This document shows positions 1 through 59,876 of a stretch of DNA of 59,876 bases, in pieces. The notes below the pieces were generated by a model. The model was given only the letters and a program-made list of their open reading frames with translations. It did no database searches and had not been told where the DNA came from. Every line of letters starts with the position of its first letter. The first letter of the stretch is position 1. Position numbers and translations under genes: made by a program. The DNA comes from Paracoccus sp. (in: a-proteobacteria) (GTDB taxonomy: Bacteria > Pseudomonadota > Alphaproteobacteria > Rhodobacterales > Rhodobacteraceae), in contig JAUNTZ010000015.1 of assembly GCA_030538425.1 (NCBI GenBank), positions 1 to 59,876 on the forward strand, given 5' to 3'.

Positions 1-329
1 AAGGCGAAGAGGAAGTCGTTCGCGGTGACCGGATCGCCGTTCGACCATTGCGCATCGTCGCGCAGATGGAAGGTATAGGTCAGGCCGTCCTCGGAAATCT
101 CCCAGCTTTCGGCGACGCCCGGCACCACCTCGGCGGTGGCGTCTTGGCTGACCAGACCTTCGTAAAGGTCTTTGAGGATACGCGATTCGCCGACCGTCGA
201 GGTCTTGTGATGGTCCAGCGTGGACGGATCGGTGTCGTTGCCGCGATTCAGCACGACTTCGGCCGAAGCCGCGCCGGACAGGATCAGCGCAAGCGCCGTT
301 GCCGCCCCGGCGATACGAAAGTTGAACAT
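1..329 (-). CDS. ABC transporter substrate-binding protein, family 5 (peptide/oligopeptide type), 5' part only
   Basis: The gene reads leftward out of the window, so only about 109 N-terminal residues are visible. It starts MFNFRIAGAATALALILSG, a typical Sec signal peptide ending near an ASA site. The mature part has the signatures of SBP_bac_5 (DppA/OppA-like) proteins: a TDPSTLDHHK segment, an LKDLYEGLV segment, and LRDDAQWSNGDPVTANDF at the window edge. By family knowledge it would bind peptides, or occasionally nickel or sugars, in the periplasm for an ABC importer whose other genes lie outside. The ligand cannot be told from this fragment. Confidence 0.88.
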   Translation of the reverse strand, partial: MFNFRIAGAATALALILSGAASAEVVLNRGNDTDPSTLDHHKTSTVGESRILKDLYEGLVSQDATAEVVPGVAESWEISEDGLTYTFHLRDDAQWSNGDPVTANDFLFA

Positions 330-394
330 GATTTGCTCCCTGTTGTTGGTTGGGCAATTCTATAGCAGCGCGCGCGGCGGTAAAGCGGGATCAT

Positions 395-417
395 CAGATG
401 CCGCGACGTGGCATCTG
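395..417. promoter_or_regulatory. perfect inverted repeat upstream of the substrate-binding protein gene
   Basis: CAGATGCC (395-402) and GGCATCTG (410-417) are perfect 8-bp arms separated by 7 nt. The site lies in the 200-bp divergent intergenic region between the substrate-binding protein (start 329) and the secreted protein (start 530). No T-run follows on either strand, so an operator is more likely than a terminator. The factor is unknown. Confidence 0.4.
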
Positions 418-529
418 CGCTTGATCTTTTTGATTTGCTGTGGCCTGATTCCACGCAAGAATCAAAAAATGCCGGGGCAGTTCAGGTTCGATTATTTTCG
501 GGCAGCGTCACCATTGCAGAGGTTTAACG

Positions 530-997
530 ATGATCGGACGTTTCCTGACCGCGCTTTGTGCGGTGATTCTCATCCCCGCAGCCGCAGCCGCCTGCCCCAA
601 CTGGCGCGCCGATCCCAGTTTCGGCAATATCGCCTTGGGCAGCGGTTTCACCCCCGACCCGCATGTGCAGCGCATCACCGCAGGCGGCACGCATGATGTC
701 GGGCGCTGTCTTGGCAATGGCTGGACCGGGCGTGTCTCGGCGGCGCCCGATATCGACTTTTATTGGGGCGGCGGCAGCCTGCCGCTCACCATCGCCGCCG
801 AGGTGAACAGCGCCGATGCCGTCCTGCTGATCAACGGGCCGGACGGGACTTGGCATTATAACGATGATTATCGCGGGCTGAACCCGGCGCTGCGCTTTCC
901 GGCCTCGGCCGCGGGGCTTTATAGCGTCTGGATCGGCACCTATGACGGCTCACGCCGCAATCCGGGGCGGCTTGTGATCACGGAACTGAGCTACTGA
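530..997 (+). CDS. secreted protein of unknown function (155 aa)
   Basis: The N-terminus [21 protein letters not shown] is a clear signal peptide followed by C-P-N-W. The mature 130 residues contain [21 protein letters not shown], reminiscent of bacterial pre-peptidase C-terminal (PPC-like) beta-sandwich domains, which are often annotated as peptidase-like in Rhodobacterales. No catalytic motif is visible, so it is probably a periplasmic binding or structural domain rather than an enzyme. Its last 20 nt overlap the 3' end of mutS on the other strand. The PPC assignment is an inference from the pattern only. Confidence 0.7.
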
Positions 998-3611
998 CGG
1001 ATTTGAGCTGATAGAGCAGTTCCAGCGCGTCGCGCGGGGACAGCTCATCCGGGTTCACCTCACGCAGCCGCGCCTCGACCGCCGATTCGCGGGGGCGCGC
1101 GGGCGCGGGTGGTGGAGCGGCGCGGAACAGCGGCAGATCGTCGATCAGCGCGGCGGGGCTGGGGCCGCCCTCACGCGCGCCGGTTTCCAGACTGTGCAGA
1201 ATATCGCGCGCCCGCGCCACCACGCTGTCGGGCAAACCGGCCAGACGCGCCACCTGCACACCGTAAGAACGGTCGGCAGCACCGCGCCGCACCTCATGGA
1301 GGAAGATCACCTCACCTTCCCATTCGCGCACCGCGACGGTGGCATTCTCAACCCCCGAGAGCCGCGCCGAAAGGCCGGTCATCTCGTGGTAATGGGTCGC
1401 GAATAGCGCGCGGCAGCGGTTGACCTCATGGAGATGCTCCAGCACCGCCCAGGCAATCGACAGCCCGTCCCAGGTTGCCGTGCCGCGCCCGATCTCGTCA
1501 AGAATCACAAGCGCGCGGTCATCGGCCTGATTGACGATGGCGGCGGTTTCCACCATCTCAACCATGAAGGTTGAGCGCCCCCGCGCCAGATCATCCGCCG
1601 CCCCCACACGGCTGAACAACTGGCTGACCAGCCCGATATGCGCCGAGGCGGCAGGCACATAGGCCCCCGCCTGCGCCAGAATGGCAATCAGCGCGTTTTG
1701 CCGCAGAAAGGTCGATTTACCGGCCATATTCGGCCCGGTCAGAAGCCAGATTGCAGGCGTCTCACCGTTGGTCAGGGCGCAGTCATTGGCGACAAACGCC
1801 CCCGCCTGACGCCGCAGCGCGCGTTCAACCACCGGATGCCGCCCGCCCTCGATCTGGAAGGCGCGGCTGTCATCGACGCGGGGGCGGGTCCAGTTCTCTG
1901 CACTGGCCAGATCGGCGAAACTGGCGCTCAGGTCGATCTGGGCCAGCGCGCGGGCGGCCTCACCAATCGCGGGGGCGGCGGCCAGAACCGCGTCGCGCAG
2001 GCGGGCGAAGATGCCGCGCTCGATCTCAAGCGCGCGGTCGCGGGCGTTGAGGATGCGGGTCTCCAGCTCGGACAGGGTGACGGTGGTGAAGCGGATCTGG
2101 TTCGCGGTGGTCTGGCGGTGGATGAAGGTCTCTGACAAGGGCGGGGCCAGCATCTTTTGCGCATGGGTCGCCGTCGTCTCAATAAAATAGCCCAAGACGT
2201 TGTTATGCTTGATCTTCAGCGAAGAGACCCCGGCCAGATCGGCATATTCCGCCTGCATCCGCGCAATCACGCCGCGCCCCTCATCGCGCAGCGCGCGGGT
2301 CTCATCCAGATCCGCATCATAGCCCTGCGCGACGAAACCGCCATCGCGGGCCAGCAAAGGCGGCTCAGCCACAAGCGCGTCGTCCAGCAGATCGGTCAGC
2401 GCGTCATGGCCATGCAGGCGCGCAGCCGCCTCAGCCAAGGCCGCAGGCGCGTCATTGCCCAAAAGACCCGCAATCGCCGCGCCCTGCGCCAGACCTGCGC
2501 GAATCGCCGCCAGATCGCGCGGCCCGCCCCTCTCCAAGGCCAGCCGCGAAAGCGCGCGGTCCATATCCGGCACCTGCGACAGCGCGACGCCCAGATCGGC
2601 GGCCAGCCGGGGGCGGTCCAGCAGATGCGCGACCGCATCCTGCCGCGCCACGATCAGGCCAAGGTCGCGCGAGGGCGCGCTGATCCGCCGCTCCAGCAGC
2701 CGCGCACCCGCAGCCGTCCGCGTCCGGTCAATCGCCCAAAGCAATGAGCCATCGCGCCCGCCCGACAAAGCCTGCACCAGTTCCAGATTGCGCCGCGTCG
2801 CCGCGTCGATCTGCATCGCGCCGCCCAGAGCCTCACGCACGGGCGGGCGCAGCAGGGGAAGCTGCGTCTTTTGGGTCAGGTCCAGATAATCGGCAATCGC
2901 GCCCATGGCCGAGAGTTCGGGCCGCGTGAAACTGCCGAACCCGTCCAGCGTCTCGACCTGAAACAGGCGGCACAACCGGCGCGTGGCCGAGGCGGAGTCA
3001 AAGCTGGCAGCCCCAAGCTCGGTCAGCGCGACGCCCATATCGGTGGTCAGATCCTCCAGCCCTGCGCCATCCGTCGCCAGCAGCTCGCGCGGCCCGATCC
3101 GCGCCAGTTCCGGCGCAAGCCGGGCGCGCGGGCACGGCATCACCCGGAACGCGCCGGTGGAGATGTCCACCCATGCCAAGGCCCCCTCATCGCGGATCAG
3201 CGCATAGGCGGCCAGAAAATTATGCCGCCGCGCCTCAAGCAGGCTTTCCTCAGTCAGCGTTCCGGGCGTGACCAGCCGCACGACATCACGCGCCACCACG
3301 GATTTGGAGCCGCGCTTTTTCGCCTCGGCGGGGTCTTCCATCTGCTCGGCGATTGCGACCCGAAACCCCTTGCGGATCAGCGTCAGCAGATAGGATTCGG
3401 CGGCATGGACCGGCACGCCGCACATCGGGATCGGCTGGCCCTGATGGGTGCCGCGTTTGGTCAGCGCGATGTCCAAGGCGGCGGCGGCCTCGACCGCGTC
3501 GTCAAAGAACATCTCATAGAAATCGCCCATGCGATAGAACAGCAGCGCGCCCGGATTGGCCTCGCGGATCGCAAGATATTGCGCCATCATCGGGGTTGGC
3601 TGATCGCTCAT
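978..3611 (-). CDS. mutS: DNA mismatch repair protein MutS
   Basis: Recognises base mismatches and small loops and recruits MutL. At 877 aa it has the full length of bacterial MutS. Visible elements are the N-terminal GDFYEMF mismatch-wedge motif near residue 30, the Walker A sequence GPNMAGKST near residue 620, a DEIGRGT Walker B/signature, and the ATHYHEM motif. The C-terminus contains the usual proline-rich linker before the short dimerisation tail. The start at 3611 ([21 protein letters not shown]) matches the family. The gene lies 89 nt downstream of the amino-acid ABC operon on the same strand. Its partner mutL is 33 kb away in the same window. Confidence 0.98.
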
Positions 3612-3700
3612 CTGGGCCTCGCGTCCTTGTGCCGCGCTGTTCTAGCCCAAGCGGCCCGCGCCCGAAAGCGCCCTTGGCATGTTCCGTTGGGCGAATGGCG

Positions 3701-4435
3701 TCAGGCGCTGATCCGGCGCAAAAAGCGCTGCAATCGTTCGTCCTGCGGCGCGTCGAATATCTGCGCCGGCGGGCCCTGTTCGACGATGCGCCCGCCATCC
3801 ATGAACACGACCCTATCGGCAATCTCACGGGCGAATTGCATCTCATGGGTCACGATCAGCATGGTCTGGCGACGCTCCGCCACGCGGCGCATCAGGTCCA
3901 GCACCTCGCCCACCCATTCGGGGTCCAGCGCCGAGGTCGGCTCATCGAACAGGATCACCTCGGCCCCGATCGCCATCGCGCGGCCAATGCCCACCCGCTG
4001 TTGCTGCCCGCCCGAGAGGCTGGCGGGATAGTTGTCGGCCTTGTCCGCCAGCCCGGTTTCCGCCAGCACTGACAGCGCGCGCGCCTCTGCCTCGGCACGC
4101 GGCATCCGCTGGACCGTGGTCAGCGCCTCCATGATATTCTGTTTCGCGGTCTTGTTGGCGAACAGAGCATAGTTCTGGAACACAAAGCCCGTGCGACGGC
4201 GCAGCGCCAGCACCTGCGCGCGGCTGGCGCGCGCGGCATCGACCGTCAGATCGCCGATGGTAATCACCCCCGCATCGGGGCGGTCCAGAAAGTTGATACA
4301 GCGCAGCAGCGTCGATTTGCCGGTCCCGGACGGACCGATAATCACCACCCGTTCGCCCGGCGCGATGTCCAGATCAATGCCCTCCAGCACCACCGTATCG
4401 CCAAAGCGTTTGCTGAGCCCCTTAAGCGAAATCAT
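3701..4435 (-). CDS. polar amino-acid ABC transporter, ATP-binding protein
   Basis: The 244-aa protein is the size of HisP/GlnQ/ArtP ATPases. It shows Walker A GPSGTGKST (residues about 34-42), ABC signature LSGGQQQRVG, Walker B VILFDEPTSALDP and the H-loop VTHEMQFA. It energises import of a polar amino acid by the permease encoded just upstream. Its ATG overlaps the permease stop by 4 nt (ATGA), so the two are translationally coupled. Substrate specificity cannot be read from the ATPase. Confidence 0.95.
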   Translation of the reverse strand: MISLKGLSKRFGDTVVLEGIDLDIAPGERVVIIGPSGTGKSTLLRCINFLDRPDAGVITIGDLTVDAARASRAQVLALRRRTGFVFQNYALFANKTAKQNIMEALTTVQRMPRAEAEARALSVLAETGLADKADNYPASLSGGQQQRVGIGRAMAIGAEVILFDEPTSALDPEWVGEVLDLMRRVAERRQTMLIVTHEMQFAREIADRVVFMDGGRIVEQGPPAQIFDAPQDERLQRFLRRISA

Positions 4436-5106
4436 CGTGCATAAGCCCTGTTCAGATAGGTTTCCAGCCGCTTTTGGCCCTGATTGAGCGCCTCGACGAT
4501 GATCCAGTAGATGATCGCGACGACAAGGAAGGTCTCAAAATACATGAAGCTGCCCGCCGCCTCTTTCTGGGCCGCGCCCATCATTTCGGTCACGCCCAGC
4601 GTGAAGGCAAGCGAGGTCGCCTTGATGATGTCGATGTAGTAATTCACCAAAGTCGGCGCCGCGACACGGGTCGCCTGCGGCATGATCACCCGGCGCATCA
4701 TCTGGCTTTGGGTCATGCCGATAGACTGCGCGGCCTCCCATTGGGAACGGTCGATGCCGATGATCGCGGCGCGGATCGTCTCGGCCATATAAGCGGCGAA
4801 ATGCAGGGTCAGGCCCATCACCGCCGCCGTCACCCCGTCAATCCGGGTCAGGAAAGACAGGATCTGCGGCAACCCGTAATAGAAGAGGAACAGCTGGACC
4901 AGCAGCGGCGTGCCTCGGAAAAAGCTGATGAACAGCATCACCAGCCAATCCAGCACCGGCACCCGGATCACCCGTTCCACCGCCAGAAGCGCGGCCAAGA
5001 TCAGCGCCAGAACCATGGCGATGGAGGCCATGGTCAGGGTCAGCGGCACATAGCGCAGGATGACGGGGACCAGCCCCAACATATAGTCAAGGTCAAGTCC
5101 CCGCAC
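4432..5106 (-). CDS. polar amino-acid ABC transporter, permease (HisM/GlnP family)
   Basis: A 224-aa integral membrane protein with about five hydrophobic segments. It carries the EAA-type cytoplasmic loop (QWEAAQSIGMTQSQMMRRVIMPQA) that contacts the ATPase. The FFRGTPLLVQLFLFYYG segment is characteristic of His/Glu/Asp/Gln uptake permeases. The gene lies 3 nt after the binding-protein gene and overlaps the ATPase gene by 4 nt, giving the order binding protein, permease, ATPase. A single permease gene suggests a homodimeric channel. Confidence 0.95.
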   Translation of the reverse strand: MRGLDLDYMLGLVPVILRYVPLTLTMASIAMVLALILAALLAVERVIRVPVLDWLVMLFISFFRGTPLLVQLFLFYYGLPQILSFLTRIDGVTAAVMGLTLHFAAYMAETIRAAIIGIDRSQWEAAQSIGMTQSQMMRRVIMPQATRVAAPTLVNYYIDIIKATSLAFTLGVTEMMGAAQKEAAGSFMYFETFLVVAIIYWIIVEALNQGQKRLETYLNRAYAR

Positions 5107-5109
5107 GGT

Positions 5110-5949
5110 TTATTGCGCCGCTGCCGGTGCTGCGGTCGCGGCATCCGCCTCGGCTTCGGCCTCATCCGCCTCAGCCTCATCATTCGACCCAACGGTGATA
5201 TCGGTGCCGAACCACTTTTCCGAGATCTCGGCCAGCACACCCTCTTCGCGCAGCTCGGTCAGCGCCGCATCCACGCGGTCGCGCAGCGCACGGCCCGCCT
5301 CATCATCGCGGAAGGGCAGCGCGTTGCGGATCTCGGAAAACGGCTCACCCGCCAAGGCCAGCGGCAGCGGGCTTTCCTGAATCACCTGCGCCGCCGAAAC
5401 CCGGTCCATCACGAAGGCATCGACGCGGCCAAGCGCGGTGTCCTGCTCAATATTCGTCTCATAGGTGCGAATGTCGATCTCACCCGCATAGGGCAGTTCG
5501 CGCAGCAATTGCTCAAAGTTTGAGCCAAGGTTCACCGCGACCGAATGCCCGCGCAAATCCTCGACCCCGTGGATCGTGTCATTGCCTTCGCGCACCACGA
5601 CCTGAGCGCCGTCATAGACATAGGGCTGCGAAAAGGCGAACATCTCGATCCGCTCGGGCGTCATGGTGATCTGGTTGGCGACCGTGTCCAGACGCCCCGA
5701 TTCCAGCGCGCCGATCAGGCCGGAAAAAGCCATCGTCTCGAACTGCACATCCATGCCAGCCTTTTCGCCGACCGCGTTCATCACATCGACCTCAAAGCCT
5801 TGCAGCACGTCCTGACGCACGAAGGTGAAGGGGAAATAGCCGCCCGACATGCCCACGCGCAGAACCTGCGCGTCGCCCGCCTCCTGCGAGACGGCGGCGC
5901 CTGCAAGACCAAGCCCAAGGGCCGAGGCCAGAACAAGTTTGTTGAACAT
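5110..5949 (-). CDS. polar amino-acid ABC transporter, periplasmic substrate-binding protein
   Basis: The 279-aa protein has an N-terminal signal peptide (MFNKLVLASALGLGLAGAAVS) and an SBP_bac_3 fold. Typical segments are LRVGMSGGYFPFTF, GFEVDVMNAVGEKAGMDVQF and DTVANQITMTPER. It would deliver a polar amino acid to the permease encoded 3 nt downstream. A Shine-Dalgarno AGGAG lies about 7 nt before the ATG. The last 25 or so residues, after GTDITVGSN, are almost entirely Glu, Asp and Ala. This acidic low-complexity tail is not part of the usual fold, and its role is unknown. Confidence 0.94.
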   Translation of the reverse strand: MFNKLVLASALGLGLAGAAVSQEAGDAQVLRVGMSGGYFPFTFVRQDVLQGFEVDVMNAVGEKAGMDVQFETMAFSGLIGALESGRLDTVANQITMTPERIEMFAFSQPYVYDGAQVVVREGNDTIHGVEDLRGHSVAVNLGSNFEQLLRELPYAGEIDIRTYETNIEQDTALGRVDAFVMDRVSAAQVIQESPLPLALAGEPFSEIRNALPFRDDEAGRALRDRVDAALTELREEGVLAEISEKWFGTDITVGSNDEAEADEAEAEADAATAAPAAAQ

Positions 5950-6122
5950 CGAAAATCTCCTGCTGAGTGCTTGCGCCTATCTGACCACACCAGCAAAGCG
6001 ATACAATGCCGCCGGAAAGAAAAGCCCGTTAACTGCCTTCGCAACCCCTCGCGCGGGAATATGGTTCCCGAACATCGCGCCTGCCGGAACAATCCCCCGA
6101 CCTGACGGGCGCGCGACGGCCC

Positions 6123-6157
6123 ATGTCTTTTGTCCCCAAATATCCCCGCCGGAGGCA
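6123..6157 (-). repeat. 3'-UTR element copy 1 (downstream of mtaB)
   Basis: Read on the minus strand just after the mtaB stop, the sequence runs GCCTCCGGCGGGGATATTT, then GGGGACAAAAGACAT. The same core (GC-rich segment, then [GA]TATTT, four or five variable bases, ACA[AG]AAGA) occurs downstream of the transglycosylase gene at 22249-22291 and of serC at 54790-54842, in the sense orientation each time. The rest of the 212-nt gap (5950-6161) holds the promoter region of the ABC operon; I see no gene there. Confidence 0.55.
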
Positions 6158-6161
6158 GCTT

Positions 6162-7430
6162 TCAGCCCGCGCCACCCGCTTGCAGGCGCGCGCCGTCATG
6201 GCCGCCGATCACGACATCCAGCAAAGCGCCCTCGGGCTGATCCTGCGCGAAGCTCACTTCGGTGAACTGCTCGGTGCGGCCCAGACGCGGGCCTTCGGTC
6301 AGCACGCGATGCGTCTGTCCAACCTGCGCCGCCAGATGCGTGCGAAGCGCCGCATCGCCCGCCGCCCGCAGCCGCGCCGCGCGGTCGCGGATCACATCGC
6401 CCGGCACCGCAGGCATCCGCGCGGCGGGCGTGCCCTTGCGCGCCGAATAGGGGAAAACATGCAGAAAGGTCAGCCCGCAGTCATCCACCAGCTTGACCGA
6501 GTTTTCGAACATCGCCTCGGTCTCCGTCGGGAAACCGGCGATGATATCCGCGCCGAACACGATGTCAGGCCGCAGCCGCCGCGCCTCGGCACAGAACCGG
6601 GTCGCGTCGTCGCGCAGATGGCGGCGCTTCATTCGCTTGAGGATCATGTCATCGCCCGCCTGAAGCGACAGGTGCAGATGCGGCATCAGGCGCGGCTCAG
6701 TTGCAATCGCCAGCATCAGGTTCTCGTCCGCCTCGATGCTGTCAATGCTGCTGATCCGCAGGCGCGGCAGATCCGGCACCAGCCGCAAGATCCGCATGAC
6801 CAGATCACCCAGACGCGGCGCGCCCGGCAGATCGGCGCCCCATGAGGTCAGGTCAACGCCGGTCAGCACGACCTCATGAAATCCGCGATCCCGCAGCCGC
6901 TTGATCTGTTCGACCACCACACCCGCCGGAACGCTGCGCGAGTTGCCGCGCCCGTAAGGGATGATGCAGAAGGTGCAGCGATGGTCGCAGCCGTTTTGCA
7001 CCTGCACATAGGCGCGGTGCCGCCCGAACCCGTCGATCAGGTGGCCCGCCGTTTCCTCGACCGACATGATGTCATCGACCACGACCCGCTCGGTCTCGCC
7101 GATCAGGTCGGGGGTGAGGCTGGCCCATGTCGCGGGCTGCATCTTTTCGTGATTGCCGATCACGCGGGTCACTTCGGGCATGGCGGCAAAGGTCGCGGGC
7201 TCAGTCTGCGCCGCGCAGCCGGTGACGATCACCGGCACGCCCGGATTTTCGCGCGCCAGGCGGCGGATTTCCTGCCGCGCCTTGCGCACCGCCTCAGCCG
7301 TCACGGCGCAGGTATTGACCACCACCGCGCCGTCAAGCCCCGCCGCCTGCGCCATCTCACGCATTGCCTCGGTCTCATAGGCGTTAAGCCTGCAACCCAG
7401 CGTGGAAAAGACCGGCGCTTTCACAGCCAT
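6162..7430 (-). CDS. mtaB: tRNA (N6-L-threonylcarbamoyladenosine(37)-C2)-methylthiotransferase MtaB
   Basis: A radical-SAM methylthiotransferase that converts t6A37 to ms2t6A37 in ANN-decoding tRNAs. The 422-aa protein has an N-terminal UPF0004 domain with three cysteines ([22 protein letters not shown]), the radical-SAM CxxxCxxC motif ([19 protein letters not shown] near residue 150) and a short TRAM-like C-terminus. The start at 7430 ([16 protein letters not shown]) was chosen because earlier starts would run deep into dapF. It overlaps the dapF stop by 10 nt and so is coupled to it. One of its substrates would be tRNA-Lys(UUU), encoded 0.9 kb upstream. Confidence 0.93.
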
Positions 7431-8227
7431 TCCCCGTTGAAGACATGGGCGGTTGGGCCGCTCATCCAGACGCCATCCTCGCGCCAGTCGATCTCCAGCC
7501 GCCCGCCGTCCAGATCGACCGCCACGCGCCGACCCGTAAGCCCGCGCAGATGCGCCGCCACCGCCGCCGCGCAAGCGCCCGAGCCGCAAGCCAGAGTGAT
7601 GCCCGTCCCCCGCTCCCAGACCCGCATCCGAAGCGTATCGGGCGCGGTCAGGCTGATATATTCGACATTGGTCGCCTCGGGGAACAGCGGGTGATGTTCG
7701 ACCGCCGCGCCCTCACGCGCCACATCCACCGCCCCGGCATCCGGCACGATGAACACGCAATGCGGGTTGCCCATCCCCACCGCAACCGGATCGCCCGCAA
7801 TCGGCAGATGCAGCGGATCGCCCTCATGCGCCAAGGGCACGCCCTGCCAGTCGAGAACCGGCGGCCCCATATTCACGCTGACCATGCCATCATCGCGGCG
7901 GATCGCGTGCAGCACCCCGCGCGCGGTCTCAAAGCTGATCTCTGCCCCCGCGCCCATCACATAATCGGCCGCACAGCGCGAGGCATTCCCGCAGGCCCCC
8001 GCCCGGCTGCCGTCACTGTTCCAGAAATCCAGCGCAAAGCCCGCGCACTCGCTGTCGCGGATCTCGGCCAGTTGGTCGAAGCCCACGCCCCGGTGCCGGT
8101 CCCCCATCGCGCGGGCAAGTGAGGCCGTCACCACCGCCTCACGCCCCCGCGAATCGATGATCACAAAGTCATTGCCCAGCCCGTGCATCTTCATGAAGGC
8201 CAGCGGTATGTCGCGCATCTGTTCCAT
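7421..8227 (-). CDS. dapF: diaminopimelate epimerase
   Basis: Interconverts LL- and meso-diaminopimelate in lysine and peptidoglycan synthesis, in the cytosol. The 268-aa protein shows the two active-site cysteine motifs, [12 protein letters not shown] and [14 protein letters not shown], and the N-terminal [13 protein letters not shown] signature. The start at 8227 ([11 protein letters not shown]) gives normal family length; ATG 8218 is an alternative. A longer frame to 8329 would overlap the tRNA gene and is rejected. It is followed by mtaB with a 10-nt overlap. Confidence 0.95.
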
Positions 8228-8279
8228 GCCTGCGCATATAGGCACCGCAAAAAGATTCCGCCAGATGTGCTTTTTTCGC

Positions 8280-8308
8280 TTGACCGCCACGCCCCACAAC
8301 CCTAAAGA
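8280..8308 (+). promoter_or_regulatory. sigma-70 type promoter of tRNA-Lys
   Basis: TTGACC (8280-8285) and TAAAGA (8303-8308) are separated by exactly 17 nt. They lie 13 nt upstream of the tRNA 5' end (8322), which fits a vegetative promoter for a stable RNA gene. It lies in the gap between divergent dapF (start 8227) and the tRNA. Confidence 0.65.
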
Positions 8309-8321
8309 AGCCCTCTGTTGT

Positions 8322-8397
8322 GGGCCCATAGCTCAGTTGGTAGAGCAACTGACTTTTAATCAGTGGGTCACAGGTTCGAATCCTGTTGGGCTCACCA
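8322..8397 (+). tRNA. tRNA-Lys (anticodon TTT)
   Basis: A 76-nt cloverleaf. The acceptor GGGCCCA pairs with TGGGCTC (one G-T wobble), the D-arm contains GCTCAGTTGGTAGAGC, and the anticodon stem ACTGA/TCAGT closes the loop CTTTTAA with TTT at 34-36. The T-arm is ACAGG-TTCGAAT-CCTGT, and the 3' end has an encoded CCA. A T-run follows directly (8398-8404) and probably ends transcription. The ackA gene converges on it from the other side, only 8 nt away. Confidence 0.98.
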
Positions 8398-8405
8398 TTT
8401 TTTCT

Positions 8406-9575
8406 TTAAATATCAACCACCCCCTCACGACACGCGCGGGCGATGATGATTTCCTCATTCGTGGGGATCGCCATGACATGCCCTCGCGAGACCTCCGAGG
8501 ACAGGATCACCGCGTTTTCGGCATTGCGGCTATGGTCGATCTCAAAGCCCATCCACTCGGTCCGCTCACAGACGCGGGCGCGGATCAGGGCGGAGTTCTC
8601 ACCGATCCCGCCGGTAAAGACCAGCGCATCGACCCCGCCCATCGCCGCCGCCATGGCGCCCAGTTCGCGCTGAATGCGAAAGACGAAATAGTCGATGGCC
8701 TGCCGCGCCTCGGGGCTGTTTGATGCCTCAAGCGTCCGCATATCGTTCGACAACCCGCCCGAAAGCCCCAGCAGGCCCGACCGTTTGTAAAGCAGGTCCG
8801 AGATGGCGGCGGCGTCCATCCCCTCATGATCCATCAGATATAGCATCACGCCCGGATCAAGCTGGCCACAGCGGGTTCCCATCGGCAAGCCGTCCAGCGC
8901 CGAAAACCCCATCGTCGAGGCGACCGAGCGACCGCCCTGGATCGCGCACATCGACGCGCCATTGCCCAGATGCGCGACCACGACCCTTCCATCCGCAATC
9001 AGCGGCGCGATGCGGCGCAGCTCGCCCGAGATATAGTCATAGCTCAGCCCGTGAAAGCCATAGCGGCGCACGCCCGCCTCATACATCTGGGGCGGCAGGG
9101 CGAAAGTGTCATTGACCCAAGGCTGATGGCGGTGAAACGCCGTGTCGAAACAGGCGATTTGCGGCACGCCCGGAAAGGCCGCGATGGCGGCGCGGATACC
9201 GGCCAGATTATGCGGCTGATGCAGCGGCGCAAAGGGTGCCAGCGTCTCCAGCCGCGCCATCACCGCCTCATCGAGCTGCACGGGCGCATCGTAAAACGTG
9301 CCGCCATGCACGACGCGATGCCCGACCGAGACGACGCGCAGACCCGGCAGATGCGCGCCCAACGCGTCGAGCACCGCCGCAACCGCCTCGCCATGATCGG
9401 CGGGGCTGGCGGTGGTGGGCAATCCCGCGCCGCTGGCGGATTTCAGCGACAGCGCGGCCTGCCCCTCGCCCAGCCGCTCGGCCTTGCCCGAGACCAACAG
9501 CGACAGATCAGCGGCATCATAAAGCGCCACCTTGACCGAGGACGACCCCGCATTCAGAACCAATATCGCCCGCAT
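8406..9575 (-). CDS. ackA: acetate kinase
   Basis: Converts acetyl phosphate and ADP to acetate and ATP. The 389-aa protein begins MRAILVLNAGSSSVKVALYD, the ASKHA phosphate-binding strand with the conserved Asn. It also contains SVGHRVVHGG, HLGNGASMCAIQ, DTTMGFSALDG-like SVASTMGFSALDGLPMGTR, and FTGGIGENS near the C-terminus. ATG 9575 is chosen because GGAGGG lies 5 nt upstream; the preceding stop and this ATG share one base (TGATG). It is the last gene of the pta-like operon. Its first 72 bases or so also form part of the 134-bp tandem repeat. Confidence 0.97.
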   Translation of the reverse strand: MRAILVLNAGSSSVKVALYDAADLSLLVSGKAERLGEGQAALSLKSASGAGLPTTASPADHGEAVAAVLDALGAHLPGLRVVSVGHRVVHGGTFYDAPVQLDEAVMARLETLAPFAPLHQPHNLAGIRAAIAAFPGVPQIACFDTAFHRHQPWVNDTFALPPQMYEAGVRRYGFHGLSYDYISGELRRIAPLIADGRVVVAHLGNGASMCAIQGGRSVASTMGFSALDGLPMGTRCGQLDPGVMLYLMDHEGMDAAAISDLLYKRSGLLGLSGGLSNDMRTLEASNSPEARQAIDYFVFRIQRELGAMAAAMGGVDALVFTGGIGENSALIRARVCERTEWMGFEIDHSRNAENAVILSSEVSRGHVMAIPTNEEIIIARACREGVVDI

Positions 9576-9709
9576 CACTCCCTCCACCGCAGCGCGGAAT
9601 CATAAAGCGAAGCCACCGCCCAAAAGGCCAGCCGCGACAGATCAGCAGCACCACATAGCGCCACTTCGACCGAGGACGCCCCCGCGTTCAGAACCAATGT
9701 CGCCCGCAT
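9575..9709 (-). CDS. chimeric mini-ORF B (AckA N-terminus fused to Pta C-terminus), 44 aa
   Basis: An open 44-codon frame created by the junction repeat. It starts MRATLVLNAG (AckA-like), passes through ADLS, and ends in a Pta-like tail (AVASLYDSALRWRE). The ATG at 9709 shares a base with the stop of mini-ORF A (TGATG), is preceded by GGGAGGGG, and its own stop overlaps the ackA ATG the same way. Many changes from AckA alter residues (SSS to ASS, Y to C), so purifying selection on the peptide is not evident. The frame may persist only to carry ribosomes from pta to ackA. Expression as a peptide is unproven. Confidence 0.45.
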   Translation of the reverse strand: MRATLVLNAGASSVEVALCGAADLSRLAFWAVASLYDSALRWRE

Positions 9710-9843
9710 CACCCCTCCCACCGCAAGGCAGCATCATAAAGCGAGGCCACCGCACAAGAGGCCAGCCGCGACAGATCAGCGGCACCACACAGCGCTACCT
9801 TGAACGACGACGCCCCGGCATCCAGAACCCATATCCTCCGCAT
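9709..9843 (-). CDS. chimeric mini-ORF A (AckA N-terminus fused to Pta C-terminus), 44 aa
   Basis: The sister of mini-ORF B, directly after the pta-like gene. It begins MRRIWVLDAGASSFKVAL and ends LYDAALRWEG, the latter identical to the true Pta tail. The ATG 9843 shares its A with the pta stop, with a GGAGGGG Shine-Dalgarno upstream. The catalytic Asn of AckA (VLNAGSS) is Asp here, and the rest of the kinase is absent, so it cannot be an acetate kinase. It is either a relic that keeps coupling intact or a small peptide gene; the sequence does not decide. Confidence 0.45.
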   Translation of the reverse strand: MRRIWVLDAGASSFKVALCGAADLSRLASCAVASLYDAALRWEG

Positions 9844-11225
9844 CACCCCTCCCACCGCAGCGCGGCATCATAAAGCGAGGCCACCGCACAAGAGGCCAAC
9901 CGCGACATTGCGCTGTCAGAGCGTGAGTTCAGGATGACCGGCACAAGCGCGCCCAGCACCAGCCCCGCGCCCTCGGCATGGCTGATGAAGGCAAGCTGTT
10001 TGGCCAGCATATTGCCCGCGTCGATCCCCGGCACGACAAGGATATTGGCGCGCCCCGCAACCTCACCGCGCAGGCCCTTGGTGCGGGCGGCGCCCAGATC
10101 GACGGCGTTATCCATCGCCAGCGGGCCATCGACCTGCCCGCCGGTGATCTGGCCGCGCTCGGCCATTTTGGAGAGCAGCGCCGCGTCGATTGAGGACTGG
10201 ATCGCGGGGTTGACGGTCTCAACCGCTGACAGAACGCCCACACGCGGCTCAAACCCGATGGCCGCGCTCAGGTCGATGGCGTTTTGCACGATATCCATCT
10301 TGGTGGCCAGATCGGGGGCGATGTTGATGGCGGCATCGGTGACGATGACGGGCTCGGGGCGGCCCGGTACATCCATCACGAAAACATGGGTAAAGCGGCG
10401 TCCCCGGCGCAGGCCCGTGGCCTTGTCCAGCATCGGGCGCAGCAGATCGTCGGTATGGAGATGCCCCTTCATCACCGCGCCCGCCCGCCCCTCATGGACC
10501 AGCGCGCAGGCCCGCGCGGCGGCGGCGCGGTCGCCCGCAACGGCGATGATCTCGACGCCGTCCAAGGTCTCGCCCAGCTCTCCCGCGGTGGCGCGGATGC
10601 GGCTCTCATCACCGATCAGGATGGGGGTGATGATGCCCTCATCCCGCGCGCGCAAAGCGCCGCCCAGCGATTTGGGATCGGTCGGGCAAACCACGGCGGT
10701 CGCCAGAGGCGGCCGGGTGCGGGCGCGTTCGACCAGAGTCTCAAAATGGCGATGCCGTTCGACGATCAGGCCGGGCAGCTGGACGCCGTCCATGTCGAAC
10801 CGCGCCGTGGGCGCCTGCACCACCGCCTCACCCTCAACGATGAGCGCGCCGTCGCTGACCCGGCGGACCTCGGTGGCAAGCGTCAGGCAGCCATCCTCAT
10901 GCCGCGCGGTGACGGTGACGCGGCACACCACCTCATCGCCCGCATTCGCGCGGTCGTGAAAACTCAGGCTCTGGCGGCGATAGAGGGTTCCGGGGCCCGG
11001 CAGCCGCATCCCCAGCACCGCCGAGATGATCGAGGCCAGATAGATGCCGGGCGCATATTGTTCGGGCTGGCCGTCGCCGTCGCCGTCATATTCAGCCAGA
11101 TGCATCGGGTTGTAATTGCCCGAGACATTGGCAAAGACCAGCAGATCGTCGGTGGTGATCAGCCGCCGCAATTCGGCGCGGTCGCCGACCTCGATTTCCG
11201 AAAAAACACGATTGACCAGATGCAT
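9843..11225 (-). CDS. bifunctional MaoC-like hydratase / phosphate acetyl(butyryl)transferase
   Basis: The 460-aa protein joins an N-terminal MaoC/hot-dog domain (residues ~1-145; YNPMHLAEYD, FHDRANAGDEV) to a C-terminal PTA_PTB domain (~150-460; VCPTDPKSLGGALRARDEGIITPILIGDE, MKGHLHTDDLLRPML, NILVVPGIDAGNMLAKQL). This matches proteins annotated as bifunctional enoyl-CoA hydratase/phosphate acetyltransferase in Rhodobacterales. With ackA it would turn acyl-CoA into acyl phosphate and then acid plus ATP, or the reverse. Whether the acyl group is acetyl, butyryl or another is not determined by the sequence. Start 11225 (MHLVNRVFSEIEVGD) fits the domain. The divergent 229-nt region to the exonuclease gene shows no clear promoter. 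Confidence 0.92.
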   Translation of the reverse strand: MHLVNRVFSEIEVGDRAELRRLITTDDLLVFANVSGNYNPMHLAEYDGDGDGQPEQYAPGIYLASIISAVLGMRLPGPGTLYRRQSLSFHDRANAGDEVVCRVTVTARHEDGCLTLATEVRRVSDGALIVEGEAVVQAPTARFDMDGVQLPGLIVERHRHFETLVERARTRPPLATAVVCPTDPKSLGGALRARDEGIITPILIGDESRIRATAGELGETLDGVEIIAVAGDRAAAARACALVHEGRAGAVMKGHLHTDDLLRPMLDKATGLRRGRRFTHVFVMDVPGRPEPVIVTDAAINIAPDLATKMDIVQNAIDLSAAIGFEPRVGVLSAVETVNPAIQSSIDAALLSKMAERGQITGGQVDGPLAMDNAVDLGAARTKGLRGEVAGRANILVVPGIDAGNMLAKQLAFISHAEGAGLVLGALVPVILNSRSDSAMSRLASCAVASLYDAALRWEG

Positions 11226-11454
11226 GTCGCCTGCCTTTGCGGTGCTGCGACCCCGGTCGCGCGGGGCCTTGGGTTTCGGTTCACGCGGCGCAGGGCTTGT
11301 CTTGCGCCTCTGCCGCGCAAGGTCAAGGGGAACGCCACGGCGGGCAGGCGGGATCTAACAGGCGGGCACGACGAAAACGTGACGCCCGGCCCGCGCCGGA
11401 ACATTCGGTCTGGGGCGGCGTTGGATCAGTCCACGCCAAGGAAACCCCGCGCTG

Positions 11455-12468
11455 ATGACCGCCCCTCGCCCGCCTTTGCTGACCCGCCCCGAGGGGCTTT
11501 ATTGTCCGGCGGGCGATTTTTACATCGACCCGCTGCGCCCGGTTGCGCGTGCTCTGATCACCCATGGCCATGCCGATCACGCGCGGGCGGGTCATGGCGC
11601 GGTGCTGGCCACTGCGCAGACGCTGGACATCATGGCTATCCGCTATGGCGAGGATTTCACCGCCAGCCGCCAGATTGCGGGGCCGGAGCCCCTGCGCATC
11701 GGTGACGCAACCGTCAGCTTCACCCCCGCGGGCCATGTGCTTGGCTCGGCCCAGATCACGGTTGAGGTGGCGGGCAGGCGGATCACCGCCTCGGGCGATT
11801 ACTCACGCGTGCCGAACCCCGCCTGCGCCGCGTGGGAGCCCGCGCCCTGCGACATCTTCATCACCGAGGCGACCTTTGGCCTGCCGGTCTTTCGCCACCC
11901 CGACCCACGGACCGAGATCGCCAAGCTGATGGCCAGCATCACCGCCTTCCCCGAACGCGCGCATCTGATCGGCGCCTATGCGCTTGGCAAGGCGCAGCGG
12001 GTGATCATGCTTCTGCGGCAGGCGGGTTGGGACGCACCGATCTATATCCACGGCGCGCTGCAAAAGCTGTGCGATTACCATAGCGCGCAGGGCGTCCCCT
12101 TGGGTGATCTGCGCCCCGCCACGGTCGCGCGGGGGACCAAGGCGGATTACGCGGGCCAGATCATCCTTGGCCCGCCCTCGGCCTTTGCGGCAGCATGGGC
12201 GCAGCGCTTCCCCGACCCGGTGATCGGTTTCGCCTCGGGCTGGATGCAGGTCCGGGCGCGGGCGCGGCAACGGGGGGTCGAACTGCCGCTGATCATCTCG
12301 GATCACGTCGATTGGCCGGACCTGACCCGCACCATTTCGGAACTGGACCCGTCCGAGGTCTGGGTCACCCATGGCCGCGAGGATGCGGTGATCCGGTGGT
12401 GCGAGATCGAGGGCCGCCCGGCCCGCCCCCTGCATCTGGCGGGCTATGAGGACGAACCGGATGCGTGA
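11455..12468 (+). CDS. ligase-associated DNA exonuclease (metallo-beta-lactamase/beta-CASP)
   Basis: The 337-aa protein resembles mRNA 3'-end processing nucleases (CPSF73/SNM1-type). The metal motif is HGHADHARAGHG (residues ~33-44), with a second GDYSRVPNPA region and later metal ligands in FITEATFGLP and SDHVDWPDL. It is the first gene of the four-gene set found with a PP_1105-type ATP-dependent ligase in many proteobacteria and thought to act in DNA-damage repair. The stop lies inside ATGCGTGA, which also contains the ATG of a mini-ORF, and its last ~16 codons are copied 133 bp downstream. Confidence 0.93.
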   Translation: MTAPRPPLLTRPEGLYCPAGDFYIDPLRPVARALITHGHADHARAGHGAVLATAQTLDIMAIRYGEDFTASRQIAGPEPLRIGDATVSFTPAGHVLGSAQITVEVAGRRITASGDYSRVPNPACAAWEPAPCDIFITEATFGLPVFRHPDPRTEIAKLMASITAFPERAHLIGAYALGKAQRVIMLLRQAGWDAPIYIHGALQKLCDYHSAQGVPLGDLRPATVARGTKADYAGQIILGPPSAFAAAWAQRFPDPVIGFASGWMQVRARARQRGVELPLIISDHVDWPDLTRTISELDPSEVWVTHGREDAVIRWCEIEGRPARPLHLAGYEDEPDA

Positions 12469-12686
12469 CTTCGCCCGCCTTCTGGAACAGCTTGCCTTCA
12501 CCCCGCAACGCTTGGGCAAGGAGCGCCATCTCGCGCGCTTCTTCGCCGGCCCGGCCCGCCCGCTGCATCTGGCGGGCTATGAGGACGAACCGGATGCGTG
12601 ACTTCGCCCGCCTTCTGGAACAGCTTGCCTTCACCCCGCAACGGCTGGGCAAGGAACGCCATCTGGGGCACTTCTTCGCCAGCCAG
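12421..12686. repeat. two tandem 133-bp units at the exonuclease/ligase junction
   Basis: Unit 1 is 12421-12553 and unit 2 12554-12686. The first ~90 bp differ at about one position; the last ~10 bp no longer align because there unit 2 is the native ligase sequence. Each unit contains the exonuclease C-terminal codons, the ATGCGTGA stop/start overlap and the ligase N-terminal codons. The likely breakpoints, GCCGCCCGGCCCGCCCCC (exonuclease) and GCCAGCCAGCCCGACCCC (ligase), are similar GC-rich stretches. The higher identity than at pta/ackA implies a more recent event. Confidence 0.95.
12461..12601 (+). CDS. chimeric mini-ORF (ligase N-terminus fused to exonuclease C-terminus), 46 aa
   Basis: An open frame created by the 133-bp duplication. 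It begins MRDFARLLEQLAFTPQRLGK, the ligase N-terminus, and switches after ARFFAG to the exonuclease tail PLHLAGYEDEPDA. Its ATG overlaps the exonuclease stop by 8 nt (ATGCGTGA) and its stop overlaps the true ligase ATG at 12594 in the identical 8-nt context. The arrangement therefore inserts one extra short cistron between two coupled genes without breaking coupling. It lacks any ligase catalytic residue. Whether the peptide accumulates is unknown. Confidence 0.45.
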   Translation: MRDFARLLEQLAFTPQRLGKERHLARFFAGPARPLHLAGYEDEPDA

Positions 12687-14150
12687 CCCGACCCCGAACG
12701 CGGGCTGGCGCTTGCCGCGCTGACCGGCGACCTGCGGCTGCGCGCTGTCACGCCCTCGCTGCTGCGCGGGCTGACGTCCGAGCGGGTGGATGCCGAGCTT
12801 TTCGCGCTGTCCTATGATTTCGTGGGTGATCTGGCCGAGACCATCGCGCTGATCTGGCCTGCGGGGGGCGAGGCCGACCCGCCGCTTGCCGAACTGGTCG
12901 AGGAACTGGCCCACACGCCCAAAGCCACCCTGCCCGCCGTGATTGCGGCGCGGCTGGACGGGTTGGGCGTGTCCGAACGCTATGCCTATCTGAAACTGGC
13001 CACCGGCGCGCTGCGGGTCGGGGTCTCGGCACGGCTGGCGCGCAATGCCTTTGCCAACTGGGCCGCCCTGCCCCTGAGTGAGGTTGAAGAGATCTGGCAC
13101 GGCCTGACTCCGCCCTATCTCGACCTCTTCGCATGGGCCGAGGGCGCGGAGCGACCTGAATCCGCCGCCCATGCGCCATTCCGCCCGGTCATGCTCTCCA
13201 CCGCGACCGATCTGGACGCGCTGCGCGGGCTGAGGCCCGCCGATTACGCCGCGGAATGGAAATGGGACGGCATCCGCGTGCAGGCGGTCAGCGACCGGGG
13301 CACGAAACGGCTCTATTCCCGCACCGGTGAGGATATCAGCGCGGCCTTCCCCGACGTGATCGCGCTGATGGATTATGACGGCGCGCTTGACGGCGAATTG
13401 CTGGTCCGGCGCGGTGAGACCGTCGCGCCCTTCGGGGATCTGCAACAGCGGCTGAACCGCAAGACGGTCAGCGCGGCCATGCTGCGCAGCCATCCCGCCG
13501 GGCTGCGGCTTTACGATGCGCTGATCCGCGACGGGCGCGACCTGCGCGACCTGCCCTATGACGCGCGCCGCGCCGAACTGGCGCAGGTGGTCGCGGGGCT
13601 GGATGCGCGCATCGACCTGTCGCCCGAACTGCCCTTCGCGACATGGGACGAACTGGCCGCCCTGCGCGCAGGCCCCCCCGATGCGGTGATCGAGGGTGTG
13701 ATGATCAAACGTCGCAACAGCATCTATCAGGCGGGCCGCATCAAGGGGCCGTGGTTCAAGTGGAAGCGCGACCCGATGGTGATCGACGCGGTGCTGCTTT
13801 ACGCCCAACGCGGCCATGGCAAGCGGTCGGGCTATTATTCGGATTTCACCTTCGGGGTCTGGGACGAGGGCCATCTTGTGCCCGTCGGCAAGGCCTATTT
13901 CGGCTTTACCGATGCCGAGCTGCGCGAGCTGGACCGTTTCGTGCGCAACAACACGACCGAACGCTTTGGCCCGGTCCGCGCGGTTGCGCCGACCAAGGTG
14001 GTTGAGGTCGCCTTTGAGGGGCTGAACCGCTCGACCCGCCATAAATCGGGCGTGGCCATGCGCTTTCCGCGCATCTCGCGCATCCGCGATGACAAGCCCG
14101 CCGCTGAGGCCGACCACCTGGCAACCCTCATCGCGATGCTGCCGGAATGA
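12594..14150 (+). CDS. ATP-dependent DNA ligase, ligase-associated repair cluster (PP_1105 type)
   Basis: The 518-aa protein has an N-terminal DNA-binding region (1-190), then the nucleotidyltransferase core with AEWKWDGIRVQ (KxDG; Lys is the adenylation site, about residue 223). Further motifs are YSRTGEDISAAFPDV, LDGELLVRRG, EGVMIKRRNSIYQAG and WFKWKRD, followed by an OB-fold with VEVAFEGLNRSTRHKSG. It seals nicks using ATP, in addition to the essential NAD ligase. ATG 12594 is chosen; an upstream ATG at 12461 belongs to the duplicated chimeric mini-ORF, which hits a stop at 12601. The helicase gene overlaps its end by 4 nt. Confidence 0.96.
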   Translation: MRDFARLLEQLAFTPQRLGKERHLGHFFASQPDPERGLALAALTGDLRLRAVTPSLLRGLTSERVDAELFALSYDFVGDLAETIALIWPAGGEADPPLAELVEELAHTPKATLPAVIAARLDGLGVSERYAYLKLATGALRVGVSARLARNAFANWAALPLSEVEEIWHGLTPPYLDLFAWAEGAERPESAAHAPFRPVMLSTATDLDALRGLRPADYAAEWKWDGIRVQAVSDRGTKRLYSRTGEDISAAFPDVIALMDYDGALDGELLVRRGETVAPFGDLQQRLNRKTVSAAMLRSHPAGLRLYDALIRDGRDLRDLPYDARRAELAQVVAGLDARIDLSPELPFATWDELAALRAGPPDAVIEGVMIKRRNSIYQAGRIKGPWFKWKRDPMVIDAVLLYAQRGHGKRSGYYSDFTFGVWDEGHLVPVGKAYFGFTDAELRELDRFVRNNTTERFGPVRAVAPTKVVEVAFEGLNRSTRHKSGVAMRFPRISRIRDDKPAAEADHLATLIAMLPE

Positions 14151-16561
14151 GCCTGCCGCCCCCTTTGGCCGCGTGGTTCGCCGCGCAGGGCTGGACCCCG
14201 CACCCGCATCAGCTTGCCCTGCTGGAGGCCGGGGGCGATACGCTGCTGATCGCGCCGACCGGCGGCGGCAAGACGCTGGCGGGCTTTCTGCCCACGCTTG
14301 CCGAATTGCTGGACGGGCCGCATCAGGGGATGCACACGCTTTATGTCAGCCCGCTGAAGGCGCTCACCCATGATATCGCCCGCAATCTGGCCCGCCCGGT
14401 GGCCGATCTGGGGCTGGAGATCCGCATCGAGGACCGCACCGGCGACACATCATCCTCGCGCCGCGCCCGTCAGCGGGTTGATCCGCCGCAGATCCTGCTG
14501 ACCACGCCCGAAAGCCTTGCGCTGATGCTGTCTTACCCAGAGGCGCCGCGCATCTTTGCCGGGCTGCGCAGGGTGGTGATTGATGAGATCCACGCGCTTG
14601 CCGAAAGCAAGCGGGGCGATCAACTGATGCTAGGCCTTGCGCGGCTGCGGCGCTTTGCCCCCGACCTGAGGGTCGCGGGCCTCTCGGCCACGGTCGAGAA
14701 CCCCGCCGAACTGGCCGCCTTTATGGGCGGCGCGCAGATCGTGCAGGCGGACCCCGGCCCGCCGCCCGACATCGCCATGCTGGAGACCCGCCGCCCGCCG
14801 CCATGGGCAGGCGGCGGCGGGGCCTATGCCGCGCGCGACGTGATGGCGGCAATTGCAGATGCGCGGCTGACGCTTGTGTTCCTGAACACGCGTGCGCAGG
14901 CCGAGCTGTTCTTTCAGGCGCTCTGGTCCGTGAATGACGCCAATCTGCCCATCGGTCTGCATCACGGCAGCCTCTCGCGTGAGGCCCGCACGCGGGTCGA
15001 GGCCGCCATGGCCGAGGGCAGCCTGCGCGCCGTGGTGGCGACCGGCAGCCTTGATCTGGGGCTGGACTGGGGCGATGTCGATCTGGTCATTCAGGTCGGC
15101 GCGCCCAAGAACGTCAAGCGTCTGGTCCAGAGGATCGGGCGGGCGAACCACCGCTATAACGCGCCCTCGCGTGCGCGGATCGTGCCTGCCAACCGTTTCG
15201 AGGTGATCGAATGCGCCGCCGCCCTGCAAGCCGTGGCCGAGGGCGATCTGGACGGCGACGGGCGCGGCCCTATGGGTTCTTCGGGCGGGCTGGACGTGCT
15301 GTGCCAGCAGATCCTGATTACCGCCTGCGCAGGTCCGTTCGATGCCGATGATCTGTTCGCGGAGATGCGGCGGGCCGGTCCCTATACCGCGCTGAGCCGC
15401 GCGGCCTTCGACGATTGCCTCGATTTCGTCGCGACCGGCGGCTATGCGCTGCGCGGTTATGATCGTTGGCAGCGGCTGATGCAGCGCGACGGGCTGTGGC
15501 AATTGCGCGACCCGCGCTCGGCGCGGCTGATCCGCATGAATATCGGCACGATCACCGCGCCCGAACTGCTCAAGGTCCGCCGCCGGGGCCGGGGCGGCGC
15601 CCCCTTGGGCGAGGTTGAGGAAAGCTTCGCCGCCAGCCTCACCCCCGGCGATACCTTCCTGATCGGCGGGCAGACCGTGCGCTATGACCGGCTGCGCGAA
15701 ATGGTGGTCGAGGTCACGCCGCAGCCCGCCCGTCAGCCGAAAATCGCGGTGTTCAGTGGGCTGAAAATGGCCACCTCGACCGAGCTGTCGGCGCGGGTTC
15801 TGGCACTGATCGGCGACCCCGCCGCCTGGTCCGCCCTGCCCGCCCATACACGCGACTGGCTGGCGCTTCAGCGCGAGGTTGCGCGGCTGCCCGAAAGCGG
15901 GACCTTGACCTGCGAGACCTTCATGCGCGGCGGGCAGGCGCATCTGTGCATCTACAGCTTTGCGGGGCGCAACGCGAACCAGACGCTTGGCCTTCTGGTG
16001 ACGCGCCGGATGGAGGCGGCGGGGCTTGGCCCATTAGGCTTTGTCGGCACCGATTACGCGCTGCTGATCTGGTCGGTGGACCGCGTGCACGATGCCGCAG
16101 CCCTGCTCTCGCCCGAGGGGCTGCGCGAGGGTCTGGCCGAATGGCTGGCCGATAACGCGATCATGAAGCGCAGCTTTCGCGGCATCGCCACCGTCGCGGG
16201 GCTGTTGCAACGCAACCTGCCCGGTCAGCGCAAGACCGGCAAGCAGGCGACCTTTTCCAGCGACATCATCTATGACACGCTGCGCCGCTATGACCCCGAC
16301 CACCTGCTTTTGCGGATCACCGCCGAGGAGGCGCGGCGCGGTCTGGTCGATTTCGACCGCATCGAGGAGATGCTGACCACGCGCGGTGCGGTCGTGCTGA
16401 CCCATGCCGAGCGTGTCACCCCCCTTGCCGCCCCCCTCCTGCTTGAGGCAGGCCGCGTCCCCATCGCGGGCGAGGGCCGGTTGCGCCTCTCGATGGACGA
16501 GGCCGCAAGGCTGATGCGCGAGGCGGGCATGGATGAGGGCGAAGCGGTGGGGGACGGTTAG
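14147..16561 (+). CDS. ligase-associated DEXH-box DNA helicase (Lhr-like)
   Basis: The 804-aa SF2 helicase has Walker A APTGGGKTLAGF (residues ~38-49), the DEIH box (VVIDEIHALAESKRG), GLSATVENP (motif III), ATGSLDLGLDWG and QRIGRANHRYN (motif VI). A long C-terminal Lhr-type region follows. It is predicted to unwind or remodel DNA for the co-encoded ligase, exonuclease and PdeM nuclease. The ATG overlaps the ligase stop (ATGA), indicating coupled translation. The length is that of the ligase-associated subfamily, shorter than E. coli Lhr. Confidence 0.95.
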   Translation: MSLPPPLAAWFAAQGWTPHPHQLALLEAGGDTLLIAPTGGGKTLAGFLPTLAELLDGPHQGMHTLYVSPLKALTHDIARNLARPVADLGLEIRIEDRTGDTSSSRRARQRVDPPQILLTTPESLALMLSYPEAPRIFAGLRRVVIDEIHALAESKRGDQLMLGLARLRRFAPDLRVAGLSATVENPAELAAFMGGAQIVQADPGPPPDIAMLETRRPPPWAGGGGAYAARDVMAAIADARLTLVFLNTRAQAELFFQALWSVNDANLPIGLHHGSLSREARTRVEAAMAEGSLRAVVATGSLDLGLDWGDVDLVIQVGAPKNVKRLVQRIGRANHRYNAPSRARIVPANRFEVIECAAALQAVAEGDLDGDGRGPMGSSGGLDVLCQQILITACAGPFDADDLFAEMRRAGPYTALSRAAFDDCLDFVATGGYALRGYDRWQRLMQRDGLWQLRDPRSARLIRMNIGTITAPELLKVRRRGRGGAPLGEVEESFAASLTPGDTFLIGGQTVRYDRLREMVVEVTPQPARQPKIAVFSGLKMATSTELSARVLALIGDPAAWSALPAHTRDWLALQREVARLPESGTLTCETFMRGGQAHLCIYSFAGRNANQTLGLLVTRRMEAAGLGPLGFVGTDYALLIWSVDRVHDAAALLSPEGLREGLAEWLADNAIMKRSFRGIATVAGLLQRNLPGQRKTGKQATFSSDIIYDTLRRYDPDHLLLRITAEEARRGLVDFDRIEEMLTTRGAVVLTHAERVTPLAAPLLLEAGRVPIAGEGRLRLSMDEAARLMREAGMDEGEAVGDG

Positions 16562-16605
16562 CGGCTGACCGTCCCGCGCCAGAGCCTCGCCACACCGCGC
16601 GAGGC
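16551..16605 (+). terminator. two hairpins at and after the helicase stop codon
   Basis: GGGACGGT (16551-16558) and ACCGTCCC (16568-16575) form a perfect 8-bp stem around the helicase stop codon. A second stem, GCCTCGC (16584-16590) with GCGAGGC (16599-16605), follows at once. Neither has a T-run, so they may act as mRNA 3'-end stabilisers or Rho-linked ends. The rest of the 290-nt gap before pdeM (to 16852) shows another short GC hairpin near 16692-16712 and no gene. Confidence 0.4.
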
Positions 16606-16852
16606 AACGGGGCGACCGGGACGAACTGCTCTCATGGGCGGCGTAGTGTTTGGATGGGCGAAAATCGGGCGCGGGTGATGGCGCTATCTTCGCCGCCTGC
16701 GCCGAAAAGGCGGCAGGCCAAACTGCCATCACCGGATGCCCGGTATTCGCGCCGGTTAAAATCGCCCGCGCGCCATCCCTCACCCCACCCATGGCCTATC
16801 CTCGCCACCCGTGGCAAAGGGGCGCCCAAGGCAAGCAGGACAGCGCGAGACG

Positions 16853-17479
16853 ATGGGTTACGGGTTCACATGGCAGGGGCTGGCGCTTGAGGCGCGGGGC
16901 TCGGGGGCGTTGTGGGCGGCGCAATATCGCGCGCTGATTGCCGCTGATCTGCATCTGGGCCGATCATTGCGGTCCACGCGCGACGGGGGATTGCCGCTGC
17001 CGCCGTTTGAATCGCTTGATACGCTGCGACGGCTGGCCGCTGAGGTGGCGGCGCTGAACCCGGCGCGCGTTTATCTTCTGGGCGACACGCTGGACGCGGC
17101 GGGGCTTGGGCCGGACCTGCCCGAGGCCGCCCGCGCCGTGTTAGAGCCGATGCAGCGCGACGGGCGCTATGTTTTCCTGTCGGGTAACCATGATGCGGGC
17201 GGTCAGGGTGAGGCGCGGCTTGGGCCCGTGACGCTGCGCCATATCGCCGGTGAAGGTCCTGATATTTCAGGGCATTACCACCCAAAGTTGCGGTTCATGG
17301 GCCGGTCCTATCCGGTATTCCTCGCCGGGCGCGACCACCTGATCCTGCCCGCGTTCGGCACCTATACCGGCGGGCTGTTCTGGAGTGCGCCCGCGCTGCA
17401 AAAGCTGATCCCGCAGGGGCTGGCGATCATCCGCGCGCCCCGGCCCTTTGCCGTGCCGCTGAGCGCGCCTAAAGCGTGA
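16853..17479 (+). CDS. pdeM: ligase-associated DNA damage response endonuclease PdeM
   Basis: A calcineurin-type metallophosphoesterase of 208 aa. The metal-binding motifs appear in order: AADLHLGRS, LGDTLDAAG, LSGNHDAGG and ISGHYHPKLR. It is the fourth member of the repair set with the exonuclease, ligase and helicase, but a 290-nt gap separates it from the helicase. The start MGYGFTWQG at 16853 is preferred over an upstream GTG (16811) because it gives the usual N-terminus. Its last 11 nt overlap the 3' end of the Anbu gene on the opposite strand. Confidence 0.9.
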   Translation: MGYGFTWQGLALEARGSGALWAAQYRALIAADLHLGRSLRSTRDGGLPLPPFESLDTLRRLAAEVAALNPARVYLLGDTLDAAGLGPDLPEAARAVLEPMQRDGRYVFLSGNHDAGGQGEARLGPVTLRHIAGEGPDISGHYHPKLRFMGRSYPVFLAGRDHLILPAFGTYTGGLFWSAPALQKLIPQGLAIIRAPRPFAVPLSAPKA

Positions 17480-18197
17480 CCTTGACGAAACTGTCGCGCA
17501 GGGCGGCGGACCATGCCTGCGACATCGCGGTGAACTGGGTGTCGCCGTCAAGGATGCGCCGCCGCTCCGTCACGCGCAGGGCGTCGGCCTCGATCACCGT
17601 CAGGTCAAGCGGCATCCCCACCGAAAGGTTTGAGCGCATCGTCGAATCCATCGACAGCAGAACCGCCTTTTTCGCGTCATCAAGCCCGGTCTCCGGCGTC
17701 ACCACACGGTCCAGAATCGGCTTGCCATATTTATGCTCGCCGATCTGGAGATAGGGCGTGTCCTGAGTGGCCTCGATATGGTTGCCCTGCGGATAGATCA
17801 GGAACATGCGCGGGCGCCCGCCGATCCGTTGACCGGCGACGATCATGCTGGCCGAGGCCTGATTCTGGTTCAGGTCGCGGCATTGATGGGCGATCTGGGC
17901 GCGGGTGCGGGCCAGCACATCGCCGATGATATCGGCCACCGCCAGCATCGAGGGGGCCAGCATGATCGAGCTGGTCTCAGTGGCCTGATCGTCCTCAATC
18001 GCCTCTTGCAGGCGGGCGATGGCGGTCTGCGTGACGGAAAGACTGCCTGCGGTCATGATGGCGATGGCCCGCTCACCCGGTTCCTCGAACACGAAGGTCT
18101 TGCGATAGCTTGAAATATTGTCGAGCCCGGCATTGGTGCGCGTATCCGACAGCAGCACAAGCCCGGCATTGAGTTTCAGCCCGACGCAATAGGTCAT
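17469..18197 (-). CDS. Anbu, proteasome/HslV-related protease (proteasome-type peptidase)
   Basis: The 242-aa protein begins M-T-Y-C-V-G. After Met removal the N-terminal Thr1 is the likely nucleophile, and Asp17 (SDTRTNAG) and Lys32 (SYRKTF) fall at the spacing of the proteasome beta-subunit Thr1/Asp17/Lys33 triad. Further family features are IAIMTAGSLSVTQTA and LLSMDSTMRSNLSVG. The start at 18197 is required to expose this Thr; a longer frame to 18500 is rejected. It is the last gene of a transglutaminase/alpha-E/ATP-grasp operon that is the known Anbu neighbourhood. In vivo substrates of Anbu are not established. Confidence 0.93.
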   Translation of the reverse strand: MTYCVGLKLNAGLVLLSDTRTNAGLDNISSYRKTFVFEEPGERAIAIMTAGSLSVTQTAIARLQEAIEDDQATETSSIMLAPSMLAVADIIGDVLARTRAQIAHQCRDLNQNQASASMIVAGQRIGGRPRMFLIYPQGNHIEATQDTPYLQIGEHKYGKPILDRVVTPETGLDDAKKAVLLSMDSTMRSNLSVGMPLDLTVIEADALRVTERRRILDGDTQFTAMSQAWSAALRDSFVKVTL

Positions 18198-18225
18198 CTC
18201 GTCATCCGTCCGTCTATGCGCGCCG

Positions 18226-19053
18226 CTACCCCTGCGACGCGCCGTTCTGTTCCGGCTCCTGCGTGACTTTGACCGACACGTCAAGCTGTGCCGCAGCGCC
18301 GCCCAGTGATACCCCGCGCACCGGCGCGGCATCAAGCGCGTCCAGCCCGGAACCCGTGCGCACATAACGATCATCCGGGCAGGTGCCGTTCGAGGGGTCG
18401 AAGCCCACCCAGCCAAGCCCGCCGATATGGATCTCAGCCCAGGCATGGGCGGCCTCATGCGGGGTGCCGTCGGCGCTTGCATGCAGATAGCCCGAGACAT
18501 AGCGCGCCGGCAGATCCCGCAGCCGCGCCACCGCGATCAGCGCATGGGCGTGGTCCTGACAGACGCCTTCGCCCAAGGCCAGCGCCTCGGCGGCGGTGGT
18601 CTGCACGCCGGTCACGCCGGGCGCATATCGGATGGCCGCGCCCACCGCCTCAGACAGGCGATGCGCCAGATCCAGGGGGTCGGCGCCCTGCACGCCCCCC
18701 GCCAGGTCGCGCAGCGCGTCATCGGCTTTGGTGGCCCTTGTGTCGCGCAGATAGACAAGCGGGTTGATCTGTTCGCGATGCCCGCGCAGCACGCCCGCCG
18801 TGTCGGTGGTCTCAACCACGCCCTCGACCCGGATCGGGGCCTGCACGACCGGGCCATGCAGCGTCCAGCTTTGCAGCCAGTCGCCCGCGCCATCACGAAA
18901 ACCCGCGCCCTGTTGCCCGCCCTTGACGTCGATATTCCATGAGACCACCCGCTGCCCGTCATGGACCGAGGCCGTCATGCGCAAGGTCTGCACCACAAAG
19001 CCTGCCGCGCAGTCATAGCGATACAAGGTCTGGTGAATGATCTTCAGCCGCAT
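18226..19053 (-). CDS. transglutaminase-like cysteine protease/amidase of the Anbu operon
   Basis: The 275-aa protein has a bacterial transglutaminase N-terminal domain (MRLKIIHQTLYRYD, WNIDVKGG) and a transglutaminase core. The catalytic Cys lies in GEGVCQDHAHAL (about residue 165), the His in AAHAWAEIH and the Asp in VGFDPSNG. By family knowledge it hydrolyses or transfers peptide/isopeptide bonds. It lies 4 nt after the alpha-E gene and 28 nt before Anbu. The start 19053 (MRLKIIHQ) is the usual family start. Confidence 0.93.
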   Translation of the reverse strand: MRLKIIHQTLYRYDCAAGFVVQTLRMTASVHDGQRVVSWNIDVKGGQQGAGFRDGAGDWLQSWTLHGPVVQAPIRVEGVVETTDTAGVLRGHREQINPLVYLRDTRATKADDALRDLAGGVQGADPLDLAHRLSEAVGAAIRYAPGVTGVQTTAAEALALGEGVCQDHAHALIAVARLRDLPARYVSGYLHASADGTPHEAAHAWAEIHIGGLGWVGFDPSNGTCPDDRYVRTGSGLDALDAAPVRGVSLGGAAAQLDVSVKVTQEPEQNGASQG

Positions 19054-19057
19054 CTGC

Positions 19058-20005
19058 CTAGCCCCGCCCGTGGAAATAATCGTGATCGACAAGATTCGCG
19101 ATCTGGCCGATTTCGTGGATGAAGCCGGTCAGGAACTCATGCAGCCCGTCGTCGAACACGTCCTCAATGCCCAGCGATTGCAGCCGGTTGGCCAGCTTTT
19201 GCGCGCTGTCGCGGGCGGTGGCGGGGACATTGCCGCCGTAACGGGTCGCCAGCATCGACAGATGCCAAAGCGCCTCATTCGCCGCCGAGATCAGCGCGCG
19301 CGGGCTTTCGGCGTTCAGGATCAGAAAATGCGCCACCCGTGAGGCCGAGACATCGCCGCCATAAGCCCAGTGAAACGCCCGATGCGCCGAAAGCGCCCGC
19401 AGGATCACCTGCCATTGGTAATTGTCGAGCTCCGAGCCCACGAACTCCACCCGCGGCAGCAGCACGAAATATTTCACATCCAGCAGCCGCGCGGTGGAAT
19501 CGGCGCGTTCAAGCGCATAGCCCAGCTTCATGAAATGAAAACCGTCGCTGCGCAGCTGGGTCGAGTCAATCGCGCCGCGCACCGTTGCGCCATGCCGCGC
19601 GACCAGATCGGCCAGATCGGCGGCATCCTCATCGCCCTGCTTATAGGCCCGCAAGTCCTGATAGGCGATGTTGAGCGCATCCCAGACAAGCGAGGTCAGC
19701 GCGGTGCGCACGATCCGCCCCGATTCGCGCGCCTTTTCGATGCAGACAATCACCGAGGACGGGTTGTTGCGGTCAAAGAACAGGAACTGTTCCATATTGC
19801 GTTCGTTCACCTCGCCATAATCGCGGGCAAACTGGCCTGCCGCGCCTGATGCGCGCAGCAGGGATTCCCATTCATTGCGATAGCCTTCGGCGGTATTGGG
19901 CAACAGCGTCATGCGCGTGCCGACCTCCAGCAGGCGGGCGGCGGTTTCTGCGCGTTCCAGATGGCGGCCAAGCCAGAACAGATTGGATGCGGTGCGGCTG
20001 AGCAT
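19058..20005 (-). CDS. alpha-E domain protein of the Anbu operon
   Basis: The 315-aa, mainly helical protein begins MLSRTASNLFWLGRHLERAE, the alpha-E (DUF403) signature. Other conserved segments are FLFFDRNNPSSVIVCIEKARE, GMTMRRDAWH-equivalent RSDGFHFMKLGYALERAD and NYQWQVILRALSAHRAF. The biochemical function is unknown; comparative genomics has linked it to an ATP-grasp peptide ligase. It lies 10 nt downstream of that ATP-grasp gene and 4 nt upstream of the transglutaminase gene. Confidence 0.94.
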   Translation of the reverse strand: MLSRTASNLFWLGRHLERAETAARLLEVGTRMTLLPNTAEGYRNEWESLLRASGAAGQFARDYGEVNERNMEQFLFFDRNNPSSVIVCIEKARESGRIVRTALTSLVWDALNIAYQDLRAYKQGDEDAADLADLVARHGATVRGAIDSTQLRSDGFHFMKLGYALERADSTARLLDVKYFVLLPRVEFVGSELDNYQWQVILRALSAHRAFHWAYGGDVSASRVAHFLILNAESPRALISAANEALWHLSMLATRYGGNVPATARDSAQKLANRLQSLGIEDVFDDGLHEFLTGFIHEIGQIANLVDHDYFHGRG

Positions 20006-20015
20006 GTTTTCCCTC

Positions 20016-21422
20016 TTATTCCGACAGAACCCAGGTATCCTTGACACCCCCGCCCTGAGACGAGTTGACCACCAAAGATCCCTCACGCAGGGCCACGCGG
20101 GTCAAGCCGCCCGGCACCAGCTCGATCCGTTCACCGCACAGGCAGAACGGGCGCAAATCGACATGGCGCGGCGCGATGCCCTCATCGACAAAGGTCGGTG
20201 AGGTGGACAGCGCCAGCGTGGGCTGCGCGATGTAATTGCCGGGGTCCGCCTCGATTTTTGCGCGAAACTCCTCGATCTCGGCCTTGCTGGCGCGGGGGCC
20301 GACCAGCATTCCATAGCCGCCCGAACCGTGAACCTCTTTCACCACCAGTTCGGGCAGGTTCGCCATGACATGCTTGTAGTCATCCTCTTTCCACAGCGTC
20401 CATGTCGGCACATTTTTCAGGATCGGCTCTTCGCCCAGATAAAAGCGGACCATCTCAGGCACAAAGGTATAGATCGCCTTGTCATCGGCCACGCCCGCGC
20501 CCGGGGCCGAACAGATTGAGACGCCGCCCGCGCGATAGACATCCATCAGCCCCGGCACGCCCAGCATGGAATCGGGGCGGAAGGTCAGCGGATCAAGGAA
20601 ATCATCGTCGATCCGGCGGTAGATCACATCGACGCGCTTTGGCCCCTCGGTCGTGCGCATGAAGACGAACTCACCATCGACGAACAGATCGGTGCCCTCC
20701 ACCAGCTCAACCCCCATCAGGTTCGCAAGGAAAGAGTGTTCGTAATAGGCGCTGTTGAAATGGCCGGGCGTCAGGATCGCCACCGTGGGCCGCCCGTCGC
20801 ACTTCGCGGGCGCCACCGATGCCAGAGTGCGGCGCAGCAGTTCGGGATATTGCTCGACCGGCTCAATCTGGCTGCCCCGGAAGAGTTCGGGGAACATGCG
20901 CATCATGATCTCACGGTTTTCCAGCATGTAAGAGACGCCCGAGGGGGTGCGGCAGTTGTCTTCGAGCACGAAGAACTCATCGCGGCCGGTGCGCACAAGG
21001 TCGATGCCGATAATGTGGCTATAGACCCCGCGCGGCGGCACGAAGCCCACCACCGCCTTTTCATAGGCCGCGTTACCATAGACCAGACGCGCCGGGATGC
21101 GGCCCGCGCGGATGATCTCACCGCGCCCGTAAACATCGCGCAAAAAGGCGTTGAGCGCGCGGGCGCGCTGCTTGATCCCGCGTTCCAGCCTGCGCCATTC
21201 GCCTTGCGTGAACACGCGCGGCATCATGTCGAAGGGGATCAGCCGGTCAGGGTCGCCACCCTCGCCGTAAACCGCGAAGGTGATGCCGATGCGGCGGAAC
21301 AGCGCCTCGGCCTCGGCCTGTTTCATCTGGCGCAGATCGGCGGGCATCTTGTCCACCCATTGCGACAGGTTGCGGTAGGGCTCGCGCACCCGGTCGCCGT
21401 CATACATTTCGTTGTAATACAT
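20016..21422 (-). CDS. circularly permuted ATP-grasp protein
   Basis: The 468-aa protein starts MYYNEMYDGDRVREPY, the common start of this family. Conserved blocks include PFDMMPRVFTQGEWRRLERG, FFVLEDNCRTPSGVSYMLENR, LTPGHFNSAYYEHSFLA, IYRRIDDDFLDPLTF, VVKEVHGSGGYGML and RHVDLRPFCLCGE. Members are predicted peptide (amide) ligases that may add short peptides to a target or make a small peptide. It heads the operon ATP-grasp, alpha-E, transglutaminase, Anbu. A much longer in-frame extension to 22121 overlaps the transglycosylase gene and is rejected. The promoter must lie in the 204-nt divergent region 21423-21626. Confidence 0.95.
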   Translation of the reverse strand: MYYNEMYDGDRVREPYRNLSQWVDKMPADLRQMKQAEAEALFRRIGITFAVYGEGGDPDRLIPFDMMPRVFTQGEWRRLERGIKQRARALNAFLRDVYGRGEIIRAGRIPARLVYGNAAYEKAVVGFVPPRGVYSHIIGIDLVRTGRDEFFVLEDNCRTPSGVSYMLENREIMMRMFPELFRGSQIEPVEQYPELLRRTLASVAPAKCDGRPTVAILTPGHFNSAYYEHSFLANLMGVELVEGTDLFVDGEFVFMRTTEGPKRVDVIYRRIDDDFLDPLTFRPDSMLGVPGLMDVYRAGGVSICSAPGAGVADDKAIYTFVPEMVRFYLGEEPILKNVPTWTLWKEDDYKHVMANLPELVVKEVHGSGGYGMLVGPRASKAEIEEFRAKIEADPGNYIAQPTLALSTSPTFVDEGIAPRHVDLRPFCLCGERIELVPGGLTRVALREGSLVVNSSQGGGVKDTWVLSE

Positions 21423-21626
21423 CAATCCCTCATCACGCGCGGCCCGACATGCCAGTCTTGTGACAAAACAGACCAAATTCCCGCAAAGTTCCGGTTTTGC
21501 GCGGCAAAAACATATCAACCCGCGCCGGATTGCCCGCAAATCGGGCAGATCCGCCCGTGACCGCTTTGTGAGTTTCGCGCCGCGTCCGAATCCTCTAGAC
21601 TGTGCAAAAATAAACGAGAGGGCAGA

Positions 21627-22238
21627 ATGAACAGGTTTCTCAAGCTGGCCGTGCTGTGTCTGGTCGCGTCCTGCGGCAGCGGCGGCGGCAATTTCTCGGC
21701 CCCGCGCGATCTGGAAAACGCCTGCGCCATTGTCGCGGAACGTCCCGCCTATTGGCGCGCGATGCAGGCGACCGAGCGGCGTTGGGGCGTGCCGGTGCAT
21801 GTGCAGATGGCGACGATCCATCAGGAATCGCGCTTTGTGGGCGATGCGCGGACGCCGCATCAATATGCGTTGGGGGTGATCCCGATCGGGCGGCAAAGCT
21901 CGGCCTTTGGTTACAGTCAGGCGCTTGACGGGACATGGGACGAATATGTCCAGCAGACCGGCAACCGCCGCGCCCGGCGCGACAATATCAACAGCGCCAC
22001 CGATTTCATGGGCTGGTATATGGACGGCACCACGCGCCAGTTGGGGATCTCCAAATGGGATGCGCGCAACCAGTATCTGGCCTATCATGAGGGCCGGGGC
22101 GGATACCGGCGGGGCAGCCATAACAGCAAGCCCTGGCTGTTGACGGTGGCCAGCCGGGTGGAGGCGCGCTCGCGCATGTATCAGCAGCAGCTGATCGCCT
22201 GCGGACGGGTCCGGGCGCCGCTTGGGCCGGTGTTTTAG
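21627..22238 (+). CDS. lytic transglycosylase-type lipoprotein
   Basis: The 203-aa protein starts MNRFLKLAVLCLVASCGSGG, a lipoprotein signal with lipobox LVASC, so it is likely anchored in the outer membrane. The catalytic-type motif MATIHQESRFVGDA holds the Glu of SLT-domain lytic transglycosylases. AFGYSQALDGTWDEYVQQTG and YLAYHEGRGGY follow, as in the TraH/SLT_3 group. It would cleave glycan strands in peptidoglycan. The SD GAGAGGG lies 7-8 nt before the ATG. It is transcribed divergently from the Anbu operon. Confidence 0.88.
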   Translation: MNRFLKLAVLCLVASCGSGGGNFSAPRDLENACAIVAERPAYWRAMQATERRWGVPVHVQMATIHQESRFVGDARTPHQYALGVIPIGRQSSAFGYSQALDGTWDEYVQQTGNRRARRDNINSATDFMGWYMDGTTRQLGISKWDARNQYLAYHEGRGGYRRGSHNSKPWLLTVASRVEARSRMYQQQLIACGRVRAPLGPVF

Positions 22239-22248
22239 GGCGAAAGCG

Positions 22249-22291
22249 CCGGGGCTGCGCCCCGGACCCCCGAGTATTTCGGCACAGAAGA
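22249..22291 (+). repeat. 3'-UTR element copy 2 (downstream of the transglycosylase gene)
   Basis: Starting about 10 nt after the stop, a GC hairpin (CCGGGGCTGCGCCCCGG) is followed by ACCCCCGAGTATTTCGGCAC and AGAAGAA. The tail matches the [GA]TATTT-N4/5-ACA[AG]AAGA core seen after mtaB and serC. Similar tracts are frequent after genes in Rhodobacteraceae in my general experience; their role is unclear. Confidence 0.55.
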
Positions 22292-22322
22292 AGGCGGCGC
22301 CCGGTCAGGGACGCCGCCTTTT
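22291..22322. terminator. bidirectional terminator between the transglycosylase gene and lolA
   Basis: AAGGCGGCG (22291-22299) pairs with CGCCGCCTT (22312-22320) around a 12-nt loop, followed by TT on the plus strand. The two flanking genes converge here (stop at 22238 and stop at 22341), so it can serve both. Confidence 0.8.
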
Positions 22323-22340
22323 CAGTGCTCTGCCCGCGGA

Positions 22341-22934
22341 TCAGCGGCGGTTGATTTCATTGGTGATGTTGAACCGCGATGCGGGGATTGAGCCACCCTG
22401 CGACAGCTCACCCAAGATCACCGTGGTGCGGGTGCCGGTGTCGTCGGTGACGACCCATTGGCGCAGCTGCGTCGGCCCGCCGGTGAACACCATCTGGATA
22501 TTGCCATATTGCGGGTTGGCGGGGTCCTGGGCGGTCACGACGGTGGTGTTGTCACGCTCGGCATGGTTGGTCACCATATTGGCCGTGCCAAGGTTCACGT
22601 TCGGCGCCAGAATGATCGACAGCGGCGTGCGGTCCAGCGGGTATTGCTGCGGCGGCTGGTTCGAGCGGCCATCGAACACCGCGACCTGCCCGCCCGAGGC
22701 CAGCACAAGCGAGTTGTCGTTGTTATATTCGAACCGGACACGGCCCGGACGGTGAATATAGACCGTGCCGGTCTGGATCGAGCCATCGGCGTTCACCTGC
22801 GTGAAAGGCGCGGTCACGGTGGTCAGACCGTTGAGATAGTTCGAGAGAGCGTTGAGGGAAATTCTCTCGGCCGCTGCGGGGACCGCAAGGGCGAGGGCGA
22901 GGACGGGCGCAAGAGCGAAAGAGAGTATTTTCAT
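22341..22934 (-). CDS. lolA: outer-membrane lipoprotein carrier protein LolA
   Basis: The 197-aa protein has a signal peptide (MKILSFALAPVLALALAVPAAA) and the LolA core: LNALSNYLNGLTTVTAPFTQV, GTVYIHRPGRVRFEYNNDN and VFDGRSNQPPQQYPLDRTPL. It ferries lipoproteins across the periplasm from LolCDE to the outer membrane. It stands alone between a convergent terminator and the decayed repeat array upstream. Confidence 0.93.
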   Translation of the reverse strand: MKILSFALAPVLALALAVPAAAERISLNALSNYLNGLTTVTAPFTQVNADGSIQTGTVYIHRPGRVRFEYNNDNSLVLASGGQVAVFDGRSNQPPQQYPLDRTPLSIILAPNVNLGTANMVTNHAERDNTTVVTAQDPANPQYGNIQMVFTGGPTQLRQWVVTDDTGTRTTVILGELSQGGSIPASRFNITNEINRR

Positions 22935-23069
22935 GGCTCCGTTATGGCAGGCTTTCCAAACACTTGCACATCACGACTTGCGGATGCGGCTGTGTTGAAA
23001 CGCGCACGCAGGTGTGAGCGTTCCGAAACATTAACGATAGAGCTGGGTGATGGTGGTTGGGGGCGAGGG

Positions 23070-23548
23070 GCTGTTTAGGGACGGTAAAGCCTTGATCTCG
23101 GTGGGGGCGCGGACGAGCGTTCCCGATTGTTCACCGGGCGTTGGGTGTGCTTTGTCACGGCATAATGAAGGGCAGTTCCGCGCGGGTGCCCAAGCGCTGA
23201 GACGGTAAGTCCGAGGCCGATAAAAGATTGATCTGGAAGGAGGTTCTGAGCGACCTGCGGGCGACAAGGCGTCTTCATCCATGGCAAGCCGGATCAGCGG
23301 CGGTTCAACAAACTGCCCGCGAATCTCCCGTCCAAATCGGCAATGCCCTTGATCTCGATGGGGTTGCCCGAGGGGTCGCGGAAGAAAACGGCGATTGCTG
23401 GCGTGGCAAACCGGGCCAGCGCCCCCTCTTATTGCGCGAAGATACCATCCCAATCGGCAATAACCCTGATTTAGCCGGGATCGCCGGATGGGGCCGCGAA
23501 GAACAGGGCTGTTTAAGGTGTGACAAGCCGGAACAGCACCTCCCCACC
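23070..23548 (-). pseudogene. tandem decayed copies of the VOC gene's 3' end
   Basis: The ~610-nt stretch between lolA (start 22934) and the VOC gene (stop 23549) holds no intact gene. The sequence encoding the VOC C-terminus recurs with starts of its TTGATCTCG landmark at 23586 (true gene), 23466, 23349, and more weakly 23228 and 23092. Spacings are 120, 117, 121 and 136 bp. In the VOC frame the 23349 copy still reads FFRDPSGNPIEIKGIADLDG, while the 23466 copy has a stop inside. Each unit ends with a variant of GCAAGCCGGATCAGC. The array extends in the 3' direction of the VOC gene and looks like a decaying terminal amplification. Confidence 0.85.
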
Positions 23549-23962
23549 CTACCGCGCGAAAATCCCGTCCCAGTCCGCAAAGCCCTTGATCTCGATGGGA
23601 TTTCCCGAGGGGTCGCGGAAGAACATCGTGGATTGCTCGCCCGGCTGGCCGGCGAAGCGGGTTTGCGGCGGCAGGATGAAATCGACCCCGGCGGCGGTCA
23701 GGCGGTCGGCCAGGGCCTGCCAGTCGGCTTGTCGCATGACCAGCCCAAGATGCGGCATCGGCACCATGTGATCGCCGACCTTGCCGGTGTTTGTGGTGGC
23801 AAAGGGCTCGCCCAGATGCAGGCTGATCTGATGGCCGAAGAAGTCGAAATCGACCCATGTATCGGTGCTGCGCCCCTCGACCGCGCCCAGAACGCCGCCG
23901 TAAAAGCGCCGCGCCGCGTCCAGGTCGGTGACGTGATAGGCCAGATGAAACCGCGTTTCCAT
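23549..23962 (-). CDS. VOC (glyoxalase/bleomycin-resistance) family protein
   Basis: The 137-aa protein begins METRFHLAYHVTDLDAARRFYGGVLG and contains the mid VOC beta-alpha-beta pattern (WVDFDFFGHQISLHLGE) and the second half ending FFRDPSGNPIEIKGFADW. Conserved metal-site candidates are His8/His10-like residues in the first strand, H in SLHL, and Glu in PIEIKG. The substrate is unknown; relatives are annotated as glyoxalase or dioxygenase-like. The start at 23962 is preferred over an in-frame start at 24028 that would enter the upstream terminator. Its 3' end was the source of the array downstream. Confidence 0.88.
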   Translation of the reverse strand: METRFHLAYHVTDLDAARRFYGGVLGAVEGRSTDTWVDFDFFGHQISLHLGEPFATTNTGKVGDHMVPMPHLGLVMRQADWQALADRLTAAGVDFILPPQTRFAGQPGEQSTMFFRDPSGNPIEIKGFADWDGIFAR

Positions 23963-23988
23963 GATCCCCCCTGATCGTTGAAAGAGGA

Positions 23989-24013
23989 CAGGCCCCGGTT
24001 GCGCCGGGGCCTG
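23989..24013 (-). terminator. strong hairpin between mcl1 and the VOC gene
   Basis: CAGGCCCCGG (23989-23998) pairs perfectly with CCGGGGCCTG (24004-24013) around a 5-nt loop. On the minus strand it follows the mcl1 stop (24074) by about 60 nt and is followed by a pyrimidine-rich CCTCTTTC, consistent with an intrinsic terminator of mcl1. Confidence 0.7.
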
Positions 24014-24073
24014 CCTCTCCTCCCGCATCGGGCGCGCGGCCTCCCCGCCTGGCGCCCTGCGTATTCCGCCCTG

Positions 24074-25030
24074 TCAGGCCGAGATCAACTCTGCCTGTCT
24101 CACGATCACTTCTGCCTGACGAATGGACGCGATGTCAACCAGTCTACCTTTGTATACCGTGGCCCCCGCGCCGGTTTTTTGCGCCTGCTCCATGGCGGCG
24201 AGGATTTCGCGAGCCTCGGCCACGGCCTCAGCCGAGGGCGAAAAGACCGCATTCGCCAATGCGACCTGTTTCGGGTGGATCGCCCATTTACCAACCATGC
24301 CAAGCGTGGCCGAGCGCAGCGCCTGCGCGCGGAAGCCCTCATCATCGCTGAAATCGCCGAACGGGCCGTCCACCGGCAGCACGCCATGGGTGCGGCAGGC
24401 GGCGACGATGGCGGCCTGCGCCCAGTGCCACGGATCGGACCAGTATTTCGCGCCCTCATGCGCCATATAGTAATTCGCCTGCGTCCCACCGATGCCGGTC
24501 GTGGCCATGCCCATGCTGGCGGCGAAATCGGCAGCGCCAAGGCTCATCGCCTCAAGCCGGGGCGAGGCGGCGGCGATCTCCTCGACATGGGAAATGCCCG
24601 CAGCACTTTCGATAATCACCTCAAACGCGATGCGCTTGCCGCGGCCCTTTGCGGCCTCGATGGCGGTCACAAGCGCGTCCACGGCGTAAAGATCCGCCGC
24701 GCAGCCGACCTTGGGGATCATGATCTGGTCCAGCCGTTCCGAGGCGTTTTCCAGCAGGTCCACAACGTCGCGATACCAATAGGGCGTGTCCAGCCCGTTG
24801 ATGCGCACCGACAGGGTCTTGTCGCCCCAATCGACATCGCCAATCGCCTGAATGATGTTCTTGCGGGCCTGTTCCTTGCCGTCCGGCGCGACCGAATCCT
24901 CAAGATCAAGGTTGATGACATCCGCCGCCGAGCCGGCCATTTTCTCAAAAATCGCGGGACGCGAGCCGGGGCCGAAAAGCTGACAGCGGTTCAGGCGGGC
25001 GGGTGCGGCGGGTTGGGTGCGAAAGGACAT
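24074..25030 (-). CDS. mcl1: L-malyl-CoA / beta-methylmalyl-CoA lyase
   Basis: Cleaves (S)-malyl-CoA to acetyl-CoA and glyoxylate and beta-methylmalyl-CoA to propionyl-CoA and glyoxylate, steps of the ethylmalonyl-CoA pathway for C2 growth. At 318 aa it has the length known for the Rhodobacter enzyme. Signatures of the HpcH/HpaI-CitE fold are CQLFGPGSRPAIFEKM, DVINLDLEDSVAPDGKEQAR, IMIPKVGCAADLYAVDALV, IAFEVIIESAAGI and MVGKWAIHPKQVALAN. Mg2+ would be held by Glu and Asp in EDSVAP and IESAAG-type loops. It is divergent from the aminotransferase gene across a 150-nt gap. Confidence 0.95.
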   Translation of the reverse strand: MSFRTQPAAPARLNRCQLFGPGSRPAIFEKMAGSAADVINLDLEDSVAPDGKEQARKNIIQAIGDVDWGDKTLSVRINGLDTPYWYRDVVDLLENASERLDQIMIPKVGCAADLYAVDALVTAIEAAKGRGKRIAFEVIIESAAGISHVEEIAAASPRLEAMSLGAADFAASMGMATTGIGGTQANYYMAHEGAKYWSDPWHWAQAAIVAACRTHGVLPVDGPFGDFSDDEGFRAQALRSATLGMVGKWAIHPKQVALANAVFSPSAEAVAEAREILAAMEQAQKTGAGATVYKGRLVDIASIRQAEVIVRQAELISA

Positions 25031-25180
25031 CAGGGCCTCGGCAAGTATGTTTCAATTCCGTTGCCGTCAGGGTTAGATTATTGCCGCGCCTGCATCAAGC
25101 CCTTTTGCAAGCGCAGCATCAGCGGCTTGACGCGCCACGCATCGCGGCGCAAACCTGCGCCAAGCATCACAGGAGCCATC

Positions 25181-26041
25181 ATGTCGCGCATCGTCTATGT
25201 CAACGGCCAGTATCTTCCCGAGGATCAGGCCACCGTCTCGGTCTTTGATCGCGGTTTCGTCATGGGTGATGCGGTTTATGAGGTGACAAGCGTGCTGGAC
25301 GGCAAGCTGATCGACTTTGCGGGCCATCTGGCGAGGCTTCAGCGGTCACTGGGTGAGTTGGGCATCCGTAATCCACATTCGGACGACGAATGGCTGGCGC
25401 TTCACCGCGAGATGGTCGCCCGGAACGAGATCCATCACGGCATGGTCTATTTGCAGGTCAGCCGGGGCAATGGCGGCGACCGCGATTTCGTCTATCCGGC
25501 ACAGGATACGCCGCCGACAGTGGTGCTTTACACCTGGCAAAAGCCGCAATTGATCGACAATCCGGCCGCTGAAACGGGCTGGAAAATCTGCACCCTGCCC
25601 GATCTGCGTTGGGCGCGCCGCGACATCAAGACGGTGCAACTGCTCTATCCCTCGATGGCCAAGATGGAGGCCAAGGCCAAGGGCTGCGATGATGCCTGGC
25701 TGGTCGAGGACGGGCTGGTGACGGAGGGCACGTCGAACAACGCCTATATCGTCAAGGATGGTGCGATCATCACGCGGGCCTTGTCGAATGAGATCCTGCA
25801 CGGCATCACCCGCGCCGCCGTGCTGCGCTTCGCGCGTGAGGCGCAGATGACGGTCGAGGAACGCAGCTTTGCCCCCGATGAGGCCCGCGCGGCGGATGAG
25901 GCCTTCGTGACCTCGGCCTCGGCCTTTGTCATGCCGGTGGTCGAGATCGACGGCACCCGCGTCGGTGACGGCACCCCCGGCCCGGTCACCCGCCGCCTGC
26001 GCGAGATCTATATCGAAGAGATGCGCAAGGCGGCGATCTGA
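25181..26041 (+). CDS. class IV aminotransferase, D-amino-acid transaminase type
   Basis: A 286-aa fold-type IV PLP enzyme. Motifs are SVFDRGFVMGDAVYEVT near the N-terminus, the PLP lysine region in RRDIKTVQLLYPSMAKMEAKAKG, EGTSNNAYIVKDG and NEILHGITRAAVL. The N-terminal half suits D-alanine transaminase or an (R)-amine/branched-chain transaminase; specificity cannot be fixed by eye. ATG 25181 follows AGGAG by 6 nt. Upstream in-frame sequence is intergenic and belongs to the mcl1 promoter region. Confidence 0.9.
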   Translation: MSRIVYVNGQYLPEDQATVSVFDRGFVMGDAVYEVTSVLDGKLIDFAGHLARLQRSLGELGIRNPHSDDEWLALHREMVARNEIHHGMVYLQVSRGNGGDRDFVYPAQDTPPTVVLYTWQKPQLIDNPAAETGWKICTLPDLRWARRDIKTVQLLYPSMAKMEAKAKGCDDAWLVEDGLVTEGTSNNAYIVKDGAIITRALSNEILHGITRAAVLRFAREAQMTVEERSFAPDEARAADEAFVTSASAFVMPVVEIDGTRVGDGTPGPVTRRLREIYIEEMRKAAI

Positions 26042-26132
26042 CAGCGGGGCCGAGCCAGGGTTGCGCCGAAGCCGTGCCGGGGACGCTTCGCCCTCCTCAG
26101 CTATGCGGACGAAGCGGACGGTCGCCCTGTCT

Positions 26133-26567
26133 TCACCGATGACGAATTGGCTTGCGCCGCAGCCTCCCGCGCGGATCAAGCTCACGCACACGACGGGCCG
26201 GGACACCCTGATAATCAGTTTCAGCAACCCGCCCGGAACTGTCCTCAATGACCAGCGTAAACCATGGCATGATCAGATCAGCATGAAAGACGGCCAGCGC
26301 TGCCCGGCAGTCTTTTCTCTCGAAGCCTTTCGACCGACTGAGGCGATCAAACTCTTTCGGGATAAGCATGACCGCTGATGCCAGATCAGAGGATGGTGTT
26401 CCGACAACCACGATGCCGTTCAACAGGTCGATGGTCAAAATGCCACTCTCCGAACGCCCGGCATCTTCATAGACGCGCAAATCGTAGAAGCCCGTCATCA
26501 AGCTGACCCCACAGGCCAGCGAGTCGGCAATACTGTGGGCGACAGACCTAATATCATCATGCTTCAT
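26133..26567 (-). CDS. unrecognised 144-aa protein
   Basis: I do not recognise this protein. From ATG 26567 it reads MKHDDIRSVAHSIADSLACG; an in-frame start at 26621 is possible. It has no signal peptide or membrane segment. The middle is a mixed alpha/beta region (GILTIDLLNGIVVVGTPSSD), and the C-terminus is Arg-rich (RRVRELDPRGRLRRKPIRHR). Base composition is visibly poorer in GC and codon choice less biased than in its neighbours. A 48-nt inverted repeat lies about 80 nt upstream. This suggests acquisition by transfer or a fast-evolving gene; that it is a real gene is likely but not certain. Confidence 0.55.
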   Translation of the reverse strand: MKHDDIRSVAHSIADSLACGVSLMTGFYDLRVYEDAGRSESGILTIDLLNGIVVVGTPSSDLASAVMLIPKEFDRLSRSKGFERKDCRAALAVFHADLIMPWFTLVIEDSSGRVAETDYQGVPARRVRELDPRGRLRRKPIRHR

Positions 26568-26647
26568 CAAATTTCTCGTGTGCCCAATCGGTAAAATAGA
26601 GGTATACCGACCGTCCGCCATGGGTTCAAACCTACGGCACCCGCAGG

Positions 26648-26695
26648 CCAGCCCCTACCCGCTCGTTCCATTGCGGGCTGTAGGGTCGGGGCTGG
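26648..26695. repeat. inverted repeat upstream of the 144-aa ORF
   Basis: CCAGCCCC (26648-26655) and GGGGCTGG (26688-26695) are perfect outer arms. Inside, CCCGC (26658-26662) pairs with GCGGG (26673-26677), leaving an asymmetric internal loop. It lies between the unrecognised ORF and the 3' end of the N-formylglutamate amidohydrolase gene. No T-run follows, so it may be a transcript end for hutG-like mRNA or a boundary of inserted DNA. Confidence 0.5.
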
Positions 26696-26735
26696 ACGGA
26701 TCAGAGGATACTTGCGGGCATAAGACGGGCGGGGT

Positions 26736-27476
26736 TCAGACCCCGCAAGCGTCCAGCAGGCCCTCCATCACGCGGGCAAGGTTTGCGGCCCATTCGGCCT
26801 GACCTGCCGCGTCGCGGATCAGGTCGTTGCGAACTTCGATCAGCACATTGGGGCGGCGATGGGCAAGCGCGTGGCGGTCGATGGAATCGCCGTCCAGATG
26901 GCCCGCATAGGGTTGGTTGTCGCCCGTCACCCAGCCCTGCGCCCGGCAGCGGGTGATGAGTTCGGGCGCAACCCTTTCGTCGCGATGGGAATAAAGCACG
27001 CCGACATGCCAGGGACGCGGCGGGCGGCCGCGCAGTTGCGGCGTGAAGGAATGGATCGCGCAGATCGCGCAGCGGGGATGCGCGCCGGCCAGTCGGGCAA
27101 GCCCGGCATGATAGGGGCGGTAAAGGCGGTTCAGGCGGCGCTCGCGCTCGGCCTCATCCGCCGCGCGGTTGGCGGGGATCACCGTGCCATCATAAAGCCG
27201 CATCAGCAGGGTCGGGTCGTCCTCACCCCGGTTGGGGTCGATCACAAGGCGCGAGAAGTCCGAGCCGGTCACGGGCGCATCCAGCCGCACGGCCAGTTCG
27301 CGGGCCAGCCCCGCCGCGCCGACATCATAGGCGATGTGGCGGTTCATGTCGCCGGGCGCGATGCCCAGATCGCCGCCCGCCACCCAGTCGGGAACCCGGT
27401 TGGTGGCATGGTCGCAGGTCACAAGCCAGCGCGAGGGACGCCCCTCGCCCTCGGTCCAGAAAGCGTTATCCGTCAT
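26736..27476 (-). CDS. N-formylglutamate amidohydrolase family protein
   Basis: The 246-aa protein begins MTDNAFWTEGEGRPSRWLVTCDHATNRVP. Family features are the DHATNRVP metal-site-like motif, HIAYDVGAAGLARELA, DFSRLVIDPNRGEDDPTLL, AIHSFTPQLRGRPRPWHVG and VLIEVRNDLI. Such enzymes release glutamate from N-formylglutamate, the last step of one histidine-degradation route, though no other hut gene is here. Start 27476 gives the usual N-terminus; the longer frame to 27746 overlaps pyk on the other strand. Confidence 0.88.
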   Translation of the reverse strand: MTDNAFWTEGEGRPSRWLVTCDHATNRVPDWVAGGDLGIAPGDMNRHIAYDVGAAGLARELAVRLDAPVTGSDFSRLVIDPNRGEDDPTLLMRLYDGTVIPANRAADEAERERRLNRLYRPYHAGLARLAGAHPRCAICAIHSFTPQLRGRPPRPWHVGVLYSHRDERVAPELITRCRAQGWVTGDNQPYAGHLDGDSIDRHALAHRRPNVLIEVRNDLIRDAAGQAEWAANLARVMEGLLDACGV

Positions 27477-27589
27477 GTCTTTGTCGCATTTCCCATGCTG
27501 TGCGAATACGCGATTTTCGCCGCGCGCGCCAGTTGGCAACGCCTGCGATTTCGGCCATGATGGCGCAAACAATCCGGGGACAGCACCGC

Positions 27590-29035
27590 ATGAGACGCCT
27601 GCGCAACACCAAGATCGTGGCCACGCTTGGCCCTGCCTCAAGCGATTATGAGATGATTGCCGCCCTGTTCCGCGCCGGTGCCGATGTGTTCCGCCTGAAC
27701 ATGAGCCATGGCAGCCATGATGATCACCGTGCGCGTTATGACGCAATCCGCCGGATCGAGCAGGAAACCGGGCGGCCCATCGCGATTCTGGCCGATCTGC
27801 AAGGGCCGAAGCTGCGGGTGGGTGAGTTTGCGTCTGGTCCGCATGATCTGGCCGAAGGGGCCGCGTTCCGCTTTGATCTGGACCCCGCGCCGGGGGATGG
27901 CGCGCGGGTGCAGCTTCCCCATCCCGAGATTTTCGCGGCGCTTGAGCCGGGATCGGAACTGCTGGTCAATGACGGCAAGATCCGCCTTCGGGTCGAGGCC
28001 TGCGGCGCGGATTTTGCCGATTGCACGGTCACGGCGGGCGGGGCGATTTCCAACCGCAAGGGCGTGAACGTCCCCGATGTGGTGCTGCCTCTGGCCGCTT
28101 TGTCGGAGAAGGACCGCGACGATCTGGAATTCGCCTGCGAGCTGGGCGTGGACTGGCTGGCGCTGTCCTTTGTGCAGCGGGCGCAGGACGTGATCGAGGC
28201 GCGGGATCTGGCCCGTGGCCGCGCCGCCATCGTCTCCAAGATCGAGAAACCGGCTGCGGTGCGCGCCTTTGACGAAATCCTTGAGGTCTCGGACGCGATC
28301 ATGGTCGCGCGGGGCGATCTGGGCGTGGAAATGCCGGTTCATGCCGTGCCGCCGATCCAGAAACGCCTTGTCCGCGCCTGCCGCGCCGCTGCCAAGCCGG
28401 TGATCGTCGCCACGCAGATGCTGGAATCCATGATCGAAAGCCCGATGCCGACCCGGGCCGAGGTCTCGGATGTCGCGAACGCGATCTATGACGGGGCCGA
28501 TGCGGTGATGCTCTCGGCGGAATCGGCGGCGGGCCATTACCCGATTGAGGCGGTCACCACCATGGATCACGTCGCCCAATCGGCTGAGAGCGACCCGACT
28601 TACCGTCAGGTGATCGACGCCGCGCGCACCGCCAGCCGCCATTCCATCGCTGAAGGCATCGTGGTCGCGGCGCGCGAGATTGCCGAGACCACCGACATCG
28701 CCGCCATCTGCGCCTTTACCCAATCGGGCACCACGGCGGGGCTGATTGCGCGGGAACGGCCCTCGGTGCCGATCATCGCGCTGTCGCCGAACCGGGTGGC
28801 GCTGCGGCGCATGTGCCTGCATTGGGGCACGCATTGCGTCGCCACGCCGGAACTGGAACGCTTCAAGCAGGCGGTGGTCAACGCCGCCCGCGCCGCCCGC
28901 GATTACGGTTTTGCCGATGAGACGCATCAGATCGTGGTGATGGCGGGCGTGCCGTTCAACGTGCCGGGCACGACCAATATCCTGCGCGTCGCGCCCTGCG
29001 ACGAACGCTTGATCTACCGCGCCGATCCCGAGTAA
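27590..29035 (+). CDS. pyk: pyruvate kinase
   Basis: Converts phosphoenolpyruvate and ADP to pyruvate and ATP. The 481-aa protein starts MRRLRNTKIVATLGPASSDY and contains FRLNMSHGSHDDH, ILADLQGPKLRVG, IVSKIEKPAAVRAFDEI (catalytic Lys), DAIMVARGDLGVEMP and KPVIVATQMLESMI. The C-terminal regulatory domain has TQSGTTAGLIARERP. It is divergent from the amidohydrolase gene across 113 nt and is followed after 30 nt by a small membrane-protein gene. Confidence 0.97.
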   Translation: MRRLRNTKIVATLGPASSDYEMIAALFRAGADVFRLNMSHGSHDDHRARYDAIRRIEQETGRPIAILADLQGPKLRVGEFASGPHDLAEGAAFRFDLDPAPGDGARVQLPHPEIFAALEPGSELLVNDGKIRLRVEACGADFADCTVTAGGAISNRKGVNVPDVVLPLAALSEKDRDDLEFACELGVDWLALSFVQRAQDVIEARDLARGRAAIVSKIEKPAAVRAFDEILEVSDAIMVARGDLGVEMPVHAVPPIQKRLVRACRAAAKPVIVATQMLESMIESPMPTRAEVSDVANAIYDGADAVMLSAESAAGHYPIEAVTTMDHVAQSAESDPTYRQVIDAARTASRHSIAEGIVVAAREIAETTDIAAICAFTQSGTTAGLIARERPSVPIIALSPNRVALRRMCLHWGTHCVATPELERFKQAVVNAARAARDYGFADETHQIVVMAGVPFNVPGTTNILRVAPCDERLIYRADPE

Positions 29036-29065
29036 GCGGGGGCTGACACAAGAAAGGGGTCCGAC

Positions 29066-29344
29066 ATGACGGATTATCTTATCGTAATCGGCGCGGCGCT
29101 TCTGGTTTTGTCGGTTCCCGTCGCGATCATCGCGCTTGCCCGCACCTATCCGCCGCGCGGCGCGGCTATCCTGTTCGTGGCCGGTGTGCTGATGCTTGCC
29201 GTTGCCGTCTGGCAGGGTGCGCCGGTGTCGTGGCAGACGGTGCCGGATGCCTGGGCGCGGATCACGGGGAACGCGCCTGCGCCTGTCGCGCCCGAGGCCG
29301 AAGCGCCGGTTGAAACCGAGACCGAGGCCCCAGCCACCAACTGA
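29066..29344 (+). CDS. small membrane protein (92 aa)
   Basis: Two hydrophobic helices are visible: residues ~4-24 (YLIVIGAALLVLSVPVAIIA) and ~34-50 (AILFVAGVLMLAVAV). They are joined by a short loop RTYPPRG, and the C-terminal tail is rich in Pro, Ala and Glu. AGAAAGGGG precedes the ATG. It probably shares a transcript with pyk 30 nt upstream. The function is unknown; short proteins of this layout next to pyk occur in Rhodobacterales. A weak GCGCC/GGCGC hairpin at about 29368-29390 separates it from rpmI. Confidence 0.75.
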   Translation: MTDYLIVIGAALLVLSVPVAIIALARTYPPRGAAILFVAGVLMLAVAVWQGAPVSWQTVPDAWARITGNAPAPVAPEAEAPVETETEAPATN

Positions 29345-29459
29345 CGCGAATCTGCTGGACAATCGAGGCGCCTTCACCTAAAGGGGGCGCTTCACGACCC
29401 GCGCGGCCGGCCGATATGGCATTGCCGAGTCGCGCGTTCACCCTGAAAAGGAGACGAAA

Positions 29460-29660
29460 ATGCCGAAGATGAAGACCAAATCCTCCGCGAAAAAGCGGTT
29501 CTCGATGACCGCAACGGGCAAGGTCAAGGCGGGTCAGGCCGGCAAACGCCACGGCATGATCAAGCGCACCACCAAGTTCATTCGCGACGCGCGCGGCACC
29601 ACCATCCTGTCGGAACCGGATGCCCGTATCGTCAAGAAATACATGCCCTACGACCGCTGA
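29460..29660 (+). CDS. rpmI: 50S ribosomal protein L35
   Basis: The 66-aa basic protein starts [20 protein letters not shown] and contains [12 protein letters not shown] and the C-terminal YMPYDR, all typical of bL35. A strong AAAAGGAG SD lies upstream. It forms a pair with rplT 13 nt downstream. infC, the usual first gene of this operon, is not next to it, so the leader in 29345-29459 must carry its own promoter. Confidence 0.97.
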
Positions 29661-29673
29661 GAGGACCTGACCA

Positions 29674-30033
29674 ATGGCACGAGTTAAATCCGGTAAGGTG
29701 ACCCACGCCCGCCACAAGAAAGTTCTTGACGCGGCAAAGGGTTACTATGGCAACCGTTCGCGCAACTTCCGCACCGCCACGCAGGCTGTGGACAAGGCGA
29801 ACCAGTATGCAACCCGCGACCGCAAGAACCGCAAGCGCAATTTCCGCGCCCTGTGGATTCAGCGGATCAACGCCGCTGTCCGCGCGATTGATGCTGACCT
29901 GACCTATTCGCGTTTCATCAACGCGCTGAGCAAGGCCGGTATCGAGGTGGACCGCAAGGTTCTGGCCGATCTGGCGGTTCATGAGCCCGAGGCGTTCAAC
30001 GCCATCGTCGAGAAAGCCCGCGCTGCGGCTTGA
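29674..30033 (+). CDS. rplT: 50S ribosomal protein L20
   Basis: The 119-aa protein begins [26 protein letters not shown], the highly conserved bL20 N-terminal RNA-binding extension. The globular part has [12 protein letters not shown] and [21 protein letters not shown]. It binds 23S rRNA early in 50S assembly. The operon ends at the strong terminator just downstream. Confidence 0.98.
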
Positions 30034-30060
30034 TTGACGACGCATCGCCCGCAAGAATGA

Positions 30061-30088
30061 ACCCGCGCCCCACCGGCGCGGGTTTTTT
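30061..30088 (+). terminator. rho-independent terminator of rpmI-rplT
   Basis: ACCCGCGCC (30061-30069) pairs perfectly with GGCGCGGGT (30075-30083) around a 5-nt loop, followed by a run of six T (30083-30088). The P450 start codon is only 15 nt further on, so the P450 gene needs its own promoter overlapping this hairpin or depends on read-through. Confidence 0.93.
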
Positions 30089-30102
30089 GTTGCGAGGATG
30101 TG

Positions 30103-32100
30103 ATGCCAGACCAACCCGATCCGGGCCAACGATCTGCCGCGCCTCAGGGCGAGGGGGCGCCGTTGCGCGATGATGCCGCGACGGGGCGGCAGGCGGGCGG
30201 CGCTGTCCCTGCCCATGACCTGCCGGGTTATGGCGAAGGGGAATCGTCGCAAGGTGACACCGCAGCGGGGCGGCGAACGAGCGTCACGCCTGCCCCGAAC
30301 CCGCCGGAGCATGGCGAGGCGGCACCGTCGCGCGGTGATAGCGCAACGGGGCGCCGAACGGGAGGTGCCGCCCCTGCCCATGATCTGCCGGGTCATGGCA
30401 AAGGGGAATCGTCGCAAGGCGATACCGCGATAGGGCGACGAATAGGCGTCACGCCTGCCTCGAACCCGCCGGATCACGGTGAGGCGGCACCGTCGCGCGG
30501 TGATAGCGCAACTGGGCTGCGAACGGGGATTGCGCCTGACCCTGAGTCGCGCGACCACGGCGAGGTGGCATCGTCGCAAGGTGATACCGCGACGGAAGGC
30601 CGAACGGGTGCTGCCGCTGCGCCCGCCCCTGACCATGACCATGACCATGACCACGATCCTGCCTCTGATCCTGATCACGACGAAGCGACACCGACGCAGC
30701 ATCGCGCAGGCCAACTCGCGTCTCACCCGCAGCACCATGCCGCCCTGCCCTATGGCGCGACACGAAACATCCCCGTCCGCGTCCCACTGGCCACACGCCC
30801 GCTTGGCCTGATCGCTACCGCACGGGCTGCGCGGCGCAATCTGCTGGAGCTGATCCCCGCCATCGCGACCGAGCGCCCGATGATCTCGGCCAAGACCGCA
30901 ATCCGCTGGCATATGGTGATGGAGCCGCGTTTTCTGGAACATATCCTCAAGGACAATGTGGCCAACTATCCCAAATCGACGGTGACGAAATCGCTGCTGC
31001 GGCCCGCGATCGGCGAATCGCTGTTCATCGCTGAGGGCGCGGAATGGCGATGGCAGCGCCGCGCCGCAGCTCCGGCCTTCGCGCATCGCAATGTGACCGC
31101 CCTCGCCCCGGTGATGAGCGCCGCAGCCGAGGCCACCTCGGCGCGGCTGGCCCGCACGACCGGGCCGGTCGATCTCTATGCCGAAGCGATTGCGGCGACC
31201 TTTGACGTGATCTCGGACGTGACATTCTCGGGCAGCGAGGGGTTCGACCGTGCCGCCGTCCATCGCGCGATTGATGCCTATATCGCCCGCACCGCGCGGG
31301 TTTCGCTGATGGATGTGGCGGGCATCCCGGACTGGATTCCCCGCCCCTCGCGCATCTTTGGCGGGCGCGACCTGCGGCGGATGAAGGCCTTAGCGGATGA
31401 GGCGATTACCGCCCGCGCCGCCACCGGCCCGCGCATCCCGCCGGACCTTCTGGACCTGCTGCGCGCCGGTCAGGATGACGAAACCGGCCGCACAATGACC
31501 GAGGCGGAACTGCGCGACAACCTGTTAACCTTTATCGTCGCGGGCCATGAGACAACCGCGCTGACGCTGGCATGGGCGCTTTATCTCTGCGCCTTTGACG
31601 AGGCTGAGCAGGACCGCGCGAGCGCACAGGCGCGCGAGGTTCTGGGCGACCGCGTGGCCGGGGCGGATGATGTCGCGGCGCTTGATCTGACCGCGCGGAT
31701 CGTGAACGAATCGCTTCGCCTTTACCCGCCCGCCGCCTTTCTGTCGCGCACCGCCCGCGAGGCCGACCGGCTTGGCGCGCGCGAGATCCGGCCCGGCGAT
31801 ACGGTCATGCTGCCGATCTACGCGCTGCACCGCTCGAAGCTGCACTGGGACGAGCCGGACGCCTTTCGCCCCGCCCGCTTCGCGCCCGATGTGACCCGCG
31901 ACCGCTTTGCCTTCCTGCCCTTTGGCGCGGGGCCGCGCATCTGCATCGGGGCCAGTTTCGCGCTGCAAGAGGCGGTGATTATCTTGGCCACGCTGCTCGC
32001 GCGCCACCGCTTTGTCCTGACCGAGCGCCAGCCCGTGCCGCGCCTGATCCTGACGCTCCGCCCCGAAGGCGGCGTCTGGCTGCGGGTCACGCCGCGCTAA
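30103..32100 (+). CDS. cytochrome P450 with a repetitive N-terminal extension
   Basis: The 665-aa protein has a P450 core from about residue 220. Visible are the I-helix FIVAGHETTALTLAW, the K-helix ESLRLYPP (ExxR), and the heme-binding FLPFGAGPRICIGASFALQ with the axial Cys near residue 614. The core resembles CYP102/CYP4-like bacterial class enzymes without a reductase domain. Before it, residues 16-176 consist of six 26-28-aa repeats (GE-AP-RGDSATGRRTG type), then an Asp/His run (177-193). This extension is absent from ordinary bacterial P450s. ATG 30103 follows GAGGA. If translation began further in, the core would still be complete. Confidence 0.88.
   Translation: MPDQPDPGQRSAAPQGEGAPLRDDAATGRQAGGAVPAHDLPGYGEGESSQGDTAAGRRTSVTPAPNPPEHGEAAPSRGDSATGRRTGGAAPAHDLPGHGKGESSQGDTAIGRRIGVTPASNPPDHGEAAPSRGDSATGLRTGIAPDPESRDHGEVASSQGDTATEGRTGAAAAPAPDHDHDHDHDPASDPDHDEATPTQHRAGQLASHPQHHAALPYGATRNIPVRVPLATRPLGLIATARAARRNLLELIPAIATERPMISAKTAIRWHMVMEPRFLEHILKDNVANYPKSTVTKSLLRPAIGESLFIAEGAEWRWQRRAAAPAFAHRNVTALAPVMSAAAEATSARLARTTGPVDLYAEAIAATFDVISDVTFSGSEGFDRAAVHRAIDAYIARTARVSLMDVAGIPDWIPRPSRIFGGRDLRRMKALADEAITARAATGPRIPPDLLDLLRAGQDDETGRTMTEAELRDNLLTFIVAGHETTALTLAWALYLCAFDEAEQDRASAQAREVLGDRVAGADDVAALDLTARIVNESLRLYPPAAFLSRTAREADRLGAREIRPGDTVMLPIYALHRSKLHWDEPDAFRPARFAPDVTRDRFAFLPFGAGPRICIGASFALQEAVIILATLLARHRFVLTERQPVPRLILTLRPEGGVWLRVTPR
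30148..30636 (+). repeat. higher-order tandem repeat in the 5' part of the P450 gene
   Basis: Six ~82-bp units alternate between two types, giving a 165-bp superperiod. Landmark GGCACCG recurs at 30321 and 30486, and GAATCGTCGC at 30241 and 30406, both exactly 165 bp apart. Type-1 units encode GEAAPSRGDSATG, type-2 units GEGESSQGDTA. All unit lengths keep the reading frame. The protein repeats are hydrophilic, Gly/Ala/Pro-rich and probably disordered. Confidence 0.9.
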
Positions 32101-33298
32101 GCCGGATCACACCGGGCAGGCTTTCGCCCACGCGCCCATCGCGCGCGAACCCGGCCCAGAGCGCCCGCAGCGGCGCGCCGGTCCGGGTCAGTTCCGCCAG
32201 CCCCATGCCGTCCGGCACAAGGGGCGAGCCAATCCATGCAGGGCCGGGGAAAAGCAGCGGCAGTTCCCCCAGATGCGCCCGCCCAAGCGCGCCGCCGGGC
32301 CAGTCGATCACAAAGCGCGCCGCCTGCCCGCCCGCAGCCCGGTGCCGCGCGGCAAAGCGTCGGGCAGGGCCTGCATAAAGCCTGCGCGTCAGCGCGCCTA
32401 CGGCCAGACGGCGCGCGGGATCGGCCAGACGCGCCAGCCCCCGCGCTGGCGGCAGGAAAAGCGCGGCCTCGTCCCTCGTGTGGCCGATCAGCAAATCAAT
32501 GCTAGGGGCCGCCGCCCGAAATGCCGCCTCAAGCACCTCGCGCGCAGGCAAGGGCGACGCGCCATGTTCCGGCCCAAACGGCATAAAACCACGCAGCCCG
32601 AACCGCATCAGCCTGCGCCGCAACCCTGCCTGCACCGCCAGCACCTGCGCGGTGGTCGCGCCGTCAGGCAGCCGGTCCACCTCGCGCCGCATCACCGCGC
32701 GCAGGGCCTCGGCGCGGTCTTGCAACTCCAGCGGGGCGCTTTGGATAATCGCACGGCGGAACAGGCCCTGCGCGCCCTCGGCCACCATCAGCCGCGCGAT
32801 AGCATCCCCGCCCGAGGACTGACCGAATAGCGTGATATTGCCGGGGTCGCCGCCATAATCCGCGATATGCGCGCGCAGCCAGTTCAGCGCCGCGATGAGA
32901 TCGAAAAGCCCCAGATTGGCCGGACTGCGCGCATGGCCCAGCCAGCCGAACAGCCCCAGCCGATAGCTGACCGAGACGACGATAACCCCTTGTTCGGCAA
33001 CCAGCCGCTCGGGGTCAAACAGCGCCATATCGCCCGCGCCCGATTCGTAGGACCCGCCATGAATCCAGACCATCACCGGCAGATCGCGCCCCGTTTCCGG
33101 GCGGGTGATGGTTAACTGCGTGCAGTCTTCGTCAAAAGCCAGACCGTCAAAGGCCCCGGGCAGCGCCTCATCCAACCGCGCAATCGCCAGTTGCGGGCAG
33201 GCGCGCGCCTGACCAAGCGGGGCGGCGGACACGGGCGCGGGCAGCGCCCATCGCAAGGCCCGCGCATAGGCGATGCCGCCATGGCGGATCACCCTCAC
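32087..33298 (-). CDS. type-B carboxylesterase family protein
   Basis: The 403-aa alpha/beta hydrolase has the carboxylesterase hallmarks: oxyanion-loop VMVWIHGGSYESGAGD, NLGLFDLIAALNWL, and the nucleophile elbow FGQSSGGDAIA. EDCTQLTI stands at the usual cysteine-loop position. It lacks some of the C-terminal third of classical ~500-aa members, and the catalytic His is not obvious. The GTG start (33298) overlaps the stop of the 53-aa membrane protein (GTGA). Its end overlaps the P450 gene's 3' end by 14 nt. Confidence 0.88.
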   Translation of the reverse strand: MRVIRHGGIAYARALRWALPAPVSAAPLGQARACPQLAIARLDEALPGAFDGLAFDEDCTQLTITRPETGRDLPVMVWIHGGSYESGAGDMALFDPERLVAEQGVIVVSVSYRLGLFGWLGHARSPANLGLFDLIAALNWLRAHIADYGGDPGNITLFGQSSGGDAIARLMVAEGAQGLFRRAIIQSAPLELQDRAEALRAVMRREVDRLPDGATTAQVLAVQAGLRRRLMRFGLRGFMPFGPEHGASPLPAREVLEAAFRAAAPSIDLLIGHTRDEAALFLPPARGLARLADPARRLAVGALTRRLYAGPARRFAARHRAAGGQAARFVIDWPGGALGRAHLGELPLLFPGPAWIGSPLVPDGMGLAELTRTGAPLRALWAGFARDGRVGESLPGVIRLSAA

Positions 33299-33456
33299 AG
33301 CGCCAGAAACAACCGCCAGAACAGAAAGCCCGTCAACGCAAGCGCCGGCAGCGCCAACAGCATCGAGCCTGCCGAAAACGCCATGGCCGCCCCAAACAGA
33401 GCAAGCCCGCAAATCACAAGCCGCAGGATCAACGGCAATTCGGGGCCAAAGCGCAT
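33295..33456 (-). CDS. 53-aa membrane protein between thiolase and esterase
   Basis: MRFGPELPLILRLVICGLAL begins two hydrophobic segments, residues ~8-27 and ~31-52, ending FWRLFLAL. Its ATG shares a base with the thiolase stop (TGATG), and its stop overlaps the esterase GTG by the GTGA pattern. It therefore sits in a tightly coupled three-gene operon. Such precise overlaps on both sides support a real gene despite its size. The function is unknown. Confidence 0.72.
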   Translation of the reverse strand: MRFGPELPLILRLVICGLALFGAAMAFSAGSMLLALPALALTGFLFWRLFLAL

Positions 33457-34610
33457 CAGACCAGCTCCACCGCGATGGCGGTGCCTTCGCCGCCGCCGAT
33501 ACAGATCGCCGCCACCCCGCGTTTCAGCCCCCGCGCCCGCAGCGCATGGATCAGCGTCACGATGATCCGCGCCCCCGAGGCACCGATGGGATGGCCTAGC
33601 GCACAGGCCCCGCCATTGACGTTCACCACCTCGGGCGAGAGGCCCATCCGCGCCATGAAGGCCATAGGCACGACCGCGAAAGCCTCGTTCACCTCCCACA
33701 GATCGACATCCGCGACGCTCCAGCCGATCCGCGCCAGCAGGTTTTCGGCGGCAGGAACGGGCGCGGTCGGGAAATCGGCGGGGGCCTGCGCGTGGCTCGC
33801 ATAGCCCACGATCCGCGCAAGCGCCCCCTCGGCCCGGTTCGAGACCACCAAGGCCGCCGCCCCGTCCGAGATGGACGAGCTGTTCGCCGCCGTCACCGTG
33901 CCGTCCTTGCGAAAGGCGGGCGTGAGCGTCGGGATCTTCTCAGGCCGCGCATTGCCGGGCTGTTCGTCCGTGTCCACAACCGTGTCACCCTTGCGCCCCG
34001 CGACCGTGACAGGCGTGATCTCATCGGCAAAACCGCCGCCCGCAATCGCCGCATTGGCCCGCTCAAGCGAGCGTAGCGCGTAGGCGTCCTGCGCCTCGCG
34101 GGTAAAGCCGAACTTGGCCGCGCAATCCTCGGCAAATGTGCCCATCAGGCGGCCCTTGTCATAGGCATCCTCCAGCCCGTCAAGGAACATATGGTCCAGC
34201 ACCTGACCGTGCCCAAGCCGCGCGCCGCCGCGCATTTTCGGCAAGAGGTAAGGCGCGTTGGTCATGCTTTCCATCCCGCCCGCGACCACGCTGCGCGCGC
34301 TGCCCGCCGCGATGGCATCGGCCGCCATCATCACCGCCTGCATCCCCGAGCCACACATCTTGTTCAGCGTCGTGCAAGGCACCGATTGCGGCAGTCCCGC
34401 ACCAAGCGCCGCCTGCCGCGCGGGGGCCTGACCCTGTCCGGCGGGCAGAACGCAGCCCATCAGCACCGCGTCGATATCGGGACTGCCCGCGCGTTCCACC
34501 ACCGCACGAATCGCCGCCGCGCCCAGCTCCGGCGCGGCCAGCCCGCCAAAGGCGCCCGAAAGCCCGCCCATCGCCGTGCGCGCCGCCGAATTGATGAAAA
34601 TGCCCGACAT
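33456..34610 (-). CDS. acetyl-CoA C-acetyltransferase (thiolase)
   Basis: The 384-aa thiolase has the acylated Cys in TTLNKMCGSGMQAV (near residue 87), the GGMESMTNAP block, the His of WEVNEAFAVVPMAF/GGACALGHPIGASGA and the second Cys in AAICIGGGEGTA. It condenses or cleaves acyl-CoA; biosynthetic or degradative direction is not decided by sequence. Start 34610 gives MSGIFINSAARTAMGG. It is the first gene of the operon with the 53-aa protein and the esterase, divergent from the STAS gene. Confidence 0.95.
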   Translation of the reverse strand: MSGIFINSAARTAMGGLSGAFGGLAAPELGAAAIRAVVERAGSPDIDAVLMGCVLPAGQGQAPARQAALGAGLPQSVPCTTLNKMCGSGMQAVMMAADAIAAGSARSVVAGGMESMTNAPYLLPKMRGGARLGHGQVLDHMFLDGLEDAYDKGRLMGTFAEDCAAKFGFTREAQDAYALRSLERANAAIAGGGFADEITPVTVAGRKGDTVVDTDEQPGNARPEKIPTLTPAFRKDGTVTAANSSSISDGAAALVVSNRAEGALARIVGYASHAQAPADFPTAPVPAAENLLARIGWSVADVDLWEVNEAFAVVPMAFMARMGLSPEVVNVNGGACALGHPIGASGARIIVTLIHALRARGLKRGVAAICIGGGEGTAIAVELV

Positions 34611-34715
34611 TTTATCCCCCATCCTGCCGAAAAACCGACCGGCGCTAACCGGATCGTAAGGTTTTCGCCTTATCCCCAGAATGACGCGACATGAAATCGA
34701 AGGAAAGGGCGGGCG

Positions 34716-35042
34716 GTGAATATCTTGATCGATGAGGCGGGCGGCGCGGTTCTGGTCCGCGTGAACGAAACACGCATCGACGCCGCCGCCGCGGCCGAAT
34801 TCAAGGACCGGCTGCGCCCGCATATCGCCTGCGACGGCCCCGATGTGATGATGGATCTGTCGCAGGTGGCCTTTATTGACAGCTCGGGCCTCGGCGCGGT
34901 GATTGCGCTGCGCAAAGCGCTGCCTGCGGGGCGGCAGATGCGGCTTGCCGGGCTGACGCCCAATGTCGCGCGGGTGTTTCGGCTCACCCGGATGGACAGC
35001 GTCTTCGAGATCTTCCCAAGCGTCGCTGCGGCGCGCGCATGA
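34716..35042 (+). CDS. STAS-domain anti-sigma factor antagonist
   Basis: The 108-aa protein is a single STAS domain. VAFIDSSGLGAVIALRKAL contains the conserved Ser that in RsbV/SpoIIAA proteins is phosphorylated by the partner kinase. The GTG start follows AGGGCGGGCG. The stop overlaps the downstream kinase gene by 4 nt (ATGA), so both are made together. Phosphorylation would control binding to the anti-sigma factor; the sigma factor is not in the window. Confidence 0.92.
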   Translation: MNILIDEAGGAVLVRVNETRIDAAAAAEFKDRLRPHIACDGPDVMMDLSQVAFIDSSGLGAVIALRKALPAGRQMRLAGLTPNVARVFRLTRMDSVFEIFPSVAAARA

Positions 35043-35470
35043 CCAGGGCGGCCGAAGGCACGGCGGTCTTTGCTCACTCGCTCCGGGCTGAGCCGCTTGA
35101 CGTGCGTGAGGCGCTGCGGGCGATGGCCGACTGCCTGTCACGCACAGCCCCTGACGATCTGTTAGGCCGGGCAGAGCTGGTTCTGGCGGAAATCATGAAC
35201 AATGTGGGCGAACATGGGCAGGCGGGCGTCGGGGCGCCCTTCATTCACCTGTGCATCGGCTGCGACGCGGCGGGGCTGATCGTGGGGCTCTGCGATACCG
35301 GCACGGAACTGCCGCTGTCATGCCTTGCCGCGAACGATCTGCCCGGCGTCAGGTCATTCCCCGAAGGCGGTTTTGGCTGGTTCCTGATCCGAGATCTGAC
35401 CGAATCGCTGCGCTATTTCCGCGAGGGGCGGCGCAACTATCTGTCCTTTACCATCGACGCGATCAGTTGA
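35039..35470 (+). CDS. RsbW/SpoIIAB-like anti-sigma factor kinase (HATPase)
   Basis: The 143-aa GHKL ATPase shows the N-box LVLAEIMNNVGEHGQ, G1-type VGLCDTGTELPLS and G2-type EGGFGWFLIRDLTESLRY. Such proteins bind and block a sigma factor or another target and phosphorylate the STAS partner. The gene pair resembles partner-switching modules such as RsbVW or BtrVW. Its last 8 nt overlap the 3' end of hspQ on the other strand. Confidence 0.9.
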   Translation: MTRAAEGTAVFAHSLRAEPLDVREALRAMADCLSRTAPDDLLGRAELVLAEIMNNVGEHGQAGVGAPFIHLCIGCDAAGLIVGLCDTGTELPLSCLAANDLPGVRSFPEGGFGWFLIRDLTESLRYFREGRRNYLSFTIDAIS

Positions 35471-35789
35471 ACCCGGCCTGAAGCGAATAGACACCATTGT
35501 TCAGCCCGCCAAACATCGCGGCAATCTCGGGATGCTCAACCGGCTCACCCGATTGGTCGGCAATCAGGTTCTGCTCTGAGACATAGGCGACGTAATAGGT
35601 CGTCTCCGCCTCGGCAAAGAGGTGATAGAAGGGCTGATCCTTGGCCGGGCGGATATCCTCGGGGATGGATTCATACCATTCCTCGGTGTTCGAGAAATGC
35701 GGATCGACATCGAAAACCACCCCGCGAAACGGGTGGTTGCGGTGACGAACAACCTGACCGATAGTGAATTTTGCTGTGATCGCCTGCAT
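35463..35789 (-). CDS. hspQ: heat shock protein HspQ
   Basis: The 108-aa protein starts MQAITAKFTIGQVVRHRNHPFRGVVFDVDP and continues with FSNTEEWYESIPEDIRPAKDQPFYHLFAE and YVAYVSEQNL, the YccV/HspQ hallmark. In enteric bacteria HspQ modulates Lon-dependent proteolysis and DnaA stability. It stands alone, facing the anti-sigma pair with an 8-nt convergent overlap. Confidence 0.92.
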   Translation of the reverse strand: MQAITAKFTIGQVVRHRNHPFRGVVFDVDPHFSNTEEWYESIPEDIRPAKDQPFYHLFAEAETTYYVAYVSEQNLIADQSGEPVEHPEIAAMFGGLNNGVYSLQAGFN

Positions 35790-35893
35790 ATCTTCCGCCT
35801 TTCAGGCTTGCCTTTTAGTCAATGCGGCCCATGCTGTCCATGACCTCGCACTGCGTGCCGCGTCGGTGCGCGCCACCCATCACGGAGGGGCTG

Positions 35894-36889
35894 ATGAAAC
35901 CGGGCAGGCGGAACCTGATCACCGATATTGATGGGTTGCTGGTGGGCAATGCGCATGACGCGGGGCTGCGCTCGGGCGTGACGGTGCTGACCGCCGCGCA
36001 GCCCTTTCGCGCGGCGGTTCACATCATGGGCGGGGCGCCCGGCACGCGCGAGACGGACCTTCTGGCCCCCGACAAGCTGGTGGATCAGGTCGATGCGCTT
36101 GTGCTTGCCGGAGGCTCGGCCTTTGGGCTTGCGGCCTGCGACGGCGTGATGGAGGCCGCGCATCAGGCCGGGCGCGGCTTTGCCGTGGGTGCGGCCCGGG
36201 TGCCGATCGTGCCGGGCGCGATTGTGTTCGATCTGCTGAACGGCGGCGACAAGGATTGGGCTGCCAACCCCTATCCGGCGCTTGGCGCGCGGGCCTTTCG
36301 GGCGGCATCGCAGGATTTCGCCCTTGGCACGGCGGGCGCGGGCTTTGGCGCCTTGACCGGTGCGCTCAAGGGCGGACTGGGTTCGGCCTCGGCGCGGCTT
36401 GAGGGCGGGCATAGCGTGGCGGCCTTGGTGGTGGTTAACGCGCTTGGCCATGCGAATATCGCGGACGGCCCGCATTTCTGGGCGGCCCCTTGGGAAATCG
36501 ACGCGGAGTTCGGCGGGCGCGGCCTGCCCGACCGCTTTGCCGCAACGGCAGAGCCCGCGCCCGCCAAACGTCTGGGTGAGGCCACGACCATCGCGATTGT
36601 CGCGACCGATGCCGATCTGGACAAGGCGGGCTTGCAGCGTCTGGCTGTCGCCGCCCATGACGGCATGGCGCGCGCCCTTGTCCCCAGCCATACACCGCTT
36701 GACGGCGACCTGATCTTCGCGGTCTCAACCGGGGCGCGCAAGCTGGCCGATCCGGTTGCGGACCCGTTCGCCCTTGGTCACGCGGCCGCCGCCTGCCTTT
36801 CCCGCGCCATCGCCCGCGCAGTGTTCCACGCCGAAGCGCATCCGGGCGATCTGCAACCAAGCTGGCAATCGCGCTTTGGCCGCGACTGA
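35894..36889 (+). CDS. P1 (DmpA/NylC-like) family peptidase
   Basis: The 331-aa Ntn-hydrolase-type protein contains GLLVGNAHDAGLRSGVTVL, MGGAPGTRETDLL, ALVLAGGSAFGLAACDGVM, GFGALTGALKGGLGSASARL (the region of autoprocessing/nucleophile in this family) and HSVAALVVVNALGHANI. Relatives cleave N-terminal residues or cyclic/linear amides; the substrate here is unknown. ATG 35894 follows GGAGGGG by 4 nt, which decides against the upstream ATG at 35822. Confidence 0.9.
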   Translation: MKPGRRNLITDIDGLLVGNAHDAGLRSGVTVLTAAQPFRAAVHIMGGAPGTRETDLLAPDKLVDQVDALVLAGGSAFGLAACDGVMEAAHQAGRGFAVGAARVPIVPGAIVFDLLNGGDKDWAANPYPALGARAFRAASQDFALGTAGAGFGALTGALKGGLGSASARLEGGHSVAALVVVNALGHANIADGPHFWAAPWEIDAEFGGRGLPDRFAATAEPAPAKRLGEATTIAIVATDADLDKAGLQRLAVAAHDGMARALVPSHTPLDGDLIFAVSTGARKLADPVADPFALGHAAAACLSRAIARAVFHAEAHPGDLQPSWQSRFGRD

Positions 36890-36965
36890 GGCCTGCGCAG
36901 GATAGTTGGTTAACGCAGCGGCGAATCTCTGGCGGCGGGGCCTTCGCCTTGCTAGATATAGCGGC

Positions 36966-38777
36966 ATGGTCGAACACGCCCCCCAAATGCGCCCCGTCAT
37001 ACGGCAACTGGATGATACCATCGCCAACCGCATCGCGGCGGGCGAGGTGGTCGAGCGCCCGGCCTCGGCGGTCAAGGAACTGGTTGAGAACGCGCTTGAT
37101 GCGGGTGCTGCGCGCATTGATGTGACGATCCGCGACGGTGGCAAGACGCTGATTCGCATCGCTGATGATGGCTGCGGCATGGCGCCCGACGACCTGCCGC
37201 TGGCTCTGTCGCGCCATGCGACCTCGAAAATCGACGGCTCGGACCTGCTCGACATCCGCAGTTTCGGCTTTCGCGGTGAGGCGCTGCCCTCGCTTGGGGC
37301 GGTCGGGCGGCTGCGGATCATGTCGCGGGCGCAGGGTTTTGACGCCGCCGAGATCAATATCGCCGGTGGCCGCACAGAGCCCGTCCGCCCCGCCAGCGGC
37401 AATCGCGGCACCGTGGTCGAGCTGCGCGACCTGTTCTATGCGACCCCCGCGCGGCTGAAATTCCTGCGAACCGAGCGCGCCGAAACTCAGGCCGTCGCCG
37501 AGGTGGTCCGCCGCCTCGCCATGGCGGAACCCGCCACCGGCTTCACCCTGACCGCCGACGACCGGCTGATCTTTCGCGCCGATCCCGAAACGGGCGATCT
37601 GTTCGACGCGATCCATGCCCGGCTGATGCGGGTGATGGGGCGCGAGTTCATCGACAATGCGTTGAAAATCGACGCGGAACGCGACGGCTTGCGGCTGACC
37701 GGCTTTGCCGCGCTGCCGACCTATTCGCGCGGCGCGGCGGTTGCGCAGCATGTCTATGTCAACGGAAGGCCGGTGCGTGACAAGCTGCTGACCGGCGCCT
37801 TGCGGGCCGGATATATGGATGTGCTGCCCTCAGGGCGGCATCCGGCGGCGGTGCTGTTTCTGGATTGCGACCGGCATTTCGTCGATGTGAACGTGCATCC
37901 CGCCAAGGCCGAGATCCGCTTTCGCCAGCCTGAACTGGCCCGGGGTCTGGTGGTCACGGCGCTGCGCCACGCGCTTGGGCAGGCGGGGCATCGGGCCTCC
38001 TCGACGGTGGGGGCGGCAACTGCGGCGGCGTTCCGCCCCGAGGCTGCGGCCCGCCCTTATCAAGCGCATTACGGCGCAACGCATAGCTCGGCCCCGGCCC
38101 GCGCTGCCGCCTATCAGGCGCAATCCCCGGGCTTTGAAGGCTTTGCCGAAAGCCCAAGCGCACGGTTCGAGCCCATCCCGGCGGACAGCCCGCCCGATGC
38201 GCCGCTTGGTGCCGCGCGGGCGCAGATCCACGAGAATTATATCATCGCGCAAACCGCCGACGGCCTGGTGATCGTGGATCAGCACGCCGCGCATGAGCGG
38301 CTGGTTTACGAAAAGCTCAAGGCGCAGGCGGAAGGCAGCGGCATCACCTCGCAGAGTCTGCTGATCCCCGAAATCGTCGCGCTGTCCGAGGCCGATTGCG
38401 CCGCCCTTCTGGATATTGCGCCCGATCTGGCCGCGCTTGGGCTGGTGATTGAACCCTTTGGCGGCGACGCGGTTGCCGTGCGCGAAACGCCCGCCCTGTT
38501 GGGCAAGCCCGATTGCCGGGCCTTGCTGTGTGACATTTGTGACGAACTGGCCGATGCCGGATCATCTGAAAAACTGCGCGCCCGGATTGATGCAGTTTTG
38601 TCCTCGATGGCCTGCCACGGCTCAGTCCGCTCAGGCCGGCGGATGGGCGCCGATGAAATGAACGCCCTGCTGCGCGAGATGGAACGGACCCCGAAATCGG
38701 GCCAGTGCAACCATGGCCGCCCGACATGGGTCAGCCTGAGCCTGACCGATATCGAGCGGCTGTTCGGGCGCAGCTGA
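36966..38777 (+). CDS. mutL: DNA mismatch repair protein MutL
   Basis: The 603-aa protein has the GHKL ATPase N-domain (IANRIAAGEVVERPASAVKELVENALDAG; DDGCGM; SFGFRGEALPSL). A linker of ~100 residues follows, and the C-domain carries the endonuclease motif DQHAAHERLVYE together with ACHGSVRSG and CNHGRPTW. The metal-binding endonuclease motif means it nicks DNA itself, as expected where MutH is absent. Start 36966 (MVEHAPQMRPVIRQLDD) is preferred; ATG 36987 is possible. It ends 2 nt before the convergent fliP stop. Confidence 0.97.
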   Translation: MVEHAPQMRPVIRQLDDTIANRIAAGEVVERPASAVKELVENALDAGAARIDVTIRDGGKTLIRIADDGCGMAPDDLPLALSRHATSKIDGSDLLDIRSFGFRGEALPSLGAVGRLRIMSRAQGFDAAEINIAGGRTEPVRPASGNRGTVVELRDLFYATPARLKFLRTERAETQAVAEVVRRLAMAEPATGFTLTADDRLIFRADPETGDLFDAIHARLMRVMGREFIDNALKIDAERDGLRLTGFAALPTYSRGAAVAQHVYVNGRPVRDKLLTGALRAGYMDVLPSGRHPAAVLFLDCDRHFVDVNVHPAKAEIRFRQPELARGLVVTALRHALGQAGHRASSTVGAATAAAFRPEAAARPYQAHYGATHSSAPARAAAYQAQSPGFEGFAESPSARFEPIPADSPPDAPLGAARAQIHENYIIAQTADGLVIVDQHAAHERLVYEKLKAQAEGSGITSQSLLIPEIVALSEADCAALLDIAPDLAALGLVIEPFGGDAVAVRETPALLGKPDCRALLCDICDELADAGSSEKLRARIDAVLSSMACHGSVRSGRRMGADEMNALLREMERTPKSGQCNHGRPTWVSLSLTDIERLFGRS

Positions 38778-38779
38778 CC

Positions 38780-39466
38780 TTACTGATAGCCCCTGACAAG
38801 CGCCGCGGCGACAAGGCTCCACCCGTCGACGACCACAAAAAACGCCAGCTTGAACGGAAGCGAGACAATCGCGGGCGGCACCATCATCATGCCCATCGCC
38901 ATCAGCACCGAGGCGACCACCAGATCAATGATCAGGAACGGCAGGGCGACCAGAAAGCCCACCTGAAAGGCGCGCTCAAGTTCGGTCAGCATAAATGAGG
39001 GGATCAGCACGCGCAGATCGTCGCCTGCGGCACTCCCGGGCGCAACATCCCGGATTCGTTCCAGAATATCGGGATCGACGCGCCCCGCCATGAAGCGTTC
39101 GAACGGGACGATCCCCTGCCGGATCGCATCGTCAATGCCGATATCGCCGTCGCGATAGGGCTGCCCGGCAACCGTCCAGAAATCTTGCAGCACCGGGTCC
39201 ATGACGAACCATGTCAGAAAGATCGCAAGGCTGACGATCAGCATATTGGGCGGCGATTGCTGCAAGCCCAGCGACTGGCGCAGGATCGACAGCACCGTGA
39301 CGATGAACGGAAAGCAGGTCACGGTGATCGCGATGGCGGGGGCCAGTGACAGAACCGTCAGCGCGGCAAAGATCAGCAGCGATTGCTGGCCCACGCCCTG
39401 CGAGAGGTCCTGCGCAAGACCCGCCTGCGGCCAGAGCAGCGCGGCAAGAAACAGCGCCGCCCTCAT
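38780..39466 (-). CDS. fliP: flagellar export gate protein FliP
   Basis: The 228-aa membrane protein has a signal-like first segment, VLSLAPAIAITVTCFPFIVTVLSILRQ, LTWFVMDPVL, and the FliP signature PSFMLTELERAFQVGFLVALPFLIIDLVV. It forms the type III export gate with FliQ and FliR; fliR is in the divergent half of this cluster, and fliQ was not found in the window. Its ATG overlaps the fliN stop (ATGA). Confidence 0.96.
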   Translation of the reverse strand: MRAALFLAALLWPQAGLAQDLSQGVGQQSLLIFAALTVLSLAPAIAITVTCFPFIVTVLSILRQSLGLQQSPPNMLIVSLAIFLTWFVMDPVLQDFWTVAGQPYRDGDIGIDDAIRQGIVPFERFMAGRVDPDILERIRDVAPGSAAGDDLRVLIPSFMLTELERAFQVGFLVALPFLIIDLVVASVLMAMGMMMVPPAIVSLPFKLAFFVVVDGWSLVAAALVRGYQ

Positions 39467-39717
39467 GTCTCGACGGTGGCCTTGATGCGCAAACGCAGCG
39501 AATCGGCGTCGCCTTCTGCCGGAACCAGCATTCCCGTGGCGATGACGTGATCGCCGACGCAGAGCTCGACCGCATCGCCGATATCGCCATCAAGCGCCAC
39601 AACATCATTCTCACGCAGCGCCGACAGCTCGGCCACGCTGAGCCGCAGTTTTCCGATGCGGATCGAGATATCGACCTTGATGTGATCGGTCTGGACGATC
39701 TGGTTAAGCGCGTTCAT
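39463..39717 (-). CDS. fliN: flagellar motor switch protein FliN (SpoA domain)
   Basis: The 84-aa protein is essentially a single SpoA/FliN C-domain: DISIRIGKLRLSVAELSAL, LRENDVVALD, CVGDHVIATGMLVPAEG. It is shorter than enteric FliN because the N-terminal extension is missing. ATG 39717 is used because AGGA lies 9 nt upstream; ATG 39726 sits directly on the SD. It forms the C-ring with FliM and FliG, which are not in the window. It overlaps both neighbours by a few nt. Confidence 0.88.
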   Translation of the reverse strand: MNALNQIVQTDHIKVDISIRIGKLRLSVAELSALRENDVVALDGDIGDAVELCVGDHVIATGMLVPAEGDADSLRLRIKATVET

Positions 39718-40270
39718 CGGCGTCATTCCTTTCAATAAGCTCTTGCAATAGTGAGATAATTTCGTCGCAGAACCGGCCTGCGTCGATATCAAGCCGCCCG
39801 GTATCAAGCCGGATCGAAACATCCTCGCCCGCATCCAGCCGCACCATGTCGCGCCTGTCCTCGGGCAGTTCTGCGGCAATACGGGCCAGCAACGCGGCAT
39901 CCCCGGTCACGGTGCAGGCCGGGCCGCCCGCGCTTTGCGCCAGCCGGTCGAGTTCGCGGCGCAGCAGGCGGGCGGTCAGCCGCGATTGCAGCTCAGGCAG
40001 CGCCGCCTGCATCACCGCATGCGCCAGCCGCGCCAGATCTGACAGGGCCTGCGCATGAGCCTCGCGCATCATTTGCTCACGGTCCGCCGCCGTCGCGGCC
40101 AGATCGGCCACGGCATCGCTGAACCGCAGGCCCGCCAGATCCTGCCCCGCAGCCTCACCCAGACGGCGCCCGGCCTCATGCGCGGCATCAAGATCCGCCT
40201 GTGTAAAGCCCGGATCGTGGAACGGTTGCGGACGCCCGAAATCCTCAAGCCGAAGGGCAAGCGCACTCAT
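39704..40270 (-). CDS. fliH: FliH-like flagellar export regulator
   Basis: A 188-aa acidic, Ala/Leu-rich, mainly helical protein lying between fliF and fliN, the usual place of fliH in Rhodobacterales. The N-terminal half is helical (AHEAGRRLGEAAGQDLAGL), and the C-terminal half contains DVSIRLDTGRLDIDAGRFCDEI, like FliH/YscL vacuolar-ATPase-E-type domains. It probably inhibits or anchors the export ATPase FliI. Sequence similarity is weak, so the call rests partly on position. ATG overlaps the fliF stop by 4 nt. Confidence 0.72.
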   Translation of the reverse strand: MSALALRLEDFGRPQPFHDPGFTQADLDAAHEAGRRLGEAAGQDLAGLRFSDAVADLAATAADREQMMREAHAQALSDLARLAHAVMQAALPELQSRLTARLLRRELDRLAQSAGGPACTVTGDAALLARIAAELPEDRRDMVRLDAGEDVSIRLDTGRLDIDAGRFCDEIISLLQELIERNDADERA

Positions 40271-41901
40271 CTTGCCGCTCCATCTTTTTCGATCCAACCG
40301 CCCAGCAGGCGCAGGCTTTCGTCGCGACGCTCCTTCATCAGCCGCTTGAGGCGGGCGACCGGATCATGCGTGCTGCCACCCCCCGGATTGTCGAAATCGA
40401 AATCGGCGGCGGCAAAGGACAGGGTCGGCAGGACCGCCGGTTCTTCGGTGGCGGGCGCCAGATCAGGCAAGGCTGCGGGCGCAGGGAGGCTTTCATCCAG
40501 CGCGGCCTGCGGCTCGGCGCGGCCCGCCCGTCCACGCATGGCCCGCATCGTCAGGCCCAAGGCAATCACCGCAAAAAGCCCGATCAAGGCCAGCTGCGCC
40601 AGCCAGTTCAGATGCAACCGGTCCAGCAGGCCCTCCTCTCGCTGGGCCGTGGTTCCGGCATCGGCAAGCGCGGCGAAAGGCAGAGAACGAATGGTGATCT
40701 CATCGCCGCGCGCCGCGTCATAGCCAGCCGCCGCCGCCACCAGATCACGAAGCGCGGCCAGCTGCGCCTCAGGCCGCGGGACGATCTGCACCGCCCCATC
40801 CGGCCCGGTCTGCGCGACACCATTCACCAGCACCGCCACGGTCAGACGGCGCACGGCACCGGGCTGGCGTTCGACCTGGCGGGTCACGCTGCCGATCTCA
40901 TAATTCGCGCGTTGCCGGGTCTCCAACCGCTGAGATGTCTCTCGGTCGCCAGAGGCGCCTTGGTCACGGTCAGGCAGGTTCGAGGCCGCCGTGACCGCCG
41001 CCGCCTGCGCCATGCTGCTTTCATCGCTAAGTTCCTCAGTCTCTTCGGAGATCAGCGCGCGCTGCGCCGGGTCCAGCCGGTGTTCGGTCAACAGCTCAGT
41101 CTCAGTGACCAGTTCAAGGCTCAGCTCGACAATCGCGTTCTCGGCGCCGACATGGGCGGTCAGGATTCGCTCGACATTGCGCTTGAGATCGCGCGCGCGG
41201 TCGGCGCCGCCCTGATCCTCACCATTGGGCACGACGCCGCGTGCGCTGTCGATCACGGTCACCGAATCGGCGTCCAGCTCGGGCACCGCCGAGGCCACCA
41301 GGAAACGCAGGGCGCGCGCCTGTTCGGGCGCAATCACGCCGCCATTGGTCACCAAAGTCACCGAAGCCGCGCCCGGCTGGCTGCCGCGATAGCCGCGCGC
41401 GCGCGGCGCAGTCAGATGGACGCGGGCCGATTTGATATTCGGCGCGGCAAGGATGGTGCGCGCCAGCTCGCCCTCTTTCGCGCGCCAATAAGCGGCGTCG
41501 AACATCTGCGAGGTCGTGCTGAAACCCGACATCTGGTCCAGAATCTCATAACCCGCACCGCCCACAGAGGGTAGGTTCCGCGCCGCCAGATCCATCCGCA
41601 GCCGGTCGCGCTGGCTTTCATCGACCCAGATCGCATTGCCGCGAATTTCATAAGCGATGCCGGCTTGTTCGATCTCGGCCACGACCGCCGAGGCTTCCGC
41701 CGGGTCGAGCCCGGAATATAACAGCGCCTTGGGGCTGCGCCCGGCCATGCCCACAAAGGCAAGCACAAACGCAAAGGTGACGATAAACCCCGCGCCAATC
41801 GCCAGACGTTGCGCATTGCTGCGCGATTTCCAGAAGTTGAGCAATTCCTGCAAGACCGGCCCTTCCGAATCAGATTTCTTCCCGATGCCCCGACATTGCA
41901 C
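40267..41901 (-). CDS. fliF: flagellar MS-ring protein FliF
   Basis: The 544-aa protein has two membrane segments (residues ~34-52 and ~430-450) flanking a large periplasmic part. YscJ/FliF motifs are LLYSGLDPAEASAVVAEIE, GFSTTSQMFDAAYWRAKEGELARTI, SARVHLTAPRARGYRGSQPGAASVTL, and NYEIGSVTRQVERQPGAVRRLTVAVLV. The C-terminal tail that binds FliG is present. The long frame opens with GTG 41901 lacking a good SD. A TTG at 41853 preceded by GGAAGGG (start LQELLNFWKSRSN) may be the true start. Confidence 0.95.
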   Translation of the reverse strand: MQCRGIGKKSDSEGPVLQELLNFWKSRSNAQRLAIGAGFIVTFAFVLAFVGMAGRSPKALLYSGLDPAEASAVVAEIEQAGIAYEIRGNAIWVDESQRDRLRMDLAARNLPSVGGAGYEILDQMSGFSTTSQMFDAAYWRAKEGELARTILAAPNIKSARVHLTAPRARGYRGSQPGAASVTLVTNGGVIAPEQARALRFLVASAVPELDADSVTVIDSARGVVPNGEDQGGADRARDLKRNVERILTAHVGAENAIVELSLELVTETELLTEHRLDPAQRALISEETEELSDESSMAQAAAVTAASNLPDRDQGASGDRETSQRLETRQRANYEIGSVTRQVERQPGAVRRLTVAVLVNGVAQTGPDGAVQIVPRPEAQLAALRDLVAAAAGYDAARGDEITIRSLPFAALADAGTTAQREEGLLDRLHLNWLAQLALIGLFAVIALGLTMRAMRGRAGRAEPQAALDESLPAPAALPDLAPATEEPAVLPTLSFAAADFDFDNPGGGSTHDPVARLKRLMKERRDESLRLLGGWIEKDGAAR

Positions 41902-41919
41902 GACGCCCGTTAATTATCC

Positions 41920-41934
41920 GTTAGTGCGAGCGTG
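41920..41934. promoter_or_regulatory. CtrA-type site TTAA-N7-TTAG between fliF and fliL
   Basis: TTAA (41920-41923), seven bases, TTAG (41931-41934) matches the CtrA consensus TTAA-N7-TTAA at 7 of 8 positions. It lies in the short divergent region between the two halves of the flagellar cluster. CcrM-type GANTC sites (GAATC) occur at 41867-41871 and 41958-41962, the latter inside the fliL ribosome-binding region. In Rhodobacterales CtrA commonly controls flagellar genes. Confidence 0.6.
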
Positions 41935-41965
41935 TTATTTCCGGTCTCGTCAAAGGAGAATCACG

Positions 41966-42421
41966 ATGACGGAAATTGTCGATACGGACATCCCCCCGGC
42001 ACCCGCAAAGCGCGTTGGATTGCTGGCGATTGCGGTGCTGGTGGCCGCGGGGCTGGGCTTTGGCGCCAGCTATACCGGCACCTTTGCCCCTTCGTCTTTG
42101 TTCAGCCAAAACAGGGCCGTAACCTTCGATGCGCCGCGCTATGCGGATGTGCCGCGAATCACCGTCCCGCTAGGCGCATCGCGGGCGCTGGCGCTTGGGA
42201 TCAAGCTGGAAATCGCGGCCGAATCACAGGGCAATATCGACAATGCCATGCCGCGCATTCTTGATTCATTTAACCGATTTTTAACGAATATCGAGGCCGC
42301 TGCTTTCAGCAGGCGCGGCGTTCTTGAGATCATTCGCCAGGAATTGCTGACACGCGCGCAGCATATCGCGGGCGAATCCGCCGTCACCGACCTTCTGGTC
42401 ACCGAGTTCGCCATCCAATGA
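41966..42421 (+). CDS. fliL: flagellar basal-body associated protein FliL
   Basis: The 151-aa protein has a short cytoplasmic N-terminus, one membrane helix (residues ~18-38, GLLAIAVLVAAGLGFGASYTG) and a periplasmic domain. It ends NIEAAAFSRRGVLEIIRQELLTRAQHI, typical of the FliL stomatin-like fold. It supports stator function. AAAGGAG lies 8 nt before ATG 41966. A perfect CtrA-type box is embedded in its coding sequence at 42270-42284, where codons are unusually AT-rich (TTT, TTA). The next gene overlaps by 4 nt. Confidence 0.93.
   Translation: MTEIVDTDIPPAPAKRVGLLAIAVLVAAGLGFGASYTGTFAPSSLFSQNRAVTFDAPRYADVPRITVPLGASRALALGIKLEIAAESQGNIDNAMPRILDSFNRFLTNIEAAAFSRRGVLEIIRQELLTRAQHIAGESAVTDLLVTEFAIQ
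42270..42284 (+). promoter_or_regulatory. perfect TTAA-N7-TTAA box inside fliL
   Basis: TTAA (42270-42273), CCGATTT, TTAA (42281-42284) is an exact CtrA consensus. GATTC (GANTC) at 42263-42267 sits 2 nt before it. The box is 134 nt upstream of the next start codon (42418). It is encoded by rare AT-rich codons in a GC-rich gene, so it may be maintained for regulation rather than coding. An internal promoter for the motE-motA-flhA part is plausible. Confidence 0.5.
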
Positions 42422-42774
42422 GCCCGCCAATGACCTTAATCGACCTCTCGTCGCTGATCTCTGCCGCAATCGGCCTGCCTCTGGCCGTCTATTGCTTTGT
42501 GCTGTCGCGCCGCCTGCGACGGCTGAATGATCTTGAAACCGGGCTTGGCGGGGCGATTGCCGTGATGACCGCCGAGATTTCGCGGCTTGAAGGCGCGATT
42601 CTCAAGGCGCGCGATGAGGCCGCCGAGGCATCCGGCCACCTCACCCGCAACATCGAAACCGCCCGCAGCGAAAAGGCGTTCTGGGCGCTTCAGGCCGAAC
42701 TGGCCCGGGCAGGCCGCGCGGCACCCGCGCGCAGGCTGCGGCCTCGGCAAAGCGAAAGGGCAGAAAATGCGTAA
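42418..42774 (+). CDS. flagellar-cluster membrane-anchored coiled-coil protein (118 aa)
   Basis: One membrane helix near the N-terminus (LISAAIGLPLAVYCFVLS) is followed by an RRLRRLNDLETGLGGAI segment and a long charged helix (MTAEISRLEGAILKARDEAAEAS), probably a coiled coil, then a basic tail. It starts in the ATGA overlap with fliL; ATG 42430 is an alternative. Related proteins between fliL and motE are common in alphaproteobacterial flagellar loci but lack a defined role (possibly DUF6468). It overlaps motE by 8 nt. Confidence 0.75.
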   Translation: MSPPMTLIDLSSLISAAIGLPLAVYCFVLSRRLRRLNDLETGLGGAIAVMTAEISRLEGAILKARDEAAEASGHLTRNIETARSEKAFWALQAELARAGRAAPARRLRPRQSERAENA

Positions 42775-43303
42775 AATTGTCTGGATATGTCTGGCGGGCG
42801 GGCTGGCGGTGACGACAGCGGCGGCGCTTGACCTTAGCGCCGAGCCCGCCCCGCCCCCGACCGGCGCTGCGGCCACGCTGATGCAGGGTTGCAGCGATGT
42901 CCCCGAGGCCGTCGCGCTTGTGTCCGAGCTGCGCCAGCGCGAACAGCGCATCAATCATTATCTGGCCGCCGTGGACCGGCGCGAGGGTGACCTGCGCGAT
43001 GCCGAGGCGCGGATCCGGGCGCGGCTGGACGAATTGCGCGGCATGCGCGACGTCGAGCGCCGCGCCCGCATCGCGGCGCAAGATGAGGTTGAGGCCGATA
43101 TCGCGCAGCTTGTCTCCGTCTATGACGCGATGCGCCCGCGCGATGCTGCCGCGATCATCAGCGACCTTCCGGCCGATTTCGCCGCCGAGCTGCTGATGCG
43201 GCTCAACCCCGATTCGTCGGCCCGCATCATTGCCTCGGTCCAGCCGAGACAGGCCGCCATCTTGACCACCTATATGGGCGCGCGCCGCGCTCACCAAAGA
43301 TAA
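42767..43303 (+). CDS. motE: MotE-like periplasmic flagellar chaperone (MgtE N-terminal-like domain)
   Basis: The 178-aa protein has an N-terminal signal/anchor (MRKIVWICLAGGLAVTTAAA), a coiled coil (residues ~50-100; ELRQREQRINHYLAAVDRREG) and an MgtE_N-like C-terminal domain (VYDAMRPRDAAAIISDLPADFAAELLMRLNPDSSARI). This is the layout of MotE, which in rhizobia assists MotC. ATG 42767 is followed 10 nt after its stop by motA, supporting a motor role. Confidence 0.82.
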   Translation: MRKIVWICLAGGLAVTTAAALDLSAEPAPPPTGAAATLMQGCSDVPEAVALVSELRQREQRINHYLAAVDRREGDLRDAEARIRARLDELRGMRDVERRARIAAQDEVEADIAQLVSVYDAMRPRDAAAIISDLPADFAAELLMRLNPDSSARIIASVQPRQAAILTTYMGARRAHQR

Positions 43304-43313
43304 AGGGCTGTAA

Positions 43314-44180
43314 ATGTTCGGAATTATCGGGATCTGCATCACCTTTCTGATGGTGTTCGGCGGCTATCTTCTGGCCGGTGGCACCATGTCGGTGATTCTC
43401 TATTCGCTGCCGTTTGAGATGATGATGATCGGCGGCGCGGCCATCGGCGCCTATCTGCTGTCGAACAGCTCGGACGTGCTGAAAGCCACGCTGCCCGCCA
43501 TCATTCAGGCCTTCAAGGGGCCGAAATGGACCGATCAGGACAATGAGGACGTGCTTTGCCTTCTCTATCAATTGCTTCGCCTTGCCCGCAGCAACCCGGT
43601 CGAGCTGGAAGAGCATATCGAGAACCCGGAAAACAGCGCGTTCTTTCAGACCTATCCGCGCATCCTTGCGGATCACGAGGCGGTCACGCTGATCACTGAC
43701 ACGCTGCGCTCGGCCAGTCTGAACTATGACGACCCCTATCAGGTCGAGGACATGCTGGGAAAGCGGCTGGCGCTGATCCGTGAGGAATCGATGCATGTGC
43801 CGCACGCGCTGCAATCGACCGCCGACGCCCTGCCCGCACTTGGCATTGTCGCCGCCGTGCTGGGCGTGATCAAGACGATGAGCTCGATTGATCAGCCGCC
43901 CGAAATTCTGGGCAAGATGATCGGCGGCGCTTTGGTGGGCACCTTTCTGGGCGTGTTCTTGGCTTACGGTCTGGTCGCCCCGCTGGCGCAGCGGCTCAAC
44001 AACGTGGTGAGGCAGGATCTGGCCTTTTACGATGTGATCAAATCGGTGCTGATAGCCGCGCTTCATCAACATGCGACCAATCTTTGCGTCGAGGTGGGCC
44101 GCCAATCGGCGCCCGAGCATGTCCGCCCAAGCTTCATCTCCGTCGAAAACGCGCTGCGTGAACTCAAGAGGTCGGCATGA
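43314..44180 (+). CDS. motA: flagellar motor stator protein MotA
   Basis: The 288-aa protein has four membrane segments: two at the N-terminus (MFGIIGICITFLMVFGGYLLAGG; MMMIGGAAIGAYLLS) and two near 160-205 (LGIVAAVLGVIKTM; MIGGALVGTFLGVFLAYGLVAPLA). The cytoplasmic loop carries charged residues that contact FliG. It forms the proton channel with MotB, which is not present in this window. The next small gene overlaps its end (ATGA). Confidence 0.96.
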   Translation: MFGIIGICITFLMVFGGYLLAGGTMSVILYSLPFEMMMIGGAAIGAYLLSNSSDVLKATLPAIIQAFKGPKWTDQDNEDVLCLLYQLLRLARSNPVELEEHIENPENSAFFQTYPRILADHEAVTLITDTLRSASLNYDDPYQVEDMLGKRLALIREESMHVPHALQSTADALPALGIVAAVLGVIKTMSSIDQPPEILGKMIGGALVGTFLGVFLAYGLVAPLAQRLNNVVRQDLAFYDVIKSVLIAALHQHATNLCVEVGRQSAPEHVRPSFISVENALRELKRSA

Positions 44181-44440
44181 GATGGGCCGCGCTTGCCGCC
44201 TTGATCGCCGCGCCTGCCATGGCCGCGCCAAGCCTGCCCGAGGTGATGGATGAGATCGACACCTTCGTTCTGGAAGGGCGCAGCATGCCGGTCGATTACC
44301 TGCTGCGGCTGCGGACCCTGCGAGAGCCTGCCGACCGGATGAGCGCGCTGATCTATCTGCGCCGCGCCGGGCTTTTGCGGGGCCCGGTGGTCTCGTTGGA
44401 CAATAACGTGTTCATCGCTCAGGAGGCCCGCGATGATTGA
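44177..44440 (+). CDS. small secreted flagellar-cluster protein (87 aa)
   Basis: Begins MRWAALAALIAAPAMAAPSLPEVM, a signal peptide with an AMA-A cleavage site. The mature ~70 residues (VLEGRSMPVDYLLRLRTLREPADRMSALIYLRRAGLLRG) form a short helical domain without a known motif. It is coupled to motA (ATGA) and overlaps flhA by 8 nt. Position suggests a periplasmic role in the motor or export apparatus. I do not recognise the family. Confidence 0.7.
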   Translation: MRWAALAALIAAPAMAAPSLPEVMDEIDTFVLEGRSMPVDYLLRLRTLREPADRMSALIYLRRAGLLRGPVVSLDNNVFIAQEARDD

Positions 44441-46511
44441 GGCGCTGCGCAGCAGATTCGGCCATGGCGCCGGGCCGCTGGTCGTCACCGGCCTCTTGGT
44501 CGCGGTGGTTCTGTCGATGGTCGTGCCGCTGCCTGCCCGCGCGCTTGATATCGGCATCGCACTCTCGATCGCGACCGCGACGATGGTTCTGGTGATGGCC
44601 TCACTGACCGATAAGCCAACGGATTTTCAGGCTTTCCCGGTTCTGCTGCTGGTGACCCTGCTGATCCGTCTGTCGCTGAACATTTCATCGACCCGGCTGA
44701 TCCTGACACAGGGTCAGACCGGGGAACTGGCGGCGGGACAGGTCATTTACGGCTTTTCGAACTTTGTCGCCGGTGGTTCGGTTCTGGTCGGGCTGACCAT
44801 TTTTGCGGTGATTTCGGCGGTGAATTTCATCGTCATCACGAAAGGCGCGGGCCGGATGGCCGAGGTCTCGGCCCGCTTTGCGCTGGACAGCCTGCCGGGC
44901 AAGCAACTTGCCATCGACGGCGACCTCAATTCCGGCGCCATCACCCATGATGAGGCCAAGGCCCGCCGCGCCCGTGAGCAAGAGGAAATCAGCTTTTACG
45001 GCTCGCTCGACGGGGCGTCGAAATTCGTCAAGGGCGATGCGATTGCAGGGATTGTCGTCACGCTGATCAACCTGGTGGTCGGCATTGCGGTCGGTGTCGT
45101 CAGCCACAATCTGGCCGTGTCTGAGGCCATCGGCATTTATTCGCGACTGACCATCGGCGACGGGCTGGTCTCACAGATCCCCGCGCTGATCACCTCACTG
45201 GCGGCGGCGCTGCTGCTGTCGCGCGGGGGCGCGACCAAGCCCACGGCCGATATGCTGCTGGGTGAGACGATCACCAAATGGCAGACGCCTGCGGTGGTAT
45301 CGGCGGCGATGCTGCTGATGATGCTGGTGCCGGGGATGCCCAAGCCGGTGTTTCTGGCCATCGCATTGGTCGCTGCGGGCCTTGCGGCCTATGTCAGGCG
45401 TCGCCCCGAGCCCGCGCCCGAGCCGGTGGCCGAGCCCGCCAGCCTGCCGCCCCGCCGCATCGGGGATGAGCTGGACATGGACGATATCAGCGTTGAAATC
45501 GGCAGCAATCTGGTGCTGGCCGCGCTTGATCCCGGTCGTGGTCTGGCGGGGCGGATCGACAATCTGCGTATCCATGTCGCCCGAAGCTATGGGCTGATCC
45601 TGCCCGAGATCCGCGTCACCGACGACACCAGTTGCGACGCTGACGCCTATGCGATCCGGGTGCACGGCGTCATGCGCGGGCGCGGCGCTTTGCAGCCTCA
45701 CAAGGTTCTGGCGCTTGGCGATGAGGCGGTGCTGGAGACGCTGAACGGAACCGAGGTGCGTGAGCCGGTCTTTGGCACCCCCGCCCGCTGGATCGTTGCT
45801 GATTCGCAGGAACAGGCCCAGACGGCGGGCGCGACCGTCGTCACGCCGATTGAGATCCTGTCCACCCATCTGATGGAGGTGGTCAAGGCGAACCTCTCCT
45901 CCCTGCTCACCATGAGCGCGTTGCAAAAGCTGTTGGCGGAGCTGAAAACCGTTTCAGATCAAGGCCGTGCGCAGACCCATGCCAAGTTTCTGGACAGCAT
46001 GATCCCGGAACGGGTCTCGCCCGAGCTGCTGCTTTCGGTGCTGCGCGAGATGCTGGACGAGGACCTGTCGATCCGCAACCTGCCGCTGATCGTCGATGCC
46101 ATCAATGAGGTCAAGGGCGCAGGCAGCCCCGAACTGGTGGCGGAGGCGGTGCGCAAGCGTCTGCGCGGCCAGATTACCGAGCGGGTCGCGGATACGGAAG
46201 GCTGCGTCCATGTCCTGCAACTCCATCCCGCATGGGAGGCCGAGTTCACCGCCAACGAAACCGGCGGGATACAGGCGAATAACGTCGCCGTGGCGAATGA
46301 TCTGGCGCGCAGGCTGGCTTCAAAAACGCGGCTTGCGCTCAGCGCCTGCGAGACGCCGGGCGGCGCGGTGCTGGCGGCGCCCGACCATCGCCGCCGCCAG
46401 ATCCGGGACATCCTGACCGCGCGCGGCGTGTGCCTGCCGGTGCTGGCTTTGGGCGATATCGACCCAGCCGCCGAAATCAGGCTGGCCGGCACCATCGAGG
46501 CCGCCGCCTGA
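44433..46511 (+). CDS. flhA: flagellar export protein FlhA
   Basis: The 692-aa protein has eight N-terminal membrane segments (residues ~15-310) with the FHIPEP region (RLSLNISSTRLILTQGQTGELAAGQVI, GRMAEVSARFALDSLPGKQLAIDGDLNSG, SLDGASKFVKGDAIAG). A ~360-residue cytoplasmic domain follows, which docks export chaperone-substrate complexes. Full length for the family. Its stop shares a base with the fliR ATG (TGATG). Confidence 0.97.
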   Translation: MIEALRSRFGHGAGPLVVTGLLVAVVLSMVVPLPARALDIGIALSIATATMVLVMASLTDKPTDFQAFPVLLLVTLLIRLSLNISSTRLILTQGQTGELAAGQVIYGFSNFVAGGSVLVGLTIFAVISAVNFIVITKGAGRMAEVSARFALDSLPGKQLAIDGDLNSGAITHDEAKARRAREQEEISFYGSLDGASKFVKGDAIAGIVVTLINLVVGIAVGVVSHNLAVSEAIGIYSRLTIGDGLVSQIPALITSLAAALLLSRGGATKPTADMLLGETITKWQTPAVVSAAMLLMMLVPGMPKPVFLAIALVAAGLAAYVRRRPEPAPEPVAEPASLPPRRIGDELDMDDISVEIGSNLVLAALDPGRGLAGRIDNLRIHVARSYGLILPEIRVTDDTSCDADAYAIRVHGVMRGRGALQPHKVLALGDEAVLETLNGTEVREPVFGTPARWIVADSQEQAQTAGATVVTPIEILSTHLMEVVKANLSSLLTMSALQKLLAELKTVSDQGRAQTHAKFLDSMIPERVSPELLLSVLREMLDEDLSIRNLPLIVDAINEVKGAGSPELVAEAVRKRLRGQITERVADTEGCVHVLQLHPAWEAEFTANETGGIQANNVAVANDLARRLASKTRLALSACETPGGAVLAAPDHRRRQIRDILTARGVCLPVLALGDIDPAAEIRLAGTIEAAA

Positions 46512-47269
46512 TGCCGCAAGAGCTGGCCGATGCCCTGCTTGAGGTCACGCGGCACCTGCCGCTTGACCTCGCGCTTGCGCATCTGCCGGTCTATGTGCGC
46601 ATCCAGCTGTTCCTGCTGGTCATGCCGGTTTTCTCTGAACGAAACCTGCCGGTGCGGGTGAGGGTTGCGGCGGCGATGGCGCTGACGCCTCTGTTTCCCG
46701 CCGCCGCGGGCGTGGGCGCGCCGGCAGCCTTTGCCGCGCTGATCGCAACCGAGGGGCTGATCGGCGTGCTGATGGCGATGCCGGTGCGGCTGATCTCGCT
46801 GGCGCTCAATATTGCCGCCAGTGCGATTGCCTCGGTCGCCTCGCTGTCGCAATTGCTGGGCACCGGCACCGAAGCCTCGCCGCATCCGATTGGTAACATG
46901 CTGCATTATGCCGGAATCGCGGTGCTGATTGCGCTTGGGCTTCCGGTCTTGATGATCGACATGCTGGCCGCCTCGTTCGAGCTGTTTCCGCGCGGGGCGA
47001 TACCGTCTGCGGACACAAGCTGGCCGATGGTGGGTCAGGCGGCGGCGCTGTCCTTTCAGCTTGCCATGACTATATCGGCCCCGTTCATCCTGGGCGGGCT
47101 TCTCTATCAGGCGCTGTTGGGCACGATCAGCAAGGTCATGCCCGCGCTGCCTGTGGTGTTCATCGGCTCACCGGCGGCGATCATGCTGGCGCTGCTGGGG
47201 CTGATGATCTTTTCGCCCTTTATCCTGTCGATCTGGGCCGACGCCGTGTTCGGGGTGGCGCAAAGATGA
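46511..47269 (+). CDS. fliR: flagellar export gate protein FliR
   Basis: The 252-aa membrane protein has about six hydrophobic segments and FliR-type features: RIQLFLLVMPVFSERNLPVRVRVAAAMALT, EGLIGVLMAMPVRL, and SFQLAMTISAPFILGGLLYQALLGTISKVMPALPVVFIGSPAAIML. It forms the export gate with FliP and FliQ. ATG 46511 shares its first base with the flhA stop, and its end overlaps flhB by 4 nt. Confidence 0.95.
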   Translation: MPQELADALLEVTRHLPLDLALAHLPVYVRIQLFLLVMPVFSERNLPVRVRVAAAMALTPLFPAAAGVGAPAAFAALIATEGLIGVLMAMPVRLISLALNIAASAIASVASLSQLLGTGTEASPHPIGNMLHYAGIAVLIALGLPVLMIDMLAASFELFPRGAIPSADTSWPMVGQAAALSFQLAMTISAPFILGGLLYQALLGTISKVMPALPVVFIGSPAAIMLALLGLMIFSPFILSIWADAVFGVAQR

Positions 47270-48327
47270 GCGATGAGGACAAGGACAGCAAAACCCACGA
47301 TCCGACCGAGCAGAAACTCCGCAAGGCGCGCGAGAAAGGCGACATCCCGCGCTCGAATGAGGTCAATGCCGCGATGGCCTATGCGGGCGCGTTCGGCGCG
47401 CTTACGATGGGCGGGGCGTGGTTCGCGCCGGGCTGGCTGGCGGCGGCGCAAAACCTGATTGCCGAGGCCGCGCTTGGCCCCAATCTTGACAGCGCGGCGC
47501 GTCTTTGGCTCCCGGCGGCGGGGTTTGTCCTGGCGGCCATGGCCCTGCCTGCGGTCGCGATCCTGCTGGGGCTGATCGTGCAGCGGGCGCTGATCTTCAC
47601 GCCCTCGAAACTCGCGCCCGATCTCAAGCGGATCAACCCGATCCAGAACGCCAAGCAAAAATTCGGCAAGACCGGCTGGGTTCAGTTCGCGATCTCGGTC
47701 GGCAAGGCGGGCTTTGTCGGTCTGGGCGGTTGGATCCTGTTTCGCATGCTGCTGGGTGATCTGGCCGGGGCGGCGGCTGGGGCGGGCAATCAATGGACGG
47801 CAGGACTGGGTGAGATCCTGCGCCATGTGCTGATGCTGGCGCTTGGCATCGCCATTGTCTTTGCGGCCATCGACCTGGCCTGGAAGCGGATGGACCACCT
47901 GAAACGCAACCGCATGTCGATGAAGGAATTGCGCGACGAGATGAAGGATTCCGAGGGCGACCCGCATATGAAACAGGCGCGGCGGCGCAAGGCGATGGAC
48001 ATCGTTCTGAACAATATGCTGGCCGATGTCGAAAAGGCCGATGTGGTGATCGTGAACCCGACCCATTACGCCGTCGCTCTGGAATGGAAGCGCGGCAGCG
48101 GGCGCGCGCCGGTCTGCGTCGCCAAGGGCGTGGATGAGGTCGCCGCCCGGATTCGCGCCCGCGCGGTGGAACATGGCGTGCCGATCTGGCCCGACCCACC
48201 GGCGGCGCGCGCGCTTCACGCCTCGGTGCGCATTGGCGACGAAATCTCTGAGACGCATTTCGCGCCCGTCGCCGCCGCGATCCGATTCGCTGAAAAGATG
48301 CGGCAGAAGGCGCGCTCGGGATGGTGA
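47266..48327 (+). CDS. flhB: flagellar export switch protein FlhB
   Basis: The 353-aa protein begins with the charged DKDSKTHDPTEQKLRKAREKGDIPRS segment and has four membrane helices. The cytoplasmic autocleavage site NPTH lies in VVIVNPTHYAVALEW (about residue 265). Autocleavage there switches export from rod/hook to filament substrates. It overlaps fliR by 4 nt and the next ORF by 7 nt. Confidence 0.97.
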   Translation: MSDEDKDSKTHDPTEQKLRKAREKGDIPRSNEVNAAMAYAGAFGALTMGGAWFAPGWLAAAQNLIAEAALGPNLDSAARLWLPAAGFVLAAMALPAVAILLGLIVQRALIFTPSKLAPDLKRINPIQNAKQKFGKTGWVQFAISVGKAGFVGLGGWILFRMLLGDLAGAAAGAGNQWTAGLGEILRHVLMLALGIAIVFAAIDLAWKRMDHLKRNRMSMKELRDEMKDSEGDPHMKQARRRKAMDIVLNNMLADVEKADVVIVNPTHYAVALEWKRGSGRAPVCVAKGVDEVAARIRARAVEHGVPIWPDPPAARALHASVRIGDEISETHFAPVAAAIRFAEKMRQKARSGW

Positions 48328-48698
48328 GGCGCGCCGAACAACTGGCCGCGCTGCACCGGCTTGCCAAGCTGCGCATGGACCGCGAGATCAAGCGTTTTGC
48401 CGCCTTTCGCGACCATATGGCCATGCTGCAATCGCAGATCGGTCAGGCTGATGAGGGGCTGGACCAGCTTTTCCGGCGCGCGCAGCCGTTTTCGGTCGAT
48501 GAGGCGCAGATGGCCAATCGCACCGCGCGACAACTCACCATCATGGCGCTGCAGGCGCGGGCTGAGCAGGCGCGCCTGCAACCGGGCTTTGACGAGGCCC
48601 GCGACCGCGCGATGCGCGAATTTGGCCGCAGTCAGGTGCTGCAACAGCTTGCCCACGCCGAAAAGGCCGCCGCTGCGCAAAGGACGGACCGGATATGA
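48321..48698 (+). CDS. coiled-coil flagellar protein, FliJ-like (125 aa)
   Basis: An almost entirely helical, Gln/Arg/Ala-rich protein (EQLAALHRLAKLRMDREIKRF; LQSQIGQADEGLDQLF; ARAEQARLQPGFDEARDR). Length and composition match FliJ-type export chaperones. It starts with ATG? GTG-like codon at 48321 inside flhB's end and closes the flagellar operon. Similarity to FliJ is by character, not by a motif, so other small coiled-coil export factors remain possible. Confidence 0.65.
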   Translation: MVRRAEQLAALHRLAKLRMDREIKRFAAFRDHMAMLQSQIGQADEGLDQLFRRAQPFSVDEAQMANRTARQLTIMALQARAEQARLQPGFDEARDRAMREFGRSQVLQQLAHAEKAAAAQRTDRI

Positions 48699-48767
48699 GC
48701 CGGGTTGTCCAGATCACATCCCGCATCTGGCTCTGGCTGCGCCTGATCGGCGCGCCTCGCCCGTCGC

Positions 48768-50189
48768 CTAAAGCCCAAGTGAGCCGTAAACCTGCGCGAT
48801 TCGCCGCACCGCCACGACATAGCCCGCCGTGCGCAGGTCATCGACGCGCGCGTCCTCGAACCAGACCTTTTGCATATGCGTATAGGATTCGCGCATCGTG
48901 TCATCGAGGCCAGAGCGGACCAGCTCAATTTCATCCGCACCGCGCATATAAGCCGCCTTGAAATTGTCGGAAAGCGTCCAGTTCAGCCCGGTATCCGCCG
49001 ACAGGCGCTCGAGCTCATTCACCATCAGGCGGTTGCGCGCCTCTTCGTGACGCTTTTCCAGACGCCCCATGCGGATTTGCGACAGGTTCTTGACCCATTC
49101 GAAATAGGACACGGTCACGCCGCCCGCATTGGCATAAAGGTCGGGAATGACCACCACGCCGCGTTCGCGCAAGACCGCATCGGCCTCGGCGGTGATCGGA
49201 CCATTCGCCGCCTCAAGGATCAGCCGGGCGCGGATCTTGTCCACATTGCCCTGATGGATCACGCTTTCGATGGCCGCCGGGATCAGCACGTCGCAATCAT
49301 CCTCAAGCGCCTCAAGCCCGTTCTCACGGAACTCGGCGCCCGGAAAGCCCCTGACCCCGCCGGTTTCCTGGATATGCGCACGCAAGGCGGCGATGTCGAT
49401 GCCCTTGGGTGAGGAGACGGCGCCGTCGCGCTCGATCACCGTAATGATATCGCAGCCATCCTCGGTCTGAAGGAAATGCGCGACGTGATAGCCGACATTG
49501 CCCAGCCCTTGGACGACCACGCGCTTGCCGCCAAGTGAGCCCGACATCCCGGCGCGCTTGAGCGCCTCGGGGTGGCGGAAAAACTCGCGCAGCGCGTATT
49601 GCAGCCCGCGCCCCGTGGCCTCGACCCGCCCGGCGATGCCACCGCCCGCCTTGGGCTTGCCGGTCACGCAGGCCTTGGCGTTGATATCCTCGGGATGGAG
49701 GCGCTTATAGGCATCCGCCATCCAGGCCATTTCACGCTCACCCGTGCCCATATCCGGCGCCGGCACGTTCTGCGAGGGCGAGATCAGGCTGCGGCGCGAC
49801 AGCTCATAGGTAAAGCGGCGGGTGATCCGCTCCAGCTCGTCCACATCCCATTCGCGCGGATCAATGCACAACCCGCCCTTTGAGCCGCCAAACGGCACCT
49901 CAACCAGGGCGCATTTATAGGTCATCAGCGCGGCCAAGGCCTCGACCTCATCCTGATTCACGCTGAGCGCATAGCGGATGCCGCCCTTGACCGGCTCCAT
50001 ATGTTCGGAATGAACCGAGCGATAGCCGACAAAGGTGTGGATCGCGCCGCGCAGGCGGACGCCGAATCTCACCGTATAGGTTGAGTTGCAGACGCGGATT
50101 TTCTCTTCGAGGCCGGGCGGCAGATCAACCAGAGCGGCGGCGCGCCCGAACATGCGATCAACCGAAGCGCGAAACGAACCTGTTGTCAT
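48768..50189 (-). CDS. gdhA: NAD(P)-dependent glutamate dehydrogenase (Glu/Leu/Phe/Val dehydrogenase family)
   Basis: Interconverts glutamate and 2-oxoglutarate plus ammonium. The 473-aa protein contains GYRSVHSEHMEPVKGGIRY (catalytic Lys region), ALMTYKCALVEVPFGGSKGGL, NVPAPDMGTGEREMAWM, and the Rossmann motif VVVQGLGNVGYHVAHFL. The C-terminal ~35 residues extend past a normal hexameric GDH end. An AGGAGG-type SD lies upstream. A TetR regulator gene is divergent from it across ~130 nt. Confidence 0.93.
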   Translation of the reverse strand: MTTGSFRASVDRMFGRAAALVDLPPGLEEKIRVCNSTYTVRFGVRLRGAIHTFVGYRSVHSEHMEPVKGGIRYALSVNQDEVEALAALMTYKCALVEVPFGGSKGGLCIDPREWDVDELERITRRFTYELSRRSLISPSQNVPAPDMGTGEREMAWMADAYKRLHPEDINAKACVTGKPKAGGGIAGRVEATGRGLQYALREFFRHPEALKRAGMSGSLGGKRVVVQGLGNVGYHVAHFLQTEDGCDIITVIERDGAVSSPKGIDIAALRAHIQETGGVRGFPGAEFRENGLEALEDDCDVLIPAAIESVIHQGNVDKIRARLILEAANGPITAEADAVLRERGVVVIPDLYANAGGVTVSYFEWVKNLSQIRMGRLEKRHEEARNRLMVNELERLSADTGLNWTLSDNFKAAYMRGADEIELVRSGLDDTMRESYTHMQKVWFEDARVDDLRTAGYVVAVRRIAQVYGSLGL

Positions 50190-50319
50190 CCCCTGAACCT
50201 CCTCAGTCAGTTGGGTTTTCGCAACAATTTCGTCTGATACTTTCCGATTAGCCCTCGGAACGCAACCGGATGTGCTGGCAATCGTTCAGGCGTTTTGTCA
50301 AATATGTAAACGTGTTAAG

Positions 50320-50979
50320 ATGGAGCATTGCGCAGTTATGGATATTAACCAAACAGTTAACCGGGGCCGCAAGTTCGCGCAGGTTCTGGACGGCGCCCGG
50401 CGGGTGTTTATGCGCGACGGTTTTGAAGGCGCGAGCGTCGATATGATTGCACGGGAAGCCGGCGTTTCCAAGGCAACACTTTACAGTTATTTTCCCGACA
50501 AAAGATTGATGTTCAAGGAGGTTTTCCGTGATGAACTGATGCGTGAGAGGGCTGACGCGACCGCGCTTGTGCCGGTTGAGATGCCCATGGTTCAGGCCAT
50601 GCCGCTGATTGCGCGGCTGCTGGTGAGCCATCTTCTGTCCGATTTCGGGCTGCGCACATATCGGCTTTGCATGGCCGAGGCGGAACGCTTTCCATCGCTT
50701 TCGCGTGAGTTTTATGAACGCGGCATCGCCGATCTGACCCGCGCCATCGCAGGCTATCTTGAAATCTATCTGGAGCGCGGCGAATTGCGCGCCGATGTCA
50801 AGGATGTCAGCCTAGCCGCCTATACCTTTGTTCATCTGGTCGCGACCCGCATCCAGGACCACGCGCTTTTTCTGGGCCGCGATTCTGTGGATGATGAGAT
50901 GACGCAACAAAGCTGCGACAACGCGGTGATGGTTTTTCTGCGCGCCTATGGTGCGCCGGGCCATAATGAGCCGCAATAA
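50320..50979 (+). CDS. TetR-family transcriptional regulator
   Basis: The N-terminal DNA-binding domain is clear: RVFMRDGFEGASVDMIAREAGVSKATLYSYFPDKRLMFKEVF is the TetR helix-turn-helix, and the C-terminal ~150 residues form the ligand domain. From ATG 50320 it is 219 aa; ATG 50338 (MDINQTVNRGRKF) is equally possible, and neither has a strong SD. Divergent placement suggests it controls gdhA or itself, but no operator is obvious. TTAACC occurs twice 12 nt apart at the start of the gene (about 50345-50362). Confidence 0.9.
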   Translation: MEHCAVMDINQTVNRGRKFAQVLDGARRVFMRDGFEGASVDMIAREAGVSKATLYSYFPDKRLMFKEVFRDELMRERADATALVPVEMPMVQAMPLIARLLVSHLLSDFGLRTYRLCMAEAERFPSLSREFYERGIADLTRAIAGYLEIYLERGELRADVKDVSLAAYTFVHLVATRIQDHALFLGRDSVDDEMTQQSCDNAVMVFLRAYGAPGHNEPQ

Positions 50980-51112
50980 CGCAGAGCGCTAAAGAGTTTG
51001 TGAAGACATTTCTGTTATGCTCTGATTCGGAACCGGCTAAACAGGTGCGTGCGGACGGTCCGCGCGCATGAATCACGACACCCGTTGGGGCAGAAAGACA
51101 GAAACGACGCTT

Positions 51113-51514
51113 ATGAACGCGAAAATCCCGCTTTTGCTGGCCGCGACCGGCCTGCTTTCCGCATGTATGCCCTATAATGGCCCGCGTCTGGCATGGCCTT
51201 ACGGTCCCGCAGCCGCCACGCAGGCGCAGGCCGCCACCCCGGCCCAGCCGCCGGTGCCGGTCCAGCCCTCTTATGCGCCGATCGACACGGCGGCGGGCGG
51301 CTCTCGGCTGGAAGAAAAGCAGCCCGATCTGTGCCGCGCCAGCCGCTTCTCCCATGTGATCGGCCAGCCTGCCGATGCGGTGGCCTCGCTCGGCATCACC
51401 GACAGCTATCGCATCGTTGAGTTTCGCGGGATTGAGCCGCAGCAATATCAGCCCTACCGGGTCAATTTCCACCTCGATCAGCAAGGGCTGATCTCTCGCA
51501 TTGAGTGCGGCTGA
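51113..51514 (+). CDS. I78-family peptidase inhibitor-like lipoprotein (133 aa)
   Basis: MNAKIPLLLAATGLLSACMPY is a lipoprotein signal with lipobox LLSAC. A Pro/Ala/Gln-rich linker (residues ~30-70) follows, then a domain matching inhibitor I78: CRASRFSHVIGQPADAVASL, ITDSYRIVEFRG, QQYQPYRVNFHLDQQGLISRIECG. Such domains inhibit elastase-type serine proteases and act in the periplasm. Its stop shares a base with the next ATG (TGATG). About 130 nt precede it without a gene. Confidence 0.8.
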   Translation: MNAKIPLLLAATGLLSACMPYNGPRLAWPYGPAAATQAQAATPAQPPVPVQPSYAPIDTAAGGSRLEEKQPDLCRASRFSHVIGQPADAVASLGITDSYRIVEFRGIEPQQYQPYRVNFHLDQQGLISRIECG

Positions 51515-51786
51515 TGCGGGCGCTTTGGTTTCTGGCGCCCGTCGCGCTGATTGCCTGCACCGAGGCAGACCCGGCATCGCGGGTTCCCCCGCCCTCGGAT
51601 GAATGCGGCGCTTCGCGGTTTCAAGGGCTGATCGGGCAGGATTTCCGTGTGGCTCAGGCGCTGCGCGTCGATGGCCCGATCCGGCTGATCGGCCCGAACA
51701 TGCCGGTCTCATCCGATTACCGGCCTGAACGGCTGAATGTCGAATATGACACAAGCCGCGCGATCACCCGGATTGCCTGCTATTGA
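51514..51786 (+). CDS. second I78-family inhibitor-like lipoprotein (90 aa)
   Basis: MRALWFLAPVALIACTEAD has a lipoprotein-like signal with LIAC. The short linker leads to an I78-type domain: CGASRFQGLIGQDFRVAQAL, GPIRLIGPNMPVSSDYRPERLNVEYDTSRAITRIAC. It shares the Cys-x-ASRF and final R-I-x-C pattern with the gene upstream, so the two look like diverged tandem paralogues, coupled by TGATG. The shared cysteines probably form a disulfide. Confidence 0.8.
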   Translation: MRALWFLAPVALIACTEADPASRVPPPSDECGASRFQGLIGQDFRVAQALRVDGPIRLIGPNMPVSSDYRPERLNVEYDTSRAITRIACY

Positions 51787-51866
51787 CCGGCGCTTGCCGG
51801 GATGCGGCGGGGGGCGGCGATGTTTAGGGGATTGAACGATGCGCGACCGGGTGTCAGCATCAGGCC

Positions 51867-52202
51867 ATGTTGACCCCGCCCGCATCGCCGCGCCGCGACC
51901 CTGACCGCATTAGCTTTGACCGCGCCGAGCTGGCGGTCATCCTGTCGCTTTACGGGCGCATGGTCGCCGCCGGTGAGTGGCGCGATTACGGCATGTCCTT
52001 TCTGCGCGACGTGGCGATTTTCAGCGTCTTCCGCCGCGCCGCCGAGTTCCCGCTCTACCGGATCGAGAAACGGCCAAAGCTGCGCGCGGCGCAGGGCATG
52101 TATGCCGTGATCGGCATGGACGGCCGCATCCTGCGCCGTGGCCACGACCTGAAAACCGTGCTGCGCGTGCTGGAAAACAAGCTGATCCGAGCGGTGGACT
52201 GA
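51867..52202 (+). CDS. DUF2794-type protein (111 aa)
   Basis: The core FDRAELAVILSLYGRMVAAGEWRDYGMSFLRDVAIFSVFRRAAEFPLYRIEKRPKL and GRILRRGHDLKTVLRVLENK matches the conserved DUF2794 proteins of alphaproteobacteria as I remember them. It is a small soluble protein of unknown function. It lies 80 nt after the inhibitor pair. The 175 nt that follow (52203-52377) hold nothing I can identify. Confidence 0.8.
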   Translation: MLTPPASPRRDPDRISFDRAELAVILSLYGRMVAAGEWRDYGMSFLRDVAIFSVFRRAAEFPLYRIEKRPKLRAAQGMYAVIGMDGRILRRGHDLKTVLRVLENKLIRAVD

Positions 52203-52377
52203 CTGGCGGGAGAATCTGAAAGCGGGGCACGAATTACAAGCGGTCGCCGCGTCTACAAGGTGGCGCCGTACCGCGCATCGGCCATTTCTCAGCGATCTTC
52301 GCACCCGCATGAGAACGCCGCCCACAGCCCGACCAGCTGGCAGCGCAACCCACCACATCACGCCTCGCAGCGCCCAC

Positions 52378-53109
52378 CTACTCCACCGGATCGACCCGCA
52401 CCGCCCCCGCCCCATCCAGCCGCCAGACCCCGGCATCGTCGATCCGCACCGCTGACAGCGCATGGCCATGCCCCGCGCCCGTGTCGATATTCACCCGGTT
52501 GCCGTAATGCGTGACCTGCCGCACCGGCGTGTGACCATGCACGATCAAGTCGCCGTGGTCGCGCCTGTCATTGTGAAAATCCTTGCGAATCCACATCAGG
52601 TCCAGCGGGTCTTGCGCGTCAAGCGCGATGCCCGGACGGATCCCCGCATGGACGAAAGCCACTCCGTCCCGCCTGTGCAGGTAAGGTAAGCGGTCCAACC
52701 AGTCGGCATGGGCGGGCGGAACCTGCGCCACGGCCTCGGCATGGACGGCATCAATCGGGCGGGTCTCGACATCCGCGACCCCGTAAGAGCCAAGCGTCGC
52801 CCCCGCCCCGTGCAGCGGGTTCTTGGTATAAGGCAGGCCCGAGGCCGAGCCGGGGTCGATCCAATAGGGATCGCGCAGGAACATCACCAGCTTGTGATCG
52901 TGATTGCCGCGCAGCACCACCCAGTCGCGCCCCTGCGCCTGACCGTCGATCAGATATTGCACCACGCCGCGCGAATCGGGGCCTCGGTCGATCAGGTCGC
53001 CGATATGGACGACCTGTGCATCGGCGCCGCCATCGGCCTCGATCAAGGCATGCGCCGCGCGCAGCTTGTCCAGATGCCCGTGAATATCACCGATTGCATA
53101 GACGCGCAT
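52378..53109 (-). CDS. metallophosphoesterase (serine/threonine-protein phosphatase/Ap4A-hydrolase type)
   Basis: The 243-aa protein has all calcineurin-type metal motifs in order: MRVYAIGDIHGHLDKL, VVHIGDLIDRGPDS, VVLRGNHDHKLV, GVAFVHAGIRPG and LIVHGHTPVR. Such proteins act as protein phosphatases or diadenosine tetraphosphatases; the exact substrate is unclear. ATG 53109 starts directly at the first motif. It is in line with serA upstream (60 nt) but need not be part of the same operon. Confidence 0.92.
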   Translation of the reverse strand: MRVYAIGDIHGHLDKLRAAHALIEADGGADAQVVHIGDLIDRGPDSRGVVQYLIDGQAQGRDWVVLRGNHDHKLVMFLRDPYWIDPGSASGLPYTKNPLHGAGATLGSYGVADVETRPIDAVHAEAVAQVPPAHADWLDRLPYLHRRDGVAFVHAGIRPGIALDAQDPLDLMWIRKDFHNDRRDHGDLIVHGHTPVRQVTHYGNRVNIDTGAGHGHALSAVRIDDAGVWRLDGAGAVRVDPVE

Positions 53110-53168
53110 CGCCGCCCCTTTCGCACACCCCGCCAACCGCAAGGGCTGGCGGGGCCATCACATCAGGC

Positions 53169-54758
53169 TCAGACCTCAAAGCGCAGGGCGCGGGCCTGAA
53201 GGAACTTGCCTGTCTGCTCCAGCGCCGCCAGAGCCTCGGGGCGGATCGCCTCATCCAGATAGAGAATCGCAATCGCATCCTCACCCGAGGCCGAGCGGCC
53301 AAGGGTAAAGTTCGCGATATTCACGCCCAGATCGCCCAGCGTCATGCCAAGCGCGCCGATCACGCCCGGCACGTCCTTGTTGCGGGTATAGAGCATATGT
53401 TCCCCGATCTCGGCATCGACATTGATCCCGCGAATCTGGATGAAGCGCGGCTTGCCGTCGCTGAAGACCGTGCCGCCGATCGACCGCTCACGCTCATCGG
53501 TGACCATGGTCACCTTGATATAGCCGTCATAAACGCCGCTCGCTTCCTGATGCGTGGTCGCAATCTGGATGCCACGATCCTTGGCGATGGCTGGGGCCGA
53601 GACCATGTTCACATCCGGGTTCGTGGCCTTCATCACGCCCGCAATCACGGCGGCGTTCAGCGCGTTCAGGTTCATCTCAGCCGCGACACCATCATAAAGG
53701 ATGTTGATCGCCTTGATCGGCTGATCGGTCATCTGACCCACAAAGGCACCCAGATGGCCGGCCAGCTTGATCCACGGCCCCATCACGGCGGCCTCTTCAG
53801 CCGTGACCGAGGGCATATTCAACGCATTGGCCACCGCGCCGGTCAGCAGGTAATCCGACATCTGTTCGGCCACTTGCAGCGCGACGTTTTCCTGCGCCTC
53901 ATTGGTCGAGGCGCCCAGATGCGGCGTCACCACCACATTGGGCAGGTTGAACAGCGGGCTGTCGGTCGCCGGTTCGGTCGCGAACACGTCCAGAGCGGCC
54001 CCGGCGACATGACCAGAGGTCAGCGCCTCGGCCAAGGCCGCCTCATCAATCAGCCCGCCCCGCGCGGCATTGATGATCCGCACGCCCTTCTTGGTCTTCG
54101 CGATATTCTCACGCGACAGGATATTGCGGGTCTTGTCGGTCAGCGGCACATGCAGCGTGATGAAATCGGCCTTTGCCAGCAATTCGTCCAGCTCAACCTT
54201 GCGCACGCCCATCTGGGCGGCGCGTTCCTCGGACAGGAAGGGATCATAGGCCACCACCTTCATCTTCAGCCCAAGCGCACGATCCGCCACGATAGACCCG
54301 ATATTGCCCGCCCCGATCAGGCCAAGCGTCTTGTTGAACAGCTCGACCCCCATAAAGCGGTTCTTTTCCCATTTACCGGCATGGGTCGAGACCGAGGCCT
54401 CGGGCAATTGCCGCGCCACAGCGAACATCAGCGCAATCGCGTGCTCGGCGGTCGTGACCGAGTTCCCAAACGGCGTGTTCATCACGATCACGCCCTTCTT
54501 GGACGCCGCCGGAATATCGACGTTATCCACGCCAATCCCGGCACGGCCGATCACCTTGAGATTGGTGGCCGCCTCAAGCAGCTTTTCGGTCACTTTGGTC
54601 GCGGACCGGATCGCCAGCCCGTCATATTGGCCGATCACCTCGGCCAGCTTTTCCTTGTCCTTGCCCAGATCGGGCAGGTAATCCACCTCGACCCCACGGT
54701 CGCGAAAGATCTGGACGGCGGTTTCACTCAGCTTGTCGGAAACGAGAACCTTGGGCAT
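53169..54758 (-). CDS. serA: D-3-phosphoglycerate dehydrogenase
   Basis: First step of serine synthesis, oxidising 3-phosphoglycerate with NAD+. The 529-aa protein is the long form: substrate/NAD domains with LGLIGAGNIGSIVADRALG (Rossmann) and LHVPLTDKTRNIL, NAARGGLIDEAAL and PHLGASTNEAQENV (catalytic His). An ASB domain (residues ~320-450) and a C-terminal ACT domain (GVIGALGMTLGDLGVNIANFTLG) follow. ATG 54758 follows AAGGAG. It lies 85 nt downstream of serC, whose 3' element fills that gap. Confidence 0.97.
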   Translation of the reverse strand: MPKVLVSDKLSETAVQIFRDRGVEVDYLPDLGKDKEKLAEVIGQYDGLAIRSATKVTEKLLEAATNLKVIGRAGIGVDNVDIPAASKKGVIVMNTPFGNSVTTAEHAIALMFAVARQLPEASVSTHAGKWEKNRFMGVELFNKTLGLIGAGNIGSIVADRALGLKMKVVAYDPFLSEERAAQMGVRKVELDELLAKADFITLHVPLTDKTRNILSRENIAKTKKGVRIINAARGGLIDEAALAEALTSGHVAGAALDVFATEPATDSPLFNLPNVVVTPHLGASTNEAQENVALQVAEQMSDYLLTGAVANALNMPSVTAEEAAVMGPWIKLAGHLGAFVGQMTDQPIKAINILYDGVAAEMNLNALNAAVIAGVMKATNPDVNMVSAPAIAKDRGIQIATTHQEASGVYDGYIKVTMVTDERERSIGGTVFSDGKPRFIQIRGINVDAEIGEHMLYTRNKDVPGVIGALGMTLGDLGVNIANFTLGRSASGEDAIAILYLDEAIRPEALAALEQTGKFLQARALRFEV

Positions 54759-54789
54759 ATCATGCTCCTTTTTGCGCGCGCGGCGCTGT

Positions 54790-54842
54790 CTTTTGTCTGG
54801 AAATATCCTGCGGGGGTCCGGGGGCGCAAAGCCCCCGGCGCT
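54790..54842 (-). repeat. 3'-UTR element copy 3 (between serC and serA)
   Basis: Read on the minus strand right after the serC stop: a hairpin (CCGGGGGC-TTTG-CGCCCCCGG), then ACCCCCGCAGGATATTTCCA and GACAAAAGACAG. It matches the elements at 22249-22291 and 6123-6157. Here it lies inside what looks like an operon, 30 nt before the serA start, so it may be a processing or attenuation site. Confidence 0.6.
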
Positions 54843-54843
54843 C

Positions 54844-55989
54844 TCAGTTTTGCGCGTCGATCTCGGCGTTGAACGCCCATTCAACCCACGGCATCAGCGC
54901 CTCAACATCGGCGGTCTCGACCGTCGCGCCGCACCAGATGCGCAGGCCGGGCGGCGCATCGCGATAGGCGCCCACGTCAAGGGCGACGCCCTCTTTCTCA
55001 AGCCGCTTGGCCACCGCTTTGGCGAAGGCCGCGCCGTCCTTGATCCGCGCGTCGGTGAATTGCAGGCAAACCGAGGTGGTCGAGGCCGTCGCAGGCTCCA
55101 CCGCCAGATCCGCGATCCAGTCGCGGGTCGCGATGAAATCCCGCACCGCCGCCGCATTGGCGTCACAACGCGCAATCAACGCATCCAGCCCGCCAAGGCC
55201 CTGCGCCCATTTCAGCGAGACAAGGTAATCCTCAACCGCCAGCATGGACGGCGTGTTGATCGTCTCACCCTTGAAGATGCCCTCGATCAGCTTGCCGCCC
55301 TTGGTCATGCGGAAAATTTTCGGCAGCGGCCATGCGGGCGTGTAGCTTTCCAGCCGTTCCACCGCGCGGGGCGACAGGATCAGCATCCCATGCGCACCCT
55401 CGCCGCCCAGCACTTTCTGCCAGGAAAACGTCACCACATCCAGCTTGTCCCATGGCAGCGCCATCGCAAAGGCCGCCGAGGTCGCGTCGCAAATCGTCAG
55501 CCCCTCACGGTCCGCCGGAATCGCATCCCCATTCGGCACGCGCACGCCCGAGGTGGTGCCGTTCCAGGTGAACACGACGTCTTTATCGAAATCGACCTCG
55601 GCCAGATCCACGATCTGCCCGTAATCAGCCTTGCGCACCACCGCATCCAGCTTGAGCTGTTTCACAACATCGGTAACCCAGCCTTCGCCAAAGCTCTCCC
55701 ATGCCAGCATCTCAACGCCGCGCTGACCCAGAAGCGACCACATCGCCATCTCAACCGCGCCGGTATCAGACCCCGGAACGATGCCGATGCGGTAATCGGC
55801 GGGCACGCCCAGAACCTCGCGGGTCAGCTCGATCGCCTCGGCCAGCTTGGCCTTGCCAATGGCGGCGCGATGCGAGCGGCCAAGCGGCGCGTCCGACAGC
55901 ATATCCAGATTGTAAGCGGGGATTTTGGCACAGGGGCCAGAGGAAAAGCGCGGGTTCTGCGGCCGCGCGGCCGGTGCATCATGCGTCAT
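54844..55989 (-). CDS. serC: phosphoserine aminotransferase
   Basis: Converts 3-phosphohydroxypyruvate and glutamate to phosphoserine and 2-oxoglutarate, using PLP. The 381-aa protein starts [22 protein letters not shown] and contains [70 protein letters not shown] (PLP Lys) and [12 protein letters not shown]. This is the alphaproteobacterial PSAT subtype. It is followed by serA and divergent from serB, which unites the whole serine branch. Confidence 0.96.
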
Positions 55990-56010
55990 ATTAGCCTTCC
56001 AGCTATAAAG

Positions 56011-56028
56011 CCCTTCGTTGGGGAAGGG
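56011..56028 (-). promoter_or_regulatory. hairpin in the serC leader (candidate serC RNA motif)
   Basis: On the minus strand, CCCTTC, loop CCCAAC, GAAGGG forms a perfect 6-bp hairpin 21 nt upstream of the serC ATG. Comparative work in alphaproteobacteria described a conserved 'serC' leader RNA upstream of serC-serA; the position and a pyrimidine/purine hairpin close to the ribosome-binding site fit. I cannot align it to the published consensus here, so the identification is tentative. Confidence 0.45.
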
Positions 56029-56168
56029 TGTCCCAAGAACGCGCTTACATCCGCCGCCCCGCCCTGCGCAAGCGAAATTTTTGCGACAGCTTGCCGCCCG
56101 TCGGGGCATCAGGCCGGATTGATCTTGCCGCCGACATGCCGGACAAGGTGCCAAAACAGGAGGCATCC

Positions 56169-57050
56169 ATGACCGGCCACATCATCACCCTTCTGGCGCC
56201 CCCCGCCCGCGCCGATCTGGACGAACACCGCGCCCATGCGATTCGCGACCTGTTCGGCGGTGGCGATCTGACATGGCTGGCCCCCGGCATCGCGACCGAG
56301 TTCCACAGCACGACCCTGCCTGAAGACGCCGCAGCGATTGCCGAGGATACCCGCATGTCGGGCTATGATCTGGTCATCCAGCCCGCCGAGGGGCGGCGTA
56401 AATCGGTTCTGCTGGCCGATATGGATTCGACCATGATCGGACAGGAATGTATCGACGAGTTGGCCGATTTCGCGGGCGTGGGCGAACGCGTGGCCGAGAT
56501 CACCGCCCGCGCCATGAACGGCGCGCTTGATTTCCACGAGGCCCTGATCGAGCGTGTCGGCCTGCTCTCCGGGCTACGCCTGTCGATCATCGACAAGGTT
56601 CTGGACGAACGCATCACGCTTGCGCCGGGGGGCCGCGAACTGGTCGCGACCATGCGGGCGAACGGGGGGTATTGCGCGCTCGTCTCGGGCGGTTTCACCG
56701 CCTTTACCGGGCCGGTGGCGCGGGCCTTGGGCTTTGACGAACACCGCGCGAATATCCTGCTGGACGAGGACGGCGTGCTGACCGGCCATGTCGCGCTGCC
56801 GGTTCTGGGCCGTCAGGCCAAGGTCGATGCGCTCAACGACATCACCGCCGCGCGCGGGCTGAGCCCTGCCGATGTGCTGGCGGTCGGCGACGGCGCGAAC
56901 GATCTGGGGATGCTGCAACTGGCGGGCACCGGCGTCGCCCTTCACGCAAAACCCGTGGTGGCCGAACAGGCAGCGGTGCGGATCGACCATGCCGATCTGA
57001 CCGCGCTGCTTTATCTGCAAGGCTATCGCCGGGACGAGTTCGCGGGTTAG
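56169..57050 (+). CDS. serB: phosphoserine phosphatase
   Basis: Last step of serine synthesis. The 293-aa HAD enzyme has an N-terminal ~85-residue regulatory region, then [20 protein letters not shown] (DxDST; first Asp is the nucleophile), [15 protein letters not shown], and [20 protein letters not shown] (last motif). ATG 56169 follows AGGAGG by 6 nt. It is divergent from serC and ends in a 4-nt overlap with the convergent NMO-like gene. Confidence 0.96.
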
Positions 57051-58051
57051 GGCACCAACCGCGCCAGAATCTCAGCCGCCGGGCCGGGTTGCGCCTGTGC
57101 GCAGCCGGTGCCCGCCCAGAACGGGCCATAGCCCGTCTCATCCGCGTCAAGCGCCGCGCGGTTGAGCGCCTTGGTGGCGCTATAGGGTAGCGGGTAGTCG
57201 GGGGCGCCCTCGGGGTCGATCTGCGCGATATGGTTCGCAAGGCCCCGCGCCGGGCGACCTGAAATCGCGCGGGTCATCATCGTTTCGCCCGCCGCCAGGC
57301 CGGCGCGATGGGGGGCGGTGGTGGCGGCCTCATCGGCGACCAGAAAGGCCGTGCCGCATTGCGCCGCAACCGCGCCCGCGTCCAGAGCCGCGCGCACGTC
57401 CCCGGCCGTCATGATCCCGCCCGCCGCGATCAAGGGCAGGCCCACCGGGCGCAATTCGGCCAGCAGGTCCAGCACCTCCAGCCGCGCATCGGGGCCGTTT
57501 TCGTCAAACATCCCGCGATGCCCGCCCGCCTGCCAGCCCTGCGCGACAATGCCGTCCAGCCCCGCCCGCGCGATCTCCTGCGCATCCTCAAGGTTCACCG
57601 CGCTCGCCAGCAGAACCGCTCCGGTCGCGCACAGCGCCTCCAGCTGATCCGCCCGAGGCAAGCCAAAGTGAAAGCTGATCACGCGAGGCCGCGTCTCCAC
57701 GATCACGCGCAGCATCGCGTCATCATCGCGCAGGCTGATATAATCGGGGCTGAGCGCGTCCGGCACCGCCGCACCGTATCGCGCGAAATGCGGGGCCAGC
57801 CGGTCAAGCCATGCGGCTTCCCGGGCGGCGTCACGGCCAGCCGCGCGGTGACAAAACAGGTTCACCCCGAAGGGCCGGTCGGTCAGCTCCGCGGTCCGGG
57901 TGATCTGCGCGCGGGCCTGTTCGGCGTTCAGCGCCCCCAGCCCAAGCGCCCCCAGCCTGCCCGCATTCGAGACCGCCGCCGCCAGTTCAGGCGTGGTGAT
58001 CCCCGCCATCGGTGCCTGAATGATCGGATATTGAACGCCAAGATCCAGCAT
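57047..58051 (-). CDS. nitronate monooxygenase-like flavoprotein
   Basis: The 334-aa TIM-barrel protein begins MLDLGVQYPIIQAPMAGITTPELAAAVSNAG, the 2-nitropropane dioxygenase/NMO signature. It has VVISFHFG-like VISFHFGLPRADQL (catalytic His position), AQGWQAGGHRG, LIAAGGIMTAGDV and AAQCGTAFLVADEA (FMN phosphate binding). Members oxidise nitronates, though many act on other compounds or are enoyl reductase relatives. The start at 58051 is chosen; a longer frame to 58645 lies over the TSUP gene. Confidence 0.9.
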   Translation of the reverse strand: MLDLGVQYPIIQAPMAGITTPELAAAVSNAGRLGALGLGALNAEQARAQITRTAELTDRPFGVNLFCHRAAGRDAAREAAWLDRLAPHFARYGAAVPDALSPDYISLRDDDAMLRVIVETRPRVISFHFGLPRADQLEALCATGAVLLASAVNLEDAQEIARAGLDGIVAQGWQAGGHRGMFDENGPDARLEVLDLLAELRPVGLPLIAAGGIMTAGDVRAALDAGAVAAQCGTAFLVADEAATTAPHRAGLAAGETMMTRAISGRPARGLANHIAQIDPEGAPDYPLPYSATKALNRAALDADETGYGPFWAGTGCAQAQPGPAAEILARLVP

Positions 58052-58108
58052 GATCGCCCCCAGTTTTGAGCTCTTTACAAAGGCTGACGCGGGGCAGATC
58101 AAGCCCCT

Positions 58109-58867
58109 ATGTTTGAGCTGTCCCTTGATCTTGTCCTGATGCTGGTGGTCGCGGCCTTTGCGGCGGGCTTTGTCGATGCGATTGCGGGCGGCGGTGGGCT
58201 GATTACCGTGCCCGCGCTGATGCTGGCGGGGCTGCCGCCGGCGCAGGCTTTGGCCACCAACAAGGTGCAGGGCGCCTTCGGGGCGGGGACGGCGGCGCTC
58301 AGCTATGCGGCAAGCGGGCTGGTCGATCTGCGCAGCCAGTGGCGCGCCGCGCTGATTGCCTTTGGCGCGGGGCTTTTGGGCGCGCTTTGCGTCAGCCTGA
58401 TCCCGGCGCAGGCGCTGCGCTATGTGCTGCCCTTCGTGCTGATCGCGATTGCGGCGTTTTTCGCGCTGAAGCCCGGTCTGGGCGACATGGACCGGATGCA
58501 GCGAATCACGCCCCTTGCCTTCACGCTGACCCTCGTGCCGCTGATCGGATTCTATGACGGGCTGATCGGACCGGGCACGGGCGCGTTCTTCATGATCGGG
58601 TTCGTCACGCTGGCGGGTTACGGGATCCTCAAGGCAACCGCGCATACCAAGCTGCTGAACTTCGCCTCGAACTTTGGTGGGCTGGTGGGGTTCACGATGA
58701 TCGGCAAACCGCTGTGGCTGCTGGGTCTGGCGATGGGCATCGCGCAGATCGCGGGCGCTTGGGTCGGCGCGCGGCTGGCGATGCGGGTGGGCGCGCGGAT
58801 CATCAAGCCGCTGCTGGTCATCACCTCGACCGCGCTTGCGCTGCGGCTGCTGTGGGATCTGCTCTAG
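58109..58867 (+). CDS. TSUP-family (TauE/SafE) membrane transporter
   Basis: The 252-aa protein has about eight hydrophobic helices and the two family repeats: VDAIAGGGGLITVPALMLAGLPPAQALATNKVQG and FYDGLIGPGTGAFFMIGFVTLAG with KATAHTKLLNFASNFGG. Members export or import sulfite, sulfoacetate or other organic anions; the substrate here is unknown. Its last 4 nt overlap the 3' end of the Lrp-type gene. Confidence 0.93.
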   Translation: MFELSLDLVLMLVVAAFAAGFVDAIAGGGGLITVPALMLAGLPPAQALATNKVQGAFGAGTAALSYAASGLVDLRSQWRAALIAFGAGLLGALCVSLIPAQALRYVLPFVLIAIAAFFALKPGLGDMDRMQRITPLAFTLTLVPLIGFYDGLIGPGTGAFFMIGFVTLAGYGILKATAHTKLLNFASNFGGLVGFTMIGKPLWLLGLAMGIAQIAGAWVGARLAMRVGARIIKPLLVITSTALALRLLWDLL

Positions 58868-59334
58868 ACCGGCAGGCCGCCATCCTCTTTCGCGGTTTTC
58901 AGCACGATCTCGGATCGGATCTGCGCGACCTGCGGATGCGGCAACAGCCGGTCATGGATGAACCCGGCCAGCGCGTCCAGATCGCGGACATGCAGCTCCA
59001 GCACATAATCCGCATCGCCTGACACGGAATGCGCGGCCCTCACCTCGGGCTGGCGGGCGATGAAACGGGCGAAATCGCCGTCCTGCGCCTGCCCATGGCT
59101 GCGCAGGTTGACGCGGGCAAAGGCGCGGATGCCAAAGCCCAAGGCGCGCGCATCCAGCCGCGCCCCATAGCCGCGAATCAGCCCCGCCTTTTCCAGCGCG
59201 GCCCGCCTGCGCGAGCATTGCGAGGGCGACAGATGCACCATCTCTGACAGGCCCGCATTGGTGAGCGAGCCGTCACGCTGCAATGCGGCAAGAATTGCGC
59301 GATCATAGCTGTCAATGTCTGAATCATGCACCAT
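58864..59334 (-). CDS. Lrp/AsnC-family transcriptional regulator
   Basis: The 156-aa protein has an AsnC-type helix-turn-helix (YDRAILAALQRDGSLTNAGLSEMVHLSPSQCSRRRAALEKAGLIRGY) and a C-terminal RAM ligand domain (HSVSGDADYVLELHVRDLDALAGFIHDRLL). It is divergent from the hpd gene across 115 nt. Regulators of this place commonly control tyrosine/phenylalanine catabolism, so an aromatic amino acid may be the ligand. Start 59334 (MVHDSDIDSYDRAIL) is used. Confidence 0.93.
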   Translation of the reverse strand: MVHDSDIDSYDRAILAALQRDGSLTNAGLSEMVHLSPSQCSRRRAALEKAGLIRGYGARLDARALGFGIRAFARVNLRSHGQAQDGDFARFIARQPEVRAAHSVSGDADYVLELHVRDLDALAGFIHDRLLPHPQVAQIRSEIVLKTAKEDGGLPV

Positions 59335-59362
59335 TTTGCCATCACCCGCATATTTCACGCAA

Positions 59363-59387
59363 AAATGGCGCATATTCCGCGCCAAAT
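59363..59387. promoter_or_regulatory. palindromic operator candidate between lrp-type gene and hpd
   Basis: AAATGGCGC-ATATTCC-GCGCCAAAT: GGCGC (59367-59371) and GCGCC (59379-59383) are perfect arms, flanked by AT-rich ends that nearly continue the symmetry. It lies 28 nt from the regulator start and 62 nt before the hpd ATG. Size and AT-rich centre suit an Lrp/AsnC dimer site controlling both genes. Confidence 0.55.
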
Positions 59388-59449
59388 GCAAGCCCTTTGC
59401 GCCTCGGATTTGATATCCTCACCCAATCGCCCGACAGGAGGAGGAAACC

Positions 59450-59876
59450 ATGGGTCCGTTCCCGCATGATGCACCAAAGGCCACGATCAGCACGGCCAAC
59501 CCCGCCGGCACCGACGGGTTTGAGTTCGTCGAATTCGCCCATCCGAACCCCGAGGAACTCGACAGCCTGTTTCGCAAGATGGGCTTTGTGCCGGTCGCCA
59601 AACACAAAAGCCGCAATGTGACGCTGTATCGGCAGGGTGGCATCAACTATGTGCTGAATGCCGAGCCCGACAGCCATGCCAGCCAGTTCATCGCCGATCA
59701 CGGCCCTTGCGCCCCCGCGATGGGCTGGCGTGTGGTCGATGCCGCGCATGCGCTCAAACGCGCGGTTGAACTGGGTGCAAAGGAATATACCGGCCCCGGC
59801 AAGGTTCTGGACGCCCCTGCGGTTCTAGGTATCGGCGGCAGCCTTTTGTATTTCATCGACAAATATGACGACACCG
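59450..59876 (+). CDS. hpd: 4-hydroxyphenylpyruvate dioxygenase, N-terminal part (runs off the window)
   Basis: The visible 142 residues start MGPFPHDAPKATISTANPAG and show the N-terminal VOC-like half of HPPD: GFEFVEFAHPNPEELDSLFRKMGF, HKSRNVTLYRQGGINYVLN, SHASQFIADHGPC, AMGWRVVDAAHA. The iron-binding residues lie in the C-terminal half outside the window. It makes homogentisate from 4-hydroxyphenylpyruvate in tyrosine degradation. AGGAGGAGG precedes ATG 59450. An Lrp-type regulator is divergent. Confidence 0.92.
   Translation, partial: MGPFPHDAPKATISTANPAGTDGFEFVEFAHPNPEELDSLFRKMGFVPVAKHKSRNVTLYRQGGINYVLNAEPDSHASQFIADHGPCAPAMGWRVVDAAHALKRAVELGAKEYTGPGKVLDAPAVLGIGGSLLYFIDKYDDT

Follow-up and report, generated by a model that had tools for sequence, protein, structure and literature searches.

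Short open reading frames that bridge neighbouring genes are known from the MIRUs (mycobacterial interspersed repetitive units), apparently mobile repeats found at start codons, in which a short ORF is coupled to its neighbour by a stop/start overlap with -4 spacing, and whose insertion is thought to have a minimal effect on expression (PMC12548453). A different route to new coding sequence is illustrated by S. aureus sigH, where tandem duplication between direct repeats makes a chimeric gene; in that account the unit is 1210 bp, is lost again at high frequency and yields an active fusion protein (PMC3486894). On a smaller scale, de novo tandem repeats arise in beta-lactamase coding DNA, some from templates bordered by 3-8 nt direct repeats, for which a slippage model has been put forward (PMC4169377).

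The arrays described here, in which the junction between two genes has been tandemly duplicated, resemble each of these systems in part. By analogy of working geometry, their closest counterpart is the MIRU coupling cassette: a short ORF overlaps the start and stop of its flanking genes. Unlike MIRUs, however, they form no repeat family over unrelated loci in the sequence searched, each unit being a copy of the local junction, and their spacing is -1, -4, -8 or +4 instead of -4. As described for sigH, a novel joint places the start of the downstream gene on the upstream one, with intact copies flanking, but our units are far shorter (133-253 bp), their copies are up to about 14-18% different and they are chained by stop and start codons. 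The motifs are those of translational coupling between co-directional genes at -1, -4 and -8 junctions (PMC12548453), with one or two extra mini-cistrons between the genes and a coupling that here is putative. The beta-lactamase repeats, for their part, are reported as intragenic and reversible, whereas these lie at gene junctions and have diverged. Among the matches listed from the open-licence PMC literature, we recognised no junction-spanning tandem duplication that chains coupled mini-ORFs.

A duplicated junction between pta and ackA

The window (the whole 59,876-nt stretch analysed) contains ackA, encoding an acetate kinase of 389 aa (8406..9575, minus strand; Pfam PF00871 Acetate_kinase, E 1.5e-114), and a pta-like gene of 460 aa (9843..11225, minus strand; PF01515 PTA_PTB, E 2.2e-38; a MaoC domain, PF01575, lies at the N-terminus), both open over their whole length. 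Their junction is occupied by a tandem array of 3.0 units of 134 bp (9500..9907, minus strand), which TRF reports with 86% matches, 0% indels and a score of 618; in a repeat search the copies start at 9490, 9624 and 9758, with 134/134 spacing and 85% identity to the first copy. The first-pass annotation had called these three exact 134-bp periods, which holds for the spacing but not for the copies themselves; the array shows no net indel. A chance origin was rejected given that this array has the top score among the window's six TRF rows, as was a recent assembly duplicate, 24 of 132 sites being different between the two mini-ORFs.

These mini-ORFs, each of 44 codons plus a stop, lie at 9709..9843 and 9575..9709 (both minus strand). 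The former overlaps the pta stop by 1 nt, the latter the ackA start through TGATG, and the same 1-nt TGATG overlap links every step of the chain. In agreement with the first-pass annotation, both translations have an AckA-like start and a Pta-like end, and a Shine-Dalgarno-like run (GGGAGGGG or GGAGGGAG) stands right before each mini-ORF start.

The array is a short-junction tandem duplication with a 12-mer breakpoint at unit distance: the parental genes are whole and the chimera sits at the novel joint. The Pta-side 12-mer (9896..9907, minus strand) and its AckA-side partner (9494..9505, minus strand) are identical at 11 of 12 positions and share codon register, and their separation of 135 minus the 1-nt overlap gives 134 bp. 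Slippage or unequal exchange between these 12-mers, 134 bp apart, would have duplicated the overlapping pta/ackA junction, and one further step would have supplied the third unit. Both genes remain whole because the unit begins within pta and finishes within ackA, and the extra junctions are chimeric mini-ORFs because the shared 12-mer sits in codon register. Each mini-ORF would thus have received ackA's start signal at its front and, at its end, pta's stop overlapping the next start.

Sister arrays and their distribution

A second junction array, missed in the first-pass annotation, is present in the same window (2.1 units of 133 bp at 12416..12695, plus strand, from TRF and the sequence). 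It lies between a metallo-beta-lactamase-fold (MBL) protein (11455..12468, plus strand; PF12706, E 1.7e-05, at 24.9 bits under the curated cut-off of 27), which we take to be a ligase-associated exonuclease, and an ATP-dependent DNA ligase (12594..14150, plus strand; PF01068 and PF04679). Its mini-ORF of 46 codons plus a stop (12461..12601, plus strand) has a ligase-like start and an exonuclease-like end, with the 8-nt overlap ATGCGTGA at either end.

Four further junction arrays were found in a 36% sample of the genome (RR/HK, rnfC/D, folB/P and cobU/cobT) and one in the nearest relative sampled (exbD/tonB in G048), so that duplicated junctions recur at seven sites. The names cobU/cobT, rnfC/rnfD, folB/folP and exbD/tonB are our presumptive assignments from translated sequences, as are the labels aroC, apbE, HAD, serA, P450 and response-regulator/kinase (RR/HK). 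Judged against each junction's own overlap requirement, six of the seven are in phase today (pta/ackA 134, MBL/lig 133, RR/HK 425 in total, rnfC/D 140, folB/P 158 and exbD/tonB 253 bp). The cobU/cobT array is in phase only when a later 1-nt deletion is discounted, giving 7/7 before the loss; the end of its mini-ORF is frameshifted, and the stop now precedes the next start by a few bases. Among these co-directional pairs, folB/P uses ATGA and exbD/tonB has a spacing of +4 in place of an overlap. Three of the seven junctions have resolved breakpoint homology at the period: besides pta/ackA, rnfC/rnfD has the motif ATC-TGAGACGGCGG at a spacing of 161 bp, from which deletions totalling 21 nt leave today's 140, and exbD/tonB has a 9-nt motif, read by eye.

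Long tandem arrays number 22 in 969,959 b of the organism's own genome and 13 in 1,117,405 b of G048 (TRF; one CRISPR array, called by eye, removed from each). Four other congeners (100 kb each, 400 kb in all; G007 includes 8,000 N) had none, and neither did 43 named loci from assorted Proteobacteria (796,245 b), one of which (L033) is G048's own record, giving zero in about 1.18 Mb of combined controls. By-eye assignment from GC3-filtered frames yielded 7 junction, 15 untranslated and 10 in-ORF arrays; three of 35 were excluded from indel counts (L157 2457-3330, L162 19171-19426 and L125 16977-17146). The TRF period is a multiple of three in 10/10 in-ORF arrays vs 3/15 untranslated ones.

The first-pass annotation had proposed comparing junction copy number in related genomes. 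A tandem repeat at the ackA start is absent from all 72 other loci screened (of which 62 have a Pta-like match; some genomes appear twice, and of the 58 other genomes matched by AckA, 29 were cut out as loci), and none occurs at rnfC/D in 15/15 loci scanned (22 other genomes have any RnfD match). Junction arrays are confined to two genomes among those sampled. By RnfD, G060 is possibly a close relative. In a gene-presence survey of seven genomes for a possible cause of the duplication load, to be read with the 86.6% completeness of the organism's own assembly in mind, none of the five genes looked for separated the groups: RecA, MutS and AddA are present in 7/7; RecJ in 6/7, missing only from zero-array G007; and Ku in 2/7, with G015 and G046 lacking it as well as the organism's own genome, G048 and G060.

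Selection on the reading frame

The first-pass annotation read the coupling-preserving unit length, the lack of stops and the drift of amino acids as signs of selection for translatability. As evidence of selection, none of the three is supported. A one-in-three null for phase (p = 0.0005) was discarded in favour of the in-register fraction measured for microhomologies at 262 ordinary junctions, 0.58-0.72, against which the in-phase excess has p 0.02-0.10. Phase is therefore weak evidence of selection, because 58-72% of such microhomologies are already in register; codon-register microhomology largely supplies the length. Likewise, the absence of stops was rejected as evidence, 55-75% of simulated frames also remaining open (14-20 substitutions per mini-ORF, our own estimates, 60% transitions).

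By hand count, 6 of 7 indels in sister-array mini-ORFs are multiples of three, vs 1/12 net in untranslated arrays (p = 0.0017), although this count mixes mini-to-parent with copy-to-copy events, omits gaps past the joint, where alignment is poor, and treats the 9-nt and 3-nt gaps that adjoin in rnf as a single event. The events are 12 and 9 nt in rnfC/D; 12, 9 and 15 nt in folB/P, the 9-nt gap coming from mini-ORF 2 only; and in cobU/T an unpolarised 9-nt gap plus a 1-nt loss beside the stop. In relatives the ends of RnfC, FolB and FolP are of full length, which places the rnf and fol deletions within the mini-ORFs. The second rnf mini-ORF has 4 nt out and 1 in where the first has a 3-nt gap. 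A uniform automatic measure, in which some events are counted from either side of one array, gave 8/12 multiples of three for mini-ORFs vs 7/24 for untranslated arrays (p = 0.07); in-frame gaps also occur in untranslated arrays under this measure. Frameshifts between copies occur at 1 per 142 mismatches, and in untranslated arrays at 11 per 383, a difference that is not significant (p = 0.20). The lean towards multiples of three, and with it the claim of selection for translatability, is suggestive only.

The codon-level substitution test between units that the first-pass annotation had proposed gave mini-to-mini dN/dS of 0.21-0.44 over three arrays. Amino-acid selection was nonetheless rejected, since an untranslated HAD copy compared with its parent gives a similar 0.48, albeit as a weak control that includes the parent's own selection. 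The other HAD copy, out of register, gives 1.05-1.11, and mini-to-parent values span 0-1.24, with 16-29 codons compared. Amino-acid drift is not supported as a sign of selection in either direction.

Weighing the explanations

We favour, with a probability of roughly 0.6 for the reading as a whole, the view that these duplications are born at junctions, harm neither gene and probably keep ribosome flow. Ribosomes leaving pta would traverse both mini-ORFs and then re-initiate at ackA, and because they would pass in this way the duplication would be close to neutral and hence persist. The lineage gathers such duplications genome-wide, survivors being found where nothing breaks: at gene 3' ends, in frame inside genes and at closely spaced junctions. 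The main competitor, a real possibility though we think it the less probable, is that the arrays are neutral mutational debris, their phase and openness owed wholly to codon-register microhomology and to how seldom stops occur when DNA is GC-rich, with no selection on translation. The in-register fraction, the simulated frames, the two indel measures that miss significance and the mini-to-mini dN/dS of 0.42 and 0.44 at two of the three arrays, near the untranslated 0.48, speak for this explanation. Against it stand the excess of in-frame indels by both counts and the rnf array, where RnfC terminates in TAATG but both mini-ORFs in TGATG, the overlap being maintained despite a stop change of unpolarised direction.

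That copy number is instead selected to tune expression, added re-initiation steps lowering AckA relative to Pta, or each unit's own Shine-Dalgarno raising it, seems improbable: every unit does have such a run and a start, and pta/ackA, rnfC/D and folB/P all have about three units, yet like arrays occur at functionally unrelated junctions and untranslated 3' ends, and the 72 other ackA starts screened have no tandem repeat. We think it very unlikely that the mini-ORFs are functional small proteins or new-gene precursors; although all are open with start signals and their mini-to-mini dN/dS is 0.21-0.44, the three in the window have no Pfam match, the untranslated copy gives 0.48 and the peptides differ from junction to junction. 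Peptide function is not supported, in line with the first-pass annotation, which put translatability ahead of the peptide. A dispersed cassette inserted at stop/start overlaps, suggested by the resemblance to MIRU geometry as described in PMC12548453, can be given almost no credence. The units are built from their own flanking genes; when all seven were searched against sequence of the organism itself and of G048 (2.09 Mb), each matched nothing beyond its own junction or the orthologous one, apart from stray hits of 21-34 nt, and querying the whole genome with 268 bp from the pta/ackA array returned the array alone.

The favoured reading, in which ribosome flow is probably kept, suggests how tightly packed operons can tolerate tandem duplication, and the junctions offer a natural series of one, two and three coupled units for measuring re-initiation chains. 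What drives the build-up of duplications can also be put to the test by setting these two genomes against the sampled relatives. More broadly, microhomologies in GC-rich DNA are skewed by codon periodicity, and duplications probably with them, in favour of in-frame chimeras from which new small ORFs may arise. It is a tentative and rather doubtful extension that this lineage of the genus is both duplication-prone and duplication-retaining, its closely spaced operon junctions repeatedly becoming chains of coupled chimeric mini-cistrons that are in frame at birth by codon-register microhomology and kept so by selection on ribosome flow; this would amount to a general, transposon-free route for new translated small ORFs between the genes of an operon.

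Chimeric reading frames at copied gene junctions

The 134-bp triplication claimed by the first-pass annotation at the pta/ackA junction is real: TRF finds a tandem array at 9500-9907 (period 134, 3.0 copies, 86% matches, zero indels), and a repeat search gives copy spacings of 134 and 134 with 85% identity to the first copy. On the minus strand, the Pfam-supported pta-like gene (9843-11225) is followed by mini-ORF 1 (9709-9843) and mini-ORF 2 (9575-9709), each of 44 codons plus stop, and then by the Pfam-supported ackA (8406-9575). The chimeras had also been described correctly. The initial 85-86 nt of these short reading frames align without gaps to the AckA head and the final part to the Pta tail, and every boundary in the chain is a TGATG with a 1-nt overlap, preceded by a GGAGG-type (SD) run. 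A recent assembly duplicate was rejected as the source of the array because the two mini-ORFs differ at 24/132 sites.

A second junction array in the window (12416-12695, plus strand; TRF period 133) has one 46-codon chimeric mini-ORF that begins like an ATP-dependent ligase gene and ends like a metallo-beta-lactamase-fold gene, with an 8-nt overlap, ATGCGTGA, at either end. Five more were found in sampled stretches of its own genome (cobU/cobT, L078; a response-regulator/kinase pair, L169; rnfC/rnfD, L188; folB/folP, L177) and of G048, the nearest relative sampled (exbD/tonB, L099, copies 100% identical). The pta/ackA design of about three units and two overlap-chained mini-ORFs recurs at rnfC/rnfD and folB/folP, and at the response-regulator/kinase pair the units have merged into a single chimera of 141 codons, bounded by a TGATG on each side.

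Judging from this arrangement, ribosomes ending pta would reach the TGATG and re-initiate on the two mini-ORFs in turn (1, then 2) and finally on AckA; the price of the duplication would be two short peptides, with both enzymes left intact. Translational coupling is described as most efficient between -4 and +3 nt, with enriched motifs at -1, -4 and -8 (PMC12548453). With such a putative hand-over, the units would resemble MIRUs, as described there, in acting as coupling cassettes. MIRUs are, however, apparently mobile repeats (PMC12548453), and we rejected MIRU identity because the Paracoccus units showed no dispersal in the sequence searched. In origin they belong with short-junction duplications such as those described at the Staphylococcus aureus sigH locus (PMC3486894).

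Selection on the mini-ORFs

The lack of stop codons had been taken as a sign of selection, a reading that did not hold: 55-75% of simulated frames stay open after 14-20 random substitutions (our estimate for the mini-ORFs), and a copy of the HAD gene 3′ end lying beyond the stop codon is open too. The proposal that the peptide is not what is selected fared better. In a codon-level test, dN/dS between mini-ORFs was 0.42, 0.21 and 0.44, against 0.48 for the untranslated HAD copy and its parent; amino-acid selection, which this comparison did not demonstrate, is therefore unsupported.

For selection for translatability, also proposed, the evidence is suggestive at most. Copy-to-copy frameshifts number 1 per 142 mismatches in junction arrays versus 11 per 383 in 15 untranslated arrays, a deficit that is not significant (p = 0.20). 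Mini-ORF losses counted by hand were 12 and 9 nt at rnfC/rnfD, 12, 9 and 15 nt at folB/folP, and 9 nt at cobU/cobT, plus 1 nt next to the stop in the last; since relatives retain full-length RnfC, FolB and FolP ends, the rnf and fol deletions arose in the mini-ORFs. By this count 6/7 mini-ORF indels are multiples of three versus 1/12 net copy-to-copy indels (p = 0.0017, combining two comparison types). A single automatic measure for both classes, in which certain events are counted from both sides of one array, gives 8/12 in mini-ORFs versus 7/24 in untranslated arrays (p = 0.07). Frame keeping is thus no more than suggestive.

Origin and phase of the units

Two 12-mers, at 9896-9907 in the Pta tail and at 9494-9505 in the AckA head, are identical at 11/12 positions and share codon phase; their separation in the single-copy arrangement is exactly 134, the signature of short-junction tandem duplication. 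The rnfC/rnfD junction provides an independent check, with two sites of a common motif (ATC-TGAGACGGCGG) 161 bp apart and a present period of 140, that is, 161 minus the 21 nt absent from the mini-ORF. The exbD/tonB breakpoints have a 9-nt motif in common, read by eye, which brings breakpoint homology to three of the seven junctions. The Pta tail and AckA head are also linked by a 16-bp perfect in-register match, CGCTTTATGATGCCGC, at distance 84, a further potential duplication site.

Six of the seven junction arrays today keep the phase demanded by their own overlap, and the seventh, cobU/cobT, was in phase until a 1-nt deletion near its end. Under a 1-in-3 null, 7/7 in phase gives p = 0.0005; we rejected this null because codon periodicity brings short direct repeats into register. 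Across 262 ordinary co-directional junctions in this genome and G048, the in-register share of exact repeats is 58-72% (minimum length 7 to 12 nt); for direct repeats within genes it is 66-89%. Against the measured null the phase excess falls to p 0.02-0.10. Since codon-register repeats are common at ordinary junctions, the unit length that preserves coupling, previously read as a selected trait, is mostly a product of the mutation process.

Array load and placement

TRF (period at least 60, score at least 100) detected 23 arrays in the own-genome sample (969,959 b, 36% of the genome, window included) and 14 in that of G048 (1,117,405 b); removing one CRISPR array from each leaves 22 and 13. 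These CRISPR arrays, recognised by eye (L180 9221-9851 and, in G048, L131 2231-2808), have unrelated repeat sequences, and the one in L131 contains an internal duplication (period 305) of a block spanning several repeat-spacer units. Four other congeners (100 kb each, same screen) have zero long arrays, as do 796,245 b from 43 named ackA-surrounding loci of assorted Proteobacteria, among which L033 is G048's own record. Excluding L033, zero arrays in the controls is very unlikely at either the own-genome or the G048 rate (2.7e-12 and 1.2e-6). Tandem repeats were absent from the ackA start in 72/72 other screened loci (62 with a Pta-like match; some genomes represented twice) and from the rnfC/rnfD junction in 15/15. 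Both high-array genomes have RecA, AddA, RecJ and MutS; Ku, missing from both, is lacking in two zero-array genomes as well. Long-array units in the own-genome stretches seem to cluster at ~133-140 and 158-160 bp, a TRF-based impression open to detection bias.

Besides the seven junction arrays, the rest lie within long frames, at gene 3′ ends or between genes, for example after aroC, apbE, the HAD gene and a serA-like gene. The highest copy number is at L157 2457-3330, where one gene's 3′ end is present in ~8.5 diverged copies of about 100-106 bp, many still with the stop codon context. The in-ORF array of the window (30148-30595, plus strand; period 165, and 81) lies in frame in the N-terminal extension of ORF 30100-32100, which we take from its translation to be cytochrome P450-like. 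TRF periods are multiples of three in 10/10 in-ORF arrays versus 3/15 untranslated ones. Tandem duplication is a genome-wide habit of this Paracoccus, and the surviving arrays sit where it disrupts no gene.
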